DNA of 64,000 nucleotides from NCBI RefSeq assembly GCF_030450055.1, contig NZ_CP118480.1:2569415-2633414 (forward strand). The letters run 5' to 3'. Below are positions 1 to 64,000 of this stretch, piece by piece. Every line of letters begins with the position of its first letter. Position 1 is the stretch's first letter. This DNA is from Gallaecimonas kandeliae (GTDB lineage: Bacteria > Pseudomonadota > Gammaproteobacteria > Enterobacterales > Gallaecimonadaceae). The notes beneath the pieces were generated by a model. It saw nothing but the letters and a program-made list of their open reading frames with translations. It searched no databases and was not told where the DNA came from. The position numbers and the translations under genes were made by a program.

Positions 1-1
1 G

Positions 2-391
2 GACGGCAGCCCGGTGGAAAGCCCCTCCCGGGTACAGAGCACCAGGCGCGCCCTGGAAAAGGCGCTGCTGCAGGCCAAACTGCCCAAGCCGGCGCAAAGG
101 CCCCTGCCCCGCCAGCTCAAGCCATTCAAGGTGCCGACAGACGTAACCTTCCTGCCGTCCAGCCGCAAGCAGAGCCTGGCCGAGTTCACGGCCCTGGACA
201 GGCCCGGCCTGCTGGCCCAGGTGGGCCAGGTGTTCGCCGAATGTGGCGTTTCCCTCAAGGCGGCCAAGATCACCACCATAGGGGAGCGGGCCGAGGACTT
301 CTTCATCCTCACCACCCTGGACGGCGAGGCCCTCAGCGACGACGAACAGCAGCAATTGCGGGACGCGCTGGTGGACGCCCTGGCGCAATAA
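2..391 (+). CDS. glnD: GlnD, [protein-PII] uridylyltransferase, C-terminal part (5' end outside window)
   Basis: Only the last 129 codons lie in the window. GlnD uridylylates and de-uridylylates PII proteins in response to glutamine and so sets nitrogen control. The visible part reads as the second C-terminal ACT domain, with the typical ALDRPGLLAQVG turn (at about 198-233) followed by a regularly spaced beta-alpha-beta pattern and an ILTTLDG strand. ACT domains are the glutamine-sensing part in this family. The frame is open to the window edge with no natural start, so it is a partial gene and not a small protein. dapD follows, as in many gammaproteobacteria. Confidence 0.9.
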   Translation, partial: DGSPVESPSRVQSTRRALEKALLQAKLPKPAQRPLPRQLKPFKVPTDVTFLPSSRKQSLAEFTALDRPGLLAQVGQVFAECGVSLKAAKITTIGERAEDFFILTTLDGEALSDDEQQQLRDALVDALAQ

Positions 392-438
392 TGGGGATAA
401 TCGGCCGCTACGCCGGAGGAGCCAATTGCCCCTCGGCA

Positions 439-462
439 CCGGCCCTATTGGGGCCGGCTTTT
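439..462 (+). terminator. Probable Rho-independent terminator after glnD
   Basis: A 7-bp GC stem (CCGGCCC/GGGCCGG, arms 439-445 and 451-457) with a 5-nt loop is followed by a short TT TT tract. The T run is short, so termination may be incomplete. It separates glnD from dapD. Confidence 0.5.
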
Positions 463-557
463 GCCCGGCCTATTGGCCAGGGCCTGTCGGCCCCATGCCG
501 ACCCTTTTCATGGCGCGGCGCCATGGCGTCGCCACAGCAGATCCTTAGGAGACCCTC

Positions 558-1598
558 GTGACAGCTGCTAACCACTTTAGTTTGGGCCTGGGTATAGGTA
601 CCCGCAGCGCAGCCGGCGACTGGCTGGAAGTGTTCTACAGCAAGCCGGTACTGGCCCCGCAGGCAGAGCTGGTCGAAGCCCTGGCGGCCGTCACCGGTTA
701 CAGCGGCGGCAACCAGGCCATCGACATCAAGGCCGAGCAGCTGCCGGCCCTGGCCGAGGCCTTTGCCCAGGCCGGCCTTGGCGACCAGCAGGCCATAGCC
801 CAGGCCCTTTTCGGCACCGCGCAGCCGCTGGTGCTCTGTATCCTCGAAAGCGATGCCCAGTCCAGCTCCACTCCCGAGGTCTACCTCAAGCTGCAACTGC
901 TTTCCCATCGCCTGGTACAGCCCCACGGCATCAACTTGAACGGCATGTTCGGCCTACTGCCCAACGTGGCCTGGACCAACGAAGGGGCCGTGGCCCTTGA
1001 CGAGCTGCCCCTGCGCCAGCTCAAAGCCCGTGCCGAGGGCCGGGTGCTGGACGTACAGTCCGTGGACAAGTTCCCCAAGATGACCAACTACGTGGTGCCG
1101 GCCGGCATCCGTATCGGCGACGCCTCCCGGGTGCGCCTGGGCGCCCACCTGGCGGCCGGCACCACCATCATGCACGAGGGCTTCGTCAACTTTAACGCCG
1201 GCACCCTCGGCACCAGCATGGTCGAAGGGCGGATCTCCGCCGGTGTGGTGGTGGGCGACGGTTCGGATCTCGGCGGCGGCTGCTCCACCATGGGCACCCT
1301 GTCCGGTGGTAACAACGTGGTGATCTCGGTGGGTGAAGGCTGCCTCATCGGCGCCAACGCCGGCCTCGGCATCCCCCTGGGCGATCGCTGCACCATCGAA
1401 GCCGGCCTCTATGTGACCGGCGGCTCCAAGGTGGTGGTGCTGGATGACAAGAACCAGGAAGTGGAAGTGGTCAAGGCCAGCACCCTGGCCGGCAAGCCGG
1501 ATCTGCAGTTCCGCCGCAATTCCCAGAGCGGCCGCATCGAGGTCAAGACCAACAAGTCCGCCATCGAACTGAACGCCGAGCTGCATTCCCACAACTGA
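558..1598 (+). CDS. dapD: DapD, 2,3,4,5-tetrahydropyridine-2,6-dicarboxylate N-succinyltransferase (long type)
   Basis: Transfers succinyl from succinyl-CoA to tetrahydrodipicolinate in the succinylase branch of lysine and meso-diaminopimelate synthesis. The 346-residue length fits the long class (Pseudomonas/actinobacterial type), not the 274-residue E. coli type. The C-terminal half shows a left-handed beta-helix of hexapeptide repeats (from about residue 180), with the conserved FVNFNAGTLGTSMVEGRI stretch and a GGGCSTMGTLSGG turn. The start is GTG at 558, preceded at good distance by TAGGAGA (546-552). It is followed by a bidirectional terminator, so it seems to be a single-gene unit. Confidence 0.93.
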   Translation: MTAANHFSLGLGIGTRSAAGDWLEVFYSKPVLAPQAELVEALAAVTGYSGGNQAIDIKAEQLPALAEAFAQAGLGDQQAIAQALFGTAQPLVLCILESDAQSSSTPEVYLKLQLLSHRLVQPHGINLNGMFGLLPNVAWTNEGAVALDELPLRQLKARAEGRVLDVQSVDKFPKMTNYVVPAGIRIGDASRVRLGAHLAAGTTIMHEGFVNFNAGTLGTSMVEGRISAGVVVGDGSDLGGGCSTMGTLSGGNNVVISVGEGCLIGANAGLGIPLGDRCTIEAGLYVTGGSKVVVLDDKNQEVEVVKASTLAGKPDLQFRRNSQSGRIEVKTNKSAIELNAELHSHN

Positions 1599-1612
1599 GG
1601 GAAGCCGGCAGC

Positions 1613-1640
1613 AAAAAGGCAGCCCCGGGCTGCCTTTTTT
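1613..1640. terminator. Bidirectional terminator between dapD and ptsG
   Basis: A symmetric hairpin AAAAAGGCAGCC-CCGG-type stem with A-run on the left and T6 on the right (1613-1640) can end transcription of dapD on the plus strand and of the ptsG operon on the minus strand. Confidence 0.85.
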
Positions 1641-3064
1641 CATGCCAACTGGCGGTTGAGGGCGTCCCTCAGGCCAGCCGCCCTGGCGCCGAACACCAGT
1701 TGCACCCCCTGGCCTATGACCAGCACGCCGCTGGCGCCCAGGCGCCGGCAAGCCTTCTTGTCCACCATCTTGGGGTCGGCCACCTGTAGCCGCAGCCGGG
1801 TGATGCAGGCGTCCACCCGCAGCAGGTTGTCACGGCCCCCCAGGGCCGCCAGCAAGGCCTCGGCGATCACCTGGCCCGTGGCCGGTACCGGCGCCTGGAC
1901 CTCAACGGTGCGCCCTGGCGTAGCCAGCTTCAGGGCCCCTATGGCCACGTAGAAGACCACGAAGTAGAGGGCGCCCCAGAGCGGCATCAGCCAGAACAAA
2001 GGCGCCAGGTTGCGGGCCAGGGGCCAGTAGGCCACGAAGTCGATGAGCCCCTGGGAGTAGCTCATGCCGTGGTGGACTCCCAGCATTATGCAGACCACGA
2101 AGGCCAGGCCGTTCATCAAGGCATGGAAGACATAGAGCACAGGCGCCACGAACAGAAAGGCGAACTCCAGGGGCTCGGTAACCCCCGTAACCATGGACGC
2201 CAAGGCGCCGGAGAGCATGATGCCCCCCACCTTGGCCCGCTCTTCCGGCCTGGCCCGCAGCCAGATGGCCAGGCCCGCCATGGGCAGCCCCACCAGCTTG
2301 GTCAGGTAACCACCGGCCAGGTGGCCGGCGCTGGGATCCCCGGCCAGGAAGCGGCGCACCTCGCCGCGGATCCAGCTGCCGTAACAGGCGCTCTGGTCCA
2401 CCGGCAGCACCTGCCCGTCCTGCACGCAGACGCCGCCGGATTCGGTGAAAAAGGGCACGTTCCAGATGTGCTGCAGGCCAAGGGGAGAGAGCAGCCTGTC
2501 CACCACCCCGTAGAGGCCCCAGGCCAGCACGGGCTCGCCGTCCGACACCCAGTGGGAGAAGTGGGCGATGAGCTGGGACAGGCTGGGCCAGAGGGTAGCG
2601 AGGCTCGCCGAGAGCAGCAGGGCCGGCACCACCACCAGGGCCGCCAACAGTCGCGGGCCGGAGAAGAAGGTCAAAGCCGATGGCGGCTGCCAGTTGCGGC
2701 TGAAAGAGGCGACATAGGCCACCATCAGCCCCACCAGCACCCCACCGGCGGCGCCGGTGTCCACGGCATTGCCGGCAAAGGCGTCCAGGCCGGCGATGGT
2801 GATGAGGTAGGCCAGCACCGCAGCCAGGGCGGCGCTGCCGTCGTTGCGGCTTAGGCCGGTCGCCACCCCCACGGCAAACAACAACCCCAGGTGGGCGAAG
2901 ACGGCGTCCCCTGTCTGGTAGAGCCAGGCGGCGACGGCGTCGGGCAGCCAGCCGGGATTGGCGGCCCCCAGGCCCAGGATCAGGCCCGCGGCCGGCAATA
3001 TGGCCACCGGCAGCATCAGCGCCTGGCCGAGACGCTGGGCGCGGGCGAAGAGTTGGTGTTTCAC
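1640..3064 (-). CDS. ptsG: PTS glucose-type EIICB component
   Basis: Membrane permease and phosphotransfer subunit that imports and phosphorylates a hexose. The N-terminal ~375 residues form the EIIC domain with the LMLPVAILPAAG opening, many hydrophobic helices, an HIWNVPFF loop and VTEPLEF in place of the ITEP motif. The C-terminal EIIB domain carries the phospho-cysteine in DACITRLRL. The length (474) and the HIWNVPF segment match PtsG better than NagE, although GlcNAc cannot be excluded. A GTG start at 3064 abuts the stop codon of the flavodoxin gene and gives a full-length family N-terminus. It is the last gene of the yqcC-truC-yqcA run, so translation is probably coupled. Confidence 0.85.
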   Translation of the reverse strand: MKHQLFARAQRLGQALMLPVAILPAAGLILGLGAANPGWLPDAVAAWLYQTGDAVFAHLGLLFAVGVATGLSRNDGSAALAAVLAYLITIAGLDAFAGNAVDTGAAGGVLVGLMVAYVASFSRNWQPPSALTFFSGPRLLAALVVVPALLLSASLATLWPSLSQLIAHFSHWVSDGEPVLAWGLYGVVDRLLSPLGLQHIWNVPFFTESGGVCVQDGQVLPVDQSACYGSWIRGEVRRFLAGDPSAGHLAGGYLTKLVGLPMAGLAIWLRARPEERAKVGGIMLSGALASMVTGVTEPLEFAFLFVAPVLYVFHALMNGLAFVVCIMLGVHHGMSYSQGLIDFVAYWPLARNLAPLFWLMPLWGALYFVVFYVAIGALKLATPGRTVEVQAPVPATGQVIAEALLAALGGRDNLLRVDACITRLRLQVADPKMVDKKACRRLGASGVLVIGQGVQLVFGARAAGLRDALNRQLA

Positions 3065-3514
3065 CTAGAGGAGCGCACTCCAGTGCTTGAGCCAGGACAA
3101 GGCTTCTTCTTCAGGCTCCAGGGTTTCACAGGCATCAACCTTGAGGCGGAGGCTCAGGGCCTTGCCCCCCAACTCTTCCAGCAATTCCTCGAACTGGTCG
3201 CCAGCACCGCAGTAACTGCTGTAGCTGGAATCCCCCAGGGTAATGACGCCGTAGGGCAGGCTCTTTAGCATAGGGAAGCTGTCCTTGAGTTCCACAAAGA
3301 AGGGCAGCAGGTTGTCGGGGATGTCGCCGTCGCCTGTGGTGGAGGTCACCACCAGCAGGGCATCGGGCCTGTCCTGGATCACCTCGGCCACAGTCGGCTG
3401 TTCGAAGAGGCGGGCCTGGTGGCCGCCTTCCGTCAAGGCCTCGGTCAGGGTTTGGGCCAGTTGCTCGGCGGCGCCGTAGACGCTGCCATAAACCACATGG
3501 ATAGCGGCCATCAA
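3065..3514 (-). CDS. yqcA: YqcA, flavodoxin-domain protein
   Basis: Short-chain flavodoxin (149 residues) that binds FMN and probably acts as a one-electron carrier. Visible features are the phosphate-binding loop near the N-terminus (YGSVYGAAEQLA), the VTSTTGDGDIPDN loop and the LGDSSYSSYCGAG loop around the isoalloxazine ring. In E. coli yqcA also lies next to truC and yqcC. It overlaps truC by 4 nt and touches ptsG, so the four genes are likely one operon. MioC is the nearest alternative; the neighbourhood favours YqcA. Confidence 0.87.
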   Translation of the reverse strand: MMAAIHVVYGSVYGAAEQLAQTLTEALTEGGHQARLFEQPTVAEVIQDRPDALLVVTSTTGDGDIPDNLLPFFVELKDSFPMLKSLPYGVITLGDSSYSSYCGAGDQFEELLEELGGKALSLRLKVDACETLEPEEEALSWLKHWSALL

Positions 3515-4272
3515 AGATCCTCGTCATGCCAGGCACCGGCCTTGGCCATCAGGCCTTGGCAGTCCCAGCCAAAATCGGTGAAAAGATTTTCCCAGCTTGC
3601 CGGCAGAGGCGCCCTGATGTCCAGCGCCTCGCCCGTCACCGGGTGTGTGAAAGCCAGGCGCCAGGCCCGCAGGGCCAGTTCCCGAAAACCCAGCACTTCC
3701 CGAAACAGCAGGTTGTGCTTGCCGTCGCCATGGGTGGTGTCGTTGACGATGGGGTGGCGCAGGTGATCGAAGTGGCGGCGCAGCTGGTGGCGGCGGCCTG
3801 TCAGGGGCGAGCAGGTCACCAGGCTGTAACGGGCCGTCTGGTAACGGCCGACGGCATGGGGCAACTCACAATGGGCCAGGGGCGCGTAGGCAGTGACGGC
3901 GTCCTGGGCTTCTTTTTCCTTGCGCGGCTGGCCCATGACGGCGTCGTATTCTTCCACCAGGGGGTAGTCCAGCACGGCCCCTTCCTTGACCCAACCCCGC
4001 ACCAGGCTCAGGTAGCTCTTCTTGACTTGGCGGGCGCTGAACTGCTCGGCCAACTGCCTGGCTACCTCTGGGCTCAGCGCAAAGAGCAACAGGCCTGAGG
4101 TGGGCCTGTCCAGCCGGTGCACAGGGTAGACGTGCTGGCCCAACTGGTCCCGCAGCAGCTGCATGGCGAAAACCCTCTCCCCTGCCGCTATCTTGGATCT
4201 GTGCACCAGAAGCCCAGCTGGCTTGTCGATGACCACCAGGTGTTCATCCTGGAAGCAGATCTCCAGCATCAT
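3511..4272 (-). CDS. truC: TruC, tRNA pseudouridine(65) synthase
   Basis: Isomerises U65 in tRNA. The protein has the RluA-family catalytic motif HRLDRPTSGLLLF with the nucleophilic aspartate, and the second family motif GRRHQLRRH. The frame stays open further upstream, but the real start is most likely ATG at 4272: it overlaps the yqcC stop codon in an ATGA arrangement and gives the family N-terminus MMLEICFQDEHLVVIDKPAG. The 3' end overlaps yqcA by 4 nt. Length (~253 residues) fits TruC. Confidence 0.9.
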   Translation of the reverse strand: MMLEICFQDEHLVVIDKPAGLLVHRSKIAAGERVFAMQLLRDQLGQHVYPVHRLDRPTSGLLLFALSPEVARQLAEQFSARQVKKSYLSLVRGWVKEGAVLDYPLVEEYDAVMGQPRKEKEAQDAVTAYAPLAHCELPHAVGRYQTARYSLVTCSPLTGRRHQLRRHFDHLRHPIVNDTTHGDGKHNLLFREVLGFRELALRAWRLAFTHPVTGEALDIRAPLPASWENLFTDFGWDCQGLMAKAGAWHDEDL

Positions 4273-4595
4273 TCCCTGACCCGCTTGCCGCTCAGCAGTT
4301 CGTCCAGGTCGGCTATTCGGTCCAGCAGCACCATCACCTTGTCGCCGTGGTGGCGCCAAGCCTCTTCGGCCATGGGGCAGACACTGACGTTATGGGGAAC
4401 ATTGCCTACCTGGATAAGCACTGTGAGTTTGGGCAGGTAGATGAACTGCACCCACTGCTCGAAGTCCAATGTGTCAACGGCAAAGGGTTGGGTGCTGGCC
4501 AAGGCCTCGGCGGAAGGTTCAACGTCAGACCAGAGGCCGTGTTGACGCATTTCCATCTCGATCAGGCTGATGAGATCCAGGGCGCGATCCCGCAT
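4269..4595 (-). CDS. yqcC: YqcC family protein (DUF446)
   Basis: A 108-residue mostly helical soluble protein of unknown function. The sequence matches the YqcC pattern (LISLIEMEMRQHGLW near the N-terminus, the FEQWVQFIYLPKL core). It is the first gene of the minus-strand run yqcC-truC-yqcA-ptsG and overlaps truC by 4 nt. The same order yqcC-truC-yqcA occurs in E. coli, which supports the call more than any known biochemical role. Confidence 0.85.
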   Translation of the reverse strand: MRDRALDLISLIEMEMRQHGLWSDVEPSAEALASTQPFAVDTLDFEQWVQFIYLPKLTVLIQVGNVPHNVSVCPMAEEAWRHHGDKVMVLLDRIADLDELLSGKRVRE

Positions 4596-4646
4596 GGCAA
4601 ACTCCTCGAAAAAACAGGGTGTCTAGGATAGCAAAGCCGAGCTACC

Positions 4647-4652
4647 TATAAT
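4647..4652 (+). promoter_or_regulatory. Probable -10 element (TATAAT) for the DUF3549-DUF3301 pair
   Basis: A perfect TATAAT lies 27 nt before the ATG at 4680, in the 84-bp gap between divergent genes. No good -35 hexamer is seen 17 nt upstream, so this rests on the -10 alone. Confidence 0.45.
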
Positions 4653-4679
4653 GACCCCTTTTTCAAGAAGAGCCTTTCC

Positions 4680-5609
4680 ATGGAATTGACCAACCTGGCC
4701 GATTTTCTCGACGCCAGCGGCGCCCGTTACCGGATCTTCGATCTGGGCCGACGGGTAGTGCCATTGCCCGAAGACGACTTCAGGCGCTGTGCCGAAGGCG
4801 AGCGGCCCTATCCCTACCCTCTGCAGCGCCAGGCCTGGCTGGGCATTCTTTTTTGGCAAGACCAGCCCTATGTCTGGTTCGTCCGTCTGGGGCTGGACGA
4901 GCAGGGCCTCATCAATCAGGGCCAGGCTGCCCAGTTCATGGCCCAGGTACTGGCCGCCATGCAAGAAGGGCGGGATGCCCTGCCGGACAATCCCTTCACC
5001 TTCCTGCCCAGCGAGGAAAAACGCGCCGCCTTTCATAGCCAGGCCAAGTTGCTGCTGGGCGAGCCGGCATCCCTCTATTACGAAGAGACCCTGGCCTACG
5101 CCCGTGGCCAGCTGCGGGACTGGCAACGCCTTGGTCTGCAAGGCCTGGCTGACCTGGTGGCAAGGGACAAAGACCAGCCCTGGTTCCCAGGCTTTGTCGC
5201 CGAGGCTCCCCTGGAAGTGCTGATACCCCTGGCCATGCAGTTGGAAAACCACAAGCTGGCCCCCGAGTTGGCCGAAGCGCTCTGGGAGCGCTTGCCCCAA
5301 GCTCCTCTCCCACTGGGGCGAGCCCTGGGACGAACCGGCAAGGCCGCCGAAGTCGCCGACAAGCTCTTGGCAGAAGCCGCCCTGCAAGACTTGCTGGTGG
5401 TAGCCGGCAGGCTCTGGGAGAGCCTGGAGGATGAAAAGCGCCTCGGCCATTTCCTGGAACTGGCGGCAGCCCTCGAAGAGGGAAGGCACTTCCCTGCCCT
5501 TTTTGCCGATCTGGTGATGCTGCCATCCCTGCGGCCAAAGCTGCTGGCCAAACTCCGTGACCCCGAACGCTCTGTGGCATTGGCCAAAGCCCTGGGGAGC
5601 CTGTTTTGA
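4680..5609 (+). CDS. DUF3549 family protein
   Basis: A 309-residue soluble protein without signal peptide or membrane segments. It matches my recollection of the DUF3549 family found next to truC/yqcC in Shewanella- and Vibrio-type genomes. The N-terminal part (about residues 1-95) is compact and contains a tryptophan-rich stretch (LGILFWQDQPYVWFVRLGL); the C-terminal half is helical and leucine/alanine rich, resembling repeat helices. No catalytic motif is visible. It overlaps the next gene by 4 nt (TTGA), suggesting coupled translation. Confidence 0.75.
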   Translation: MELTNLADFLDASGARYRIFDLGRRVVPLPEDDFRRCAEGERPYPYPLQRQAWLGILFWQDQPYVWFVRLGLDEQGLINQGQAAQFMAQVLAAMQEGRDALPDNPFTFLPSEEKRAAFHSQAKLLLGEPASLYYEETLAYARGQLRDWQRLGLQGLADLVARDKDQPWFPGFVAEAPLEVLIPLAMQLENHKLAPELAEALWERLPQAPLPLGRALGRTGKAAEVADKLLAEAALQDLLVVAGRLWESLEDEKRLGHFLELAAALEEGRHFPALFADLVMLPSLRPKLLAKLRDPERSVALAKALGSLF

Positions 5610-5893
5610 GCGAACTCCTGACCCTGCTACTGCTAGCCCTGGGACTGTTCATCTTCTGGCGGCTGCGTCAGCAGGAGGAATGGGCCAGGGCGGCGGCCGT
5701 CCAACTCTGTCAACGCCACCAGGTGCAATTACTGGAGGTGGCCCTGCACAGGCGCCGCCTGGGGCGGCGAGGGCTGGTGCACCACTATGTCATGGAAGTG
5801 AGCCTCAACGCCGACGAACGCTATCAGGTCCATTTCGCCATGGCGGGGCGTCGGCTGCTTGATGTGCAGTGGCCGGTGATGAGGGAGTACTAG
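5606..5893 (+). CDS. DUF3301 family small membrane-anchored protein
   Basis: Ninety-five residues: an N-terminal membrane helix (LLTLLLLALGLFIFW) followed by a basic cytoplasmic part with the family pattern of a CxxxxVQLLEVAL stretch. The start is TTG at 5606, within a TTGA overlap with DUF3549, where the upstream ribosome would re-initiate. Function unknown. The following 1.57 kb contain no protein gene but carry the three sRNA genes listed next. Confidence 0.72.
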   Translation: MSELLTLLLLALGLFIFWRLRQQEEWARAAAVQLCQRHQVQLLEVALHRRRLGRRGLVHHYVMEVSLNADERYQVHFAMAGRRLLDVQWPVMREY

Positions 5894-5916
5894 CCGAGAC
5901 GGGTGGCACAGGCCTT

Positions 5917-5954
5917 AAAAAAGAAGAGCCGGGAAGGGGCAACCCCTTCCCGGC
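5917..5954 (-). terminator. Rho-independent terminator of csrB copy 1
   Basis: A perfect 12-bp stem (arms 5928-5939 and 5943-5954, loop of 3) is followed on the minus strand by TCTTCTTTTTT. This fixes the transcribed strand of the RNA. Confidence 0.92.
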
Positions 5955-6270
5955 GAGAGCGGCTTGGATGTCGATTCCTTGCGCTTTATGCTCCCTGCAT
6001 CAATCCTTGATGCTCCCTATCCCTGGGACTTCCTTAAAAGGCTCCTGCCTTGATCCTGTTTGGCTTCCTTACCTGGCCAAGCATCCTGCTTCGCCAACCC
6101 GTCCTGGGTATTACCGCCATCCTGCGGTGTCGTCCCTGCTGTCATCCTTGTATCGGCGTCCTGCCGACACTGATAAGACTAAGCTTTTACCGGCCGATAA
6201 CAAGGCGACCTCGGGCCTTCAAAGCCCGAGCCAAACCGACTCTGGCTGCAGTCATTTTGCATAAGACACT
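5917..6270 (-). ncRNA. csrB: CsrB-like regulatory RNA, copy 1
   Basis: Read on the minus strand, this ~354-nt stretch contains about 15 GGA motifs outside the terminator, many as CAGGAYG or AAGGA in loops of short hairpins, for example CCGCAGGATGGCGG, CCCAGGACGGG, AAGCAGGATGCTT and GGCAGGAGCC. This is the signature of CsrB/RsmZ-type RNAs, which sequester the mRNA-binding regulator CsrA. It ends in a strong terminator (12-bp stem, CAA loop, T6). The 5' end is placed at the A of AACAGTGTCTTAT, shared with copy 3, after an AATCTAAA-like -10; this start is inferred. In E. coli csrB also lies between yqcC and syd, which flank this cluster here. No convincing reading frame is conserved among the copies. 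Confidence 0.92.
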
Positions 6271-6340
6271 GTTTTAGATTGGAATTAATAAAACACGTCG
6301 GAAATGGCGGGGGAAACAAAGCGGCATTTGCCCAGGGCTT

Positions 6341-6358
6341 TGTAAGAGATTTCGCACA
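6341..6358. promoter_or_regulatory. GacA/UvrY/VarA box upstream of csrB copy 1
   Basis: TGTAAGAGATTTCGCACA is close to the palindromic upstream activating sequence TGTAAG-N6-CTTACA used by GacA-family response regulators at csrB/rsm genes. Its centre is about 80 nt upstream of the inferred start at 6270. The flanking bases are also shared with the box of copy 2. Confidence 0.8.
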
Positions 6359-6410
6359 AGGAAAAGGAATAAACGGCCAAGGCAGCGCAATGCGAATTCA
6401 AAGAAGCGGG

Positions 6411-6447
6411 ACAAAGAGAAGCCGGGAAGAGGATACCCCTTCCCGGC
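6411..6447 (-). terminator. Terminator of csrB copy 2, weakened tail
   Basis: Stem GCCGGGAA/TTCCCGGC extended by four more pairs with one mismatch (6421-6447). On the minus strand the stem is followed by TTCTCTTTGT, so release may be less efficient and read-through towards copy 1 is possible. Confidence 0.7.
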
Positions 6448-6762
6448 GAGAGCGGCTTGGATGTCGATTCCCTGCGCTTTATGCTCCTTGCATCAGTCCT
6501 TGATGCTCCCAATCCTTGGGACTTCCCTAAAAGGCTCCTGCCTTTGTCCTGTTCGGTATCCTTACCTGGCCAAGCGTCCTGCTTCACCAACCCGTCCTGG
6601 GCATTACCGCATCCTGCGGTGTCGTCCATGTCCTCATCCTTGTGCCAGCGTCCTGCTGACAGTGCAAAGATTACCCCTTTACCGCGCCATAACAACCGAC
6701 TGACGGAGCCTAGAGCAACTTCCAGAGCGTAAGAAAGCAAAGGCACAAAACAATAACCGCAT
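6411..6762 (-). ncRNA. csrB: CsrB-like regulatory RNA, copy 2
   Basis: A ~352-nt minus-strand RNA closely similar to copy 1 over its 3' two thirds (same order of hairpins CCGCAGGATGCGG, CCCAGGACGGG, GGCAGGAGCC and the AAGCGCAGGGAATCGACATCC block). About 17 GGA motifs are visible. The 5' third has diverged from copies 1 and 3. The start is inferred from TAAAACATGCGGTTAT, which aligns with TAAAACAGTGTCTTAT of copy 1, and from the 80-nt distance to its GacA box. The terminator stem is retained with one mismatch, but its tail is TTCTCTTTGTCC, less T-rich than in the other copies. It should titrate CsrA like its neighbours. Confidence 0.9.
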
Positions 6763-6832
6763 GTTTTAAAAGACAATTTTAAAAATCCCGCAGAAATCAC
6801 CAAGGCAACAAAGGGAGATTTTCCCAGGCTTT

Positions 6833-6850
6833 TGTAAGAGATCTCGCACA
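6833..6850. promoter_or_regulatory. GacA/UvrY/VarA box upstream of csrB copy 2
   Basis: TGTAAGAGATCTCGCACA matches the TGTAAG-N6-CTTACA consensus at most positions and differs from the box of copy 1 at a single base. Its centre is about 80 nt upstream of the inferred start at 6762. Confidence 0.82.
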
Positions 6851-6905
6851 AGGGGATGGCATAAAAGCTCAGTGAGCTACTAAGGAAGCAGGGTCCAGCC
6901 CCCAT

Positions 6906-6940
6906 AAAAAAGAAGAGCCGGAAAGGTTTCCCTTCCCGGC
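6906..6940 (-). terminator. Rho-independent terminator of csrB copy 3
   Basis: A 10-bp stem with one G-U pair (arms 6917-6926 and 6931-6940) is followed on the minus strand by TCTTCTTTTTT. Confidence 0.88.
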
Positions 6941-7032
6941 TGGCGGCTTGGTGTCTTTCCTGGCGCTACCTGCTTCTCGCATCTTCCATGACGCCCCTTA
7001 CCTGGGCATATCCTGATGGCGTCCTGCCACTG

Positions 7033-7222
7033 TCCTGTTCGGCTTCCTGCCAGGCCGGGCTCCTACCCCGCCTCGGGTCCTTCCGGCTGCGGCTCCTGCC
7101 GTTGTCCTGTTCGGCTTCCTGCCGGGCCGGGCTCCTGCCCCGCCTCGGGTCCTTCCGGTTGCGGCTCCTGCCACTGTCCTGTTCGGCTTCCTACCGGGCC
7201 GGGCTCCTGCCCCGCCTCGCTT
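7033..7222. repeat. 72-bp tandem repeat, about 2.6 copies, inside csrB copy 3
   Basis: The motif TCCTGTTCGGCTTCCT recurs at 7033, 7105 and 7177, exactly 72 bp apart, and the sequence between is nearly identical with a few substitutions. The third unit is cut short near 7222. On the transcribed strand each unit carries five GGA motifs, so the array multiplies potential CsrA sites. Confidence 0.93.
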
Positions 7223-7451
7223 CCTGGCAATACCGCACTCCTGCGGTCGCATCCCTGCTGCCTTCCTGGCTGTCAGCATCCTGCCTACGACTTAAGAATA
7301 AGAGATGGACAGCGGGGAACAAGGCGACTCCAGGGGGGCTGGACCAGGGAGAACGGCACCAAAAATGAAGATAAGACACTGTTACATAATGAATTTAACA
7401 ACAAGAGCCCGCCGGATGCCGACAGCACAAAGTGGTGATGGCCCAAGCCCC

Positions 7452-7469
7452 TGTGAGATATGGCTTACA
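7452..7469. promoter_or_regulatory. GacA/UvrY/VarA box upstream of csrB copy 3
   Basis: TGTGAGATATGGCTTACA differs from TGTAAG-N6-CTTACA at one defined position. Its centre is about 80 nt from the inferred start at 7380. It overlaps the last codons of the DUF962 gene (stop at 7465-7467). Confidence 0.82.
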
Positions 7470-7770
7470 TCCTATTGCCGAAAAAGCGGCGCAGCATCTG
7501 CCCGAACATCACCCAATCCCCCAGCAAGCTGTACCAGGGGTGGCTGAAAGTGGCAGGCTTGTTGTGCTCGAAAAAGAAGTGCCCTACCCAGGCGCAGCCG
7601 TAGCCGGCGACCGGCAGCCACCACAGCAGCGACCAGCGGCCTGTCAGCAGCGCGGCCAGCAGCAGAAGCAGCACCAGGGTTGAGCCCAGGTAGTGTAGGC
7701 GCCGGCACCAAGGGTCTTGGTGTTCGCCAAGGTAAAAAGGGTAGAACTCCTTGAACCTGTGGTACTTCAT
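7465..7770 (-). CDS. DUF962 (Mpo1-like) membrane protein
   Basis: About 101 residues with the family pattern: an N-terminal FKEFYPFYLGEHQDPWCRRLHYLG segment (histidines flanking a short loop), two hydrophobic helices, and a second histidine cluster in the VGHFFFEHNKPATFSHP region. Mpo1 of yeast is an iron-dependent dioxygenase of 2-hydroxy fatty acids with the same conserved histidines; that bacterial members do this is inference. ATG at 7770 is chosen because it overlaps the stop of the upstream GNAT gene (ATGA). Its 3' end overlaps the GacA box of csrB copy 3. Confidence 0.78.
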   Translation of the reverse strand: MKYHRFKEFYPFYLGEHQDPWCRRLHYLGSTLVLLLLLAALLTGRWSLLWWLPVAGYGCAWVGHFFFEHNKPATFSHPWYSLLGDWVMFGQMLRRFFGNRM

Positions 7771-8381
7771 AGCGTCTTCTGCCAAAGGGCGACCTCCAGA
7801 TCGTTGAAGGCCAGGCTACCTGCCTGGCTGAAACCCTGACGGGCAAAGAAATCGGCCTCTTCAGGCCGGCTCAACAGTAGGGCCAGGCAACCGCTGCCGG
7901 CATCGATGCTTGCCCTGGTGGCACCGTCCACCAGCATATTGCCCAGGCCCAGGCCACGATAGACGGGGGACACGGCCAGGAAGGCCAGCCAGTCGAAGCT
8001 GTCCTTGTCCACCTTGTCCACCAGTTGCTGCTCCAGCGCCAGCCATTGCTGGGTGGTGCCGAAGCCGGCGGTGAGCAGCATGGACAGCCGCCAACTCCAC
8101 AGCTTGCTCTTGCCCTGGGGCTCGGCCACCAGGCAGGCCACCCCCAGCAGGCTTTCCCCCTGGAAGCAGCCGAACAGCTTTTGCCGCCCCTGCCACAGGT
8201 GCTGAAGCTCGTCACGGATGGCCGAACGCAGCCGCTTTTCGAAGTCGGGGTGCTGAGCGTCGAACAGCTGCTGGAACAGGGGATCGTCCCGGTAACACTG
8301 GAAAAGAATGCTGCCGGCCTGGCGTAAATCTTCGGCAGTCAGCCAGGTCAGTTGATACTCTTGATTCAGGGCAGTGCTCAT
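7767..8381 (-). CDS. GNAT family N-acetyltransferase
   Basis: A 204-residue acetyltransferase. The acetyl-CoA-binding motif A is visible as LAVSPVYRGLGLGNMLVDGA near residue 140, followed by a FFARQGFSQAG segment typical of the end of the fold. The substrate is unknown; the pattern is like small-molecule acetyltransferases, not RimI. It is co-directional and overlapping with the DUF962 gene. The start at 8381 is 76 bp from the divergent DUF2789 gene. Confidence 0.8.
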   Translation of the reverse strand: MSTALNQEYQLTWLTAEDLRQAGSILFQCYRDDPLFQQLFDAQHPDFEKRLRSAIRDELQHLWQGRQKLFGCFQGESLLGVACLVAEPQGKSKLWSWRLSMLLTAGFGTTQQWLALEQQLVDKVDKDSFDWLAFLAVSPVYRGLGLGNMLVDGATRASIDAGSGCLALLLSRPEEADFFARQGFSQAGSLAFNDLEVALWQKTL

Positions 8382-8456
8382 GGGTCCATCCGTTGCGGTG
8401 CAGGCTCACTGACGCTAGCCTCATATCAACATTTTCGCAACACGGAGGCGTTCGTC

Positions 8457-8687
8457 ATGGAACAGCCCGTACATGGCCTGCCGGAGCTCTTTGCCCAACT
8501 GGGCCTGCCCAGCGGCCAGAAGGACATCGAAGGTTTTATCGCCCGTCACCAGGGCCTCAATGCCCGCACCAGCCTGGCCGACGCCCCCTTCTGGAGCCGC
8601 GCCCAGGCCAGTTTCCTGCGCGAGTGCTGGCGCGAAGATTCCGACTGGGCCGAGTGCATCGATGAACTGGACGTGCGTTTGCGCTGA
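8457..8687 (+). CDS. DUF2789 family protein
   Basis: A 76-residue acidic helical protein. The visible family pattern is MEQ...LPELFAQLGLPS, then a FIARH segment and APFWSRAQASFLREC. Function unknown. ATG at 8457 is preceded by ACGGAGG (8442-8448), which decides the start although the frame is open further upstream. Confidence 0.8.
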   Translation: MEQPVHGLPELFAQLGLPSGQKDIEGFIARHQGLNARTSLADAPFWSRAQASFLRECWREDSDWAECIDELDVRLR

Positions 8688-8700
8688 ATTTGTGGATCAT

Positions 8701-8722
8701 AGGGCTCCCGCAATGGAGCCCT
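8701..8722 (+). promoter_or_regulatory. Hairpin enclosing the ribosome binding site of the next gene
   Basis: A perfect 8-bp stem AGGGCTCC/GGAGCCCT (8701-8708 and 8715-8722, 6-nt loop) ends 4 nt before ATG 8727. The only Shine-Dalgarno-like sequence, GGAG (8715-8718), sits in the 3' arm and would be hidden when folded. There is no T tract, so it is not a classical terminator. Confidence 0.55.
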
Positions 8723-8726
8723 CACC

Positions 8727-8987
8727 ATGTCCAGCGAACTGAACGACGTTATCCAGGCCCTCAAGGCCGAAGGGCACAGGCCGACCCTGGCCCTGGTCAA
8801 GGCACGGCTGAAAAGCCCCCTGCCCCTGCCGGTTATCATCAAGGCCCTGCAGGGTGAGCCACTGCCCGAGCAGACCCCGCCTCCCGAGCCTTTCAGTGCC
8901 GCCCAAAAAGCCTGGTTGGACGACTTCGTGGCCACCAAGATCCAAGAGGCCCTGGCCCACCACGGACTTCTTGAGGACAAGGGCTGA
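8727..8987 (+). CDS. Small conserved hypothetical protein, possible helix-turn-helix
   Basis: Eighty-six residues, no signal or membrane segment. The N-terminal part (DVIQALKAEGHRPTLALVK...LPLPVIIKALQ) looks like a small winged-helix or HTH fold of the kind that precedes plasmid KfrA-type proteins; the C-terminus is an amphipathic helix with WLDDFVATKIQEAL. DNA binding is only a suggestion. Its stop (TGATG) overlaps the start of the Zn-ribbon gene downstream, so both are probably expressed together. Confidence 0.6.
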   Translation: MSSELNDVIQALKAEGHRPTLALVKARLKSPLPLPVIIKALQGEPLPEQTPPPEPFSAAQKAWLDDFVATKIQEALAHHGLLEDKG

Positions 8988-9757
8988 TGTACCTGCTGGA
9001 TGTGAGCTTCGATCTCTTTGAGGACAGCCAGGTGCAGCTGGTTGAGGGCGCCGTGATGCGGCTCTTCGACGCCTGGCGCCACCAGGGCCAGGTGCTGGGC
9101 CGGGAGCTGCCCACCTGGATAAAAGAAGGCAGCCTCAACCTGCGGGTGGTCTGCCCCGAGCCGGATAGCCTGCATCAAAAATACCTGTCACCGGCCGGCC
9201 GCCACGCCTTGGCCAAGCTCGCCGAGGCCGGCCTGACCCAGCCCCGCATCAAGCTGCTGGGCCGGGATCTCTTCTCCGATACCACGGCCGAAGAAGGCTC
9301 CCCCAGTTGGCAGCTGCTCTATGCCACCTTCGTGCACAACTGCAGCCCGCTGCGCAGCGGCGACAGCCTGGCCCCCATCCCCCTCTACCGGGTGCCGGCC
9401 ATCGCCAACGGCGACCACAAGCTGTTACTGCGCTGGCAGGACGACTGGATGGCCTGCGACCAATTGCAGATGAACGGGGTCAGCGCCGAGCAGGCCGCCC
9501 TGTTCGAGCTGGGCGATCCCAAGAGCCCCCTGGGCAGGCGCGGCCACGACTTTGCCAAGCGCACCGAGTACCTGACCAAGATCCCCACTTACTACTACCT
9601 GTACCGGGTAGGGGGTGAGAGCCTGGAGGCGGAGCAAAACCGCCCCTGCCCAGGCTGCGGCGCCCCCTGGCGCCTGGCGGACACCCTGCACGGCATCATC
9701 GATTTCAAATGCGACGAATGCCGACTGGTATCCAACCTGAGCTGGGACTTCCAATAA
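8987..9757 (+). CDS. DUF2310 family zinc-ribbon protein
   Basis: A 256-residue soluble protein ending in a zinc ribbon: CPGC at about residue 219 and CDEC about 22 residues later, close to the C-terminus. The family is described as Zn-ribbon-containing and possibly nucleic-acid-binding. The remaining ~210 residues show no catalytic motif. The start overlaps the preceding small gene by one base. No stop-proximal terminator is seen before the convergent syd gene 6 bp away. Confidence 0.75.
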   Translation: MYLLDVSFDLFEDSQVQLVEGAVMRLFDAWRHQGQVLGRELPTWIKEGSLNLRVVCPEPDSLHQKYLSPAGRHALAKLAEAGLTQPRIKLLGRDLFSDTTAEEGSPSWQLLYATFVHNCSPLRSGDSLAPIPLYRVPAIANGDHKLLLRWQDDWMACDQLQMNGVSAEQAALFELGDPKSPLGRRGHDFAKRTEYLTKIPTYYYLYRVGGESLEAEQNRPCPGCGAPWRLADTLHGIIDFKCDECRLVSNLSWDFQ

Positions 9758-9763
9758 GGGCTG

Positions 9764-10279
9764 TCAGGCCTCGCTTGCGCTGAGGTTGTCGAGGAACTCG
9801 GCCAGGCTGGGGGCCAGCACTTCCCTGGCCTCCTGGCCCACCGGCTCCAGCACCACGGCGCCGCTTTCGTTGTCGATGCTCAGCAGCAGATCCTCGTCGT
9901 CGGTACAGGCGATAAAGAGGGTGATGGGCTGCTTGAGTCGCCGCTTCATCAGCACATGGCCGATGAGGTTCTCCTGGAGCCGTTCAAAATCGGCCTGGTT
10001 CCAGGCCCCCAGCAACAACACTTCACCGCGCTGGTGCCGGACCTTGAGATGCTCCATGAAGTAATGGCCATAGTAGGCCTTGACGCTGGGATGCAGCGCC
10101 AGCTCCAGGGCTTTTTCGAGATCGGTAAATAGGCCTGGGGGGTCCCGCTTCACCGGCTGCCAGCGGCCGTCGCCCTCGCAAGGGGAAGGCCAGTCGGGAT
10201 CAGGCTGGTATCGCCAGCAGGGGTTGTCTTGGGGCAGGCGGGCGAACAGGCGCTCCAGGGCGGCAAGGCTGTGGTCCAT
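9764..10279 (-). CDS. syd: Syd, SecY-interacting protein
   Basis: Cytoplasmic acidic protein of about 171 residues that binds SecY and is thought to check translocon assembly. The family opening (ALERLFARLP...PCWRYQP) and the GAWNQADFERLQENLIGHVLMKRRL core are visible. The frame is open far upstream on this strand, overlapping queF, but the ATG at 10279 gives the family length and faces queF (start 10334) divergently, as in E. coli. Confidence 0.9.
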   Translation of the reverse strand: MDHSLAALERLFARLPQDNPCWRYQPDPDWPSPCEGDGRWQPVKRDPPGLFTDLEKALELALHPSVKAYYGHYFMEHLKVRHQRGEVLLLGAWNQADFERLQENLIGHVLMKRRLKQPITLFIACTDDEDLLLSIDNESGAVVLEPVGQEAREVLAPSLAEFLDNLSASEA

Positions 10280-10333
10280 CAAAGGCGGCTCTTGGGATAC
10301 AATGGCAGGCCAGTTTAGCCAAGGCCGCGAGCA

Positions 10334-11185
10334 ATGCCAAAGAACCCGCTTTACCAAGGTGCCAAGGAACTGGCCGATCTGCCGCTGGGCAAGACCACGG
10401 CCTACCAGGACCAGTACGATCCCAGCCTGCTGCACGGGGTGCCGCGCAGCCTTAACCGCGACAGCCTCGAGCTGGGCGACAGCCTGCCCTTCGTGGGGGA
10501 AGACATCTGGAACGGCTACGAGCTCTCCTGGCTCAATGCCCGCGGCAAGCCGGTGGTGGCCTTGGCCCAGTTTCGCTTCCCCGCCACCAGCCCGCGCCTG
10601 GTGGAGTCCAAGTCCTTCAAGCTCTACCTGAACAGCTTCAACCAGAGCCGCTTCGAGAGCACGGATGCCGTCAAGGCCGCCCTGGTAAAGGACTTGTCCG
10701 CCACCGCCGGCGGCGAGGCCACCGTGACTCTTTACGGCCCTGAAGAGCTCGACGCCCTGCCCCTCGGCCACCAAGAAGGCGACTGCATCGACGGGCTGGA
10801 CATCGAGGTCAGCCACTATGACTTCGACCCCGGCCTGCTGGACGGCATCGGCGGCAGCGAGATGGTGGAGGAAAAGCTGGTCAGCCACCTGCTCAAGTCC
10901 AACTGCCTCATCACTTCTCAGCCTGACTGGGGTTCGGTGCAGATCCACTACCGAGGCCCGCGCATCGACCGCGAGAAGCTGCTGCGCTATATCATCAGCT
11001 TTCGCCAGCACAACGAATTCCACGAGCAGTGCGTGGAGCGGATCTACATGGATCTCAAGCACCGCCTGGACCCGCAGTTCCTGCTGGTGTCGGCCCGTTA
11101 CACCCGCCGCGGCGGCCTGGACATCAACCCCTGGCGGGCAAGCGAGCCTGTCGCCATGGGTAACCCCCGCCTGCCCCGCCAGTGA
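10334..11185 (+). CDS. queF: QueF, NADPH-dependent 7-cyano-7-deazaguanine reductase
   Basis: Reduces preQ0 to preQ1 in queuosine synthesis for tRNA. The 283-residue length fits the long bimodular (YqcD/E. coli) type. Visible motifs are the QueF signature [17 protein letters not shown] near residue 90, and the catalytic cysteine in [14 protein letters not shown] near residue 195. The ATG at 10334 gives a family-length protein. A strong terminator follows immediately. Confidence 0.94.
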
Positions 11186-11186
11186 C

Positions 11187-11217
11187 AAAAAAGCCCGCCG
11201 AACGGCGGGCTTTTTTG
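11187..11217. terminator. Terminator after queF
   Basis: AAAAAAGCCCGCCG-AAC-type hairpin with a 7-bp GC stem followed by TTTTTT. The A-run on the left makes it able to work in both directions. Confidence 0.9.
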
Positions 11218-11509
11218 TCAGGTATTGAAGGTCGCCTTCCCACCATGGGCCAGGTAGGCGGCATCGGCTCCAGGCTTCCCTGGCCTTCCTCCAAGAGGGC
11301 AAGATTGTAAGCGCACCGGTTCTCTCAACGCTGGCACGGCTCCTCGGCCAGCACCGAAAGGCTCAGACAGTTAACAAAAATGGCAAAAATGGCTTCATGG
11401 CGCCTCCCTGGGTCATTATGCTTGGATTATCAGGCTGGTATGGTAACGACAAGCCCCTAGCGCACAACGCCGATCCGACCTCCGGTATAAGGACAACAAC
11501 AAATCGGAC
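11218..11509. other. Intergenic region upstream of the TPR/GGDEF operon
   Basis: No gene is visible in these 292 bp. A TATAAG at 11486-11491 could be a -10, but no matching -35 was found. An AAGGA at 11489-11493 is 16 nt before the ATG, which is far for a ribosome binding site. Otherwise I see nothing in it. Confidence 0.4.
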
Positions 11510-13657
11510 ATGAAAAGAGTCCTGCTTTGCCTCATGCTCATCAGCCTGCCGGTACTGGCTTTCGACCAGGAACAGCTGTTCGACGCCCGGATCCAGGTTC
11601 TTCAAGCCCCAGACAAGGCCATCAGCCTGGCCGACCAGGTTCTGGCGGACAAGGCCGACGGCTTGGCGTTCCAGGCGCTGCTGCTAAAGGGCTGGGCCTT
11701 GCTGGCAAAGCATGCCAGCAGAGACAGCATGGATCCCGTCCTCGACCAGTTGAAGACGCGGGCCGCCGCAGGCACTGATCCCCTGCAGAAGGCCGACTAC
11801 GCCTACCTCAAGGCCAAGGTGCTGATCTATTTCGACTCCGATCTCAACCGCGCTTTGCCACTGCTGGAAGAGGCCATGAGCTACTGCCGCCCCTTCAACC
11901 AGCTGCGGGCCTACCAGTATTGCGCCGAGATCAGTTCCAGCGCCGCCCATGTCTATGCCTTCATCGGTGACCTGGACAAGGCCCGCAATCTCATCTCCGA
12001 CAGCTATCGCTTCGCCAAGCTGGGGGGACGCAACAACATCTACCTGGAGCTCAAGTTGCTGGAAGCGGCCCTGGCCCGGCGCCAGAACCAGCCGGCCCAG
12101 TCACTGACCCTGCTCAAGGAGACAGAGCTGGAAGCCGAGCAACTGGGCGACAAGCTCTACCAGGGCAAGGCCCTTAGCCGCCAGGGGATGATCTACGCCG
12201 GCCTGGGCCAGTACAAGCAGGCAGAGCAGGCCCAGATGGACGCCCTGGCCCTCTTCCAGAAACTCGATGACCAGGACGATCTGGCTATCAGCTTCCGCTA
12301 CTTGGGGGAGCTAATGCTGGCCACCGACAGGCCGCAACTGGCCCTGGTGCAGTTCTATAACGCCCTGGACATCGTCAACCGCCTGGGCCAGGCCATGGCC
12401 GCCGGCCAGCTGCTGATGGACATAGGCCAGGGCTACCTGAGCCTCGGTAAACTGGACAAGGCTGAGGCCATGCTGACCCAAGCCAAGGAGCAGCTGACCC
12501 GCCTCCAGGGCAGCCTCTACCTGCCCAAGGCCAATTACCAGTTGGGCAAGCTCTACCTGGCCCAGCACCAGGACGACAAGGCGGCCCTCGCCCTCCAGGC
12601 CGCCATCGACGGCGCCGAAGCCAACCCCACAGTGGAGCGGGAACTCCACAGCAAGGCTCTTCAGGCCCTGGCCGGCCTCTATGAAAGCCAGGGCCAGTAC
12701 CAAAAGGCCCTGGAAGTCACCAAGACCCTGGCTAATTTGAATAGCGGCGCCAAGCCCAGCCAGATCACCGTCAAGGTCTCGGCGCCACCACCGGCGGCGC
12801 CACCGGCCAAAGAGCCGGCCCTGCCACCGCTGGCGGTGGCTTTGGGCCTTGCCCTTGGCGCCGGCGGCTGCTGGCTGGGCCTGGCCGGCTGGCGCCGCCA
12901 CCAGCGCCAACGGCACCTGGCCGGTGCCGGCCAACACCCTGCCACCGGTTTCATGAACATCAACGCTTTCCTCCAGGAAGGGGACCAGATGCTGAGCGAG
13001 CTGCGCCTGGCCATGGATCTCAGTCCCCTTTCCGCCGGCCAGGCCAACCACCAGCCTCTGGCCGCCGTGCTCTGCCGCTTGTCCGGCATGGCCGAGGTCT
13101 ACGAGAGCCTCGGCTTTCAGGAAACCCGGCGCCGCTTCGGCCACTTCGCCAAGCAGCTGACCCTGGCCCTGCCGGAAGCCAGGATGCTGGTGCAACCCTC
13201 CCGGGACCTGCTGCTGTTCGTGCTCTCCAGCCCCGGCTACAGCCAGGAGGACAGCCTCACCATGCGGCTGCGCCAGATCCTCGACAAGGCCGCCCGCCAG
13301 TCGGGCCTGGACGTGGGCCAGCAGACCCTGACCGGCACCCTGCTGCCGCTGCTGCCCTACCACCCCAGGGTGGGCAGCGCCATGACGGTGCTCGAAACCC
13401 TGCTCTTTGCCCAGCACCTGGCCGCCCTCGACAGCCCCCAGGCCGACATCTGGGTGATAGGCCTGAGCTGCACCCTGCCCTCGGCCCTGGCCGAGCCGGT
13501 CAGGGACAGCCTCGGCGAGGCCATCCAGAAGGGCACCATCAAGGTGACGGGGCTGCCCTACTCGGATTTGATGCAGAGATTGCAACAGCTCAATGCAAGC
13601 CAAGAGACTTTCGCGGTAAACTGGCCCAATAAAGAACAGGCTCTGCCAATATCATGA
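11510..13657 (+). CDS. Periplasmic TPR protein with membrane helix and degenerate GGDEF-like C-terminus
   Basis: The 715-residue protein starts with a signal peptide (MKRVLLCLMLISLPVLA). Residues ~20-425 are tetratricopeptide-like helices, for example ALSRQGMIYAGLGQYKQAEQ and ALAGLYESQGQYQKALEV. A proline/alanine linker and a membrane helix (about 440-465) follow. The last ~220 residues have the outline of a GGDEF domain (TGFMNINAFLQE where TGLPNRRAF is expected, and an LRQILDKAARQSG segment), but the GG(D/E)EF motif is absent, so it should not make c-di-GMP. It overlaps the active cyclase gene by 4 nt (ATGA) and may sense a periplasmic signal for it. The GGDEF assignment is my inference. Confidence 0.72.
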   Translation: MKRVLLCLMLISLPVLAFDQEQLFDARIQVLQAPDKAISLADQVLADKADGLAFQALLLKGWALLAKHASRDSMDPVLDQLKTRAAAGTDPLQKADYAYLKAKVLIYFDSDLNRALPLLEEAMSYCRPFNQLRAYQYCAEISSSAAHVYAFIGDLDKARNLISDSYRFAKLGGRNNIYLELKLLEAALARRQNQPAQSLTLLKETELEAEQLGDKLYQGKALSRQGMIYAGLGQYKQAEQAQMDALALFQKLDDQDDLAISFRYLGELMLATDRPQLALVQFYNALDIVNRLGQAMAAGQLLMDIGQGYLSLGKLDKAEAMLTQAKEQLTRLQGSLYLPKANYQLGKLYLAQHQDDKAALALQAAIDGAEANPTVERELHSKALQALAGLYESQGQYQKALEVTKTLANLNSGAKPSQITVKVSAPPPAAPPAKEPALPPLAVALGLALGAGGCWLGLAGWRRHQRQRHLAGAGQHPATGFMNINAFLQEGDQMLSELRLAMDLSPLSAGQANHQPLAAVLCRLSGMAEVYESLGFQETRRRFGHFAKQLTLALPEARMLVQPSRDLLLFVLSSPGYSQEDSLTMRLRQILDKAARQSGLDVGQQTLTGTLLPLLPYHPRVGSAMTVLETLLFAQHLAALDSPQADIWVIGLSCTLPSALAEPVRDSLGEAIQKGTIKVTGLPYSDLMQRLQQLNASQETFAVNWPNKEQALPIS

Positions 13658-15195
13658 GTGACCCTATCGATATGGACGCCAAGCTGCGGGAAAGACTGGC
13701 CGCCAGCCTTCGCCTCCAGGAGCAGCAACGCCGGGATATCCAGAACCAGCTGGATGCCGTCAGCCAACTGTTGCAACGGACCTGCCACCTGGCCTTTGGC
13801 CTGGATCCCGAGCTCGACGAGAGCCTCAAACGGCTCACCAACCTGGTGCTCAACCCCGAGAACCTGGGCCGCAGCCTGGCCCAACTGCTGGCCATCAACG
13901 ACCAGCTCAACCAGCAGCAGGACCGCCAGGAACAGCGCCTGGGCGGCTGGCAGACGACCCTCACCGAGACCCTCAAGCAGCTGCATCACATCAATGGCCT
14001 GCCGACGGACCTGCGCCGCCAGCTGAAAAGCCTGATCACCGACCTGCACCTGCCCAGGGTCACCCTCTACCGGCTGTTGCCCGCCACCCAGGAAGCCCTG
14101 AGCCTGCTGCTCAAGGTGGTATCCCTGCAGAGGCGCAGCCCCGACAGCTTCGGCGGCCACCCCCACCAGGGCGACCCCGAGGTGCTGGACCAGCTGATGT
14201 CCCTGGTCTCCAGCCTCAAGCTGTCCGGCGCCGACCACGAGCTGCACCAGATCCGCCGCCAGTTACTGTCCCCCCTGTCCCAGGACGCCCTGCTGAAACT
14301 CTGCCTGGATTTCCTGCAGGTGCTGGTCAAGGTGCTGGACCAGGAGCGGCAGCTGGCCAAACAGTTCCTCAGTATCGCCGGCGCCAGCCTGCACAACCTG
14401 CAACAGCACACCTGCAATGCCCTGGCCCACTGCCAAGCCCTGGACGAGAGCCGCAAGGAGCTCAATGCCCGCTTCTCGGCCCAGCTGGCCGCCCTGGACC
14501 AGGCCATGGAGAACCGCTCCTGGCCGGAAATGTTCTCCGGCATGGCCGCCTTGACCCAGCTCTGGCAACAGAAGCAGGCCCAGGAGGACGAACACCAGCA
14601 ACAGCTGCAAGGCCGCCTGGAAGATCTCAAACACCAGATAGCGGAGCTGGAGCTCCAGGCCCAGCAATACCGGGATCGCCTGGCCCAGCAGCGCCTGGAC
14701 AGCCTCCACGACAGCCTGACCCAACTGCCCAACCGCGCCGCCTTCGACGAGCGGCTGTCGGTGGAACACAAACGCCTGCAACGCTTTGGCCACCCCCTGT
14801 GGCTGGCGGTGCTGGACATCGACCATTTCAAGGAAATCAACGACAAGTACGGGCACACGGCCGGCGACAAGACGCTGCGCTTCATCGCCCACACCATCAG
14901 GCGCGCCCTGCGTGAGACCGACTTCGTGGCCCGCTACGGTGGCGAGGAGTTCGTGATCATCTTCCCCGAACTGACCGAGACCGACATCAATCGCCCGCTG
15001 GAGAAACTCCACCAGGCGGTGCGCCAGATCCCCTTCAAGTTCAAGGATGAAGACGTGCGGATCACGATATCCATAGGTGCCACAGAAGTGGCGCCCCACG
15101 AGCAACCCATGCTGGCCTTCGAAAGGGCCGACCAGGCCCTCTACCAGGCCAAGCGCGGCGGCCGAAACCAGGTTGTGATCCTGCCCAAGGAGTAA
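13654..15195 (+). CDS. Diguanylate cyclase (GGEEF) with long helical N-terminus
   Basis: Predicted to make c-di-GMP from two GTP. Residues ~1-345 are helical and glutamine/leucine rich, with a probable coiled coil at about 310-350 that would help dimerisation. The C-terminal GGDEF domain starts at [16 protein letters not shown], carries the metal-binding [14 protein letters not shown] segment and the active-site RYGGEEF. RETD five residues before GGEEF is an intact inhibitory I-site. No signal peptide or membrane helix is seen, so it is cytoplasmic. The ATGA overlap with the upstream TPR gene and the 2-bp gap to ppnN place it in one operon. Confidence 0.9.
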
Positions 15196-15197
15196 GG

Positions 15198-16556
15198 ATG
15201 ATCGTCCAACTGAGTCCCATCGGCAGCATGAGTCTGCTGTCGCAACTGGAAGTGGACAGCCTCAAGGCCAGTTCCAGATCCAACCTCTACCAGCTGTTCA
15301 GAAATTGCTGCCTGGCGGTGTTGAACTCCGGCAGCCAGACCGACTCTTCCAAGGAAATTCTGGAGAAATTCAAGACCTTCGAGGTCAACGTGCTGCGCCG
15401 CGAGCGAGGCGTCAAGCTGGAGCTGGTGGGGCCGCCGGAAGATGCCTTCGTGGACGGCAAGCTCATCCGCGGTATCCACGAGAACCTCTTTTCGGTGCTG
15501 CGGGACATCCTCTACGTGTCCAGCCACCTCGAGCAGCGCCACGACTTCAACCTGACCCAGGCCAGCCACGTCACCAACCTGGTGTTCGCCATACTGCGCA
15601 ACGCCAGCGCCTTGAAGCCCAGCCCAGATCCCAACATGATCGTCTGCTGGGGCGGCCACTCCATCAGCGACGTCGAGTACGCCTACTGCCATGACGTGGG
15701 CTACCAGTTGGGGCTGCGCGAACTGAACATCGTCACCGGTTGCGGCCCGGGCGCCATGGAGGGCCCCATGCAGGGCGCCACCATAGGCCACGCCAAGCAG
15801 CGGGTGCTGGGGGCCCGCTACCTGGGGCTGACCGAGCCGTCCATCATCGCCGCCGAGCCCCCCAACCCCATCGTCAACGAACTGATCATCTTGCCGGACA
15901 TCGAAAAACGCCTGGAGGCCTTCGTACGCATGGCCCACGGCATAGTGGTGTTCCCCGGCGGCGTGGGCACGGCCGAGGAGATCCTCTACCTGCTGGGGAT
16001 CCTGATGCACCCCGAGAACCACAAGCAAAGCCTGCCGGTGATCTTCACGGGGCCCAAGGAAAGCGCCGACTACTTCGCCAAGCTGGACGAGTTCATCCGC
16101 GCCACCTTGGGGATGGAAGCCAGCAACCACTACCAGATCATCATCGACGACGCCGACATGGTGGCCCGCCACCTCAAGGCCGCCATGCCGGAAGTGCTGG
16201 CCTACCGCCGCGCCGAAGGGGACGCCTTCTATTACAACTGGTCGTTGAAGATAGAGCCCGAGTTGCAACTGCCCTTCGAGCCCACCCATGACGCCATGGC
16301 CGAGCTCAACCTGCACCCCAACCAGAGCAAGGTCTCCCTGGCCGCCAACCTGCGCCGGGCCTTCTCCGGCATAGTGGCCGGCAACGTCAAGGAGCAGGGC
16401 ATTCGCGCCGTGGAGAAACACGGCCCCTTCCGCATCGACGGCGACGCCAAGATCATGGCCGACATGGACAGGCTGCTCAAAGACTTCGTGGCCCAGGGCC
16501 GCATGAAGCTGCCCGGCAGCACCTATAGGCCCTGCTTCGAGCTCGCCCAGCGCTGA
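15198..16556 (+). CDS. ppnN: PpnN, pyrimidine/purine nucleotide 5'-monophosphate nucleosidase
   Basis: Cleaves nucleoside monophosphates to base and ribose 5-phosphate; in E. coli the enzyme is stimulated by (p)ppGpp. The 452-residue protein has the LOG-family core with [14 protein letters not shown] and [13 protein letters not shown] (about residues 178-262), and the N- and C-terminal extensions typical of the YgdH type. It follows the cyclase gene by 2 bp and overlaps xni by one base. Confidence 0.92.
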
Positions 16557-17296
16557 TGCGACTGGTCCTTCTCGACGCCCTCAACCTAATCCGCCGCCTG
16601 CACGCCGTGAGCCCCCAGGTACTGGGGGCCTGCGAAGGCGCCTGGCGGCGCATCAAGGCCGAGCTGCAACCCACCCACGCCCTGGCGGTGTTCGACGGCG
16701 GCGCCCCCTCCTGGCGTTACGCCCGCTTCCCCGCCTACAAGGCCGGGCGCAGCCCCATGCCAGAGGATCTGGCCAAGCAACTGGCCTCGGTCATCGACGG
16801 CTGGCAGCGCCTCGGCCTCAAGAGCTGGCTGCCGGAAGCCGAAGAAGCGGACGATCTCATCGCCAGCCTGGCGGTGGCGGCGCGCAGCCACGGCGTCTCG
16901 GTGGCGGTCGTTTCCACCGACAAGGGCTATGCCCAGCTGTTGAGCGCAGGCGTGGTGCAGTACGACGCCTTCGCCCGCCAGTTCCTGGACGGCGAGCACT
17001 GGCGCCAGAAGCTTGGGATCCGGCCGGCCCAGCTCGTCGACTACCTGGCCATGGCCGGCGACAGCACCAACGCCGTGCCCGGGGTGCCTGGGGTGGGAGC
17101 CAAGACGGCGGCGGCCCTCTTGCAGCAGCACCGTCATCTTGCTGACATACTGGCAACTGAGGCTGGAGAAAAAGCGGCAGCCAAGGTCAGGGACAATGCC
17201 GAGGCAGCCCTGTTGGCCAGGGAGCTGGCCACCTTGAAAGGGGATCTGCCGTTGCCGTTCAGCCTGTCAGAACTCAGATTGGGGGAAACACCATGA
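16556..17296 (+). CDS. xni: Xni (ExoIX), flap endonuclease-like protein
   Basis: A 246-residue member of the 5'-3' exonuclease/FEN family acting on flap DNA. Visible elements are the N-terminal LLDALNLIRR with its metal-binding aspartate, VFDG, the PEAEEADDLIASLA acidic cluster, VVSTDKGYAQLL, and the helix-hairpin-helix region AVPGVPGVGAKTAAALL. The start ATG overlaps the ppnN stop (TGATG), and the 3' end overlaps the SDR gene by 4 nt. Confidence 0.9.
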   Translation: MRLVLLDALNLIRRLHAVSPQVLGACEGAWRRIKAELQPTHALAVFDGGAPSWRYARFPAYKAGRSPMPEDLAKQLASVIDGWQRLGLKSWLPEAEEADDLIASLAVAARSHGVSVAVVSTDKGYAQLLSAGVVQYDAFARQFLDGEHWRQKLGIRPAQLVDYLAMAGDSTNAVPGVPGVGAKTAAALLQQHRHLADILATEAGEKAAAKVRDNAEAALLARELATLKGDLPLPFSLSELRLGETP

Positions 17297-17964
17297 ACAT
17301 CCTTATCACCGGCGCCGGCCGCGGCATTGGCCTGGAACTGGCCAGCCACTACCAGGCCCTTGGCCACCAGGTGCTGGGCACAGTGCGCAGCAAGCAGCAC
17401 AAGGCGGCCCTGGAGACCAAGGGCATAAGGGCCCTGGAGCTGGATCTCACCCAACAGCACAGCGTGCTGGAACTGGCCGAGGCCCTTAAGGGACAGGCCC
17501 TGGATCTCATCGTCAACAACGCCGGTGTGCTGCACGCCGAGGCAGACCTCGACGAGGTGGATGCCTTCAACTTCGCCCACTGCATCCAGGTCAACAGCCT
17601 GGGGCCCCTGCTGCTGAGCCGGGCCCTGCTGCCCAACCTCTTGGCCGGCAAGGCCAAGAAGCTCGCCTTCATCAGCTCCCTGATGGGATCGGTGGGCGAC
17701 AACGGCTCAGGCGGCTATTACAGCTACCGCGCCAGCAAGGCGGCCCTCAACGCCGTGGCCAAGAGCCTGGCCGTGGACTTGGCCCCCGAAGGGGTCAGGG
17801 TGGGGCTCTACCACCCCGGCTGGGTGCAGACCGACATGGGCGGCCCCAGGGCCCTCATCGACACCGCCACCAGCGTGGCGGGCCTCACCCAGCGCATCGA
17901 AGAGCTGGACGAAGCGGCCTCGGGGCGCTTCCTCAACTACGACGGCAAGCCCTTGCCCTGGTAA
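17293..17964 (+). CDS. SDR family oxidoreductase
   Basis: A 223-residue classical short-chain dehydrogenase/reductase. The cofactor motif TGAGRGIG is at the N-terminus, followed by NNAG, the catalytic serine in FISSLMGS, and the catalytic pair YSYRASK. The charged residues after the second strand (VRSKQHK) suggest NADP(H) preference. Substrate unknown. It is the last gene of the operon starting at 11510 and is followed by a terminator. Confidence 0.87.
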   Translation: MNILITGAGRGIGLELASHYQALGHQVLGTVRSKQHKAALETKGIRALELDLTQQHSVLELAEALKGQALDLIVNNAGVLHAEADLDEVDAFNFAHCIQVNSLGPLLLSRALLPNLLAGKAKKLAFISSLMGSVGDNGSGGYYSYRASKAALNAVAKSLAVDLAPEGVRVGLYHPGWVQTDMGGPRALIDTATSVAGLTQRIEELDEAASGRFLNYDGKPLPW

Positions 17965-17970
17965 AGAAAA

Positions 17971-17993
17971 AGCCGCCCTAGGGCGGCTTTTTT
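17971..17993. terminator. Terminator after the SDR gene
   Basis: An 8-bp stem AGCCGCCC/GGGCGGCT with a 2-nt TA spacer (effective tetraloop) is followed by TTTTTT and preceded by AAAAA. Confidence 0.9.
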
Positions 17994-18301
17994 CATGCCT
18001 TGTTGTCCTACGGAGCGCGGCTGGCGCCACAGCCTCAGGGATTGGCCACCTATGGCCTTGGTCCCCGGCAGGCCCTGAATAAGAATGCACAAACGAAAGC
18101 CCGCGCCGCCCGGACAAGGCGAGTTCCAAGGCGCCGTCAATAGGCCATAAGTCGAAGGGCGGCCACAGGGCATTTGTGGTGAACGGCGGCAAATTATGCT
18201 ATAAAAGCCCGCTTCACAGGCGCCAGCGCTATTAAACTTGGCGACATTGGCTGTCGCCTTATCCAAGAATCCAAGCAGGCATTCGCACGGAGTCAGTGCA
18301 C
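17994..18301. other. Intergenic promoter region of the isocitrate dehydrogenase gene
   Basis: These 308 bp hold no convincing gene. A TATGCTATAAAA stretch at 18195-18206 is a likely -10 region, about 100 nt before the ATG, which would give a leader of roughly 90 nt. No clear -35 was found. Confidence 0.45.
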
Positions 18302-19309
18302 ATGAGCAAACAACGCATCACCGTTATCCCCGGCGACGGGATAGGCCCCGACATCATCGACTCAGCCATCAAGGTCCTCGACAAGGCCGGCTGTGACTTC
18401 GAGTACGACTTCGCCAAGGCCGGCCTTGCCGCCCTGGAAGAAACCGGCGAGCTGTTGCCCCAGGAAACCCTGGATCTGATCGAGAAGAACAAGGTGACCC
18501 TCAAGGGTCCCCTGACCACCCCCGTAGGCGGCGGTTTCACCTCCATCAACGTCTCCCTTCGCAAGAAGTTCCAGCTCTACGCCAACGTGCGCCCCGTGCT
18601 GTCCTTCAAGGGCACCAAGGCCCGTTACGAGAACATCGACATCATCACCGTCCGCGAGAACACCGAAGGCATGTACGCCGGTGTCGGCCAGAAGGTGAAC
18701 GAAGACCGCACCCACGCCGAGGCCACCTCCGTCATCAGCCGCGAAGGCGCCAAGCGCATCGTGACTTTCGCCTTCGAACTGGCCCGCCGCGAGAACCGCA
18801 AGAAGGTCACCGCCGTCCACAAGGCCAACATCCTCAAGTCCACCTCAGGCCTCTTCCTGGAAGTCGCCCGTGAAGTGGCCCAGCAGTTCAGCGACATCGC
18901 CTTCGAAGAGATGATCGTCGACGCCTGCTGCATGAACCTGGTGATGTACCCCGAGCGTTTCGACGTCATCGTCACCACCAACCTGTTCGGCGACATCGTC
19001 TCCGACCTCTGCGCCGGCCTGGTTGGCGGCCTGGGTATGGCCCCTGGCGCCAACATCGGCGAAGGCGCGGCCATCTTCGAGGCAGTGCACGGCTCTGCCC
19101 CTGACATCGCCGGCAAGAACATCGCCAACCCCAGCTCCGTGATCCTGGCTTCCATCCAGATGCTCGAGTACCTTGGCATGCAGGACAAGGCCGAGAAGAT
19201 CCGCAAGGCCCTGACCGAGGTGATCGAGTCTGGCGACCGCACCACCCGCGATCTCGGCGGCACCGGTTCCACCACCGACTTCACCCAGTCCATCCTCGAG
19301 CGCCTCTAA
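18302..19309 (+). CDS. NAD-type isocitrate dehydrogenase
   Basis: Beta-decarboxylating dehydrogenase of about 335 residues, the short class related to eukaryotic NAD-IDH3 and homoisocitrate/isopropylmalate dehydrogenases, not the 416-residue NADP enzyme of E. coli. Visible are ITVIPGDGIGPDI at the start, the substrate-binding TVRENTEGMYAG, and the metal/substrate region NLFGDIVSDLCAGLVGGLGMAPG. The sequence best fits isocitrate as substrate. ATG 18302 is chosen over the in-frame GTG at 18296 because GGAG (18289-18292) is 9 nt before the ATG. Confidence 0.88.
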   Translation: MSKQRITVIPGDGIGPDIIDSAIKVLDKAGCDFEYDFAKAGLAALEETGELLPQETLDLIEKNKVTLKGPLTTPVGGGFTSINVSLRKKFQLYANVRPVLSFKGTKARYENIDIITVRENTEGMYAGVGQKVNEDRTHAEATSVISREGAKRIVTFAFELARRENRKKVTAVHKANILKSTSGLFLEVAREVAQQFSDIAFEEMIVDACCMNLVMYPERFDVIVTTNLFGDIVSDLCAGLVGGLGMAPGANIGEGAAIFEAVHGSAPDIAGKNIANPSSVILASIQMLEYLGMQDKAEKIRKALTEVIESGDRTTRDLGGTGSTTDFTQSILERL

Positions 19310-19342
19310 GCCGAGCACCTCTAAGCCGAGCGCCTCTAAGGC
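19298..19342 (+). repeat. 15-bp direct repeat, three copies, spanning the stop codon of the isocitrate dehydrogenase gene
   Basis: The unit GAGCGCCTCTAAGCC recurs at 19298, 19313 and 19328 with one substitution in each later copy. The first copy encodes the final Glu-Arg-Leu-stop, so the later copies are echoes of the gene end and carry in-frame extra stops. Confidence 0.9.
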
Positions 19343-19357
19343 AACCGACTTGAGGAC

Positions 19358-19384
19358 AAAGGGCCCCGTCAGGGGCCTTTTTTG
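19358..19384 (+). terminator. Terminator after isocitrate dehydrogenase
   Basis: AAAGGGCCCC-type stem (GGCCCC/GGGGCC, arms 19362-19367 and 19372-19377) followed by TTTTTTT. Confidence 0.88.
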
Positions 19385-19394
19385 TGGGGAAACC

Positions 19395-20093
19395 ATGAAC
19401 GCCGTACTGGAACTGAAAAAACGCCTCCAAGGCAGCAGCCAAAGGCCCTACCTGGCCAGAGGCGCCCGGGTGGTGCGCTGCGACAGCTGCGCCCTGGTGC
19501 CGGACTATTGCCTCTGCCCCCACAGGCCGCAACTGGAGAGCCGCCTGGAATTCGGGCTGCTGATGCACCACAACGAGCCCTTCAAGCCCAGCAACACCGG
19601 CAAGCTCATCTGCGATCTGCTGCCCGGCACCCAGGCCTTCGACTGGCACCGCACCGAACCCGGCGCCGAGCTGTTGGACTGGCTGACCCCGGACACCCGC
19701 ATCGTCTTTCCCAGCCACTATGTGGAAGCCGAGCGCCTGGCGCCCCTGCCCGCGTCTGGCCCGGCCAAGCTGCTGATCCTGGATGCCACCTGGCAGCAGG
19801 CCCGCAAGATGCTGCGCGCCAGCCGCTATCTCGACGCCCTCAAGGTCAGCTCCATCGACGAGGCCCTGCTCTCAGGCTACCAGCTGCGCAGCCAGCACAG
19901 GGACGGCCACCTCTGCACCGCCGAAGTGGCGGCGCTGCTGCTGGAGCAGGCCGGAGAGATTCGCAACGGTGCACTGCTGGCGGCCTGGCTGGCCGCCTTT
20001 TCCGAGCATTACCTGGCCGCCAAGCGCCATGGCCTGCCGAGCGGCGCGGCCCTGGCAGCGCTCAAGGCCTTGCAGGCCTCCACGACAAACTGA
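19395..20093 (+). CDS. tapT: TapT, tRNA-uridine aminocarboxypropyltransferase (DTW domain)
   Basis: Transfers the 3-amino-3-carboxypropyl group of S-adenosylmethionine to uridine 47 of tRNA (acp3U) in E. coli TapT/YfiP, which this 232-residue protein resembles along its length. It has the cysteine cluster CDSCALVPDYCLC, the EPFKPSNTGKLICDLLP segment and the DTW signature as LDATWQQARKM. ATG 19395 follows GGGGA (19386-19390) at good spacing. It starts just after the preceding terminator and is followed by its own. Confidence 0.87.
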   Translation: MNAVLELKKRLQGSSQRPYLARGARVVRCDSCALVPDYCLCPHRPQLESRLEFGLLMHHNEPFKPSNTGKLICDLLPGTQAFDWHRTEPGAELLDWLTPDTRIVFPSHYVEAERLAPLPASGPAKLLILDATWQQARKMLRASRYLDALKVSSIDEALLSGYQLRSQHRDGHLCTAEVAALLLEQAGEIRNGALLAAWLAAFSEHYLAAKRHGLPSGAALAALKALQASTTN

Positions 20094-20118
20094 GGCTGCC
20101 GTCGGCGGCCTTTTTTTT
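20094..20118 (+). terminator. Terminator after tapT
   Basis: A 7-bp stem with one G-U pair (GGCTGCC/GGCGGCC, 3-nt loop) begins right after the stop codon and is followed by T8. Confidence 0.82.
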
Positions 20119-20160
20119 GCCCTGCCGTCCATCGGCCGTTGCAAGGAAAAAAAGCGAATG

Positions 20161-20179
20161 TATAATGCGATTCATTCTT
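20161..20179. promoter_or_regulatory. Probable Fur box upstream of the flavin cassette
   Basis: The 19-mer at 20161-20179 matches the classical Fur consensus at 13 of 19 positions, with both half sites ATAATG and TCATT intact. It lies in a markedly AT-rich stretch between the tapT terminator and the DUF6662 gene. The first ten bases also form an exact inverted repeat with 20198-20207 (ATAATGCGAT / ATCGCATTAT), which may be a second overlapping site at the start codon. Confidence 0.62.
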
Positions 20180-20205
20180 ATTAACCAATAGAAATGTATC
20201 GCATT

Positions 20206-21096
20206 ATGAAGAAGCTGCTTGCCTGCTCCGCCCTGCCCCTTGCCCTTTTCGCCCTCAACGCCCAGGCCGACGAAAACCTGCTCGGCTACGTCAAAGGCGC
20301 CGAGACCCTGCCGGAAGGTGCCGCCGAGTTCTACCAGTTCTTCACCCAGCGCCAAGGCAAGAGCTACGGCGACTACTGGGCCCTGGACACCAACACCGAG
20401 TTCGAATACGGCGTCACCAACAGCTTCAACGTCTCCGGCGCCCTGCACGGCATGGCCCTGGACACCAGCGATCTCGTCATCGACGGCTACCTGCCCGGCG
20501 ACAAGAAGTTCGGCTGGAAGCTCACCGGCGTCGAGACCGCCATCAAGTACAACTTCCTGAGCCCGGCCCTCGACGACTTCGGCCTCTCCACCTACATCTC
20601 CGGCGAATACAGCTGGGTGGACAAGCATTCGGGCCAACGCAAAGACACCATCAGTATCGACGCCAACCTCTTGATGCAGAAGTACTTCATGGAGGGCCAG
20701 CTGGTCTGGGCCGGCAATATCGGCATGGAGACCACCTGGGCCAAGCGCGCCCACATCGACAACCTGCCTGAAGGTTTCGACTGGCCCACCACCGCCGAGA
20801 TGGAAATCGAGCTCAAGGCCGGCACCGGCCTGACCTACCGCTTCGCCCCCGACTGGTACCTGGGCGCCGAAGCCCTCTACGAGGAAGAGCACGAAACCGA
20901 GGTGAACCTGGAGCGCTGGTCCTGGTTTGCCGGCCCCAGCCTGCACTACGGCGGTCAGCAGTGGTGGGCCACCCTCACCTACATGCAGCAGATCCGCGGC
21001 GGCGGCGAGAAATTCCCCGAACAGACCGACCGCGACCTGCACCTCATCGAGAAGACCGAGACCGAATGGCGTCTCAAGATCGGTTACAACTTCTAA
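20206..21096 (+). CDS. DUF6662-like outer membrane or periplasmic beta-barrel protein
   Basis: About 296 residues with a signal peptide (MKKLLACSALPLALFALNAQA). The rest alternates aromatic beta strands with short loops (YEYGVTNSFNVSGALHG-like pattern) and ends in RLKIGYNF, an aromatic C-terminus typical of outer-membrane barrels. I associate it with the DUF6662 family, often encoded with FMN-binding and ApbE proteins; this is from memory. ATG 20206 is chosen because it gives a normal signal peptide; an in-frame ATG at 20194 would add four residues. The Fur box suggests iron-responsive expression. Confidence 0.68.
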   Translation: MKKLLACSALPLALFALNAQADENLLGYVKGAETLPEGAAEFYQFFTQRQGKSYGDYWALDTNTEFEYGVTNSFNVSGALHGMALDTSDLVIDGYLPGDKKFGWKLTGVETAIKYNFLSPALDDFGLSTYISGEYSWVDKHSGQRKDTISIDANLLMQKYFMEGQLVWAGNIGMETTWAKRAHIDNLPEGFDWPTTAEMEIELKAGTGLTYRFAPDWYLGAEALYEEEHETEVNLERWSWFAGPSLHYGGQQWWATLTYMQQIRGGGEKFPEQTDRDLHLIEKTETEWRLKIGYNF

Positions 21097-21106
21097 GGAG
21101 ACCGCC

Positions 21107-21640
21107 ATGCGCCACTTTCCCCAGCTGCTGGCCCTGCCCCTGGTGATCGCCGCCCCGGCCGTGGTGGCCGCCGACTACCTGACGGTCAATGAGGCCCAAC
21201 AGGAACTCTTCCCCGGCGCCAGCTTTGCCGACGCCAAGGTCAAGCTGAGCGAGGCCCAGATGGACGCCATCCAGGACCAGGCCGGGGTCCGCCAGCGCTT
21301 CGAACAGCAGCCGGTGTGGCGGGCGGAAAAGGACGGCCAGCAAGTCGGCTGGTTCATGGTGGACAACGTCATCGGCAAGCACGAGTTCATCACCTACGCC
21401 CTGGCCACCGACATGGCCGGCAAGGTGCTGGGCATAGAGGTGCTGAGCTACCGCGAGACCCACGGCGGCCAAATTCGCCAGCCCATCTGGCGCGGCCAGT
21501 TCCTTGGCAAGACCCTGGCAAGCCCCATCCGCCTTGGCAAGGACATCAGCAACATCAGCGGCGCCACCCTCTCCTGTCGCAACGTCACCGACGGGGTGCG
21601 CCGGCTGCTGACCTTGCAGAAGCTGGTGCTGGCCCCATGA
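21107..21640 (+). CDS. Exported FMN-binding domain protein (flavinylation substrate)
   Basis: A 177-residue exported protein: signal peptide (MRHFPQLLALPLVIAAPAVVA), then an FMN-binding domain ending in SGATLSCRNVTDGVRR. In this family the last Ser/Thr of the S-G-A-T-x-S/T motif receives FMN through a phosphoester bond added by ApbE, which is encoded directly downstream and overlaps by 4 nt. AAGGAG (21095-21100) precedes the ATG. It should act as a periplasmic electron carrier. Neighbouring genes suggest it receives electrons from a membrane partner. Confidence 0.85.
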   Translation: MRHFPQLLALPLVIAAPAVVAADYLTVNEAQQELFPGASFADAKVKLSEAQMDAIQDQAGVRQRFEQQPVWRAEKDGQQVGWFMVDNVIGKHEFITYALATDMAGKVLGIEVLSYRETHGGQIRQPIWRGQFLGKTLASPIRLGKDISNISGATLSCRNVTDGVRRLLTLQKLVLAP

Positions 21641-22419
21641 CGATGAGCCGGCGGATGCGCCCCCTGCTCGGCACCTTCGTCGAGCTGGTGGTGGACCAGC
21701 CCCTTACCCTAGAGCAAAAAAGCCGGGCCTTTGTGGCCGGCTTTTCTGCCATTGAGGAGGTACAGGCCCAGCTCAGCTTCCACAGCCCGGACAGCCAGCT
21801 GAGCCGCCTCAACCTCAACCCCGGCCGCTGGCTGGCCCTGCCCGGCCCCAGCCTGCGGGTGTTGCGCCTGGCCAAGGCCCTGACGCAAAAAAGCGGCGGC
21901 CTCTTCAACTGCACCCTGGGGGCGCCCCTGGTCAGGCGCGGCATCTTGCCGGACCACGGCTTTGGCGCGCGCCTGGACCAAGGCGACGCCCGGGCCCTGG
22001 CCTTTCGGCCGGGAGAGATCTGCCTGACCCAGCCGGTGCTCATCAGCCTCGACGGTATCGCCAAGGGCTATGCGGTGGACAGGGCGGTGGCGGCCATGAA
22101 GCGGGCCGGGGTCGAGAGCGGCTGGGTCAATGCCGGCGGCGATATCCGCGCCTTCGGCCAGGCCCTGCTTCCCGTCACTGTCCGCGGTGAAGCCGCCCCC
22201 CGGCTGCTGCTGAGTAAGAGCGCCCTGGCCAGCTCCAGCAGCCAGAGCGACGCCGATTTCCCCGGCCTGCTGCTGGATGCCAAGGGCCAGCCATTGGCGC
22301 CGGGACAATGGACGGTGCAGGCAAAGTGGGCCTGGCGGGCCGACGCCCTGACCAAGGTGGCGGCCCAGGCGCCTGGGCTCTTGGAGAGGCTGGGCGCCCA
22401 GTTACTGGGTCCCTTATAA
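21637..22419 (+). CDS. apbE: ApbE, FAD:protein FMN transferase
   Basis: Covalently attaches FMN from FAD to a threonine or serine of exported flavoproteins. The 260-residue protein shows the family order: PLLGTFVELVV at the N-terminus, LSFHSPDSQLSRLN, the LDGIAKGYAVDRAV motif and the GWVNAGGDIRAFG motif. It is shorter than typical ApbE (about 330) and has no signal peptide, so it is either cytoplasmic or has lost the leader. Its ATG overlaps the stop of the substrate gene, which strongly suggests that the FMN-binding protein is its client. Confidence 0.88.
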   Translation: MTMSRRMRPLLGTFVELVVDQPLTLEQKSRAFVAGFSAIEEVQAQLSFHSPDSQLSRLNLNPGRWLALPGPSLRVLRLAKALTQKSGGLFNCTLGAPLVRRGILPDHGFGARLDQGDARALAFRPGEICLTQPVLISLDGIAKGYAVDRAVAAMKRAGVESGWVNAGGDIRAFGQALLPVTVRGEAAPRLLLSKSALASSSSQSDADFPGLLLDAKGQPLAPGQWTVQAKWAWRADALTKVAAQAPGLLERLGAQLLGPL

Positions 22420-22444
22420 TGGCCGGCCAAAAGAGAGGAGCGCG

Positions 22445-22891
22445 ATGAAAGTCAATCCGTCCCGGGCCCTGCTGTGGCTCGGCTTCCTGGGCCTGGTGGC
22501 CAGCGGCATAGGCCTCTATCTCTGCCTGCCGAAAAGCCTCGACGAGTTCCCCCATCCCCTGGCCGGCAGCTTCCGCCAGCTCCATGGCGCCTTCGCCATG
22601 CTGGGCCTGGGGCTGCTGGGCTACCTGTGGAGCGACCATATCGGCAAGAAGCTGCGCCATTGGCGCCGCCACCCGGACGGCCTTATCCACCTGGGGCTCT
22701 GGCTGGCGCTGGTGCTGAGCGGCTACCTGCTCTACTACCCGCCGGCCTGCCTGGAAGGCCTGGTGCCCCTTTCCGCCCTGCACTGGTACCTGGGGCTGGG
22801 GCTGGTCGCCCTCTTCCCCATCCACGCCAGCCGCCTGGCCTGGCAGCGCTACCGGGCCCGCCAGCAGCGCCTGGCGCGCTCCGTCTCCTAA
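22445..22891 (+). CDS. Small integral membrane protein, cytochrome-b-like histidine pattern
   Basis: A 148-residue protein with four hydrophobic segments (about 8-27, 44-62, 77-97, 110-127). Histidines occur at positions compatible with haem ligation (RQLHGAFAMLGLG, LIHLGLWLALV, ALHWYLGLG, FPIHASRL), as in DUF4405-type or ferric-reductase-like membrane cytochromes. This is inference. GAGGAG-like bases precede ATG 22445. It is the last gene of the Fur-box cassette and would be the natural electron donor for the flavinylated protein. Its end overlaps the convergent efflux gene by 4 nt. Confidence 0.6.
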   Translation: MKVNPSRALLWLGFLGLVASGIGLYLCLPKSLDEFPHPLAGSFRQLHGAFAMLGLGLLGYLWSDHIGKKLRHWRRHPDGLIHLGLWLALVLSGYLLYYPPACLEGLVPLSALHWYLGLGLVALFPIHASRLAWQRYRARQQRLARSVS

Positions 22892-24261
22892 GCCGCAGGC
22901 GCCTTCTCGGCGCCGCCCCCCAGGGCCTGGTAGAGGCCCATCAGATTGGCCAGCTGCTGGTAATGGTTCTGGGCCAAGGCCAACTGGGCGCTGCGCCGCT
23001 TCTCCTGCTGGTCCAGAAAGAGCTGCACGTCTGTGGCGCCGCTGCGGTAGCGCACTTCGGCGATACGCTCGGCCTCCTTGGCCGCCGCCAGTGAGGTCGC
23101 CAGGGCCTCGCCCTGGCGCTTCAGGCTGTCACGGGCACTGAGGCTGTCCTCCACTTCCTTCAAGGCCCCAAAGAGGCGCTGGCGAAAGCCCAGCACCGCC
23201 TGCTGGTACTGGTTCTGGGCGACCTGGATATTGAGATCCCGGGTCTTCCACTGGATGAAAGGCAGCGCCAGCCCGGCTCCCAGGGTCGCCACCGGGTTTT
23301 GCAGCAGCTCGCTCAAGGCGGTGGAGCCGGAGCCCAGGCTGCCGGTGAGGCTGAGTTTGGGGTAGAAGCTGTCGGTCACCTGATCCACATCGGCCAGGCT
23401 CGCCTTGAGGCGGGCCTCGGCGGCCATCAGATCCGGGCGCCGGGCCAGCAAGTCTGCCGGCAGGCCGGCCGGCACGGCCGGCAGGGCCATCTCCGGCAGG
23501 TGCTGGGGCTCGGCCTGGCCGACCTCCGGCCCCTGGTCGAAGAGGATGGCCAGGGCCGTGCCGTCCTGAGCCCGCTGCCGCTCTAAATCGGCCAGGGCCG
23601 CCTGCTGGCTGGCCAGGGCCTGGCGGGCCTGGTAGCGCTCCAGGGCCGAGACGGCCCCCGCCTTGTAACGCACCTCCACCAGATCCAGGCTCTGCTGGGC
23701 ATAGGCGATGGAGGCCTTGCCGTCGCTGATGGCCTGGTTCAGGTAGCCCAGGTGCCAGTAGAGCTGGGCGGTGCTGGCCACCAGGGCCAGGGCCGCGGCC
23801 TGGCGGTCGTACTCGCTGGCCTGGGCCTGCCAGGCGGCGCTGTCGCGCACCGCCGAGAGCCGGCCCCAGAGATCCACCTCGTAGGACAGCCCCAGGCTCG
23901 CCGAGTAGCTGCTCTTGGCCTTGCCACCGTCCAGGGACTTCTGGCGGCTGGCGTCGACCCCGGCGCTGAGGTCAGGGAAGAGGTTGCGATCGGCCAGGCC
24001 CGATTGCGCCAAGGCGGCACGGACCTTGAGGGCGGCCACGGCCAGGTCGTTGTTTTTCTTCAGCACCTTATCGATGAGGGCGCTGAGCTGCGGGTCATTG
24101 AAGCTGTCCCACCAACGCGCCCCTTGGGCAAGGGTGGTGCCGGTCAAGGGCGTCGCCCAGTTGGCCGGCAAGGCCAGTTCGGGCCTCTGGTAGTCGCTGC
24201 GGGCGCAGCCGGCCAGGGCCAGGGTCAGCAGCAGTGCGGGGGTGAAAAAGGTCTTATTCAC
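22888..24261 (-). CDS. Outer-membrane efflux lipoprotein (NodT/TolC-like)
   Basis: Outer-membrane channel of a tripartite pump. The GTG start at 24261 yields a lipoprotein signal ([16 protein letters not shown]) with the lipobox cysteine, followed by two OEP repeats of long helices and strands, as seen in [21 protein letters not shown], the diagnostic NodT segment. Length (~457) fits the family. The start overlaps the macB stop by 8 nt, so macA-macB-this gene form a complete operon. Confidence 0.87.
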
Positions 24262-26197
24262 GGGCCAGGGCCTCAATGGGATCGAGGCGGGCGGCGCTGC
24301 GGGCAGGCAGGAAGCCGAAGGCCACCCCGATAAGGGTCGAGCAGACAAAGGCGCCGACGATGGACGCCACCGAGAAGGTCATGGGCAGGGCGCTACCGGC
24401 CAGGCTCGCCACCAGCCCCAGGCCGAGGGACAGCAGCACGCCTATGGCGCCGCCGGCCAGGCACACCAGCACCGCCTCGATGAGGAACTGCTGGAGTATG
24501 TCGGCCTGGCGGGCGCCGACGGCCATGCGGATGCCGATCTCCCTGGTCCTTTCGGTGACCGACACCAGCATGATGTTCATCACCCCTATGCCCCCCACCA
24601 CCAGGGAGATGACGGCGATGGAGGAGATCAGCAAGGTCATGGTGGAGGTGGTTTTCTGCACCGCCGTCAAGATGCTGTCGGAGCTGCGGGTGAAGAAGTC
24701 CTTGAGGCCGTGGCGCTGGGTCAGCAGGCGGGTGATGCCCTCTTCCGCCAGCTTGCTGGAGACCCCGTCCGCCACCCGCACCGTCAGGGAGCTGAAATAG
24801 TGCTGGCTGAGCATGCGGCTCATCACCGCCGTGTAGGGCACGTAGATCTGCAGGTTCTGGTCGAAGCGGAAATTGCTGTCCTTGTCCTCGGCCACCCCTA
24901 TCACCTTGAAGGGCACCTTGCCGAGGATGATCACCTGGCCTATGGGGTCGCTGCCGTCTGTAAAGAGGGTCTTCTTGGTGTTCTTGTCGATGACCGCCAC
25001 CTGAGCCAGGTGACGGATGTCGTCACGGTTCAGGGCCTGGCCCTCGGCCATGGTCATGCCTTCCACCTGGAAGTACTGCTCGGAAACGCCGCGCACCGTA
25101 GCGGTGGAGTCGACGTTGCCGAAACGGGCCTTGGCGTTGGCCTGGACATTGGGGGTGGCGCTGTCGACGAACACCTGGCCCTGCAAGGCCTCGAGATCGG
25201 AGGGCACCAGGGTCTGGATGCTGTTGGCAAAGCGGTCCCCCCAATTGGCGCCGGGGTAGATGTCGATGGTGTTGGTGCCGATGGCGTTGATGTCGGCGAT
25301 CACCTTCTGGCGGGCGCCCTGGCCCACGGCCACCACGCTCACCACGGCGGTGATGCCGATGATGATGCCGAGCATGGTCAGCAATGTACGCATGCGGTGG
25401 CTGGCCATGGCCAGGCCCGCCATCTTGAAGGCCTCGCTGAAGCGGCCCCAGAGCCCCACCCAGCGCGGCTCCTTGTGTTCCTGGTGGCCGGCCTGACTAA
25501 CGGCCTCGAAGGCACTGTCGTTGCGGCGGTCGGCCACTATCTCGCCGTCTTTTATCTCGATGATGCGCCCGGCGATGGCCGCCACCTCCATGTCGTGGGT
25601 GACGATGATGATGGTCTGGCCCTGCTGGTGCAGCTCCTTGAGGATGGCCAGCACCTCGGCACTGCTCTGGCTGTCCAGGGCGCCGGTGGGCTCGTCCGCC
25701 AGCAGCACCTCGCCGCCGTTCATCAGGGCCCGGGCGATACTGACCCGCTGCTGCTGGCCGCCGGAGAGCTGCCCCGGCCTGTGGTGGCTGCGCTCACCCA
25801 GGCCAAGGCGGCCCAGCAGGCCCTCGGCGCGGGCGCGGCGCTCGGCCTTGGGGCTGCCGGCGTAGATGGCCGGCATCTCGACGTTGCCGGTGGCGTCCAG
25901 GTGTTCCAGCAGGTGGTAGCGTTGGAAGATGAAGCCGAAGTATTCCCGGCGCAGGGTGGCCAGGGCGTCGTCGTCCATGGCGGCCACGTCCTGGCCGGCC
26001 ACCTGGTAGGCCCCTTGGCTGGGCTTGTCCAGGCAGCCGAGGATGTTCATCAGGGTGGACTTGCCGGAGCCGGACTGGCCGACGATGGCCACCATCTCAC
26101 CGGCCTCTATGTCCAGGTTCACGTCCTTGAGCACCGCCACCTGCTGGTCGCCGGAGGGGAAGCTGCGGCCTATGCCGCGCAGTTCGATGAGCGCCAT
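24254..26197 (-). CDS. macB: MacB, ABC-type efflux ATPase/permease
   Basis: Inner-membrane ATPase and permease in one 647-residue chain. The N-terminal ABC domain has Walker [10 protein letters not shown], the signature LSGGQQQR, and Walker [13 protein letters not shown] followed by a switch histidine (IIIVTHD). A membrane helix at ~270-290 leads into the large periplasmic domain, and three C-terminal helices include the [14 protein letters not shown] segment typical of MacB. MacAB pumps export macrolides, peptides or siderophores; the substrate here is unknown. Confidence 0.94.
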
Positions 26198-26199
26198 GA

Positions 26200-27393
26200 T
26201 CAGAACCCGAAGGGGCCGTGGCGGCGGCGTTCCTCACCGCTGTACTTGAGGGCGTTGTCGCCCACCACCAGGCGGTCCTGCTCGGTGAGGCCTTCGAGCA
26301 CCTGGACATTGACGTTGTCCCGCACCCCTGTCTTTATCTGGCGGGGCATGGGGTGGTCCTTGCCCATCACCAGCACCTGGTAGCTGTCCGGCCCCAGCTG
26401 CTTGCCAAGCTGCGAGACGGGGATGCATAGGGCGCCCTTGGCCTCGGCCAGCACTATGTGCACCTGGGCCGTCATCGACAGCCGCAGCTGGTGGTCGGGG
26501 TTCGGCACGTCGAAACGGCCGTAGTAGTAGATGGCGGTGCTGCTCGATGAGCTGGAGGAGCTGCTGTTGCTGCTGGAGGAATCGGACACAGTCGTGGGGG
26601 CCGGTTCGACGCTGCGGAGCTTCGCCTGGTAGCGGTGGTCAGGGTCGCCCAGGGTGGTGAAGTAAACCGGCATGCCGGCCTTGACCTTGGTGACGTCCGC
26701 TTCCGAGATCTCGGCCTTGACGGTCATAGTGTCAAGGTTGGCCAGGATCAGTATGGTGGGGGCGCTCTGGTTGGAGACCACCGTCTGGCCTTCCTTGGTG
26801 ACTATGGCGATCACCACGCCGTCCATGGGGGCCGTGATCCGGGTGTAGCCGAGGTTGGCCTTGGCGGTGTCCACCGCTATCTCGGCCTGGGCTATCTGGG
26901 CGTCGAGGGAGGACAGCTCGGCCTGGGTGCTGACCAGCTGGGCGCGGGCTTGCTCCAGATCGGCCCTGGCGCCGGCGTCGGCCTGGTTCAGGGATTTTTG
27001 GCGCTCAAAGGCGAGGCGGTATTGCTCCAGCAAGGCCTGCTTGGCCCTCTTCTGGGCCTGGGCGCTGTTGAGGGACGCCTGGGCCTTCTTGAGATCGTTC
27101 TGCTGCAGCACGGGGTCAATCTCGGCCAGCAGTTGGCCCTTCTTGACGCTCTGCCCCAGCTCGACCTTGAGGGATCGCAGCTGGCCCGAGACCTGGGCAC
27201 CGACGTTGACCTGCTGGTAGGCCTCCAGGGCACCTGTGGCCAGCACGGCACTCTCGATGTCGGCCCGCTTGGGGGCGACGGTGAGGAAATCCATCTTGGG
27301 CTTGGCCGGGGCCAGCCACCAGGCGCCGAGAGCCAGTATGACGAGGCCGCCGGCACCCATCAGCAGCCATTTACGTAAAGCGGTCTTTTTCAT
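26200..27393 (-). CDS. macA: MacA, periplasmic adaptor of the MacAB pump
   Basis: Membrane fusion protein: N-terminal membrane anchor (about residues 7-27), biotinyl-lipoyl half motifs around the coiled-coil hairpin (residues ~95-170), beta-barrel and membrane-proximal domains. ATG 27393 is chosen since it directly precedes the KKTALRKW...anchor and follows GAGGT. Before the [13 protein letters not shown] strand there is a serine-rich stretch ([16 protein letters not shown]) that I do not expect in this family. It is encoded by mixed AGC/TCC/TCG codons. First gene of the macA-macB-OMF operon. Confidence 0.9.
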
Positions 27394-27652
27394 CTTGGTT
27401 CCAACCTCAACCTTTGCCCCAGTAAAGCACGGCAAAGGCCCTGATCTCCCTATCCTTTTAACAACTTTACAGTCGTTGCGAAGCCGGGATCGGCGCCACT
27501 GCGCCTCCTTGTGGCAAGGATCCGGTGGACTACCTCAAGGGGCTCCTGGCGGACTAAACCAGCTTATCGATAAAAGCGTTCGCAAAATGCCCCTTGTCCG
27601 GGCCAAGGGCCTGCTCCTAGACTGGCAGTTCCCTCCCCTTTACTGGCCCACC
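27394..27652. other. Divergent intergenic region macA / DedA
   Basis: No gene is firmly visible in these 259 bp. The first ~70 bp contain AT-rich patches such as CTTTTAACAACTTTACAG that could be the macA promoter on the minus strand. The DedA frame remains open through the right part and could start at ATG 27587 instead of 27653. Confidence 0.4.
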
Positions 27653-28567
27653 ATGCGCGATCTGGAGCACCTGCTGGTACAACAAGGCCCGCTGCTGGTC
27701 TTCCTCAATGTCCTGGCCGAACAGTTGGGGCTGCCGCTGCCGTCCTTCCCTTCCCTGATCCTGGTGGGGGCCCTGGCCGCCCAGGGCCATATCGACGCCG
27801 GCCAATGTCTGGCCCTGGCCATGCTGGCCTGTATGCTGGCCGACAGCAGCTGGAACCTGGCCGGGCGCCGCTTCGGCGGCGGCCTGCTCAAGACCATCTG
27901 CCGCCTCTCCTTGTCCCAGGACTCCTGCATCCGCACCGGCCTAAACCTCTACGCCAGGGTGGGCCCCAAGGCGCTGCTGGTGTCCCGCTTCCTGCCCGGT
28001 GCCGGCGCCTTGTTCACCACCATGGCCGGTCTGCACCGCACTCCCTGGCCGCGCTTCTGGCTGTTCTCCTTCAGCGGCGCCCTGCTCTGGGCCGGCACCG
28101 GCATCGGCCTGGGCCTGGCCTTCAGCAGCGCCGTGGACAGGTTGCTGGACTGGCTCAGCCACTACGGCCCCCTGGGGCTGCTGGCGGTGCTGGGGGCCCT
28201 GGCCCTGTTCCTGGCCTGGAAATACACCAAGAGGCGCGCCTTGCTGCGCCGCACCGCCAAGGTGCCCCGCATCAGCGCCGAGGCCCTGCAGGAGCTGCAC
28301 CTGGCCGGCCAGGCCCCGCTGGTGCTGGACGTGCGCGGCCCCAGCCCAGACCAGCCGGACGGCATTCCCGGCGCCCTGCCCGTCTCCCTGGAAGCCCCCT
28401 TGGACCAGGTTCTGGACCAGGCCAAGGGCCGCCCCGTGGTTGTCTACTGCGCCTGCCCCCACGAACTGTCGGCGGCGCTGCTGGCCGAGAAGCTCCAGGC
28501 CCACGGCATCGAAAGCCAGGCCCTGGCCGGCGGCCTGGAGGCCTGGCAGCAACTGGCCCAGGACTGA
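27653..28567 (+). CDS. DedA-family membrane protein fused to a rhodanese domain
   Basis: Residues ~1-190 form a DedA/SNARE-associated membrane domain: hydrophobic helices, an early PLPSFPSLILVGALAA segment, and the RFLPGAGALFTTMAGL motif that corresponds to the conserved R-x-x-P-G-x-R/A region of DedA lipid scramblase-like proteins. After a basic linker, residues ~205-300 form a rhodanese domain with the potential active cysteine in VVVYCACPHELSAALLAEKL. The fusion suggests a cytoplasmic sulfurtransferase or regulatory sensor attached to the transporter. ATG 27653 gives a family-like N-terminus; ATG 27587 would add 22 residues. Neither has a clear ribosome binding site. Confidence 0.82.
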   Translation: MRDLEHLLVQQGPLLVFLNVLAEQLGLPLPSFPSLILVGALAAQGHIDAGQCLALAMLACMLADSSWNLAGRRFGGGLLKTICRLSLSQDSCIRTGLNLYARVGPKALLVSRFLPGAGALFTTMAGLHRTPWPRFWLFSFSGALLWAGTGIGLGLAFSSAVDRLLDWLSHYGPLGLLAVLGALALFLAWKYTKRRALLRRTAKVPRISAEALQELHLAGQAPLVLDVRGPSPDQPDGIPGALPVSLEAPLDQVLDQAKGRPVVVYCACPHELSAALLAEKLQAHGIESQALAGGLEAWQQLAQD

Positions 28568-28662
28568 GCCCTCGCCTTCTACAAAAAAGTCGCCGCCGGG
28601 GCTTGCCCTGGCCTGGCCTTTGCCTTAGGTTAAAAAACACTGTTCATTTACGACATGTAACC

Positions 28663-29268
28663 ATGGGTAGACGCAAGGACCACGACCCGGCCCAGTTGGA
28701 CCAAAGGGTGCTGGAGACGGTGCAGGCAGAGCTGCAGGGCCAGGGCATCGAAGGCCTGAGCCTGCGCCGCCTGGCCGGCCTTATCGGTTATGCCCCCAGC
28801 ACCCTGGTCAGCCACTACGGCAGCTACGCCCTGCTGCTGCTGCGGGTCAACCGCCAGACCCTGGACGACCTGGCAAGCGCCCTGGCCCAGCAGGACGACA
28901 CCAACCCAAGTACAAAAGACCCCCGCCAGCAGCTGCTGGCCACAGCCCTTGGCTACCTGGATTTCGCCCGGGAGAGGCCCCACGCCTTTCGGCTGCTGTT
29001 CGAGCACAAGCTGCCCCCAGGCGAGCCCATGCCGGCGGACTACCAGCAGCGGCTGGACGGCCTTTTCCATGCCGTGGAGGCGCCCCTGGCCAGGCTCAAC
29101 CCCGCTCTGCCGGCAAACGCCCTGCGCCTGGAGGCCCGCACCCTCTGGGCCAGCGTCCACGGCATCTGCCTGCTGGACATCGACGACAAACTTTTCCTGG
29201 CCGGCGCCGACGGCCAGGCCATGATCGCCACCCTGCTGGGCCACTTTCTGGACAAGGAGCAGCCATGA
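28663..29268 (+). CDS. TetR family transcriptional regulator
   Basis: About 201 residues. The N-terminal helix-turn-helix is LSLRRLAGLIGYAPSTLVSHYGSYALL, and the C-terminal part looks like a WHG/TetR_C ligand domain with FEHKLPPGEP and an ARTLWASVHGICLL helix. It overlaps the LplT-PlsC gene by 4 nt (ATGA) and so very likely controls its own operon in response to a lipid or drug; the ligand is not predictable. The 95-bp upstream gap contains an AT-rich ACTGTTCATTTACGACATGTAA stretch that could hold promoter and operator. Confidence 0.83.
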   Translation: MGRRKDHDPAQLDQRVLETVQAELQGQGIEGLSLRRLAGLIGYAPSTLVSHYGSYALLLLRVNRQTLDDLASALAQQDDTNPSTKDPRQQLLATALGYLDFARERPHAFRLLFEHKLPPGEPMPADYQQRLDGLFHAVEAPLARLNPALPANALRLEARTLWASVHGICLLDIDDKLFLAGADGQAMIATLLGHFLDKEQP

Positions 29269-31133
29269 CCGCCCTCATCAGGAGCCGCCGTTTCGGCCCC
29301 CTCTTCTTCACCCAGGCCTTCGGGGCCGCCAACGACAACCTCTTCAAGAACGCCTTGATGCTGCTGCTGACCTTCAGCACTGGCCTGCTGCCCTGGCAGG
29401 ACAACTCCCTGACGGTCAACATCGCCGCCGGCCTTTTCATACTGCCCTTCCTGCTGCTGTCGGCCCCGGCCGGCCAGTTGGCGGACGCCGTCGACAAGGC
29501 CTGGCTTATCCGCAAGATAAAGCTGGCCGAGATAGCCATCATGGCCCTGGCGGTACTGGCCCTCTGGCAGCAGCAGTACCTCTGGCTGCTGGGGGTCCTC
29601 TTCCTGATGGGGGCCCAGTCCGCCTTCTTCGGCCCGGTCAAGTACGCCATATTGCCGCAGCTGCTCAAACCCGAAGAGCTGGTGGCCGGCAACGCCTGGG
29701 TGGAGATGGGCACCTTCGTGGCCATATTGCTGGGCACCATCGCCGGCGGCCTGGTGGTGGGCTTCGAGCAGGTGCTGCTGTGGCTGTCAGTGGGGCTGCT
29801 GGCCCTGGCCGTGGTCGGCTACCTGGCCGCAACCTTTATCCCCGCCGCCCCCGCCGGTGCCAAGGCGCCCAGTTTCAGCTTCAAGCCCTGGCAGCAGACC
29901 AAGGCCATGCTGCACATAGGCCGCAAGAACCGCACCCTCTTCCTGTCCCTGATGGCCATCAGCTGGTTCTGGTTCCTGGGCGCCGGCTACCTGACCCAGT
30001 TCCCCACCTTCGCCAAGCAGGTGCTGGGGGGCGACAACACCGTGGTGACGGCGCTGCTGGTGGCCTTCTCGGTGGGGGTGGCGGCAGGCTCCTTGCTCTG
30101 CGAGAGGCTCTCCGGCGACCACGTCGAGCTGGGGCTGGTGCCCATCGGCTCCCTGGGCCTGACGGTGTTCGGCCTGGATTTGGCCTTCGCCGCCCCCGAC
30201 CAGGTCGGCGCCAGCCTGATGGGGATCGGCAGCTACCTGGCCCAGCCCTTCGGCTGGCGGGTGCTGGTAGATCTCACCCTCATCGGCGTCTTCGGCGGCC
30301 TCTTCATAGTGCCCCTCTACGCCCTCCTGCAAGCCCGTGCCGAGGAGAGCGAGCGGGCCCGCGTCATCGCCGCCAACAACGTCTTCAACGCCCTCTTCAT
30401 GGTGGCCAGCGCCCTGTTCGGCATCCTCTTTTTATCGGTGATGCAGCTCAGCATCCCCCAGTACTTCGCGGTGCTGGCGGTGATGAACCTGGTGGTGGCC
30501 TTCTATGTCTACGGCCAGCTGCCGGAATTCGTGCTGCGCCTTTGCATCTGGCTGCTCAGCCACAGCTTCTACCGGGTCACCAGCAGCAACCTCAAGGCCA
30601 TACCGCGGGAAGGCCCGGCGCTGCTGGTCTGCAACCACGTCAGCTTCGTCGATGCCCTGCTCATCGCCGGCGCCTGCCGCCGGCCGGTGCGCTTCGTGAT
30701 GGAAAAGGGCATCTTCGAGATGCCGGGCCTGAACTGGCTGTTCCGCACCGCCAAGACCATCCCCATCTGCTCCCAGAAGGACGACGCCGCGACCTTCGAG
30801 CGGGCCTTCGAGCGCATCGACGCCGAGCTGGCGGACGGCGAGGTGGTCTGCATCTTCCCCGAGGGCCGGCTGACCAAGGACGGCGACATGGGGCCCTTCC
30901 GCCCCGGCGTCGAGCGGATCCTGAAAAAGCGCCCGGTGCCCGTGGTGCCCATGGCGCTCAAGGGCCTCTGGGGCAGTTTCTTCAGCCACCAGGGCAAGGG
31001 CGCCTTCAAGCCCGGCAAGGGTCGCTTCTGGTCCAAAATAGCCCTGGTGGCGGGCGAGCCCCTGGACGGCGCGACCGCCAGTGCCGCCGCCCTGGAAGCC
31101 GAGGTAAAGCAGCTGCGGGGCGAGCAGCGCTGA
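29265..31133 (+). CDS. LplT-like lysophospholipid transporter fused to a PlsC-type acyltransferase
   Basis: A 622-residue two-domain protein. Residues ~1-415 are an MFS transporter of the LplT type, with many membrane helices and the opening FGAANDNLFKNAL. Residues ~425-620 are a glycerophospholipid acyltransferase with the catalytic HX4D as NHVSFVDAL and the FPEGRLT motif. In E. coli, LplT (flippase) and Aas (acyltransferase/ligase) work in sequence to re-acylate lysophospholipids; here import and acylation are in one chain, without an acyl-ligase domain. It overlaps the TetR gene and ends before a strong terminator. Confidence 0.88.
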   Translation: MTALIRSRRFGPLFFTQAFGAANDNLFKNALMLLLTFSTGLLPWQDNSLTVNIAAGLFILPFLLLSAPAGQLADAVDKAWLIRKIKLAEIAIMALAVLALWQQQYLWLLGVLFLMGAQSAFFGPVKYAILPQLLKPEELVAGNAWVEMGTFVAILLGTIAGGLVVGFEQVLLWLSVGLLALAVVGYLAATFIPAAPAGAKAPSFSFKPWQQTKAMLHIGRKNRTLFLSLMAISWFWFLGAGYLTQFPTFAKQVLGGDNTVVTALLVAFSVGVAAGSLLCERLSGDHVELGLVPIGSLGLTVFGLDLAFAAPDQVGASLMGIGSYLAQPFGWRVLVDLTLIGVFGGLFIVPLYALLQARAEESERARVIAANNVFNALFMVASALFGILFLSVMQLSIPQYFAVLAVMNLVVAFYVYGQLPEFVLRLCIWLLSHSFYRVTSSNLKAIPREGPALLVCNHVSFVDALLIAGACRRPVRFVMEKGIFEMPGLNWLFRTAKTIPICSQKDDAATFERAFERIDAELADGEVVCIFPEGRLTKDGDMGPFRPGVERILKKRPVPVVPMALKGLWGSFFSHQGKGAFKPGKGRFWSKIALVAGEPLDGATASAAALEAEVKQLRGEQR

Positions 31134-31150
31134 GCAGCGCTTAAGCAAGA

Positions 31151-31173
31151 GCCGCCTTCGGGCGGCTTTTTTT
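31151..31173 (+). terminator. Terminator after LplT-PlsC
   Basis: GCCGCC-TTCG-GGCGGC hairpin (UUCG tetraloop) followed by T7. Confidence 0.93.
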
Positions 31174-31294
31174 ACGACAACTGGCAGGACCATTGCCGCA
31201 GTTCGGCCCCTTTTCCTTGCAGTGGCGGCCTATCTCAGCCATGTTGTCAGCCGCCACAACCCTGCGGGTTTACCAAAAGAAGGGGAAAGACCTC

Positions 31295-32947
<1,653 letters not shown>

Positions 32948-32960
32948 GCTGGCACCATGA

Positions 32961-32988
32961 AAAAGCCGCCCTCTTGGGCGGCTTTTTT
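32961..32988. terminator. Bidirectional terminator after the M49 peptidase
   Basis: An 11-bp stem (AAAAGCCGCCC/GGGCGGCTTTT, loop TCTT) followed by more T; the left A-run supports use from the minus strand as well. Confidence 0.9.
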
Positions 32989-33019
32989 GTTGGCCAAAGG
33001 CCAAACATGAAACGGCTGC

Positions 33020-33295
33020 CTAGGCGGTACTGGCAACCACGGCCGCCAGCAGCGCCAGGGAGGCCGGCAGCAGCGCCGCCAGGGCCAGGACCCTGGCGTC
33101 CCGGCGGTGCTCCCTCAGCAGCAATGCCAGGCACAGCAGCACCAGGAACCAGAGGCTCAGCGAGCCCCCTTCAAGCTGGGGGCTCGCTGGCACAGCTTGC
33201 CCGCCGTCAAGGGCCAGAAGCCCATGCCAGGCCTTCCCTAAACCGGCCCCCAAGCCGGTGATAAAACTACAAGGCACAGCGCGCCTCCACTGCAA
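33020..33295 (-). CDS. Doubtful small ORF with GlyGly-CTERM-like segment
   Basis: Ninety-one codons at most. The middle reads EGGSLSLWFLVLLCLALLLREHRR, which resembles a GlyGly-CTERM sorting signal (Gly-Gly, hydrophobic helix, basic end) but continues into a second hydrophobic segment, which true GlyGly-CTERM tails do not. It may be a decayed end of a surface protein like the remnant just downstream, a small two-helix membrane protein, or chance. No ribosome binding site was found. Confidence 0.3.
   Translation of the reverse strand: MQWRRAVPCSFITGLGAGLGKAWHGLLALDGGQAVPASPQLEGGSLSLWFLVLLCLALLLREHRRDARVLALAALLPASLALLAAVVASTA
33159..33188. repeat. Perfect 11-bp inverted repeat
   Basis: AGCGAGCCCCC (33159-33169) and GGGGGCTCGCT (33178-33188) are separated by 8 nt. 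There is no T tract on either side. It lies inside the doubtful small ORF, at the codons before the GGSLSLW segment on the minus strand. Confidence 0.85.
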
Positions 33296-33382
33296 GGTCT
33301 ATCCATACAAGCCCGGCAAGGCGGGCCGACAGAAACTATTACGGATCCCGGCGCCAAAACCGCCACGGCTTAAGCCATGGAT

Positions 33383-33410
33383 AAAAAAGAGCGACCAAAG
33401 CCGCTCTTTT
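33383..33410 (-). terminator. Terminator downstream of the GlyGly-CTERM remnant
   Basis: On the minus strand AAAAGAGCGG...CGCTCTTTTTTAT: a 9-bp stem (arms 33385-33393 and 33402-33410) followed by T6. Confidence 0.75.
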
Positions 33411-33427
33411 CTTCAATGGGGGTTGCC

Positions 33428-33795
33428 TCAGCGAAGCCGGCGCCTGAACAGGCCCGCCAGGCCCAGCAGCAGCACTGACCAGAGCTGCAGTGAACCGCCC
33501 TTGGATTTGTGCTCCTCGGGGGCCGCCAGCACCTGGACCCTTGCCTGGCCCTGGGCGGTGCCGCCCAGGCCGTCGCTCACCAGGTAGCTGATGATGGCGG
33601 TGCCGGTGAAGCCAGCCGCTGGGGTAAAGGTCAGGCTCTTGCCCGTCACCACCACAGTGCCCTGGTCGACGCTGGCCTGGGCCAACGTCAGGGCGTCGCC
33701 GTCCGGGTCGCTGTCGTTGGCCAGCACGTCGATGGAAATAGGGTAACCACCTGGATCTGGGCTGCGTCATCCACAGCCACGGGGATACGGCCGGG
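33428..33795 (-). pseudogene. Frameshifted C-terminal remnant of a GlyGly-CTERM surface protein
   Basis: On the minus strand the last ~100 codons encode a cadherin-like/Ig-like domain (IDVLANDSDPDGDALTLAQ, then ATISYLVSDGLGGTAQGQA-like text) and a GlyGly-CTERM tail (KGGSLQLW, hydrophobic stretch, FRRRLR). They align with the C-terminus of the 1811-residue protein at 41965-47400. Upstream, the codons for VAVDDAAQ are still recognisable but in another frame: where the intact gene reads GCC CAG ACC CAT GGC GGC, the remnant lacks one base near 33748. Beyond ~33795 the similarity stops at an unrelated terminator, so most of the gene is gone. Confidence 0.8.
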
Positions 33796-33820
33796 GCTTT
33801 AGCAGGGGCGGCGTCATGAA

Positions 33821-33841
33821 AAAGCCGCCTCGTGGGCGGCT
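33821..33841 (-). terminator. Terminator of the sigma factor-kinase operon
   Basis: AAGCCGCC/GGCGGCTTT stem with a 5-nt loop; on the minus strand it is followed by TTTTTC. It lies 47 bp after the kinase stop codon. Confidence 0.75.
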
Positions 33842-33887
33842 TTAGTGGCTTCAAGAACTTGTCGACGGAACGCCGTCTGGCGCCGAC

Positions 33888-36659
33888 TCAGGGGGCCGCC
33901 GCGCTGCCTGCCTTGCTGTCTCCACTGGCGGTTTGAAGCCATTCCCTGCGCTGCTGCAGCTCGCAAAAAATGGTCGACTCACTGCCCAGGTACCGCACCT
34001 TGGCAAAACTCTGCTCGATAAGTTCGGCACCTTGCTGCCGTTCGCCCAGATGCCAGAGTATTTCCCCCAGGCGCGACTCCGCCTGTGCCGTGGTGGGGGT
34101 GCCGGGGGGATAGCGTTTATTGAAGATGGCGAGGCTTTTTTCGGCATAGGGCCTGGCCTCGGCCCACCTGGCCTGGGCCATATAGCGGAGCACGTACACC
34201 GAGGCCGTTTGCCCGAAAATAAAGGCATCCGCCGGCACCACTGTAGCGAATATCTTATCGGCCCCCTGCAGCAGGGACTCGGCTTCTTGATAGTGCTGCT
34301 GCATGACGGCCACATGGGCCAGGTACATCTCGCTGGTGGCCACACCCGGGGTGTCTTTGCCGTAGCTGATGCTGTTGTCTTTGATGGCCTGGTCGATCAG
34401 CTCACGGCCGGCGGCGGGCTGGCCAAGGATGGCCGTCGCTATGCCGCGCATGCCGATCAGGGGGAAGACCTTGGCCGACTCGGGCGGAAATTTCCTGGCA
34501 TTGATGTCGTAGGCTCGCTGCAGATCCGCCAGGGCCTTGTCGTAGTAGCCGAGCAACATGTAGCTGGGGGCCCGCTGGCGCAACAGCAAGGAGACATTGT
34601 CCTCGTCGAGGGCGAGGGACAGTTCCTTATCAAGCACGGCGATGGCGGCCAGTACATCGCCATTTTTTTTCAGCACGTCGGCATAGCGGGTGACGGCCGT
34701 GATGCGGGCGCCGTTGTTGGGCTCCAAGGCAGCCAGCGCCAAACGGTAGCCTTTCTCGACCAGCTGCAGGGCCAGTCCGGGATCCTCGGTGAAGGAAAAG
34801 AAACCGGCATCCGCATAGGCGGTGACCAGGAAGGGATCCTTGGCGCCCAGGGTCGCCTCCAGATCCGTCACCAGGGCGCGGGCCGTCTGCGCCGCCTCTT
34901 TAAACCTGTCCTTGTGGTAATAGGCTGCGGCGAGATCGAGCTGCAACTGCTTGAGCACCAGGTAATCTTTCTGGGGCAGGCGCTTGTAGAGGGCCAAGGC
35001 CTGGTTCACCAATGCCAGGGCCTCGTCCAGCTTGCCCTGGTTGATGGCGTCGCGGCTCAGGAAGGCCTTCACCATGGCCAACTGGGTGTTGTTGCCACCG
35101 CCGGCAGCCAATTCGCTATGGGCCTGTTGCAGCAGTGCCCTGCCTTCTTCGACCCTGTTGGTACTTAAATAGAGGTTGCCGAGTTTGGCCTTGTCGAAGG
35201 CCAGATCCTGGCTGATGCCATGCTGATCCTTGAGACCGACAATGGCTTTTTGCAGTTTTGCCGCCTCCTGGACCTGGCCCACGGATTGGGTCACGGCCAC
35301 CAGGGTTTGCAGCAGCCGGATCTTCACCTCAGGCCTTTCCTCCAGGGCGCCTGTGGTTTGCTTGACCATGGTCTTCACGAACTGCTGGATATCTATGGGC
35401 TGCCCCTGGGCTTTTTTGGGGGAGGCTTCTTCGAAGGTATCCGTCAGCAGTTGGATGACCTGGTTGGCGGTGGCGGCTTCCTGTCCCAATTGGTGGGTAA
35501 GGTGAAAGCTGATGGCCAGGCCACCAATCAAGCTGGTCAGCAGGCCCCCTGCCAGCGCACTGACCAGCGGATGGCGCTTGAGCAGCTTGCCGAGGCGATA
35601 GCTCGGGGTGGCGCGGCTGGCCGACACCGGCAGGTTATTCAAGAAGCGCTGGATGTCCCGGGCCAGCTCACTGACGGTGCCGTACCTGTCCTCTGGCTTT
35701 TTGGCCAGGGCCTTGAGGGCGATGTTGTCCAGATCCCGGGCTATGCCCTTGCGCCTTTGGCTCGGCGCCAGGGGTTGTTGCTGGCAGATGGCCTCCAGGG
35801 TCGCGGCCCTGTCACCCTCCAGGAGGTGGGGGGATTGGCCGGTCAGCAACTGGTAGAGCAAGGCCCCCAGGCCGTAGATATCGGTGGCGGTGGTGACGGG
35901 CTGGCCGAGGATCTGCTCGGGGCTGGCGCAGCTCAGGGTCATGCCCTGGTCCTTGGGATCCCGGCTGTCGGCGCCCAGGGCCTTGCTGGTGCCGAAGTCG
36001 AGCAGCTTGACCAGGCCCTCACCGTTGACCAGCACGTTCTCGGCCTTGAGATCGCAATGGACGATCAAGCGGTTGTGGGCATAACCGACGGCGTCGCAGA
36101 TCCGCAAGAAGAGCTCCAGGCGATCGGCAAGCTTGAGACCCTCTGCCTGGCAATAGTCCCGCAGGTTCTGCCCCTGGACGTATTCCATCACCAGGTAGGG
36201 GCGCTGGTCCTCGGTCAGGCCGCCGTCCAGCAGCATGGCGATATGGGGGTGTTGTAGCTTGGCCAGCAGCTGGCGCTCGGCGGCGAAGAGGCCGGCCTCA
36301 TCGTGGCTGGAAAAGGCGGCGGCCAGCTTGATGGCCACCAACTGCTGGTATTGGCCGTCGGCCCTTTCGGCCAGGAAGACCACCCCCATGCCACCACGGC
36401 CTATCTCTTCGAGGATGCGGTAAGGGCCCAGCATCTGCCCGGGCTCTAGTTGCGCCCCCCAGTCGCGGACCTGGCTGCCGATCAGCGCCTGGGCGACGCT
36501 GGCCTGGCTGCCTTGGGCGGTGGCGTGTTCGAGGAGGCGCAGCACCTCTTGGCGTTCATCCTCGCTGCAGTCGGCCTCAGCCAGGAAGCCGGCCCTGGCT
36601 TCGGCGGCCAGGTCCAGGCAGGCATCGAACAGGGCCTTGATACGGACCAGATCAGGCAT
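33888..36659 (-). CDS. Membrane Ser/Thr protein kinase with periplasmic TPR domain
   Basis: A 923-residue kinase. Residues 1-70 form an N-terminal helical region; the kinase domain (~78-345) has the glycine loop IGRGGMGVVFLA, the ATP lysine in VAIKLA (Lys111), catalytic loop HCDLKAENVL (201-210) and DFG (221-223). The HRD arginine is replaced by cysteine, while the catalytic Asp203 and Asn208 are kept. A membrane helix follows at ~364-385, then ~530 residues of TPR-like helices outside the membrane, probably the sensor. ATG 36659 overlaps the sigma-factor stop by 8 nt, matching ECF43-type sigma/kinase pairs, where the kinase activates the sigma factor by phosphorylation. Confidence 0.9.
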   Translation of the reverse strand: MPDLVRIKALFDACLDLAAEARAGFLAEADCSEDERQEVLRLLEHATAQGSQASVAQALIGSQVRDWGAQLEPGQMLGPYRILEEIGRGGMGVVFLAERADGQYQQLVAIKLAAAFSSHDEAGLFAAERQLLAKLQHPHIAMLLDGGLTEDQRPYLVMEYVQGQNLRDYCQAEGLKLADRLELFLRICDAVGYAHNRLIVHCDLKAENVLVNGEGLVKLLDFGTSKALGADSRDPKDQGMTLSCASPEQILGQPVTTATDIYGLGALLYQLLTGQSPHLLEGDRAATLEAICQQQPLAPSQRRKGIARDLDNIALKALAKKPEDRYGTVSELARDIQRFLNNLPVSASRATPSYRLGKLLKRHPLVSALAGGLLTSLIGGLAISFHLTHQLGQEAATANQVIQLLTDTFEEASPKKAQGQPIDIQQFVKTMVKQTTGALEERPEVKIRLLQTLVAVTQSVGQVQEAAKLQKAIVGLKDQHGISQDLAFDKAKLGNLYLSTNRVEEGRALLQQAHSELAAGGGNNTQLAMVKAFLSRDAINQGKLDEALALVNQALALYKRLPQKDYLVLKQLQLDLAAAYYHKDRFKEAAQTARALVTDLEATLGAKDPFLVTAYADAGFFSFTEDPGLALQLVEKGYRLALAALEPNNGARITAVTRYADVLKKNGDVLAAIAVLDKELSLALDEDNVSLLLRQRAPSYMLLGYYDKALADLQRAYDINARKFPPESAKVFPLIGMRGIATAILGQPAAGRELIDQAIKDNSISYGKDTPGVATSEMYLAHVAVMQQHYQEAESLLQGADKIFATVVPADAFIFGQTASVYVLRYMAQARWAEARPYAEKSLAIFNKRYPPGTPTTAQAESRLGEILWHLGERQQGAELIEQSFAKVRYLGSESTIFCELQQRREWLQTASGDSKAGSAAAP

Positions 36660-37191
36660 AAACGGCAGTGCCTCCCTGGCCCAGGCGGTCTTGCAAGAAG
36701 GCGCGGGCAAAAGTCAGCTCCCGCTCCACGGTGCGCAGGCTTAAGGACAGGGTGTCGGCCACCTTCTGCTGGGGAAAACCGGCGAAGTAATGGAGTTCGA
36801 CTATGGCTTCCATCCGCTCACCCAGGCAGCTCATCTGCGCTATGCACTGGTCGACGGCGATCAGCCCCTCGTTCTCGCAGGCTTCGCTCAGCAACTCGTC
36901 CAGCCATTGGGTCCGGATGGCCCCGCCGCCGCGCTTGTCCGCCATCTTGGCCCTGGCATGGTCGATCAGCAGGTGCCGCATGGCCTTGGCGGCGGTGCGG
37001 TAGAGGTGTTCCTTGTTGTGGTAGTGGCCGTCCGATTCGATAAGCCTGACGCAGGCCTCATGGACCACTTCCGTGGTCTGCAAGGTGAGGTTGTGGCCGT
37101 ACTGGACCAGGATCCGGTTGGCACAGGCTTTAAGCTCCCGGTAGAGGGCCGGGCTTATGGTCAGGTCTGCTGAAGTCAAAGGCTGGTTCAA
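36652..37191 (-). CDS. ECF sigma factor, ECF43-like, paired with a Ser/Thr kinase
   Basis: A 179-residue sigma factor of the SigSPK/TIGR02999 type. Region 2 reads LQTTEVVHEACVRLIES (residues ~37-53) and KEHLYRTAAKAMRHLLIDHARAK; region 4 has QQKVADTLSLSLRTVERELTFARAFL as helix-turn-helix. The usual acidic DAED motif of region 2.2 is replaced by TTEV. In Vibrio parahaemolyticus EcfP (ECF43) such a sigma factor depends on threonine phosphorylation by its neighbour kinase PknT. Thr39 and Thr40 are candidates here. No anti-sigma factor gene is adjacent. The gene overlaps the kinase gene by 8 nt. Confidence 0.88.
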   Translation of the reverse strand: MNQPLTSADLTISPALYRELKACANRILVQYGHNLTLQTTEVVHEACVRLIESDGHYHNKEHLYRTAAKAMRHLLIDHARAKMADKRGGGAIRTQWLDELLSEACENEGLIAVDQCIAQMSCLGERMEAIVELHYFAGFPQQKVADTLSLSLRTVERELTFARAFLQDRLGQGGTAVYA

Positions 37192-37235
37192 AAGCAGTCT
37201 CCCCTGGTCTCACAAAAAGGTCTTCGCCGCAGCTA

Positions 37236-37544
37236 TCAATGTTTCGGCCCTTTGGCCTTGCTCAAGAGCGTATCCATCAAGTGTTCGAACTCTTGGAATT
37301 TCGCATCCAGCTTGGCGAAGGCGGCGTTGTTGTCCTCGAACATCCCGTCCTGGATGGCTTCGACGTAGAGCTTGATCACCGACAGCGGGGTGCGCAGCTG
37401 GTGCAGCACCTGGGCCAGGAACTGCGCCTGTATGTCCTTTATTTCCTCTTCGCTCAACGGGATAGCGTTATCCTCTGAGCGCTGCCGAATGCGCTCCGTC
37501 AAATCGAGCGGTGTTCCTTTGGGATCTTTCATCGCGGTGCACAT
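37236..37544 (-). CDS. Stand-alone histidine-kinase dimerisation (HisKA/DHp) domain protein
   Basis: Only 102 residues, with no ATPase domain. Residues ~35-95 form a HisKA hairpin with the phospho-accepting His48 in VLHQLRTPLSVIKLYVEA. The H-box and what follows (EAIQDGMFEDN, then a second helix FQEFEHLMDTLL) closely resemble the DHp of the sensor kinase encoded nearby (THDLRTPLAMVKVQLEAMQDGV). It could be a phosphotransfer partner, a dimerisation competitor of the sensor, or a truncated paralogue. ATG 37544 is assumed; ATG 37532 is possible. A promoter-like direct repeat lies just upstream. Confidence 0.78.
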   Translation of the reverse strand: MCTAMKDPKGTPLDLTERIRQRSEDNAIPLSEEEIKDIQAQFLAQVLHQLRTPLSVIKLYVEAIQDGMFEDNNAAFAKLDAKFQEFEHLMDTLLSKAKGPKH

Positions 37545-37570
37545 CCGTTGGCAAAACGCCTTGGGGACGG

Positions 37571-37606
37571 ATTGGAACAGGAAAATGTGCAGTGAATATG
37601 CAGAAG
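37571..37606 (-). promoter_or_regulatory. Shared operator-like element, copy A (upstream of the DHp-only gene)
   Basis: On the minus strand: TGCATATTCAC (37592-37602) followed directly by TGCACATTTTC (37581-37591), an 11-bp direct repeat, then CCTGTTCCAAT. The same element occurs in plus orientation at 41716-41751. Direct repeats with one-turn spacing are typical sites for OmpR-family regulators. Confidence 0.72.
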
Positions 37607-37622
37607 GGGGGCGCCCCTTGGC

Positions 37623-38297
37623 TCAGCTCATCTCGAACTTGTAGCCGGCGCCGTAGACGGAGTGGATGACATCCTGGCCAAGGCCCAGGGCCGACAGCTT
37701 CTTGCGCAGGTTGCGGATATGGCTGTCCACGGTACGGTCAGAGACGTCACGATAATCCTGGTAGACCAGATCCATGATCTGGCCGCGGGAATAGATACGG
37801 CTGGGATTGGCGTAAAGCAGGTGGAAGAGTTTGAACTCGATGGCCGTCAGCACGGCGCTGCCGGCCTGGAAGCCCACCTGGAGGCTGTCGGCATCCACCC
37901 TCAGCCCCGGCTCCTGTGCCGGGCTGCGCTGCAGGCGGCGCAGTTGCACCTTGACCCTGGCCACCAACTCCTTCACCGAATAGGGCTTGCAGACATAGTC
38001 GTCGGCCCCTATCTCCAGGCCCACCAGCCGGTCAACCTCCTCCATCTTGGCCGTGGTCATGATGATCGGCATGTCGGAAAAGGCCCTGACTTCCTCACAA
38101 ACCGCCAGCCCCTGCTTGGTGGGCAGGTCGAGATCCAGCAGCATCACGGCAGGCCGGTGCGCCTTCACCCAGTCGGCCACCCCGACGCCGTCGGCAAAGT
38201 GCTGCGTCCGCAGGCCCGCGGCCTTCAGGTACATCAGGACTATGTCGGCAATTTCCAGGTCGTCTTCGACCAGGACTATGGTGTCGGTCATGGGCAT
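37623..38297 (-). CDS. OmpR-family response regulator
   Basis: A 224-residue regulator. The receiver domain has EDD near residue 11, phospho-acceptor Asp55 in VMLLDLDLPTKQG, and CKPYS with the conserved lysine. The C-terminal winged helix has LTAIEFKLFHLLYANPSRIYSRGQIMDLVY-type recognition and DRTVDSHIRNLRKKL. Resembles BaeR/RstA types. The start is taken as ATG 38297 (ATG 38291 is also possible); it lies 7 bp after the sensor kinase gene, so both form one operon. Candidate DNA targets are the two copies of the 11-bp direct repeat described nearby. Confidence 0.9.
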   Translation of the reverse strand: MPMTDTIVLVEDDLEIADIVLMYLKAAGLRTQHFADGVGVADWVKAHRPAVMLLDLDLPTKQGLAVCEEVRAFSDMPIIMTTAKMEEVDRLVGLEIGADDYVCKPYSVKELVARVKVQLRRLQRSPAQEPGLRVDADSLQVGFQAGSAVLTAIEFKLFHLLYANPSRIYSRGQIMDLVYQDYRDVSDRTVDSHIRNLRKKLSALGLGQDVIHSVYGAGYKFEMS

Positions 38298-38304
38298 GGG
38301 GCTT

Positions 38305-41300
38305 TCACAGGGGAAGCTTGATTGTAATGGCCAGGCCGCCGAGAGCGGAAGCGTCGGCCGAGATCTCACCGCCATGGGCCTCGACTATGGACTTGCAGAT
38401 CCAAAGCCCCAGCCCAGAGCCGGACTGGCTCTGGGCGCGGGTGGATTCGGCGCGGTAGAGCCGCTCGAAAATGCGTTCGCGCTCCTCGCTGCTCGGCCCC
38501 GGGTTGCTGTCTTCGACCCTCAACACCGCCCAGGCCCCTTCCTCACCGAGGCTGACCTGCACCAGGCCCTGGTTGTCGGTGTAGCGGTAACTGTTTTTCA
38601 AAAGGTTGTTCAGCACCTGCACCAGGCGGCCCTCGTCAGCCATGACCTCGAGGCCAGGCGAGCTGCTGTCCACCAGCGCCAGGCGGAGCTGCTTTTGCTG
38701 CATCATGGCCTGGAAGGCGTCCACCACCGAGGCCACCAGCTTGCCAAGCTCAACAGGCGCCTTGTGCAGCACCAGGGCGCCGGAGTCCATCAGCGACAGC
38801 TGGTAGATGTCCCCCACCAGGTGGTTGAGGCCGGCCAGGCGGGCCTGCAGGGCCTCGTAGGACCTTTCGTCGGGCTGCAAGACGCCGTCCTGCATGGCTT
38901 CCAGTTGCACCTTGACCATGGCCAGGGGAGTGCGCAGGTCATGGGTGACTTCGGCCAGCATCTGGTTCTTCTGCTCCATCAGCTCGGTCATCATCTCGGC
39001 CTTACGGATGGCTTCACGCTTCTCGAAGGCATCCTGTTGCTTGGCCTTAGCCACCGCCAAGCGCCAGCGGAACAGCCAGGCCAGCATCAAGGTGCCCAGC
39101 AGCAACATCAGCAGCCGAAACCACAGGGTCTCGAAGAACTTGGGCTCTATCACCACCTTCAGGGTCAAGGGTGAGCCGCTCCATTGCCCCTTGCGGTTGC
39201 TGCCCTCGATCCTGAGCTGGTAGTCGCCGGGCGGCAGGGCCGTGTATTTGGCCTGGCGGACATCGGTCGGGGTGGAAACCCAATCCGGGTCGTAGCCGAC
39301 CAGTTGGTAGCGGTAACGGTTTGCCTTGGGATCGGAATAATCGAGGGAGGCAAAGCGCAGGGAAAACTGGCCGGCGTCGCTGGGCACCCGGATCTCGGGG
39401 TGCGAATAGTCATAGGTCAGCCGCCTGTTGCCCACTTCCAGGTCGGTGACGGCCAGGGGAGCCAGGTAACCCCAGGCAGGTCCCGCCGCCTTGTCCATCA
39501 GCGCCAGGCCGTCCATGGAGGCGTGCAGCAGGAGGCTGTCGTTCAAGGCAAAGAAGTCCCTGTCCAGGCCCTGGCCCAGGGCACCGTCCGCTTCGGACAG
39601 CGCCTGCAGCAGCTGCCCGTCCTCGCCCAGCAGGTAGCGGGTGCCCAGCCAGTAATGGCCGTTGTCCAGTTGCAGCAAGCCGTCTTCACTGTCGGCCTGC
39701 GCCGTCGCCTGCTCGGCGAAAGGCACGAAACGCAGCTGGCCCTTATCCTCCGACACCAGCCGGTCGATGCCGGCCCTGTGGTAGACCAGGATCTCGCCTT
39801 TACGGTTTTGCAGCACCTGCACTATCAGGTTGCTGCGCAAGGTGCCCTGGGTGCCCTCGGCCTGGGAATAGAAGCGGACCCGGTCCTGGCCGCTGTCGAT
39901 CACCCCTAGGCCGCTGGTGGTGCCTATCCAAAGCCGGTTTTGCTTGTCCACCGTCAGCCGCCTGGCATAGGTGATGAAAGGTGAACCGTCCTGGTTTTTC
40001 GGCAGGCTGAAACTCAGGGTGTTGAGGTCGAGCTTCACCAGGCCGCGGTCGGACCCTATCCAGAGCTCCCCTTTCTTGCCAAGGGCAAAATGGCGGATGA
40101 AGACCCCCGCCGTCTTGGCCAGGGGCAAGGTGAAAGCCTTCACGTCCTGGCTGGCCAAATCGACCCGGAAGATATCGCCGTTGCCGCCGCCGAACCAATA
40201 ATGGCCATCGGGCGCCTTGATGCCGCAGAAGAAGGGGGTGTTTTTGAAGGCTGGAGAGGTGAGCAGGGGCTCGCTCTTTCCTGAGCCCAGGTCGAGCCGG
40301 CTGGTCTGGTTCTGGTTAATGACGATCAGCTGCGAATCGTCGATCTTCAAGACGCCGGCCAGGTAGGCGCTGAAGGCGCTTTCCAGTTGGGGGGCATAGC
40401 GGTCGAAATAGCGAAAGCGCCGTGTCTGGGGGTTGTAGAACTGCAGGCCGACGTTGGACACCCCCAGCCAGACAAGGCCCGACCTTGACTTGAGCATGGG
40501 GAGGACAATGTCACCGCGCAGGCCATGTTTATCCAGCAGGTTGCCCCGCAAGACCTTCTTCAGGCGCCCCGTGCCGGCGTCGCGGATCTCCACCCCAAGG
40601 GCGCCCGACAGCCAGACCTCCTTGCCCGTTTCGACGATGTCGGTATTGGCGGCGTCCTGCCGCGACGCGGGCGTTTCCAACCGGGTCACAGTCCCTGGCC
40701 CGGGCGCCACCAGGTAGGTGCCCTGTTTTTGGGTCGCCAGCCAGAGCCGGCCGTCTTTGGCCCTGTGAATGCGCCTGACCACCACCCCTTTAAGGGCCTC
40801 GAAGTCGCCGCCCTTGGCCAGGGCAAAGTGGCCCTCGGCGGGGTTGAAGCGGGCCAGGCCCTTGGCCGAGGACAGCCAGAGCCGCCCTTGGCCGTCGAAG
40901 GCCAGGTCGAGCAGGTAATTGAAGTACTTGTCCTTGGGGTTGTCGGCGGAAACGAAGTGGCCGAAGTGCCGGCGGGAAAGGTCCAGCTTGTCGAGGCCGA
41001 AGCTGTGGGCAAGCCACAGGTTGCCTTCTTTGTCCTTCTTGATGGCGTTGATCTGGCTGGCGCCGATGCCGTCGGGGTTTTGCTTGTTTGGCTTGAATTG
41101 CTCGAACCGGTAACTGCGCAAGTCCAGCCGGAACAGGCCGCTGGCCATGGTGCCGATCCACAGAAAGTCGCCATCGGCCAAGAGGGAACGGACGTAGATG
41201 TTGGAGACGTCGAAGGGCATGCCTTCGGAGGTCATCTTGCGGTTTTCATAGCCGTCAAAGCGGTACAGGCCCCGCTGGGTTCCCACCCAGATAAAGCCCC

Positions 41301-41478
41301 TGTCGTCCTGCGCCAGCTTCAACAATTCCTGGCTTGCCAAGGCGGTATCGGCGGTATCGGCGGTAAAGAGGGTCGGTGCGAACAGGCTTTCGTCAAACTG
41401 CTCTTCCGCCTGGCCTGCTGCGCAAAAAACCAATAAAAAACAAGCGCATAACCTGGCAAGGCATGAGAAAGGAGACAT
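38305..41478 (-). CDS. Sensor histidine kinase with periplasmic two-component beta-propeller (reg_prop, Y_Y_Y)
   Basis: About 1057 residues. After a signal peptide (CLARLCACFLLVFCAAGQA) come ~13 reg_prop repeats (patterns such as GFIWVGTQRGLYRFDG, LWIGTMASGLFRLD and LWIGTTSGLGVID) forming two beta-propellers, then a Y_Y_Y domain ending in LPPGDYQLRIEGSNRKG, a membrane helix (~795-815), a HisKA domain with the histidine in VTHDLRTPLAM, and a HATPase domain (NNLLKNSYRY, GSGLGLWICKSI). Unlike the Bacteroides hybrid systems with this sensor, receiver and DNA-binding domains are on a separate protein. Start: ATG 41478 for the signal peptide. Confidence 0.92.
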   Translation of the reverse strand: MSPFSCLARLCACFLLVFCAAGQAEEQFDESLFAPTLFTADTADTALASQELLKLAQDDRGFIWVGTQRGLYRFDGYENRKMTSEGMPFDVSNIYVRSLLADGDFLWIGTMASGLFRLDLRSYRFEQFKPNKQNPDGIGASQINAIKKDKEGNLWLAHSFGLDKLDLSRRHFGHFVSADNPKDKYFNYLLDLAFDGQGRLWLSSAKGLARFNPAEGHFALAKGGDFEALKGVVVRRIHRAKDGRLWLATQKQGTYLVAPGPGTVTRLETPASRQDAANTDIVETGKEVWLSGALGVEIRDAGTGRLKKVLRGNLLDKHGLRGDIVLPMLKSRSGLVWLGVSNVGLQFYNPQTRRFRYFDRYAPQLESAFSAYLAGVLKIDDSQLIVINQNQTSRLDLGSGKSEPLLTSPAFKNTPFFCGIKAPDGHYWFGGGNGDIFRVDLASQDVKAFTLPLAKTAGVFIRHFALGKKGELWIGSDRGLVKLDLNTLSFSLPKNQDGSPFITYARRLTVDKQNRLWIGTTSGLGVIDSGQDRVRFYSQAEGTQGTLRSNLIVQVLQNRKGEILVYHRAGIDRLVSEDKGQLRFVPFAEQATAQADSEDGLLQLDNGHYWLGTRYLLGEDGQLLQALSEADGALGQGLDRDFFALNDSLLLHASMDGLALMDKAAGPAWGYLAPLAVTDLEVGNRRLTYDYSHPEIRVPSDAGQFSLRFASLDYSDPKANRYRYQLVGYDPDWVSTPTDVRQAKYTALPPGDYQLRIEGSNRKGQWSGSPLTLKVVIEPKFFETLWFRLLMLLLGTLMLAWLFRWRLAVAKAKQQDAFEKREAIRKAEMMTELMEQKNQMLAEVTHDLRTPLAMVKVQLEAMQDGVLQPDERSYEALQARLAGLNHLVGDIYQLSLMDSGALVLHKAPVELGKLVASVVDAFQAMMQQKQLRLALVDSSSPGLEVMADEGRLVQVLNNLLKNSYRYTDNQGLVQVSLGEEGAWAVLRVEDSNPGPSSEERERIFERLYRAESTRAQSQSGSGLGLWICKSIVEAHGGEISADASALGGLAITIKLPL

Positions 41479-41964
41479 GAAGAAATTAACTGGCCTGAGA
41501 TGTGGCCAGTCTGGCATAAGGCCAAGGCCAATACCACAGGCGGACAGGAGCTAGGCGCCCGCGATTCTTGGCCAAACGTCAGGGCCGTGATCCCGCTCTC
41601 ATCTCCCGCAAACCCAAGGTTCCCGTTGCGCCGGGGATGTCCCCCGCCCCCTTTTAAGCGCCGCCTTCAAGCCCGGCTTCGCGCCTTCTGGTTTGTCCAG
41701 TCGGCAGTCTCGGACCCTCTGCATATTCACTGCATATTTCCTTGTTCCAATTCGCCATCAAGGCATATGACCAACAGGCACCATGCCCGGTGCCTCAGCG
41801 CCGAAAGCAAAAAAGTGGATTTTTTTTGGCGGTTTTGCCGAAGCCAATCCGTTTATGGGAATAAGCCCGTCTCTTGCCAATGTTCAGCACTAGGCAGAGG
41901 CCCCTGTTATCGATAACCACCTGGATCCAAGGCGCCGTAACGAGCGGCACCCAGCGGAGGAACT
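41479..41964. other. Divergent intergenic region: sensor kinase / giant surface protein
   Basis: 486 bp without a convincing gene. It contains operator-like copy B (41716-41751), an AT-rich stretch with ATTTTTTTTGGCGG near 41820-41835, and a CCCCCGCCCCC-rich segment near 41640. A 49-codon frame starting ATG 41767 has no ribosome binding site. GGAGG (41957-41961) just before 41965 is the ribosome binding site of the giant gene. Confidence 0.6.
41716..41751 (+). promoter_or_regulatory. Shared operator-like element, copy B (upstream of the giant surface protein gene)
   Basis: TGCATATTCAC (41720-41730) followed by TGCATATTTCC (41731-41741) and TTGTTCCAAT. This matches copy A at 37571-37606 in inverted orientation along about 36 bp; similarity continues weakly into the next ~25 bp (CG-C-CAAGGC-T). 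It lies about 215 bp before the start of the giant gene and about 240 bp upstream of the sensor kinase start. Confidence 0.72.
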
Positions 41965-44900
41965 ATGTCGTTGAGTAAGCAAAGACCTTTAATGCGCAGC
42001 CTGGTTGCGGCCAGTGTTTTGGCGGCCCTGGCCAGCCCCGCCGCCCTGGCGGCCATCCACGGCGACCCCACTATCGGCGGCAGCTCCTTTAAGATGGTGA
42101 CCCTCGACGGCGGCAACGGCGGCTTCGACAGCAGCTTTGACGTGTCCGACCGGGTGGCGGTGGACGGTGCAGGCCGGGTGCTGGTGGTGGGTTATTCGAC
42201 GCCGGCTGCCGAACAGAACAACGTCATCGATATCGAACGGCGCCTGCCTGACTACAGCCTGGACACCAGCTTCGGCAACGGCGGCAAGGTGCAGCTCAGC
42301 GACGCTAATTATTCACTCTCCGGTGCGGTTGTCACCGTTGATAACCAGGGCCGCATTCTGGTGGCCGGCTTTAGCAACGACAACGAACTACGCCTGTACC
42401 GCCTGCTGGCGGACGGCAGCATTGATACCAGTTTCGGCGAGGGTGGCGAGACCCGATTTACCCTCAATAACACGGCTCCCGATGTGACCAGCATCCTCAG
42501 TGATGCCCAGGGCCGGGTGTACGTCGGCGGACGCCTCTATCAATCTGCAACGGGCCACGATGCTTTTATCGCCCGCTTTGGCGCCGACGGCTACCTGGAC
42601 ACCAGCTTCAATAGCAGCGGCTACCAGTTGCTGGGGGCGAGCGGTGACGATCTCATCAATGATCTCGCCATCGACAGCAGCGGCAAGCTGCTGGCCGCCG
42701 GCCACCTCGACTTCACGCCGACCCTGTTTCGCTTCAACGAAGACGGCAGCCTTGACGGCAGCTTCGGCGGCAATGGCCAGGTCAGCGTCAGCCAAATGAC
42801 CAGCCCGTCCAGCCAGGCCTACAGCCTGGCCCTGGACGCCAACGGCAAGATCCTGGTCACCACCGACGACAAGGTCAGCGACAGCGACGCCACCCAGGTC
42901 TTCAACCTTTACCGCTACAACAGCGACGGCACCCTGGACAGCAGCTTTGCCGACAGCGGCCGCTTTAGCCTGGACGTGGCCGGCCTCGGCACCACCGGTT
43001 CCAACACCGCTACCCAGGTCAGCCTCGACAGCCAGGGCCGTATCCTGGTCGGCGGCCAGGTCTATGAGAGCAGCAACAACAACAGCCTCTCACACATGGC
43101 GCTGCTGCGCCTGAGTGCGAACGGCCAGCTGGACACCAGTTTCGGCAGCAATGGCATCGGCAGCTACCATCTGGAGCCTGGCAACGCCAACAACTCTCCG
43201 GTGCTCATCCACCAGCAATCCAACGGCAACCTGGACATCTTCTCCCACCAGAGCGGCTCGGGAGGTGACGACCTGGGCTGGAGCAAGGTCGATAGCGACG
43301 GCCATGCCACCACCCCCTTCCCCAAAGACGGCGTGGTGATCCCCGGTGCCGACAACCTGACCCTGCCCTTTGACAACTACGAAGACTTCAATCTGGTCAG
43401 GGTCGACGCCCAGGGGCGCACCTTGGCAGTAGGTGACGGCCAGGACAGCAAGACCAACGGCAGCGACCTCCTGGTCTACCGCTATAACGTGGATGGCAGC
43501 CTGGACACCAGCTTCGGCACCGGCGGCATTTACCAGCAGGATCTGGGCATCGGCGACTCTGCGAAGGATGTGCAGATAGACGCCAGCGGCAATATCTGGC
43601 TGCTGGCAACACCGACGTCGAGCTCGAACACCAGTAGTTTTGTGGTGACCAAGCTGACCGCCAGCGGCCAGCCGGACGCCAGCTTCGGCACCAATGGCGT
43701 GGCCACCGTCACCACCAGCCTGTTCCCGAAGGCGCTGATGCTGCACAGCGATGGCAGCATGATGGTGGCCGGCGACCGGTTCCAAGTGGCGCGCCTCAAT
43801 GCCGACGGCAGCCTGGATACCGGCTTTGGCAGCGGCGGTATTTTCGCTGCCACCGGCCTCGGTACCTTTGACCGTCTGCAGTACGCCGGCGAAGACAGCC
43901 AGGGCCGCATCGTGCTGGCGGGCCGCGCGAACAGCTATTCCAAGGTGATGCGGGTCAATGCCGACGGCACCCTGGATACCGGCTTCGCCACCAGCGGCGT
44001 TGCCACCATCAGCCTGCCGACGACGCTTTCCGCCAACGGCGATGCCTATTATCAAACGGCCCTGCTGGACGGCGACAAGCTGTGGCTGGCGGTGGCTGGA
44101 CCCAGCACCAACACCGAGAACCCCAACTACCTGCTGCGCCTCGACGCCAGCGGCGCCGTCGACAGCACCTTCAACGGCGGTACCCCGGCTAAGTTCGGCG
44201 CCGGCCAGCAGCTCTATCCCCTGACCATGCTAAAAGACAGTGCCGGCCGCCTGGTGGTTGGCGGTTGGGTCAGCCGCTCGAACTACGACTTTTCCTTCGT
44301 CGCACGCATCAACAGCGATGGCAGCAGCGATGACAGCTATGCACCCGGCGGCGTCCAGACCTTCGACTTCGGCGGCGGCGCCGACTTTAACGACATGGCC
44401 TTCAAGCCCAACGGCGACCTGGTGGTGGCGTCCTACCTGAACTTCACCAACGACCGCGCCCTGCTGGTGAACCTCACCGAGAACTCGGCCCCCGTCATCG
44501 GCGGCGCACCGGCGACCTCGGTCAACCAGGGCGCGGCCTACAGCTTCATCCCCACGGCCTCGGACCCTGAAAACGACAATCTCAGCTTCAGCATCCAGAA
44601 CAAGCCGGCCTGGGCCAGCTTCGACACCGCTACCGGCGCCCTGACCGGCACCCCGGGCCAGGCTGATGTGGGCACGGCTGCCAACGTCGTCATCTCCGTC
44701 AGCGACGGCCGGGCGACCACCAGCCTGGCGGCCTTCAACATCACCGTCGCCAACGTCAACGACGCCCCCACCGGCAGCGTCAGCATTGCCGCCAGCAGCC
44801 CCAACGGCCCAACCTTGGTGGCCAGCAACAGCCTGGCCGACCTCGATGGCATGGGCACCGTGACCTACACCTGGCTGCGGGCCGGTCAGGCTATCGCCAC

Positions 44901-47400
44901 CGGCGACCAATACAGCCTGGTGCTGGCCGACAGGGGCCAGGACATCAGCGTCCGCGCCAGCTACACCGATGGCTTCGGCCAGGCCGAGTCGGTGACCAGC
45001 GCCGTCACCACGGCCACCAGCGATTTCTTCAACGCCGATGCCGACGGTGACCATATCTCCAACGGCGACGAGCTGGCCCAAGGCACCGATTACACCAAGG
45101 CCGACACCGACGGTGACGGCGTCAACGACGACGTCGACGCCTTCCCCTTGGATATCAAGGAGTCTGCCGACACCGACGGCGACGGCATCGGCAACAACGC
45201 CGATACCGATGACGACAACGACGGCATTCCCGATGCCCAGGACAGTGCGCCCCTGGATCCCACCAAGGGTGACAACCAGGCCCCCGTCATCGCCCAGCTT
45301 CAGGATCTGACCTTCGAGGCCACTGGCCCCACCACATCCGTGACCCTGCCGCCCCCGGTGGTGACCGACAACAACACCCTCTATGCCCCCACTGTGGTCT
45401 CCGATCTGAGCGGCGCCTTGGCCGTGGGTGAGCACCTGGTCACCTGGACCGCCACCGACCATGACGGCAACCAGACCCAGGCCCAGCAGAAGGTGACCAT
45501 CACCGACACCACTGCCCCCGAGCTGGCCCAGCCGGCCCCCCTGGAGCTCAATGCCACAGGCCGCCTCACCGACATAGCCCCGGCCATCACCGTCAAGGCA
45601 GACGACCTGGTGGACGGCGAGCTGAGCGCCACCGTCGTAGGCGACAGTAAACTGGTTTCCGGCTTGCACCAGGTGCAGCTGCAGGCCACAGACGCCGCCG
45701 GCAACAAGGCCAGCACCCAGTTGCAGGTCAGCATATTGCCCGAGCTGAAACTGGCCCAGGGCCTGGCCGTAGAAGCGGGCGGCGACTACAGCCTACCCGT
45801 GGAGCTGAGCGGTGAGGCCCCGGCCTATCCGGTAACTGTGAACTACAGCCTGTCCGTGGACGGCCAAGTGGTCAGCCAGGGTAACGGCAGCGTCATTAGC
45901 GGCACCGCCGGGCAACTGGCCCTGAGCATCCCTGCCGGCGTCAGCGCCAGCAGCCGCCTCAGCGTCACCGTCGACTCCCTGTCCCACGCCTTCGTGGCCG
46001 AGGGCACCAGTGCCCAGCTCAAGCTGGTGGAACAGGACCTGGCACCGCTGCTGAGCACCAAGCTGGCGCAACAGGGCAAGGCTGGCAGCCTTATCGACCC
46101 GGCCGCCGGCACCGTGACCCTCAGCGTCCATGTCAGCGACGTCAACCTGAGCGACAGCCATACCGTGAACTGGCAAGTGGTTGACAGCGCCTTCACCGGC
46201 ACCGCCACCGACGAGGGCAACGGGGATTTCAGCTTCAGCTTCGACCCCAGCAACCTGGCCGACGGCAGCTACGCCGTGAACGTCACCGCCACCGAAACCA
46301 ACAGGGCCACGCCCCTGTCCAGCAGCCGCCTGGTCCACTTCAGCGTCCAGTCCCTGCCGGCCCTGAGCCCGGACAGCGACAGCGACGGTGACGGCATCTC
46401 TGACGCCGACGAAGGCTACGGTGACAGCGACGGTGACGGCATCGCCGACTACCTGGACAACGACAGCAACAGCAGCCGCTTGCCGATGGACGCCAACCAC
46501 GAGCCGATGCAGGCCGCGGCCGGCATCCAGATGTCCCTGGGCAACCTGGCCAGGGAAGCGGGCGGCAGCCAGAGCAGCGGCGCCGCCATGACCACCGAGA
46601 CCCTGGCCGCCCTCGCCGCCAAGATACCGGGCGCCGCCGACACCAGCGACGTGCACTTCGCCCCCTTTACGCCGCTGCTGGACTTCAGCCTGAGCGGCCT
46701 GGCCCAGGCCGGTGACTCCGCCGCCGTGGTGATCCCCCTGGCCAAGGGGCAGCAACTGCCGGAAGGGGCCCAGTACCGTAAGTACAACAGCAGCCAAGGC
46801 TGGTTCAGCTTCGTCGAAGATGCCCGCAACAGCATCGCCTCTGCGCCCCTTGACGCCAGCGGCCAGTGCCCGGCCCCGGACGCCAGCGCCTATGTGCAGG
46901 GCCTCAACGCCGGTGATGCCTGTATCCGCCTGGTCATAGAGGACGGCGGCCCCAACGACGCCGACTTCAGCGCCAACGGCGCCATCGACGACCCCGGCGC
47001 CATCACCACTGAGACGCCCAACCACGCCCCCGTGGCCGTGGATGACGCGGCCCAGACCCATGGCGGCTACCCGGTCTCAATCGACGTGCTGGCCAACGAC
47101 AGCGACCAGGACGGCGACAAGCTGAGCCTGACCGAGGCGACCGTCGACCACGGCGCCGTGGCGGTGACCAGCGAAAACAAACTGGTCTATACCCCAACCT
47201 ACGGCTTTACCGGCACCGCCACCATCAGCTACGTGGTGAGCGACGGCATGGGCGGCACCGCCCAGGGCCAAGCCCAGGTCCAGGTGTTGGCAGAGCCTGT
47301 CGAGCCGGCCACCCAGCCCAAGTCCGGCGGCGGCTCCCTGCCGTTGTGGGCAACGGCGCTGCTGGGCCTGGTACGCCTGTTCAGGCGCCGCCAGTCCTGA
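41965..47400 (+). CDS. Giant GlyGly-CTERM surface protein with delta-60 repeats, Ig-like domains and thrombospondin type 3 repeats
   Basis: An 1811-residue exported protein. A signal peptide is followed by ~12 delta-60 repeats (residues ~70-835; pattern SLDTSFGxxG, e.g. GSLDTSFGTGGIY) probably forming beta-propellers; a He_PIG/cadherin-like domain (~842-930); calcium-binding thrombospondin type 3 repeats (DADGDHISNGDE, DTDGDGVNDDVDAF; ~1025-1100); a HYR-like domain (~1110-1185); a second TSP3 segment (~1469-1502); a choice-of-anchor-U-like domain (~1560-1680); a cadherin-like domain; and the GlyGly-CTERM signal SGGGSLPLW...FRRRQS. Such tails are processed by rhombosortase after type II secretion. 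GGAGG precedes the ATG. Likely a cell-surface or matrix protein. Confidence 0.9.
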   Translation: MSLSKQRPLMRSLVAASVLAALASPAALAAIHGDPTIGGSSFKMVTLDGGNGGFDSSFDVSDRVAVDGAGRVLVVGYSTPAAEQNNVIDIERRLPDYSLDTSFGNGGKVQLSDANYSLSGAVVTVDNQGRILVAGFSNDNELRLYRLLADGSIDTSFGEGGETRFTLNNTAPDVTSILSDAQGRVYVGGRLYQSATGHDAFIARFGADGYLDTSFNSSGYQLLGASGDDLINDLAIDSSGKLLAAGHLDFTPTLFRFNEDGSLDGSFGGNGQVSVSQMTSPSSQAYSLALDANGKILVTTDDKVSDSDATQVFNLYRYNSDGTLDSSFADSGRFSLDVAGLGTTGSNTATQVSLDSQGRILVGGQVYESSNNNSLSHMALLRLSANGQLDTSFGSNGIGSYHLEPGNANNSPVLIHQQSNGNLDIFSHQSGSGGDDLGWSKVDSDGHATTPFPKDGVVIPGADNLTLPFDNYEDFNLVRVDAQGRTLAVGDGQDSKTNGSDLLVYRYNVDGSLDTSFGTGGIYQQDLGIGDSAKDVQIDASGNIWLLATPTSSSNTSSFVVTKLTASGQPDASFGTNGVATVTTSLFPKALMLHSDGSMMVAGDRFQVARLNADGSLDTGFGSGGIFAATGLGTFDRLQYAGEDSQGRIVLAGRANSYSKVMRVNADGTLDTGFATSGVATISLPTTLSANGDAYYQTALLDGDKLWLAVAGPSTNTENPNYLLRLDASGAVDSTFNGGTPAKFGAGQQLYPLTMLKDSAGRLVVGGWVSRSNYDFSFVARINSDGSSDDSYAPGGVQTFDFGGGADFNDMAFKPNGDLVVASYLNFTNDRALLVNLTENSAPVIGGAPATSVNQGAAYSFIPTASDPENDNLSFSIQNKPAWASFDTATGALTGTPGQADVGTAANVVISVSDGRATTSLAAFNITVANVNDAPTGSVSIAASSPNGPTLVASNSLADLDGMGTVTYTWLRAGQAIATGDQYSLVLADRGQDISVRASYTDGFGQAESVTSAVTTATSDFFNADADGDHISNGDELAQGTDYTKADTDGDGVNDDVDAFPLDIKESADTDGDGIGNNADTDDDNDGIPDAQDSAPLDPTKGDNQAPVIAQLQDLTFEATGPTTSVTLPPPVVTDNNTLYAPTVVSDLSGALAVGEHLVTWTATDHDGNQTQAQQKVTITDTTAPELAQPAPLELNATGRLTDIAPAITVKADDLVDGELSATVVGDSKLVSGLHQVQLQATDAAGNKASTQLQVSILPELKLAQGLAVEAGGDYSLPVELSGEAPAYPVTVNYSLSVDGQVVSQGNGSVISGTAGQLALSIPAGVSASSRLSVTVDSLSHAFVAEGTSAQLKLVEQDLAPLLSTKLAQQGKAGSLIDPAAGTVTLSVHVSDVNLSDSHTVNWQVVDSAFTGTATDEGNGDFSFSFDPSNLADGSYAVNVTATETNRATPLSSSRLVHFSVQSLPALSPDSDSDGDGISDADEGYGDSDGDGIADYLDNDSNSSRLPMDANHEPMQAAAGIQMSLGNLAREAGGSQSSGAAMTTETLAALAAKIPGAADTSDVHFAPFTPLLDFSLSGLAQAGDSAAVVIPLAKGQQLPEGAQYRKYNSSQGWFSFVEDARNSIASAPLDASGQCPAPDASAYVQGLNAGDACIRLVIEDGGPNDADFSANGAIDDPGAITTETPNHAPVAVDDAAQTHGGYPVSIDVLANDSDQDGDKLSLTEATVDHGAVAVTSENKLVYTPTYGFTGTATISYVVSDGMGGTAQGQAQVQVLAEPVEPATQPKSGGGSLPLWATALLGLVRLFRRRQS

Positions 47401-47441
47401 TGGGGCAATAAAACCTGACAGCGGCCTTCCTCGCCGCCACT

Positions 47442-47469
47442 AAAAAGCCGCCCAAGAGGGCGGCTTTTT
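47442..47469. terminator. Bidirectional terminator between the giant gene and the VOC gene
   Basis: A 12-bp perfect stem (AAAAAGCCGCCC/GGGCGGCTTTTT, loop AAGA). It overlaps the stop codon of the convergent VOC gene. Confidence 0.93.
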
Positions 47470-47860
47470 ATTTGGGCTGGAGCAGATCCCACTTGTTGCC
47501 GAAGCCGTCTTCGAACACCACCACAGTGGCGTAGGGCTCCTCCCGGGGCTGTTCAACGAAATGCACGCCCTTGGCCGCCATGGCCTGGTAGTCGCGCCAG
47601 AAATCGTCGGTGTTGAGGAAGAGGAAGACCCGGCCCCCGGCCTGCTGGCCTATGGCGGCTTGCTGGGCATCGCCCTTGGCCTTGGCCAACAGGAGGCCGG
47701 CCTGGCTGCCTCTGGGCCTGACCACCACCCAGCGTTTGCCTTCCCCTTGGGGGCTGTCTTCCACCAGTTCGAACCCCAGCTTGTCGCAATACCAGGCGAT
47801 GGCCTGGTCGTAATCCGGCACCACCAGGGTCACCAGTCCGATAAATTGGCTCAAGGCCAT
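47468..47860 (-). CDS. VOC (glyoxalase/bleomycin resistance-like) family protein
   Basis: A 130-residue single-domain VOC protein with the beta-alpha-beta-beta-beta module (FIGLVTLVVPDYDQAIAWYC near the start and VVVFEDGFGNKWDLLQ at the end). Similar proteins are annotated as extradiol dioxygenase-like; metal ligands could be inferred only from structure. Start ATG 47860 fits the family. It is followed by the divergent PAS-GGDEF gene 124 bp away. Confidence 0.82.
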   Translation of the reverse strand: MALSQFIGLVTLVVPDYDQAIAWYCDKLGFELVEDSPQGEGKRWVVVRPRGSQAGLLLAKAKGDAQQAAIGQQAGGRVFLFLNTDDFWRDYQAMAAKGVHFVEQPREEPYATVVVFEDGFGNKWDLLQPK

Positions 47861-47984
47861 TCTCCTTTTGTGGTCAAAATGTCCAGCCCGCCGGGCAAAC
47901 CGGAAACAAGGAACGAATAGGCAAGTTACACTTTCCAGACAAAGGGTAAAGGACCGCAAGCCGGATCACAGGAGCCAGATAGCC

Positions 47985-48929
47985 ATGGAGCAGGATGACC
48001 TGCACGAAGCGCTGCAGAAGCTGCAACAGGAAAATGCCCGCCTCAAGCGCCTGGCCGACGACGCCAAGGAAAAGCTGGATGCGGCCATGGACGGCACCGG
48101 CCTTTGCATCTGGCAACTCCATGTGCCCAGCGGCAAGCTGGTGATCTTCAACCGCCGTTGGGGCGCCATGCTGGGTTTCCAGCCCAAGGAGCTGGAAGCC
48201 CATTTCGACACCTGGCGCGCCCACCTGCACCCGGAAGACAGGGAAACGGTGCTGGACGCCTTCTACAGCCATATCCAGGGCAAGAGCCCCTCCTACCAGG
48301 CCCTGCACCGTATGCTGGGTAAAAACGGGGTCCGCTGGGTGCTGGACAGGGGCCGGGTGGTGGAAAGGGACGAACAAGGCCAGCCGCTGCGGGTCATGGG
48401 CACCCATATCGACGTCACCCAGGAAAAGGAATACGAACTGCAACTGGCCATCCTGGCCAACCAGGATCCCCTGACCGGCGTGCTCAACCGCGCCGCCCTG
48501 ATCCAGCATTTCGACGAGCACCGCGGCTTGGGCCACCTGAGCCTCTGTTTCATCGACTTGGACGATTTCAAGCAGGTCAACGACAGCCTGGGCCACCGCA
48601 GCGGTGACGAGCTGCTGATCCAGCTCACCGACCGCCTGAGGAGTACTTGCCCAAAGGAGGTTAAGCTGGGCCGGCTGGGGGGCGACGAATTCCTGTTGCT
48701 GTTGCCCTGGCCGCCCAGAGACCCCCGCACCCTGACCCTGGCCCAAGCCTGTATCGACGCCCTGGACAAGCCCTTCCAACTGGCCAATGGCCAGGCCTCT
48801 GTGGGGCTATCCATGGGGGTGGAGGAAGTGGCGGCGGGGGAGGATTTCGCCAGTGCCCTGGCCAGGGCGGATCAGTCCATGTACCAGGTGAAAAAGGCCG
48901 GCAAGCGCGGCTTCCAGATCCGGGTCTAG
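47985..48929 (+). CDS. PAS-domain diguanylate cyclase
   Basis: A 314-residue cytoplasmic cyclase. A short N-terminal coiled coil (DLHEALQKLQQENARLKRLA) leads into a PAS domain with PAC motif (residues ~35-155; GVRWVLDRGRVVERDEQGQPL), then a GGDEF domain starting DPLTGVLNRAALIQHF with DLDDFKQVNDSLGHRSGD and RLGGDEF. The I-site position five residues before GGDEF reads KEVK rather than RxxD, so product inhibition is probably absent. AGGAG (47970-47974) before ATG 47985 decides the start. Its end overlaps the convergent gene by 4 nt. Confidence 0.9.
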   Translation: MEQDDLHEALQKLQQENARLKRLADDAKEKLDAAMDGTGLCIWQLHVPSGKLVIFNRRWGAMLGFQPKELEAHFDTWRAHLHPEDRETVLDAFYSHIQGKSPSYQALHRMLGKNGVRWVLDRGRVVERDEQGQPLRVMGTHIDVTQEKEYELQLAILANQDPLTGVLNRAALIQHFDEHRGLGHLSLCFIDLDDFKQVNDSLGHRSGDELLIQLTDRLRSTCPKEVKLGRLGGDEFLLLLPWPPRDPRTLTLAQACIDALDKPFQLANGQASVGLSMGVEEVAAGEDFASALARADQSMYQVKKAGKRGFQIRV

Positions 48930-49447
48930 GCCATCACCTGCGCCACCAGGGCACTCAGCCTGTCTATCTTCTGGTTGCTGAGCTGGCGGTAATCGAAATA
49001 GGGGCAGACCAGCAGCCGCTGCTCGGTGTCCACCGCAAACTCCTCGTCCAGCCATTGCAACTGCGCGGCCAGCTCGCCATTGGCCAGCAGCGCCTTGGCG
49101 TGGGTGCGGCCGGCGATGACATGCAGCCCGGGCTTGGCCAGATCCGGCGGGCTCAGCAGCAGCGCCGTGCCTGAATCCGCCTGCAACAGGTGCCTGTCCC
49201 TGTATTGCTGCCAGCTGGCCTCCAACCTGCGTTGGGGGAAATGCTCGGCCGGCAGCGCATAGAGCAGCTTGGCGTAGACATTGAACAGCTTGCGCCAGCC
49301 GTTGCCGCAATGGCTGTTGATGTGATCTATCTCCCCCGACACCAGGGCTCTGACACCATTAAGGGCCCGGTATTCGGCCATATTGGGGCCCTTGGCCACA
49401 TAGACGGCGAGGCGAAAGCCTGGATCCCCAAAACCTGTTGTCTGCAA
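48926..49447 (-). CDS. Conserved hypothetical protein (possibly DUF6942)
   Basis: A 173-residue soluble protein without signal or membrane segments. Conserved-looking blocks are GEIDHINSHCGNGWRKLFNVYAKLL and LLVCPYFDYRQLSNQKIDRL. I associate this pattern with a family of unknown function in marine gammaproteobacteria (DUF6942), from memory and with limited certainty. No enzymatic motif is visible. Convergent with the PAS-GGDEF gene. Confidence 0.6.
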   Translation of the reverse strand: MQTTGFGDPGFRLAVYVAKGPNMAEYRALNGVRALVSGEIDHINSHCGNGWRKLFNVYAKLLYALPAEHFPQRRLEASWQQYRDRHLLQADSGTALLLSPPDLAKPGLHVIAGRTHAKALLANGELAAQLQWLDEEFAVDTEQRLLVCPYFDYRQLSNQKIDRLSALVAQVMA

Positions 49448-49658
49448 GCGGCTTTCCTCTTGGTCTCTTCACGCTAGGCCGGACCATTGAACCTCAAGGC
49501 GAAGGGGCAGACAAGGCGGTGGCGGATCTCGCCAACAGCTGGCCAAGAATACCAGGCCCACGCCACGGCGCCAGCAACAATGCATTGATTATAAAGAAAT
49601 AAACTGACTGGCCCGGACCTTGCAGAACTGCATCTTTTTGCGAAAAAGGATTTCACCC

Positions 49659-51179
49659 ATGCCCCTGTCCCTGCCCCTTTATGCCCTGACCACGGCCCTG
49701 ATGCTGGCGCCAGTGGACGACATAGGCCCCAACGCAGAGCCCCAGGCCGAGCAGGCCAGGATCCAGGTGCGGATGGACCATTTCCTGGCGACGCTCAGGG
49801 ACAGCTTTGGCGTCCAGTCCGGCATGGCCATCGCCTTGGTGGAAGGAGACAGGGTCATCTACAAGGGCAACTTCGGCTACGCCGACGTCGAACACCAGGT
49901 ACAGGTGGACGACCAGACCCTCTTCTACATCGCCTCCATCACCAAGCCGCTGTTCGCCCTGACCTGGCTGCAAGATAAAGGCGCCGCCAGCCTGGATGAA
50001 AGCCTGGCCGGGCTCTACCCAGGCGTCCCCTTCGCCGCCGACATCCAGGCCAGCCAGGTCAAGGTGCGCCAGTTGCTGAGCCACAGCGCCGGCCTGGATG
50101 AGGTGCTGCTTCAGGACGCCATGGCCGTCAGTGGGCTCCACGACCGCCAGCGCCGGCGCCTGATGCTGGCCAAGCTCGAGCCCAATATGCAGGCCCCCCT
50201 TGGCCAATTCCAATACACCAACCTCGGTTACGACCTGTTGGGAGACAACCTGGCCCCCAGTTGGCAGCAGGCCATGAAAAAGGCCGTCTTCAAAACGCTC
50301 GGCATGGACCACAGCACCGCCTCCCTCTCCGAGGCCCGCCGCCAGGGCTGGCACATCGCCCGCCCCTATTCCTTCTTCAGCCCTCACCCCAGCAAAGCGC
50401 TGTACCTGGAAAAGGCCGACAGCACCCAGCACCCCGCCGGCGGCGTCTTCGCCACGGCCGGCGACATGGCCCGCCTGCTCGAGGCCGAACTCAACGGCGG
50501 CAAGGTGGAGGGCCACCAGGGCCTCCCGGCCAAGGTCGTCGCCCTCAGCCAGCAACAACAGGTGGCGCTGGACGACAAGCACGGGGACTTCCAGCGTAGC
50601 GGCTATGCCCTTGGGTGGTTCCTGGGCCAATACAAGGGGCAGCTGACCTACCACCACTTCGGCAGCTTTGACGGTTACAGGCCCCATCTGTCCTTCATGC
50701 CGGCCCCCAAGCTCGGGATGGTGATCCTCGACAACGAAAGCGAGCTCAACGACAAGCTGACCGACCTGGTCGCCGACTACGGTTACGGCCTGATGCTGGA
50801 TGAGCCGGGGCTGGACCAGCGCCTGGCCGGCCGAGTGGCCGCCCTCAAGAAAATGGCCTTCGCCGCCAGGGACAAGCTGCTGGCCAAGGAAGCGGCCTAC
50901 CAGGCCCAACCCTACCAGTTCAGCCTGCCCCTCGGCGCTTACCTCGGCCGCTATCGCCACCCCCTGGCGGGCCCCATGGAGGTGACCTCCGACGGCCGGT
51001 TCCTGCTGCTGCGCTGGGGCCGGGTGAAGTCCCTGGGCACGGCCTCAGGCCAGCCGGATCGGCTGCGGGTGAAGTTCAGGCCCACCAAGGGCCAGTGGCT
51101 GCGCTTCGACGTCAAGGGCGGCCAGGTCGAAGGCCTGGATTACGACGGCATCCACTTCACCAAGGAGAAGGCCGGCTGA
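49659..51179 (+). CDS. Exported serine hydrolase, beta-lactamase/PBP-like (class C fold)
   Basis: About 506 residues. The N-terminal stretch (MPLSLPLYALTTALMLAPV) is a probable short signal peptide. The SxxK catalytic motif is SITK near residue 88, in YIASITKPLFALTWLQDKG, and the second motif is YTNLGY around residue 184, as in esterase EstB/AmpC-like hydrolases; the third motif is HxG-like HFGSFDGY. A C-terminal lipocalin-like beta domain (DUF3471-type) follows. Substrate could be an ester, a peptide or a beta-lactam. ATG 49659 follows AAAAAGGA. Confidence 0.84.
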   Translation: MPLSLPLYALTTALMLAPVDDIGPNAEPQAEQARIQVRMDHFLATLRDSFGVQSGMAIALVEGDRVIYKGNFGYADVEHQVQVDDQTLFYIASITKPLFALTWLQDKGAASLDESLAGLYPGVPFAADIQASQVKVRQLLSHSAGLDEVLLQDAMAVSGLHDRQRRRLMLAKLEPNMQAPLGQFQYTNLGYDLLGDNLAPSWQQAMKKAVFKTLGMDHSTASLSEARRQGWHIARPYSFFSPHPSKALYLEKADSTQHPAGGVFATAGDMARLLEAELNGGKVEGHQGLPAKVVALSQQQQVALDDKHGDFQRSGYALGWFLGQYKGQLTYHHFGSFDGYRPHLSFMPAPKLGMVILDNESELNDKLTDLVADYGYGLMLDEPGLDQRLAGRVAALKKMAFAARDKLLAKEAAYQAQPYQFSLPLGAYLGRYRHPLAGPMEVTSDGRFLLLRWGRVKSLGTASGQPDRLRVKFRPTKGQWLRFDVKGGQVEGLDYDGIHFTKEKAG

Positions 51180-51252
51180 CGATTTTTTCTTCGCCAAGGG
51201 CCAAGGGGCCGCTATGCTGGTGGGGCATGGACAGCAACCTGGGCAGGAAACT

Positions 51253-51804
51253 ATGAGATTCAAAGGCCTACATCACATCGAATTGTCGGTACTGGACTAC
51301 GACGCCTCTGTGGCCTTCTTCGACAAGCTGTTCGGCTGGCTCGGTTACAAGAGCTTCTGGACCCTGGACATCGGCTACCGCTCCACCTACTACATGGCCC
51401 GTTTCCCCTTTTTCCACAGCTACATCGGCATACAGCCGGCCCAGAGCGGCGGCAAGCTGGACCACAGCGAACGGGCCACCGGCATCCACCACGTCGCCCT
51501 CTGGGCCAGGAGCCGGCGGGAAGTGGACGCCTTCTACCGGGACTTCCTCTTGAAGAACCAGATACCAGTGACAGAGCCGCCGGCCGAGTACCCCACCTAT
51601 ACCCCCGGCTATTACGCCGTCTTCTTCGACGACCCCATCACGGGCATCCATTTCGAACTCAGCCACACCCCCATGCTGCCCTCCCTTTCCAGCTACAGGG
51701 CCTGGCTCGACACCCTCAAGGGCATCTGGCGAAAACACCCTGAATGGCAGGCCGCGCCCTGGAAAGAGGCGATGCGAAAGCTCCCCGCCAAGGACGAGCA
51801 ATGA
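51253..51804 (+). CDS. VOC family protein (glyoxalase-like), 183 residues
   Basis: Begins with the VOC pattern MRFKGLHHIELSVLDYDASVAFFDKLF and contains a second half motif GIHHVALWARSRREVDAFYRDFL and ending FDDPITGIHFELSHT. The C-terminal ~40 residues (WRKHPEWQAAPWKEAMRKL) are an extra helix. ATG 51253 follows CAGGAAA. Likely metal-dependent; substrate unknown. Next gene is another VOC protein, separated by 39 bp. Confidence 0.8.
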   Translation: MRFKGLHHIELSVLDYDASVAFFDKLFGWLGYKSFWTLDIGYRSTYYMARFPFFHSYIGIQPAQSGGKLDHSERATGIHHVALWARSRREVDAFYRDFLLKNQIPVTEPPAEYPTYTPGYYAVFFDDPITGIHFELSHTPMLPSLSSYRAWLDTLKGIWRKHPEWQAAPWKEAMRKLPAKDEQ

Positions 51805-51843
51805 CCCAGGGCCCAGCTTGGCCCACCTTGATAAGGCGAACCC

Positions 51844-52221
51844 ATGAACAGTTTCAAACCCGCCGGCCATAACGCCGTCTCCCCCTACCTGCTGGTGAGT
51901 GATGCCAGCGCCATGCTCGACTTCCTGGTCAAGGCGTTCGGCGCCGAAGAGCTCTACCGCTCGGCCTTGCCGGACGGCAGCATCAAGCATGCCGAGGTCC
52001 GCATCGACGACTCGGTGATCATGATGGGAGAGCGCCCCGGCGAGCCCTTGTGTTGCTCGACCCACCTCTATGTGCCGGACCTGGACGCCTGCTACCAGCG
52101 GGCCCTGGCCGCCGGCGCCAGCTCCCTCAGCGAGCCCAGGGACCAGGCCTACGGCGATCGCAGCGCCGGGGTGTTGGACCCCCAGGGCAATATCTGGTGG
52201 CTGGGCACCCACCTGGGCTGA
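51844..52221 (+). CDS. VOC family protein (PhnB/YhjT-like), 125 residues
   Basis: Typical PhnB-type single VOC module: VSPYLLVSDASAMLDFLVKAFGAEELYRS at the start, SVIMMGERPGEP in the middle, and a DPQGNIWWLGTHL end with the metal-ligand region. Such proteins are often annotated as bleomycin-resistance or 3-demethylubiquinone methyltransferase-like; neither is certain. AAGGCG precedes the ATG. Confidence 0.8.
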   Translation: MNSFKPAGHNAVSPYLLVSDASAMLDFLVKAFGAEELYRSALPDGSIKHAEVRIDDSVIMMGERPGEPLCCSTHLYVPDLDACYQRALAAGASSLSEPRDQAYGDRSAGVLDPQGNIWWLGTHLG

Positions 52222-52312
52222 GGGCCAGGGCAGCACTTTTGCTCTTGGCCCGGCGAGGGGCATCACCTAATGTTAATGACGTAGGTTGTTGTCGCTGTGG
52301 GTTGTGTCAGTA

Positions 52313-53074
52313 ATGAAAATGATGATGTTCGGCCTCCTGGCGGTGCTGTTGCTGGCGTCGCCAGCGAGGGCAGAGGAAGGTGTGCCCGTTGCTGCCGGCC
52401 TCTTTCTGGGGATCATCAAGGAGGATGGTACCGGCCCCTACCAGCAGATCCTCCACGAAGCCGCTGAACGGGCCGGCCTCCACTTGGACGAGCGCGTCTA
52501 TCCGCTACCGAGGGCGCTCAATGAATTCAGCCATGGCCGGGCCCTGGCCATCTACGGCATGACGGAGGCCCTGGCACCGCTGCTTGGGGAAGACAAGATC
52601 CTCACGACCTACCCGCTAGGGGTCTACAAGCTCTATATCTTCACCCGCAAAGGCGAGGCGCCGATCTCCAGCCTGGCCCAACTCAAGGGCAAGCGGGTCG
52701 GTGGCCTGCTGGGTTACGAGAGGTACTACAGGTCCCTGCTGGACAAGGCAGTGCAAATTGACTTCATGGCGGACGAAAGCGCCCAACTGCGGAAGTTGGA
52801 AAACGGGCGCGTAGCGGCCGTCCTTGGCTTCATGCCGGACTGGATCCCCTACCTTGGCAAACTCGCCTGGGATCCCGGCTTCCCCGTCATGACCGGTTAT
52901 GACTACCTGACGGTCTGGAACACCCCACGGGGCAAGGCTTTTGTCGATGCCATCTCCCCCGCCCTCCAGCAGATGCACAGGGACGGCACCTTGAAACGGC
53001 TGCTGGGCAAACGCTTCATGTCTTTCCACTACCGTCCATCCCGGCCTTACGAATGGCAACCACCCCGGCCCTGA
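52313..53074 (+). CDS. Periplasmic solute-binding-like protein (SBP_bac_3), copy 1
   Basis: About 253 residues, signal peptide MKMMMFGLLAVLLLASPARA, then a bilobed extracellular solute-binding fold of the amino-acid (family 3) type. Blocks: GTGPYQQILHEAAERAGL, KGKRVGGLLGYERYY and LENGRVAAVLGFMPDWIPYL. No transporter genes are nearby, so it may be a sensor or orphan binding protein. A paralogue follows at once and the upstream regions share CTTGGCCCGGC. ATG 52313 is chosen for the signal peptide; its ribosome binding site is poor. Confidence 0.8.
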   Translation: MKMMMFGLLAVLLLASPARAEEGVPVAAGLFLGIIKEDGTGPYQQILHEAAERAGLHLDERVYPLPRALNEFSHGRALAIYGMTEALAPLLGEDKILTTYPLGVYKLYIFTRKGEAPISSLAQLKGKRVGGLLGYERYYRSLLDKAVQIDFMADESAQLRKLENGRVAAVLGFMPDWIPYLGKLAWDPGFPVMTGYDYLTVWNTPRGKAFVDAISPALQQMHRDGTLKRLLGKRFMSFHYRPSRPYEWQPPRP

Positions 53075-53192
53075 TGGCCATTTTCAGTGGCCCCTGCCTC
53101 AGAGCCGAAGTTCGTCTTTCGCACTTGGCCCGGCAGCACGCATCGCCTATGGTCATAGCCATGGGTGTGACAGCGGTCAGCTTGGAGTCGCG

Positions 53193-53963
53193 ATGCGAAA
53201 CCTGATGTCCTGCCTGCTGGCGGCGCTGTTGCTGCTGCCGCCAGCTATGGCAGAAGAAGGCGTCCCTGTTGCCGCCGGCATTTTCACCGGCCTCACCAAC
53301 GCAGAAGGTACAGGCCCTTACCAGCAGGTGCTCCACGAGGCGGCCAGGCGGGCCGGCATCAAGTTGGATGAGCGGGTCTACCCCATGAAGAGGGCCCAGC
53401 ATCTCTTTCGCGAGCACCAGGTGTTGGCCCTCTACGGGATGACGGAGGCCATCCTTGCCCATGAAAGCGAGGACAAGATCCTGGCCAGCTACCCGGTCGG
53501 CGCTTTCAAGATTTACTTCTTTACCCTCAAGGGCCAGGCCCCCATCAGCCGCTATGCCCAGTTGGCCGGCAAGACCGTCGGCGGCGTCCTGGGTAACGAG
53601 GCCTTCTACCGGCCGCTCAAGGAAAAAGGCATCAAGGTGGAATACCTGGCGGATGAAAGCACACAGCTCAAGAAGCTGGAGGCGGGGCGCATCGCGGCCC
53701 TCGTCGGCTTCATCCCCGATCTGGTGCCGGTGCTCGACAAGCTCTCTTGGGATCCACGTTTCCCCCTCTGGGAGGGATATGACTACATGACGGTCTGGAA
53801 AACCCCCGAAGGCCAGGCCTTCGTGAACGCCATCTCCCCCGCCTTGGTGTCCATGCACGACGACGGCACCACGGCGCGGATCCTCGGCAAGCGTTTCGTC
53901 CCCTTCGACTATCACCCCACCAAAGCCTACGAATGGCGCCCGGAGCAACAGCAAACCAAATGA
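53193..53963 (+). CDS. Periplasmic solute-binding-like protein (SBP_bac_3), copy 2
   Basis: A 256-residue close paralogue of copy 1 (EEGVPVAAGIF, GTGPYQQVLHEAARRAG, AGKTVGGVLGNEAFY, ADESTQLKKLEAGRIAAL), with its own signal peptide MRNLMSCLLAALLLLPPAMA. It has clearly diverged, for example at the region following GVLG. The two genes look like a tandem duplication including the promoter. Its stop overlaps the ICMT-like gene (ATGA), so the latter is translated with it. Confidence 0.82.
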   Translation: MRNLMSCLLAALLLLPPAMAEEGVPVAAGIFTGLTNAEGTGPYQQVLHEAARRAGIKLDERVYPMKRAQHLFREHQVLALYGMTEAILAHESEDKILASYPVGAFKIYFFTLKGQAPISRYAQLAGKTVGGVLGNEAFYRPLKEKGIKVEYLADESTQLKKLEAGRIAALVGFIPDLVPVLDKLSWDPRFPLWEGYDYMTVWKTPEGQAFVNAISPALVSMHDDGTTARILGKRFVPFDYHPTKAYEWRPEQQQTK

Positions 53964-54400
53964 CCCGTTACCCCCTGCTGCTGATGCTGACCCTGCTGGG
54001 CCTCTCCCTCCTCTTGTGGCTGCTGCTGCCCCTCTCCTTCGGCCTGGGCCTCGGCCTGATGCTGGTCGGGGGCGCCCTCTTTGCAGTGGGCACCTTGCTG
54101 CTCCTGCTCTCGGCCGGCCTCTTTCGCCGCCGCGCCACCACCTTGGATCCCACCCGGGCACCGGATCTGCTGGTCACCAGCGGCCTCTACCGCTTCAGCC
54201 GCAACCCCATGTACCTCGGCATGCTGCTGATGCTCCTTGGCCTGGCCCTGGCGCTGGACTCCCTGCTGGGCCTGCTCTTCCCCATCGCCTTCTTCGCCTT
54301 GATGAACTGGCGACAGATCCCCGCCGAGGAATCGCGGATAGAGGCGGCCTTCGGCGACCAATACCGTCATTACCAGAAGCGGACAAGGCGCTGGCTCTAG
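53960..54400 (+). CDS. Isoprenylcysteine carboxyl methyltransferase-like membrane protein
   Basis: About 146 residues, two to three N-terminal membrane helices, then the ICMT/PEMT signature: LLVTSGLYRFSRNPMYLGMLLMLLG and a C-terminal PAEESRIEAAFGDQYRHYQKRTRRWL. These small proteins belong to the isoprenylcysteine methyltransferase/NnrU-like group; the methyl acceptor in bacteria is not known. ATG 53960 is in the ATGA overlap with the preceding gene. Confidence 0.82.
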   Translation: MTRYPLLLMLTLLGLSLLLWLLLPLSFGLGLGLMLVGGALFAVGTLLLLLSAGLFRRRATTLDPTRAPDLLVTSGLYRFSRNPMYLGMLLMLLGLALALDSLLGLLFPIAFFALMNWRQIPAEESRIEAAFGDQYRHYQKRTRRWL

Positions 54401-54450
54401 GGGAACCTCACCCCCTCTAAGACCTTGGAAAACAAAAGGAAAGGGGCTCC

Positions 54451-54903
54451 ATGCGCTACCTCTCGCTACTGCTTATCGCCGCCCTGGCCGCCAACTGCGG
54501 CTTTGTGGTCCACCTCGTCTCTGCCAAATGGCTCAACGCCTGGATCGCCGCCCAGAGGCAGGGGCATCAGATCCAGCCGTCCTGGGATCTCCGTTACGCG
54601 GCCCTCGCCAGCGGCCTCGAATACGGCCTGCCCACAGTCGCCCTCTACTGGCTGATGCGGAACCGGCTTGGCCTGGCGGCCAGGGTGGCGTTGCTGGCCG
54701 TGCTGCTCACGGCGCTGCATGGCGCCCTGCTGCGCCAACCCCTGATGGACTGGCTGGTGGGCAACCCCCTGGCCGTGGTACTGGTGCAGAACTGCCTCAA
54801 GTGGTTGGTCTGGTGGCTGATGGCGACAGTGGTGGTCATAGGCGTGGAATGGCTGCACCAGCACGGCGCCAGCCTTGAGCCCAAACCGGCTCAGGGAGGC
54901 TGA
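54451..54903 (+). CDS. Small four-helix membrane protein, unknown
   Basis: A 150-residue hydrophobic protein with membrane segments at about 3-23, 45-65, 75-95 and 105-130. No family recognised. Ribosome binding site AAGG precedes the ATG. The next 180 bp contain the tail of an alpha/beta hydrolase, in another frame. Confidence 0.6.
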   Translation: MRYLSLLLIAALAANCGFVVHLVSAKWLNAWIAAQRQGHQIQPSWDLRYAALASGLEYGLPTVALYWLMRNRLGLAARVALLAVLLTALHGALLRQPLMDWLVGNPLAVVLVQNCLKWLVWWLMATVVVIGVEWLHQHGASLEPKPAQGG

Positions 54904-55084
54904 ATGGCCCAATGACGGCAAGGTGACGGTGGCCAGCACCCGCCTCGCCGGCATGGCCGACCACATCACCCTTGCCGTCACCCATCCGCTGATGATGCGA
55001 AGCCCCGCCGTCATCCGCCAGGTGCTGTGTTTCCTGACCCAGGGGCACTTCGCCACCCTGGCCAAAAAGCCTCCACAATGGTAA
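54899..55084 (+). pseudogene. C-terminal remnant of an alpha/beta hydrolase
   Basis: Frame 54899-55084 reads WPNDGKVTVASTRLAGMADH, then HPLMMRSPAVIRQVL and FLTQGHF. This is the end of a lipase/acetyltransferase-like alpha/beta hydrolase, including the aspartate (NDGKV) and histidine (MADH/THP) region. The nucleophile elbow and the remaining two thirds are absent; upstream sequence belongs to the membrane protein gene in another frame. It is a truncated leftover, probably from a deletion. Confidence 0.68.
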
Positions 55085-55127
55085 AAAGGGCGCTCCTTAA
55101 CAACTTCATTACCAAAGGGATTTTGTG

Positions 55128-55355
55128 ATGCAAAGCGCCAAGCCCAGGCCCCCCATCCCCTTGCTGTTGCTGGACATGGTCGGCGTCCTGCTGCTGGGCC
55201 TTGGCCTTGGCGAGCACTTCGGTGACCTCGGCCTGGTGCCCCCATCCCTGCGTTTCCCCCACTTCGATATCGCCCTGATGGCGGCCGGTGCGCTGCTGAT
55301 GCTGCCCTTCATTAGCTGGACCCTGAAGCGGGCCCTGGGCAAGGCCAGGCAATGA
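55128..55355 (+). CDS. DUF1418 (YbjC-like) small membrane protein
   Basis: Seventy-five residues, two membrane helices (LLLLDMVGVLLLGLGL and ALMAAGALLMLPFI) separated by a short loop with PSLRFPHFD. The arrangement fits YbjC/DUF1418. ATG 55128 is preferred to the GTG at 55125, since AAAGGGA (55114-55120) is spaced 7 nt from the ATG. Overlaps the next gene by 4 nt. Confidence 0.65.
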   Translation: MQSAKPRPPIPLLLLDMVGVLLLGLGLGEHFGDLGLVPPSLRFPHFDIALMAAGALLMLPFISWTLKRALGKARQ

Positions 55356-55897
55356 CGCTGATGCTGCATAGCCCCCGCCTGTGCATCCTTCCCATGGACG
55401 AAAGGGATCTGCCGGCCTTTGCCGCCTACAGGGCTAAGCCGGAGGTGGCCCGTTACCAGAGCTGGGAAGATTACGACCTGGCCAGGGCCAAGGCCCTGCT
55501 GGCCGAGGTCCAGGCCAAGCCCTTTGCCAGCCTGGACCATTGGTGCCAGTTGGCGGTAAGAAACAAAACCAGCGGTGCCCTGCTGGGCGATCTGGCCCTG
55601 AAACGGCTGGCCGACGGCGAAGCCGAACTGGGCCTGACCTTGGCCCCTGCCCACCAGGGCCAAGGCTATGCCACCGAGGCCCTTGGCACCCTGGTGGCCT
55701 ACCTATTCACCGAGCTTGGACTAAAAGGCCTCCAGGCCTGGGTGGACAGCCGCAACGCCCCCTGCATCCGGGTGCTGGAGCGGCTCGGCTTCGAAAGGAC
55801 CGGCCAGGAAACGGCTCCCTTCAAGGGCGAACTCTGCACCGAGTACCGCTATCAGCTGCCGCTGGCGCGCTGGCAACAACGACAGGAACGACCATGA
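55352..55897 (+). CDS. GNAT family N-acetyltransferase (RimJ/RimL type)
   Basis: A 181-residue acetyltransferase with the RimJ/L opening SPRLCILPMDERDLPAF, the acetyl-CoA loop LAPAHQGQGYATEALGTLVAYLF, and the VDSRNAPCIRVLERLGFERTG tail. Such enzymes acetylate protein N-termini, small molecules or toxins. It overlaps both the DUF1418 gene and the esterase gene by 4 nt. Confidence 0.86.
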   Translation: MTLMLHSPRLCILPMDERDLPAFAAYRAKPEVARYQSWEDYDLARAKALLAEVQAKPFASLDHWCQLAVRNKTSGALLGDLALKRLADGEAELGLTLAPAHQGQGYATEALGTLVAYLFTELGLKGLQAWVDSRNAPCIRVLERLGFERTGQETAPFKGELCTEYRYQLPLARWQQRQERP

Positions 55898-56703
55898 CCA
55901 GGCTGCGCCGCTTCGCCCTTATCCTTGCCCTGCTGCCGCTGCTGGCCTGGGCCCAGCCCCTGGTGATAGGAGAGAGCTTCGACATCCCCTCCAAGGTGCT
56001 GGGAGAGAGCCGCCATATCAACGTCTTCAGGCCCAAGGCCTATGGCCTGGCCGATGACGCGCCCCTGCCGGTGCTCTACATGCCGGACGGCGGCATCGGC
56101 GAGGACTTCCTGCACGTGGCGGGGCTGCTGCAGGTGTCGGTGATGAACGGCACCATGAGGCCCTTCCTGCTGGTGGGGATCCAGAACACCCAGCGCCGAC
56201 GGGACCTCACTGGCCCCACCACCGACCCCAGGGACGAGAGCATAGCCCCGGTAGTGGGCGGCTCCCAGGCGTTCCGCGATTTCATCCGCACCGAGCTGAT
56301 GCCCGAGGTGCGCCGCCGCTATCCTACCCGGGACGAAACCGCCATCGTCGGCGAGTCCCTGGCCGGGCTCTTCATCTTAGAGACCCTGGTCAAGGAACCC
56401 AGCCTCTTCGACGACTACATCGCCCTGGACCCCAGCCTCTGGTGGAACCACGAACAGCTGGTGGCCCAGGCCGCCTCGGTCAAGGCGCTCAAGGGCAAGC
56501 ACCTCTTCATCGCCACCAGCGGCGAGCCGACCATATTGGCGCCCACCGAAAAGCTGGTGACCGACTGGCAAAAGCAAGCGCCCCAAGGCCTGCAGTGGCA
56601 GTACCACCATTTCCCCAAGGAGCGCCACCAGACCATCTACCACCCGGCGGCACTGCTGGCCTTCAGGGCCATCTTCGCGCCGGCTCCTACCGCCACTGAA
56701 TAG
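55894..56703 (+). CDS. Exported esterase, IroE/Fes-like alpha/beta hydrolase
   Basis: A 269-residue esterase with a signal peptide (FALILALLPLLAWA). The nucleophile elbow is IVGESLAGLF, the acid residue probably in LDPSLWW and the histidine in KERHQTIYHP. The family (PF00756) includes IroE siderophore esterase and esterase D-like enzymes; substrate not predictable. CAGGAA precedes ATG 55894, which overlaps the GNAT stop (ATGA). Confidence 0.83.
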   Translation: MTRLRRFALILALLPLLAWAQPLVIGESFDIPSKVLGESRHINVFRPKAYGLADDAPLPVLYMPDGGIGEDFLHVAGLLQVSVMNGTMRPFLLVGIQNTQRRRDLTGPTTDPRDESIAPVVGGSQAFRDFIRTELMPEVRRRYPTRDETAIVGESLAGLFILETLVKEPSLFDDYIALDPSLWWNHEQLVAQAASVKALKGKHLFIATSGEPTILAPTEKLVTDWQKQAPQGLQWQYHHFPKERHQTIYHPAALLAFRAIFAPAPTATE

Positions 56704-56711
56704 GAATCCTC

Positions 56712-57302
56712 ATGGCCTTTATCGAACCCGTCCGCCTGGAAGGGCAGCATCTGGTATTGGAACCCCTGTCCCTGGAACACCTGGATGGCCTCAAGGCCGC
56801 TGTCAGCGACGGCGAACTCTGGCAGCTTTGGTACACCTCGGCGCCCCACCCGGAGCGGATGGCCGCCGAGATAGAAAGGCGCCTGGGGCTGCTGGAGCAA
56901 GGCCTGATGCTGCCCTTCGCCCTGCGCCGCACGGACAACGGCCAGCTCTGCGGCATGACCACCCTGACCAATGTCGACGCCAAGAACCGCCGGGTGGAGA
57001 TCGGTTACACCTGGCTGGCGAAAAGCGCCCAGCGCACCGCCATCAACACCGAAGCCAAGCTGATGCTGCTGACCCATGCCTTCGAGGCCCTGGGCTGCAT
57101 CGCCGTGGAATTCCGTACCCACTTCATGAACCACCAGTCCAGAGCCGCCATAGCCCGCCTCGGCGCCAGGCAGGACGGCATACTGCGCAACCACCAGATC
57201 ATGGCCGACGGCAGCTACCGCGACACCGTCGTGTTCTCCATCATCGAAGGGGAATGGCCCATGGTGCGCCGCCACCTGCGCCACCAGTTGGAGCGCCGCT
57301 GA
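56712..57302 (+). CDS. GNAT family N-acetyltransferase
   Basis: A 196-residue RimL-like acetyltransferase (VRLEGQHLVLEPLSLEHLDGL, later RVEIGYTWLAKSAQRTAINTEAKLMLL and HFMNHQSRAAIARLGARQDG). The TWL...INTEAK loop is typical of the DUF4246/RimJ-L subgroup near phage-like and housekeeping genes. It begins 8 bp after the esterase stop and probably ends the operon. Unknown substrate. Confidence 0.84.
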   Translation: MAFIEPVRLEGQHLVLEPLSLEHLDGLKAAVSDGELWQLWYTSAPHPERMAAEIERRLGLLEQGLMLPFALRRTDNGQLCGMTTLTNVDAKNRRVEIGYTWLAKSAQRTAINTEAKLMLLTHAFEALGCIAVEFRTHFMNHQSRAAIARLGARQDGILRNHQIMADGSYRDTVVFSIIEGEWPMVRRHLRHQLERR

Positions 57303-57437
57303 GGCTTACCGGCGTCGACGCCAACGAAAACCAACCTGGCCTTGAAGGTCCCCTCGGCGCTTGGTTATCAAGCGGTTGCTTTTCAAAGAAAACAGGCAGC
57401 TTTAAGCTAAGGCCAGCAAAACCCGCCAGAGACAGTC

Positions 57438-58004
57438 ATGGAAGCAATGCACAAGAAGTGGTACCAGAACCCGGAGATGATCGTCGGCCTTTCGGCCTTG
57501 ATAGTGAGCCTGGTGGCGGTGTTCGTCGGGGTCTATTCGGCCAGCATCGACAGGGCCTATGCCAGGGCTTCTGTCTGGCCCCGTCTGGAGATCTACCGCA
57601 ACTACACCCAGAAAAAAGAAGACGGCAAAGAGGCGGGCTCTCTGCTGCAATACGGCGTCAACAACAACGGCACAGGGCCAGCCATCATCAAGTACGCCAA
57701 GGTGACCCTGGACGGCAAAGCGGTGAAGAACTGGGCCGATCTCATGAAGGCCGTGGCGGGTAACGCCAACCAGCTGAATCAATCCCAGATCAACGGCCGT
57801 ACCCTACCCGCCCAGCAGAGCATCACCGCCTTCGGCACAGAGAACCAGCCCTTCATCAAGGCCTGGTTCGGCAACGAAGCCAAGCGGCTTACCATCGACC
57901 TCTGCTACTGCTCCATCTACGACGAGTGCTGGGCCACCGATATCGCCAACAAGCCCAAACCCATCCCGGCCTGTCCCAGCACTGCCGACGCCTTCGAGCA
58001 ATGA
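57438..58004 (+). CDS. Membrane-anchored hypothetical protein
   Basis: A 188-residue protein with an N-terminal membrane helix (MIVGLSALIVSLVAVFVGVY) and a ~150-residue soluble part, probably cytosolic or periplasmic, with YGVNNNGTGPAIIKYAKVTLDG and a cysteine-rich CYCSIYDECWATD segment. No family recognised. The gap before it (57303-57437) contains no other gene. Followed by a terminator. Confidence 0.6.
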   Translation: MEAMHKKWYQNPEMIVGLSALIVSLVAVFVGVYSASIDRAYARASVWPRLEIYRNYTQKKEDGKEAGSLLQYGVNNNGTGPAIIKYAKVTLDGKAVKNWADLMKAVAGNANQLNQSQINGRTLPAQQSITAFGTENQPFIKAWFGNEAKRLTIDLCYCSIYDECWATDIANKPKPIPACPSTADAFEQ

Positions 58005-58010
58005 CAAAAA

Positions 58011-58034
58011 AGGCCCGCTGTTGCGGGCCTTTTG
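58011..58034. terminator. Bidirectional terminator between the hypothetical and citrate synthase genes
   Basis: AGGCCCGC-TGTT-GCGGGCCT stem, preceded by A6 and followed by TTTG. Serves both flanking convergent genes. Confidence 0.9.
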
Positions 58035-58035
58035 T

Positions 58036-59139
58036 TTACTTGCCGATGTAGAGGGCGCGGGGCCGGATCAGGCGCGGATCCTGGTTGAATTCAAAGAAAT
58101 GGGCCGTCCAGCCGAACACCCTGGCGCAGGCGAAGAGCGACGTGAAGTAGGGTTCGCTGATCCCCAGCGCCAGATAGACGGCGCCCTTGTAAAACTCCAA
58201 GTTGGCGTGGATCTCCTTGCCCTTCTTGCCGAATTCGTCCTGGCAGGCCTCTTCCACGGCCACCAGGGTATCCATCAGCCCCTGGTACTGGGTGCCTTCG
58301 CAGAACTGGCGGGCCATGGGCTTGAGGATGGCGGCGCGGGGGTCGAGGCGGCGGTATTCGCGGTGGCCCATGCCCATGATCTTGACCTTGTTGGCCAGGG
58401 CAGTGCTAACCCAGGCGGCGGCCTGGTCGGCACTGCCGATCTCGCGGGCCATCATCACCGCAGCCTCGTCAGCACCGCCGTGCAGCGGGCCCGACAGGGC
58501 GCCCAGACTGCCGCCTATGCTGGCGGCAAGGCTGGCCTTGGTGGAGGCCACCACCCGGCCGGCAAAGGTGCCGGCGTTGAAGCTGTGGTCCATCTGCAGG
58601 ATCTGCACCGTTTCCAGTGCCCGCACGGCATGGGCAGAGGGCTGGGCGCGGTTGAAGGCGTAGAGCAGCTTTTCGGCAAAGCCGAGGCCGGCCGGCAGCT
58701 CCACCAGGGAGCCGAATTGGCAGAGGTTGTGCCAGGCGCGGACAATGGCGGACTGCTTGGCCGCCAGCACCAGGGCCTTTTCCAGTTCCTTGGGCAGGAA
58801 GGCCGGCAAAGGGTTGCGGGCCTGGGTGTCGGTGATGGGGGCCAGTGCCTGGAGTACGGCCATGGGGTGAAGACCACGGCCCAACTGCTCCAGGACCCGC
58901 AGTTCCACGGCGCCCAGTTCGGATTCGGCGGCCAGCCAGGCGTCGAAGGCCTTGGCCTCGTCCTCGGTGAGCTGCTTATCGGCCAGCACCAGGGCGATAA
59001 CGGCAGCCAGGGACTGCTGGCTCAGCGCATGAATGTCCTGGCCGCGATAGCTCAGGCGGCCAATGTCCCCTTCCACGTTGGAGATGGCGGTAGCGCCAAC
59101 CAATACCCCTTCCAGGCCGATATTGATCTCTGTGGTCAT
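58036..59139 (-). CDS. Citrate/2-methylcitrate synthase family protein
   Basis: A 367-residue member of the short citrate synthase class (like Bacillus CitA/MmgD and PrpC), condensing acetyl- or propionyl-CoA with oxaloacetate. It has the N-terminal GLEGVLVGATAISNVEGDIG motif, the first catalytic histidine in GPLHGGADE, and the second in MGMGHREYR. The expected catalytic aspartate region reads NLEFYKG, with Glu in place of the Asp of NVDFYSG in canonical enzymes. AGAGGA precedes ATG 59139. A LysR-type regulator is divergent. Second-copy citrate synthases of this kind often serve propionate or stress metabolism; this is inference. Confidence 0.85.
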   Translation of the reverse strand: MTTEINIGLEGVLVGATAISNVEGDIGRLSYRGQDIHALSQQSLAAVIALVLADKQLTEDEAKAFDAWLAAESELGAVELRVLEQLGRGLHPMAVLQALAPITDTQARNPLPAFLPKELEKALVLAAKQSAIVRAWHNLCQFGSLVELPAGLGFAEKLLYAFNRAQPSAHAVRALETVQILQMDHSFNAGTFAGRVVASTKASLAASIGGSLGALSGPLHGGADEAAVMMAREIGSADQAAAWVSTALANKVKIMGMGHREYRRLDPRAAILKPMARQFCEGTQYQGLMDTLVAVEEACQDEFGKKGKEIHANLEFYKGAVYLALGISEPYFTSLFACARVFGWTAHFFEFNQDPRLIRPRALYIGK

Positions 59140-59199
59140 AGGGTCCTCTGTTCTGGTTAGAAAAATGAGGCCCTATTAAAGGCGCGCCCCCGTTGTTAA

Positions 59200-59230
59200 T
59201 CTAATCAAACTAAATAAACAAACGATTAGA
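59200..59230. promoter_or_regulatory. Inverted repeat between citrate synthase and LysR genes
   Basis: TCTAATC (59200-59206) and GATTAGA (59224-59230) form a perfect 7-bp inverted repeat with a 17-nt spacer in the AT-rich, 101-bp divergent region. This layout fits a LysR-type regulator site for autoregulation and control of the synthase gene. Confidence 0.6.
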
Positions 59231-59240
59231 CATACTTATC

Positions 59241-60128
59241 ATGAGATTGGAAAACGGTGAGCTGCGCACCTTCCACACCCTGGCCCGCACCGGCGGTTTC
59301 AGGGCCGCCGCCAAGGAGCTGCACCTGACCCAGTCGGCGGTGAGCCAGGCCATCAAGCAGCTGGAAACCAAGCTGGGCCAGCCGCTGCTGATCCGGGAAA
59401 GGCCCATCAAGCTCACCGAAGCCGGCCGGCGCCTGTACCGCCACGCCGACGACCAATTGCGCCAGGAACAATTGGTGCTGGGGGATCTGGCCCGCCTGGC
59501 CAGGGGCGCCAACCAGCAGCTGAGCGTGGCCATCGACAGCACCAACAACAGGTTCGCCGGCCCCGATCTCATCGCCCAGTTCAGCCAGCAGTGGCCCGAG
59601 ACGAGGCTGCGCATCATAGAGCAGCCGTCCCGCGATATAGTGCAGTCTGTGATGAGCGGCGAGGTGGAGCTGGGGCTGGGGCCCTTCGAGACCCGCATGC
59701 CCCAATTCGAGTGCATCCCCATCTACGAGGAAACGCGGCGGCTGCTGGTCAGCCCCACCCACCCCCTGCACCAGCAGCAGATGAGCCTGTCGCAGCTGCG
59801 CAAGATACCGCTGGTGGTGTCGTCACTGGACGAGCCAGACCAGCGCCCCTACCAGGAAAAACTGCGGGACCGCTTCCAGATGATCTGGCAGATCTCCAGC
59901 CTCAACCTGCGCCTCAACCTTATCGACAGGGGCTTGGCAGTGGGTTACGTCAGTGACCGGGTGACCTGCGAGCTACCCCAGGTGCAGCACCTGCGCGCGC
60001 TGAGCGAGTTCGAATTTGCCGCCATTCAGCGGCAAGTGGGGATCTTTTTCCGGAAGGGCCGCGAGCTGAGCCCGGCGGCCCTGGACTTCATCGGGGTCTG
60101 CAAGGACTACTGGGCTCAATCCTTGTAG
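59241..60128 (+). CDS. LysR family transcriptional regulator
   Basis: A 295-residue LTTR. The N-terminal winged helix-turn-helix reads LRTFHTLARTGGFRAAAKELHLTQSAVSQAIKQLE-like (residues ~6-41), with a linker helix and a two-lobed effector domain (SVAIDSTNNRF, PLVVSSLDEP, RGLAVGYVSDRV). It is divergent from the citrate synthase paralogue and probably controls it through the inverted repeat between them. The end overlaps the convergent psiE by 13 nt. Confidence 0.88.
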   Translation: MRLENGELRTFHTLARTGGFRAAAKELHLTQSAVSQAIKQLETKLGQPLLIRERPIKLTEAGRRLYRHADDQLRQEQLVLGDLARLARGANQQLSVAIDSTNNRFAGPDLIAQFSQQWPETRLRIIEQPSRDIVQSVMSGEVELGLGPFETRMPQFECIPIYEETRRLLVSPTHPLHQQQMSLSQLRKIPLVVSSLDEPDQRPYQEKLRDRFQMIWQISSLNLRLNLIDRGLAVGYVSDRVTCELPQVQHLRALSEFEFAAIQRQVGIFFRKGRELSPAALDFIGVCKDYWAQSL

Positions 60129-60508
60129 GGATAAGGCAGCTTGAGGTGGCCGTAACGGATCACCAGCACGGTGAAGGCCAGCACCAAGGCGGCGGTGGCT
60201 GCCGCCAGCACCCTCAGGCTGTCCATCTCCTTCATGTCCAGGGTGATGTACCGGGCCAGGGCGACGATGGCGATATAGAGGGGCATGCGGATCGGCAGCT
60301 TGCCGGACTCGAGGTAGAGGGAGACCATGGCCAGTACCTCCAGGTAGATGAACAGCAGCAGCAGATCGGCCAGGGTCACGGCCCGGGCGGAGATCATCAA
60401 CCAGACCTCGGAAACGATGAGGATGAGGGTCGCTACGGCCACTATGGCCAGCACCAGATCCTGCACCACCGCCAGACCGTCCCGGCTCCACCGTTGAAAT
60501 CGGTTCAT
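60116..60508 (-). CDS. psiE: PsiE family (phosphate-starvation-inducible) membrane protein
   Basis: A 130-residue protein with four membrane helices (about 18-37, 46-62, 78-94, 104-122) and the PsiE pattern IYLEVLAMVSLYLESGKLPIRMPLYIAIVALARYI. Function unknown; E. coli psiE is induced by phosphate starvation and cAMP-CRP. GGAGAGGG precedes ATG 60508. It converges with the LysR gene. Confidence 0.85.
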   Translation of the reverse strand: MNRFQRWSRDGLAVVQDLVLAIVAVATLILIVSEVWLMISARAVTLADLLLLFIYLEVLAMVSLYLESGKLPIRMPLYIAIVALARYITLDMKEMDSLRVLAAATAALVLAFTVLVIRYGHLKLPYPYKD

Positions 60509-60640
60509 ACGCCCTCTCCTAACTGTCCATACCAGTTCCACCCTATAGACAGCGGTGGCCGGGATCAATCGCCGGTCATTAAAGTTCTGTAACCGGCCGG
60601 CCGCTTTATCCAAAAACAGCTTCATTACCCGGACCCCGCC

Positions 60641-60970
60641 TTGCACGACAAACGCCGCCAACAGCTGCGCCATCCCCTGCGCCATGCCCTGCCCGTCTTG
60701 CTGCACCATAAGAGCCTACGCAGGGAGGATGTAGAGACAGTCGAAGGGCTGCTGCTCGATGCCAGCGAACAGGGCCTGGGCATATTGGTGACCGAGCCGG
60801 TGGCCCTGGCCAGCCTCTGCACCTTGGAGCTTTGCGACGAAGAGCGTCCCAGGCGCTTCCAAGGAGAGATCTGCTACGCCAAGCGTACCGACTATGGCAT
60901 CCGTCTCGGTATTTGGGTGGAAGATGACGACATCCTCGGCTATTTGAAGAGCATCGGCGCCCAATGGTAA
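60641..60970 (+). CDS. PilZ domain protein, copy 1 of 5
   Basis: A 109-residue single PilZ domain, the fold that binds c-di-GMP. The N-terminal arginine motif is present as RHPLRH, and the second motif as LDASEQG (D-x-S-x-x-G). Alignment with copy 2 (MNQKFREQSRHPL) puts the start at the TTG at 60641; no ATG is available in frame upstream. Both ligand-binding motifs look intact. Confidence 0.85.
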   Translation: MHDKRRQQLRHPLRHALPVLLHHKSLRREDVETVEGLLLDASEQGLGILVTEPVALASLCTLELCDEERPRRFQGEICYAKRTDYGIRLGIWVEDDDILGYLKSIGAQW

Positions 60971-61066
60971 GCAGTTTGTTCTTTATCACAAGGTAATGAT
61001 TGTGGCCGGCAAGGGCCAGGAGGGGAGGCTACACTCCAAATAAAACCCCTCGCAGTGGTTATTGCC

Positions 61067-61408
61067 ATGAACCAGAAATTCAGAGAACAGAGCCGGCATC
61101 CCCTGGGCACGCCTTTGCCCGTCATGGTCTATTACCGCAACCAAAAGAGCAACGACGTCAAGTCGGTGGAAGCCATGCTGCTGGACGTCAGTGAGGAAGG
61201 CCTCGGCATATTGGTGATGGAGCAAGTCCCCCTGGCCAGCCGCTGTTCCGTCGAACTGTACGACGATGAGAACGCCCGCTATGTCGAAGGGGATTGCTGT
61301 TACCTCACCGAGACCGAATATGGCCTGCGCCTGGGGGTCAAACTGGACAAGGAAGCCAGGGGCGATGTGTTGGATTATCTGGACAGCCTCCAGACACAGT
61401 TGAAATAG
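61067..61408 (+). CDS. PilZ domain protein, copy 2 of 5
   Basis: A 113-residue PilZ domain. The second motif is intact (LDVSEEG), but the last arginine of the RxxxR pair at the usual position is Gly (SRHPLGTPLP); an additional R-x3-R is formed by REQSR. c-di-GMP affinity may therefore differ from copy 1. A 96-bp gap separates it from copy 1. Confidence 0.85.
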   Translation: MNQKFREQSRHPLGTPLPVMVYYRNQKSNDVKSVEAMLLDVSEEGLGILVMEQVPLASRCSVELYDDENARYVEGDCCYLTETEYGLRLGVKLDKEARGDVLDYLDSLQTQLK

Positions 61409-61514
61409 GCAGGGAGCCGGCCAAGCAGGGGCGGCTCGGCACAAGGGCAGGCCTGTTCCCAGATACTCCTGGAGCGGGCTAAAGGACTAGCACTTCCATG
61501 CAGGGCAGCAGTTT

Positions 61515-61838
61515 ATGGCACAAAAGTTTCGTGTTTTCCCCAGGCACTTCCTTCGTCATCCCTTTCCTGTAACGCTGTACAGCAGCGAGCTCAAAAGGGT
61601 AGAGGGGATGTTGGTGGACGTCAGCGAAGAAGGCATGGGCATCCTCATCAACAGGCCAATGGAACCCCTTGGACGATGCACTCTGGAGATCGTCTACGAC
61701 GCCAAGGCCAAGTCTTTCGAGGGCACCGTCAGCTACGTTACTCGGACGGAGTATGGCCTGCGCCTTGGCATGCATCTGGAACCCGGCAGCGACAGCATCA
61801 TCAACTACCTGGAAGAGCTTCAGGTAGAGTTTGAGTGA
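61515..61838 (+). CDS. PilZ domain protein, copy 3 of 5
   Basis: A 107-residue PilZ domain. Arginine motif RHFLRHP intact, second motif VDVSEEG intact. The C-terminus (IINYLEELQVEFE) is shared with copies 2, 4 and 5 (xxYLExxxVxxx). A gap of 106 bp separates it from copy 2; both genes seem to have their own start signals. Confidence 0.87.
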   Translation: MAQKFRVFPRHFLRHPFPVTLYSSELKRVEGMLVDVSEEGMGILINRPMEPLGRCTLEIVYDAKAKSFEGTVSYVTRTEYGLRLGMHLEPGSDSIINYLEELQVEFE

Positions 61839-61973
61839 AGGGGGTAGTCCCCCTTCCTGAAGTGAATGCTGAATAACCGTGATCAGCCCCAAACTTTTGA
61901 AACCCTCGACCTCATCCTAAAATATCAAGGAGTAAGTTTATTAGGCTTACTGTTCAACCAGAGGCAGCAGACA

Positions 61974-62297
61974 ATGGCTCAACAGTTTCGTGTTTCTCCA
62001 AGGCATGCACTCTGCCAGCCCTTACCAGTGACGCTTTACAACAGCGACGCCAAGGTAGAGGAAGGCATGTTGCTCGACGCCAGTGATGAAGGCATGGGTA
62101 TACTGGTGACAACCCCTAGGCGACCGGCTGAACACTGCACAGTGTCGATCTTCGATGAGGAGATCACCAAGTCCTTCGAAGGCGTCATCAGCTATGTCGC
62201 CAAAACCGAATATGGCCTACGTCTCGGCGTGCACCTGACTCCAGGCAATGAAAACGTCGTTGATTATCTGGAACAGATCTACGTCGAAATGACATGA
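61974..62297 (+). CDS. PilZ domain protein, copy 4 of 5
   Basis: A 107-residue PilZ domain (MAQQFRVSPRHALCQPLPV start; LDASDEG motif intact). The second arginine of the usual RxxxR position is Cys (RHALC). ATG 61974 is chosen since it aligns with copy 3 and follows AGAGGCAG; the frame is open upstream. Followed after 4 bp by a terminator. Confidence 0.87.
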   Translation: MAQQFRVSPRHALCQPLPVTLYNSDAKVEEGMLLDASDEGMGILVTTPRRPAEHCTVSIFDEEITKSFEGVISYVAKTEYGLRLGVHLTPGNENVVDYLEQIYVEMT

Positions 62298-62301
62298 AAA
62301 T

Positions 62302-62321
62302 GCCCGCAGACGGGCTTTTTT
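62302..62321 (+). terminator. Terminator after PilZ copy 4
   Basis: GCCCG-CAGA-CGGGC stem followed by T6. Confidence 0.85.
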
Positions 62322-62464
62322 ATCGCCATCCGGTACCTAGCCTGCTCGCGGCGCCAACTATAGAGGACGCCAAGGCTAGCTGCCGCCTCTTTAAAGACCC
62401 ATTCCCAAACACCAATGGCAAAGCAACAGACGAAAGGCCTTTTTAAAATCGCGCAAAAAAAATG

Positions 62465-62470
62465 TACAAT
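62465..62470 (+). promoter_or_regulatory. Probable -10 element (TACAAT) for PilZ copy 5
   Basis: TACAAT lies 34 nt before the ATG at 62504 in an AT-rich stretch after the preceding terminator; a weak TTTAAA sits 17 nt upstream. Copy 5 therefore seems to be transcribed separately. Confidence 0.45.
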
Positions 62471-62503
62471 CGCTAAATCAGCTGAAAATAATAAAATCGA
62501 TTC

Positions 62504-62833
62504 ATGAGCCACCAGTTCCGCGACTCTCCAAGACAATCTCTCTGCTACCCCCTGCCAGTCCGGCTATCCCTAAAAAATCCTGGCGCTGTTCCCGTGGATG
62601 GGATGCTGCTGGACGTCAATGAACAGGGCATGGGCATACTGGTGACCCAGGCCTTGGAAGAGCAGGCCTGCTGCACCATAGAGATCTTCGACGAGGACCT
62701 GTCCAAGTCATTCCCCGGCGTCATCAGCTATATCACCAATACGGACTATGGCCTGCGCCTGGGGGTACAGTTGGCTGAAGACAGCGAAGATCTGCTCGAC
62801 TACCTGGACGAAATCCACGTCATGCTGGAATGA
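62504..62833 (+). CDS. PilZ domain protein, copy 5 of 5
   Basis: A 109-residue PilZ domain. Here the usual arginine position is Cys (PRQSLCYPLP) and the second motif has Asn in place of Ser (LDVNEQG). It may bind c-di-GMP weakly or not at all. Unlike copies 2-4 it has its own AT-rich upstream region. A terminator follows. Confidence 0.86.
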   Translation: MSHQFRDSPRQSLCYPLPVRLSLKNPGAVPVDGMLLDVNEQGMGILVTQALEEQACCTIEIFDEDLSKSFPGVISYITNTDYGLRLGVQLAEDSEDLLDYLDEIHVMLE

Positions 62834-62859
62834 AAGAGGCCCGCTGCTGCGGGCCTCTT
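62834..62859. terminator. Bidirectional terminator between PilZ copy 5 and rlmM
   Basis: An 11-bp stem AAGAGGCCCGC/GCGGGCCTCTT with TGCT loop, between convergent genes. Confidence 0.85.
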
Positions 62860-62860
62860 C

Positions 62861-63928
62861 TTACTTGCGGCTCAAATGCACCGTGATCTCTTCACGGTCA
62901 TAGTAGAGGTGCTTGGCCACCAGCCGATAGGGGATACCCGCCTCGTCCAGGCGCTCATAGATAAGCTCCAGGCATTCTTCGACGGTATGGAAGCGGCGCT
63001 TGACCGGCAGCTTGAGGTTGAAGATGGCCTCGACGCACCATTCGCCGATGAACCAGTCACACATCAGGTTGGCCACCCGCTTGGGGCTTTCGATCATGTC
63101 GCACACCAACCAGTGCACATTGTGCTTCTTGGGCAGCCACTTGAAGCCGTCGTCCCGCACATGCTTGACCTGGCCAGTGTCCAGCAGCTTCTGATCCATG
63201 GGGCCGTTGTCGACGGCCGTGACCATCATGCCTTTTTGTACCAGCTGATAGGTCCAGCCGCCGGGGGCGGCGCCCAGGTCTACGGCGTTCATGCCCGACT
63301 CCATGCGCTTTTCCCGCTGCGTCTTGGACAGGAAGGTCAGGAAGGCCTCCTCCAACTTGAGGGTGGAGCGGCTGGGGGCGTCCTTGGGGAACTTAAGGCG
63401 CATGATGCCCATCAGCTGCGGGTTATGGCTGCGCGGCAGCGAGTAGCCGATGAAGGCGCTGTCGGTACCGGTAAAGCAGACATGCAGTACCGGCTTTTCC
63501 AGATCATCCTTGGCCGTCAGCTTGCCGGCCTTCTTGAAGAAGGCCTTCATGGGGGTGGCGATGGAGCGGCAGAGGCGGTTGAGCTCCTTGCCCTCATTGG
63601 TGTCCATGGTCTCGACCCAGAGCCGTCCACACTCGGGCAGGCCTTCGGCGGCCGCCATGTAGAGGGGGTTGAGGCGATCATCCGTAGGCATGTCCAGCAC
63701 CTGGGGCGCCACCCGGATCATCTGGCGGGCGAAGATCAGCTTGTTGACCGGCAGCTGGTTGAGCAGCTTGGCGCTGTCTCCTTCCTGGTAGCATTCGAAG
63801 AGCACATAGCCGGTATTACCCTTCAGTCGGGCAAAGCCATAGATCTCACGCTCGGCGGCACGTGCCTCGATCTCCTGGGCGCATTCCCCTTCAAAGCCGG
63901 GGCGGCAATAGAGCAAAAGGTGCTTCAC
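62861..63928 (-). CDS. rlmM: RlmM, 23S rRNA (cytidine2498-2'-O)-methyltransferase
   Basis: A 355-residue enzyme. The N-terminal THUMP-like part precedes a Rossmann methyltransferase domain with the SAM motif VDLGAAPGGWTYQL. The HVRDDGFKWLPKKHNVHWLVCDMIESP stretch is typical of RlmM/YgdE. The GTG start at 63928 is preceded by AAGGAG and overlaps the stop of ygdD (GTGA), which decides it over an in-frame ATG further upstream. In E. coli ygdD and rlmM are also neighbours. Confidence 0.93.
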   Translation of the reverse strand: MKHLLLYCRPGFEGECAQEIEARAAEREIYGFARLKGNTGYVLFECYQEGDSAKLLNQLPVNKLIFARQMIRVAPQVLDMPTDDRLNPLYMAAAEGLPECGRLWVETMDTNEGKELNRLCRSIATPMKAFFKKAGKLTAKDDLEKPVLHVCFTGTDSAFIGYSLPRSHNPQLMGIMRLKFPKDAPSRSTLKLEEAFLTFLSKTQREKRMESGMNAVDLGAAPGGWTYQLVQKGMMVTAVDNGPMDQKLLDTGQVKHVRDDGFKWLPKKHNVHWLVCDMIESPKRVANLMCDWFIGEWCVEAIFNLKLPVKRRFHTVEECLELIYERLDEAGIPYRLVAKHLYYDREEITVHLSRK

Positions 63929-64000
63929 AGCGTCTCCTTGAGGGCGGCCACCATCAGGGCAAGCCAACCCAGGATCAGACAAAGGCCCCCCAACGGGGTG
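63925..64000 (-). CDS. ygdD: YgdD (DUF423) membrane protein, C-terminal end only
   Basis: The last 24 codons are in the window: TPLGGLCLILGWLALMVAAL with KETL at the end, the usual C-terminal helix of DUF423 proteins. Its stop overlaps the rlmM start codon. The rest of the gene lies beyond the window. Confidence 0.75.
   Translation of the reverse strand, partial: TPLGGLCLILGWLALMVAALKETL

Follow-up and report, generated by a model that had tools for sequence, protein, structure and literature searches.

On the minus strand of the window, that is, the whole 64,000-nt stretch of Gallaecimonas kandeliae DNA that was analysed, three CsrB-type units lie head to tail, with a DUF3301 gene on one side and an Mpo1-like gene on the other. 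The genes bordering this array, two conserved neighbours and the elements assigned to each unit are listed below. The unit starts (6169, 6661 and 7288) were placed about 7 nt past a -10-like element, and the transcripts and core promoters are given as predicted.

4269..4595, minus strand: yqcC (DUF446; PF04287, E 3.7e-30), conserved neighbour
5606..5893, plus strand: DUF3301 gene (PF11743), bordering the array
5918..6169, minus strand: CsrB-type sRNA unit 1, predicted transcript of about 252 nt with 16 GGA; RF00018 E 1.2e-9 over 5918-6203
5928..5954, minus strand: intrinsic terminator of unit 1, from the terminator scan
6176..6203, minus strand: predicted core promoter of unit 1 (TTGTTA, 16 nt, TAGTCT)
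6341..6358, minus strand: UvrY-box-like palindrome of unit 1, centred about 180.5 nt upstream of the predicted start
6412..6661, minus strand: CsrB-type sRNA unit 2, predicted transcript of about 250 nt with 17 GGA; RF00018 E 2.7e-9 over 6411-6702
6421..6447, minus strand: intrinsic terminator of unit 2, from the terminator scan, with an interrupted T tract
6668..6695, minus strand: predicted core promoter of unit 2 (TTGTTA, 16 nt, TAATCT)
6833..6850, minus strand: UvrY-box-like palindrome of unit 2, centred about 180.5 nt upstream of the predicted start
6907..7288, minus strand: CsrB-type sRNA unit 3, enlarged, predicted transcript of about 382 nt with 26 GGA; RF00018 E 5.1e-4 over 6906-7193
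6916..6941, minus strand: intrinsic terminator of unit 3, from the terminator scan
7022..7219, minus strand: 72-bp tandem repeat in unit 3 (TRF score 354, 93% match), 2.8 copies with 6 GGA per repeat
7295..7322, minus strand: predicted core promoter of unit 3 (TTGTTC, 16 nt, TATTCT)
7452..7469, minus strand: UvrY-box-like palindrome of unit 3, centred about 172.5 nt upstream of the predicted start and overlapping the end of the Mpo1-like gene
7465..7770, minus strand: Mpo1-like gene (PF06127), bordering the array
9764..10288, minus strand: syd (PF07348, E 2.1e-53), conserved neighbour

Where units of several genomes are compared, they are lettered in the order of transcription, namely: A for unit 3, B for unit 2 and C for unit 1 of the window, whose source genome is G000; its relatives in the genus are G001 to G004.

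CsrA is a global regulator, and its activity depends on the number of sites that its sponge RNAs offer. Kulkarni and co-workers reportedly predicted CsrA-regulating sRNAs in 2006. A sequence-only reading of the window had credited the three units with about 15, 17 and 25 GGA motifs, and the counts in the predicted transcripts (16, 17 and 26) bear this out, each exceeding all 200 mononucleotide shuffles of that unit (means 8, 8 and 15; maxima 15, 14 and 22 for units 1, 2 and 3). Segments of 250 nt with at least 14 GGA number 50 of 6375 on the minus strand and 0 of 6375 on the plus strand; every sixth of their starts was located (nine starts), and all lie within the array region. Units 1 and 2 are the most similar pair, as that reading had it, with 89% identity over 253 nt as reciprocal best matches in blastn. 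It had also singled out the third copy as enlarged, and the putative sRNA gene of unit 3 is indeed enlarged by an in-gene 72-bp repeat. The RNA of unit 3 has diverged, with a GC content of 0.66 vs. 0.57.

All three units give significant matches to the Rfam CsrB model in cmscan, though below the Rfam cut-off: units 1, 2 and 3 score 41.8, 40.6 and 23.2 bits, none of the three reaches the gathering score of 71 bits, and a scan of the whole window at the gathering threshold listed no entry. Since all scores fall short of 71 bits, we do not claim them as automatic RF00018 annotations, significant as their E-values are. The match of unit 3 is weak, its 23.2 bits standing against a bias term of 26.0. 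Over-threshold matches were found in 0 of the 5 genomes G000-G004, where one unit of the congener G003 reaches 70.3 bits; a whole genus can thus slip under Rfam's cut-off for CsrB. A genome-wide search with RF00018 at E 0.001 saw no further copies outside the array, and since the same search missed unit 3, another divergent copy may exist elsewhere. With unit 1 as the blastn query, the genome returned 8 matches, 7 of them in the array and 1 elsewhere at E 0.8.

The gene order is yqcA-truC-yqcC-DUF3549-DUF3301-array-Mpo1-GNAT-DUF2789-DUF2310-syd-queF (yqcA being assigned by position and tblastn), and that of E. coli is yqcA-truC-yqcC-csrB-syd-queF. The placement of the array at the E. coli csrB site between yqcC and syd, as first read from the letters, is therefore upheld by the shared truC-yqcC and syd-queF flanks, but the correspondence is not direct, as six further genes lie in between. 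Among the relatives, 9 of the 11 neighbouring genes are matched in all four; the Mpo1-like gene is matched only in G003, and the GNAT gene in G003 and G004. The genome, a single contig of 3.84 Mb, has one CsrA match and encodes homologues of UvrY (69% identity) and of BarA (47% over residues 1-913 of 918).

Each unit is preceded by an 18-nt box with 11 of 12 matches (raw count) to a consensus fixed beforehand. The UvrY box of E. coli csrB, measured in the same way, lies 182.5 nt upstream of the start, and the consulted part of the literature reports it at -183/-182 (PMC4682653). The boxes are thus UvrY-like in sequence and in distance and are candidate UvrY sites. Closer to the units, the predicted cores follow the pattern TTGTT(A/C), 16 nt, TA(G/A/T)TCT, and similar elements occur in other units of the genus; a generic promoter scan gave no sigma-70 consensus match at the array and did not detect these cores. 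A box-like site at the E. coli distance and a -35/-10-like core for every unit support the separate promoters that had been proposed. The 13-mer AACAGTGTCTTAT is found identically at 6261-6273 and 7371-7383 (minus strand), between the UvrY-like box and the core of units 1 and 3; it is weakly IHF-like in both (8 of 9 matches to an IHF consensus), and there is none in unit 2.

The units were also said to end in terminators, and this is what we find: the scan gave 10 terminator-like sites vs. 2.3 expected, and the three longest stems are located at the three unit ends. It is conceivable that transcription reads through to yield longer composite RNAs, like PrrH from the tandem prrF1-prrF2 genes, a precedent described in the part of that paper at hand (PMC4211561), and the terminator of unit 2, with its interrupted T tract, would suit this. 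As every unit has a terminator stem of 11-12 pairs, however, we consider such read-through improbable.

In minimum free energy folds, 7 of 16, 8 of 17 and 17 of 26 GGA motifs of units 1, 2 and 3 fall in hairpin loops, about four times the share in dinucleotide shuffles (12, 12 and 16%), so the enrichment of GGA in loops over shuffled sequence is present in every unit; E. coli CsrB gives 9 of 22 by the same measure. The description of the motifs as lying largely in hairpins therefore fits the third copy, but for the first and second only about half of them are so placed. Covariation was assessed in an alignment of ten units of the genus, i.e. units 1 and 2 together with the A and B units of G001-G004, with unit 3 and the relatives' C-class units set apart. 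In the consensus fold, 25 of 63 pairs show changes on both sides with pairing kept, compared to 10.3 in shuffles (0 of 500 reach 25) and 3-11 in slid controls. The cells that pair in the consensus amount to 93.5%, which 0 of 500 shuffles reach and which drops to 36-48% upon sliding by 1-3 columns; since one and the same alignment served to derive the structure and to test it, this measure is favoured and the double changes are the stronger evidence. The predicted hairpin structure of the A/B-type units is, on these counts, under selection.

Taken together, the covariance-model matches, synteny, UvrY-box-like sites and covariation support the CsrB-like identity that was first proposed from the letters. 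The array very probably comprises three separately promoted and separately terminated CsrB-type sponges of CsrA at the ancestral csrB locus. Function is well supported by homology, and from the sequence we infer transcription, the start sites, control by UvrY, CsrA binding and a role in dosage. In the mechanism that we propose, the BarA/UvrY system, both members of which are encoded, would activate each promoter from its upstream palindrome; each RNA would then display many hairpins with GGA loops, to which the product of the single CsrA gene would bind and be sequestered, releasing its mRNA targets. The array would multiply the sponge output through its additional promoters and, in the case of unit 3, through the 72-bp repeat, which would add sites to each RNA.

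The history of the units is more involved than a triplication. In the tree of unit bodies, a supported class (96/95) unites the C units of G001, G002 and G004, and unit 1, the C unit of the source genome, is rejected as their orthologue (AU p 6.8e-5). The head-to-tail triplication proposed by the sequence-only reading does not hold in its simple form, as unit 1 lies outside the C class of three relatives and the third copy carries its internal 72-bp repeat; a simple triplication of one gene is accordingly rejected. Since unit 1 falls outside the old C class and is closest to unit 2, the former last unit of the source genome was apparently replaced or displaced by one of the A/B type. G001 and G002 pair as orthologues in B (100/99) and also in A, where the branch is not starred (81/78). 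In the free tree, no group is formed by the A units of G000, G001, G002 and G004, but their union is not rejected (p 0.063). Homogenisation of siblings is supported by the tree for units A and B of G003 (100/99); for B and C of the source genome (units 2 and 1) it is not established, the support being 77/89 only. Units A and B of G004 are reciprocal best blastn matches, yet they stand apart in the free tree, where their union is not rejected (p 0.056). Near-identical siblings are seen elsewhere (99% over 319 nt in G016 and 100% over 400 in G015). Pairwise segment identities that omit gaps were set aside, and a tree of the promoter regions yielded 0 starred branches.

Two other explanations of the array bear on this history. 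The duplications might be selectively neutral, coming and going at a repeat-rich locus at which one unit is enough; the number of units does vary, both across families and within the genus (3, 3, 3, 2 and 3 in G000-G004, by GGA density and boxes), and the non-orthology of unit 1 to the last unit of G001, G002 and G004 is what such birth and death would leave behind. We regard this as unlikely, as the extra units of diverged species have retained their boxes and core elements and the covariation of hairpins extends to both A and B units. Alternatively, the units may divide the labour instead of forming a dosage array, the RNAs differing in promoter input, stability or affinity, with unit 3 (diverged box and GC-rich repeat hairpins) as a specialist. 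The different half-site in its box, the divergence and GC content of its RNA and the diverged box-to-core regions (long branches, no starred fork) are consistent with this, as is the independence of V. tasmaniensis csrB1 from VarS/VarA stated in the portion of that study consulted (PMC6262261). Against it, all three units keep the box at nearly equal distance, and some sibling bodies, such as those of units 1 and 2, stay alike, which favours a shared function. A division of labour is therefore a possible reading, though one we would put behind that of a sponge array by a good distance.

The enlargement of unit 3 calls for separate consideration. A 93-aa ORF (6998-7279, minus strand) is open through the 72-bp repeat, and unit 3 could be taken for a repeat-peptide gene and no sponge at all. 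Plus-strand ORFs of 126 and 140 aa are open as well, however; the period of 72 is a multiple of 3, so that frames can stay open on both strands, and the scan of the array units in G001-G004 revealed no repeat of the 72-bp type. On these grounds, a peptide-coding unit 3 was rejected as highly improbable.

Taking unit 3 as a repeat-bearing sponge gene, we scanned 214 GGA-dense regions for repeats, a set that includes places fetched twice and possibly unrelated regions. Tandem repeats with a score of at least 120 are present in 21 of the 214, and two of these are second fetches (L021/L163 and L025/L045), which leaves 19. One genus (code g2) has in-gene repeats in all 8 of its fetched genomes (G005, G051, G070, G087, G102, G117, G156 and G169), a set that leaves out G030, G130 and G143, for which only other hits were listed. 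In 7 of the 8, the TRF unit is 50-52 bp or double that, with 4 GGA per unit and from 2.8 copies (G070) to 12.6 copies (G051, 51 bp), and one run of G051 contains 63 GGA; G156, cut by a contig end, gives TRF periods of 152 and 187. For five of the eight, the assembly consists of no more than three contigs, so that an artefact of assembly is less likely in these. The repeat-built CsrB-like loci of this genus are L038:2940-3775, L047:3670-4595 and L155-L161. In Shewanella sp. UCD-KL12 (L118, minus strand, 13610-14470), there is a single 860-nt GGA run with an 81-bp repeat in 5.8 copies, unlike many other Shewanella loci, which have two runs. The spread of the 51-bp repeat from 2.8 to 12.6 copies indicates that predicted CsrB RNAs are apparently able to grow in the manner of minisatellites.

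Tandem units themselves are widespread. RF00018 hits at E 0.1 or better occur in 31 of 59 surveyed genomes, a survey whose stricter filters lose weak matches. In 18 of the 59, two or more hits lie on one strand within 2 kb and do not overlap, a count based on spacing, whatever lies between the hits (the pairs in G005, G030 and G051 are 1.3 kb apart); G039 and G054 are more plausibly taken to have one repeat-bearing unit each, on account of partial second hits and repeats, leaving 16 of 59 genomes and 8 of 27 families. Arrays of three or more units are known from three sampled families, with a maximum of five, namely: G013 (five), G023, G037 and G057 by RF00018 hits, and G000, G001, G002 and G004 by GGA density and boxes. 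The five CsrB units of G013 (L036, minus strand, units A-E) include two, C and D, that are 100% identical over 329 nt, and a UvrY box is recognisable at the threshold used in the first of the five only.

Among the best 80 of 135 relatives' loci fetched with DUF2310, where runs were called by GGA density alone and no locus of the source genus appears (close records are possibly omitted), 34 have two GGA-dense runs within 2 kb, 23 have one, 23 have none and 0 have three. The two-run loci belong to Photobacterium, Grimontia, Enterovibrio, Veronia, Ferrimonas and Shewanella, plus one record titled Marinobacter. That record (L050, titled Marinobacter nauticus) has a csrB-like unit that resembles the one in Ferrimonas balearica at 86% over 384 nt, and it is possibly mislabelled. 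In a larger survey, at least 109 of 197 genomes have RF00018 matches at E 0.001. Tandem csrB pairs are thus common in the order, and pairs of S. oneidensis csrB (PMC3171408) and of rsmX (PMC7911923) are already described in the consulted parts of published papers, so the arrangement is not as exceptional as it had seemed at first.

Sponge capacity may be evolvable at two levels, namely the number of tandem csrB units (1 to 5) and the in-gene minisatellite repeats, each of which would add a few CsrA hairpins; the 72-bp and 51-bp repeats might then be independent VNTR-like cases in which slippage or recombination tunes the CsrA set point. We offer this tentatively, as a conjecture more likely to fail than to hold. 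The natural series of units and repeats, with runs of about 16 to 63 GGA, would allow one to study the evolution of the CsrA set point and possible selection on sponge capacity. Compared to the tandem array, the series of in-gene repeats has more novelty.

Several known systems resemble the array in part. In Shewanella oneidensis, csrB1 and csrB2 are neighbouring genes with predicted UvrY boxes, and according to the available part of that report (PMC3171408) there are two copies with a transposase gene between them, as opposed to three with no recognised gene between. The Pseudomonas rsmX-1 and rsmX-2 genes are tandem duplicates that encode RNAs sequestering RsmA, and an activating sequence lies upstream of each; as the excerpts of that work have it (PMC7911923), these RNAs are about 110 nt long, belong to another family and stand two in tandem vs. 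the three CsrB-type units here. In Vibrio, csrB1-4 are several CsrB copies that arose through duplication and, in the sections of the study drawn on (PMC6262261), are dispersed over different synteny groups, whereas the copies of the array are adjacent. Pseudoalteromonas fuliginea has, like the array, several GGA-rich Csr sRNAs (Pf1-Pf3, intergenic, with 25, 21 and 9 GGA motifs), and a tandem arrangement is no part of their description in the accessible text of that paper (PMC11882849). Among the titles listed from the open PMC literature, none was recognised to deal with three or more tandem csrB genes or with variation in CsrB repeat number; priority is not claimed, subscription papers being outside this scope.

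The closest counterpart is E. coli csrB, which shares with the array the yqcC/syd locus, a UvrY palindrome about 182 nt upstream, GGA hairpins and a terminator. It differs in being a single unit, while the array has three, with six extra genes within yqcC-syd, scores below the Rfam cut-off and one repeat-enlarged unit. Judged from its sequence, the CsrB-type array is real.
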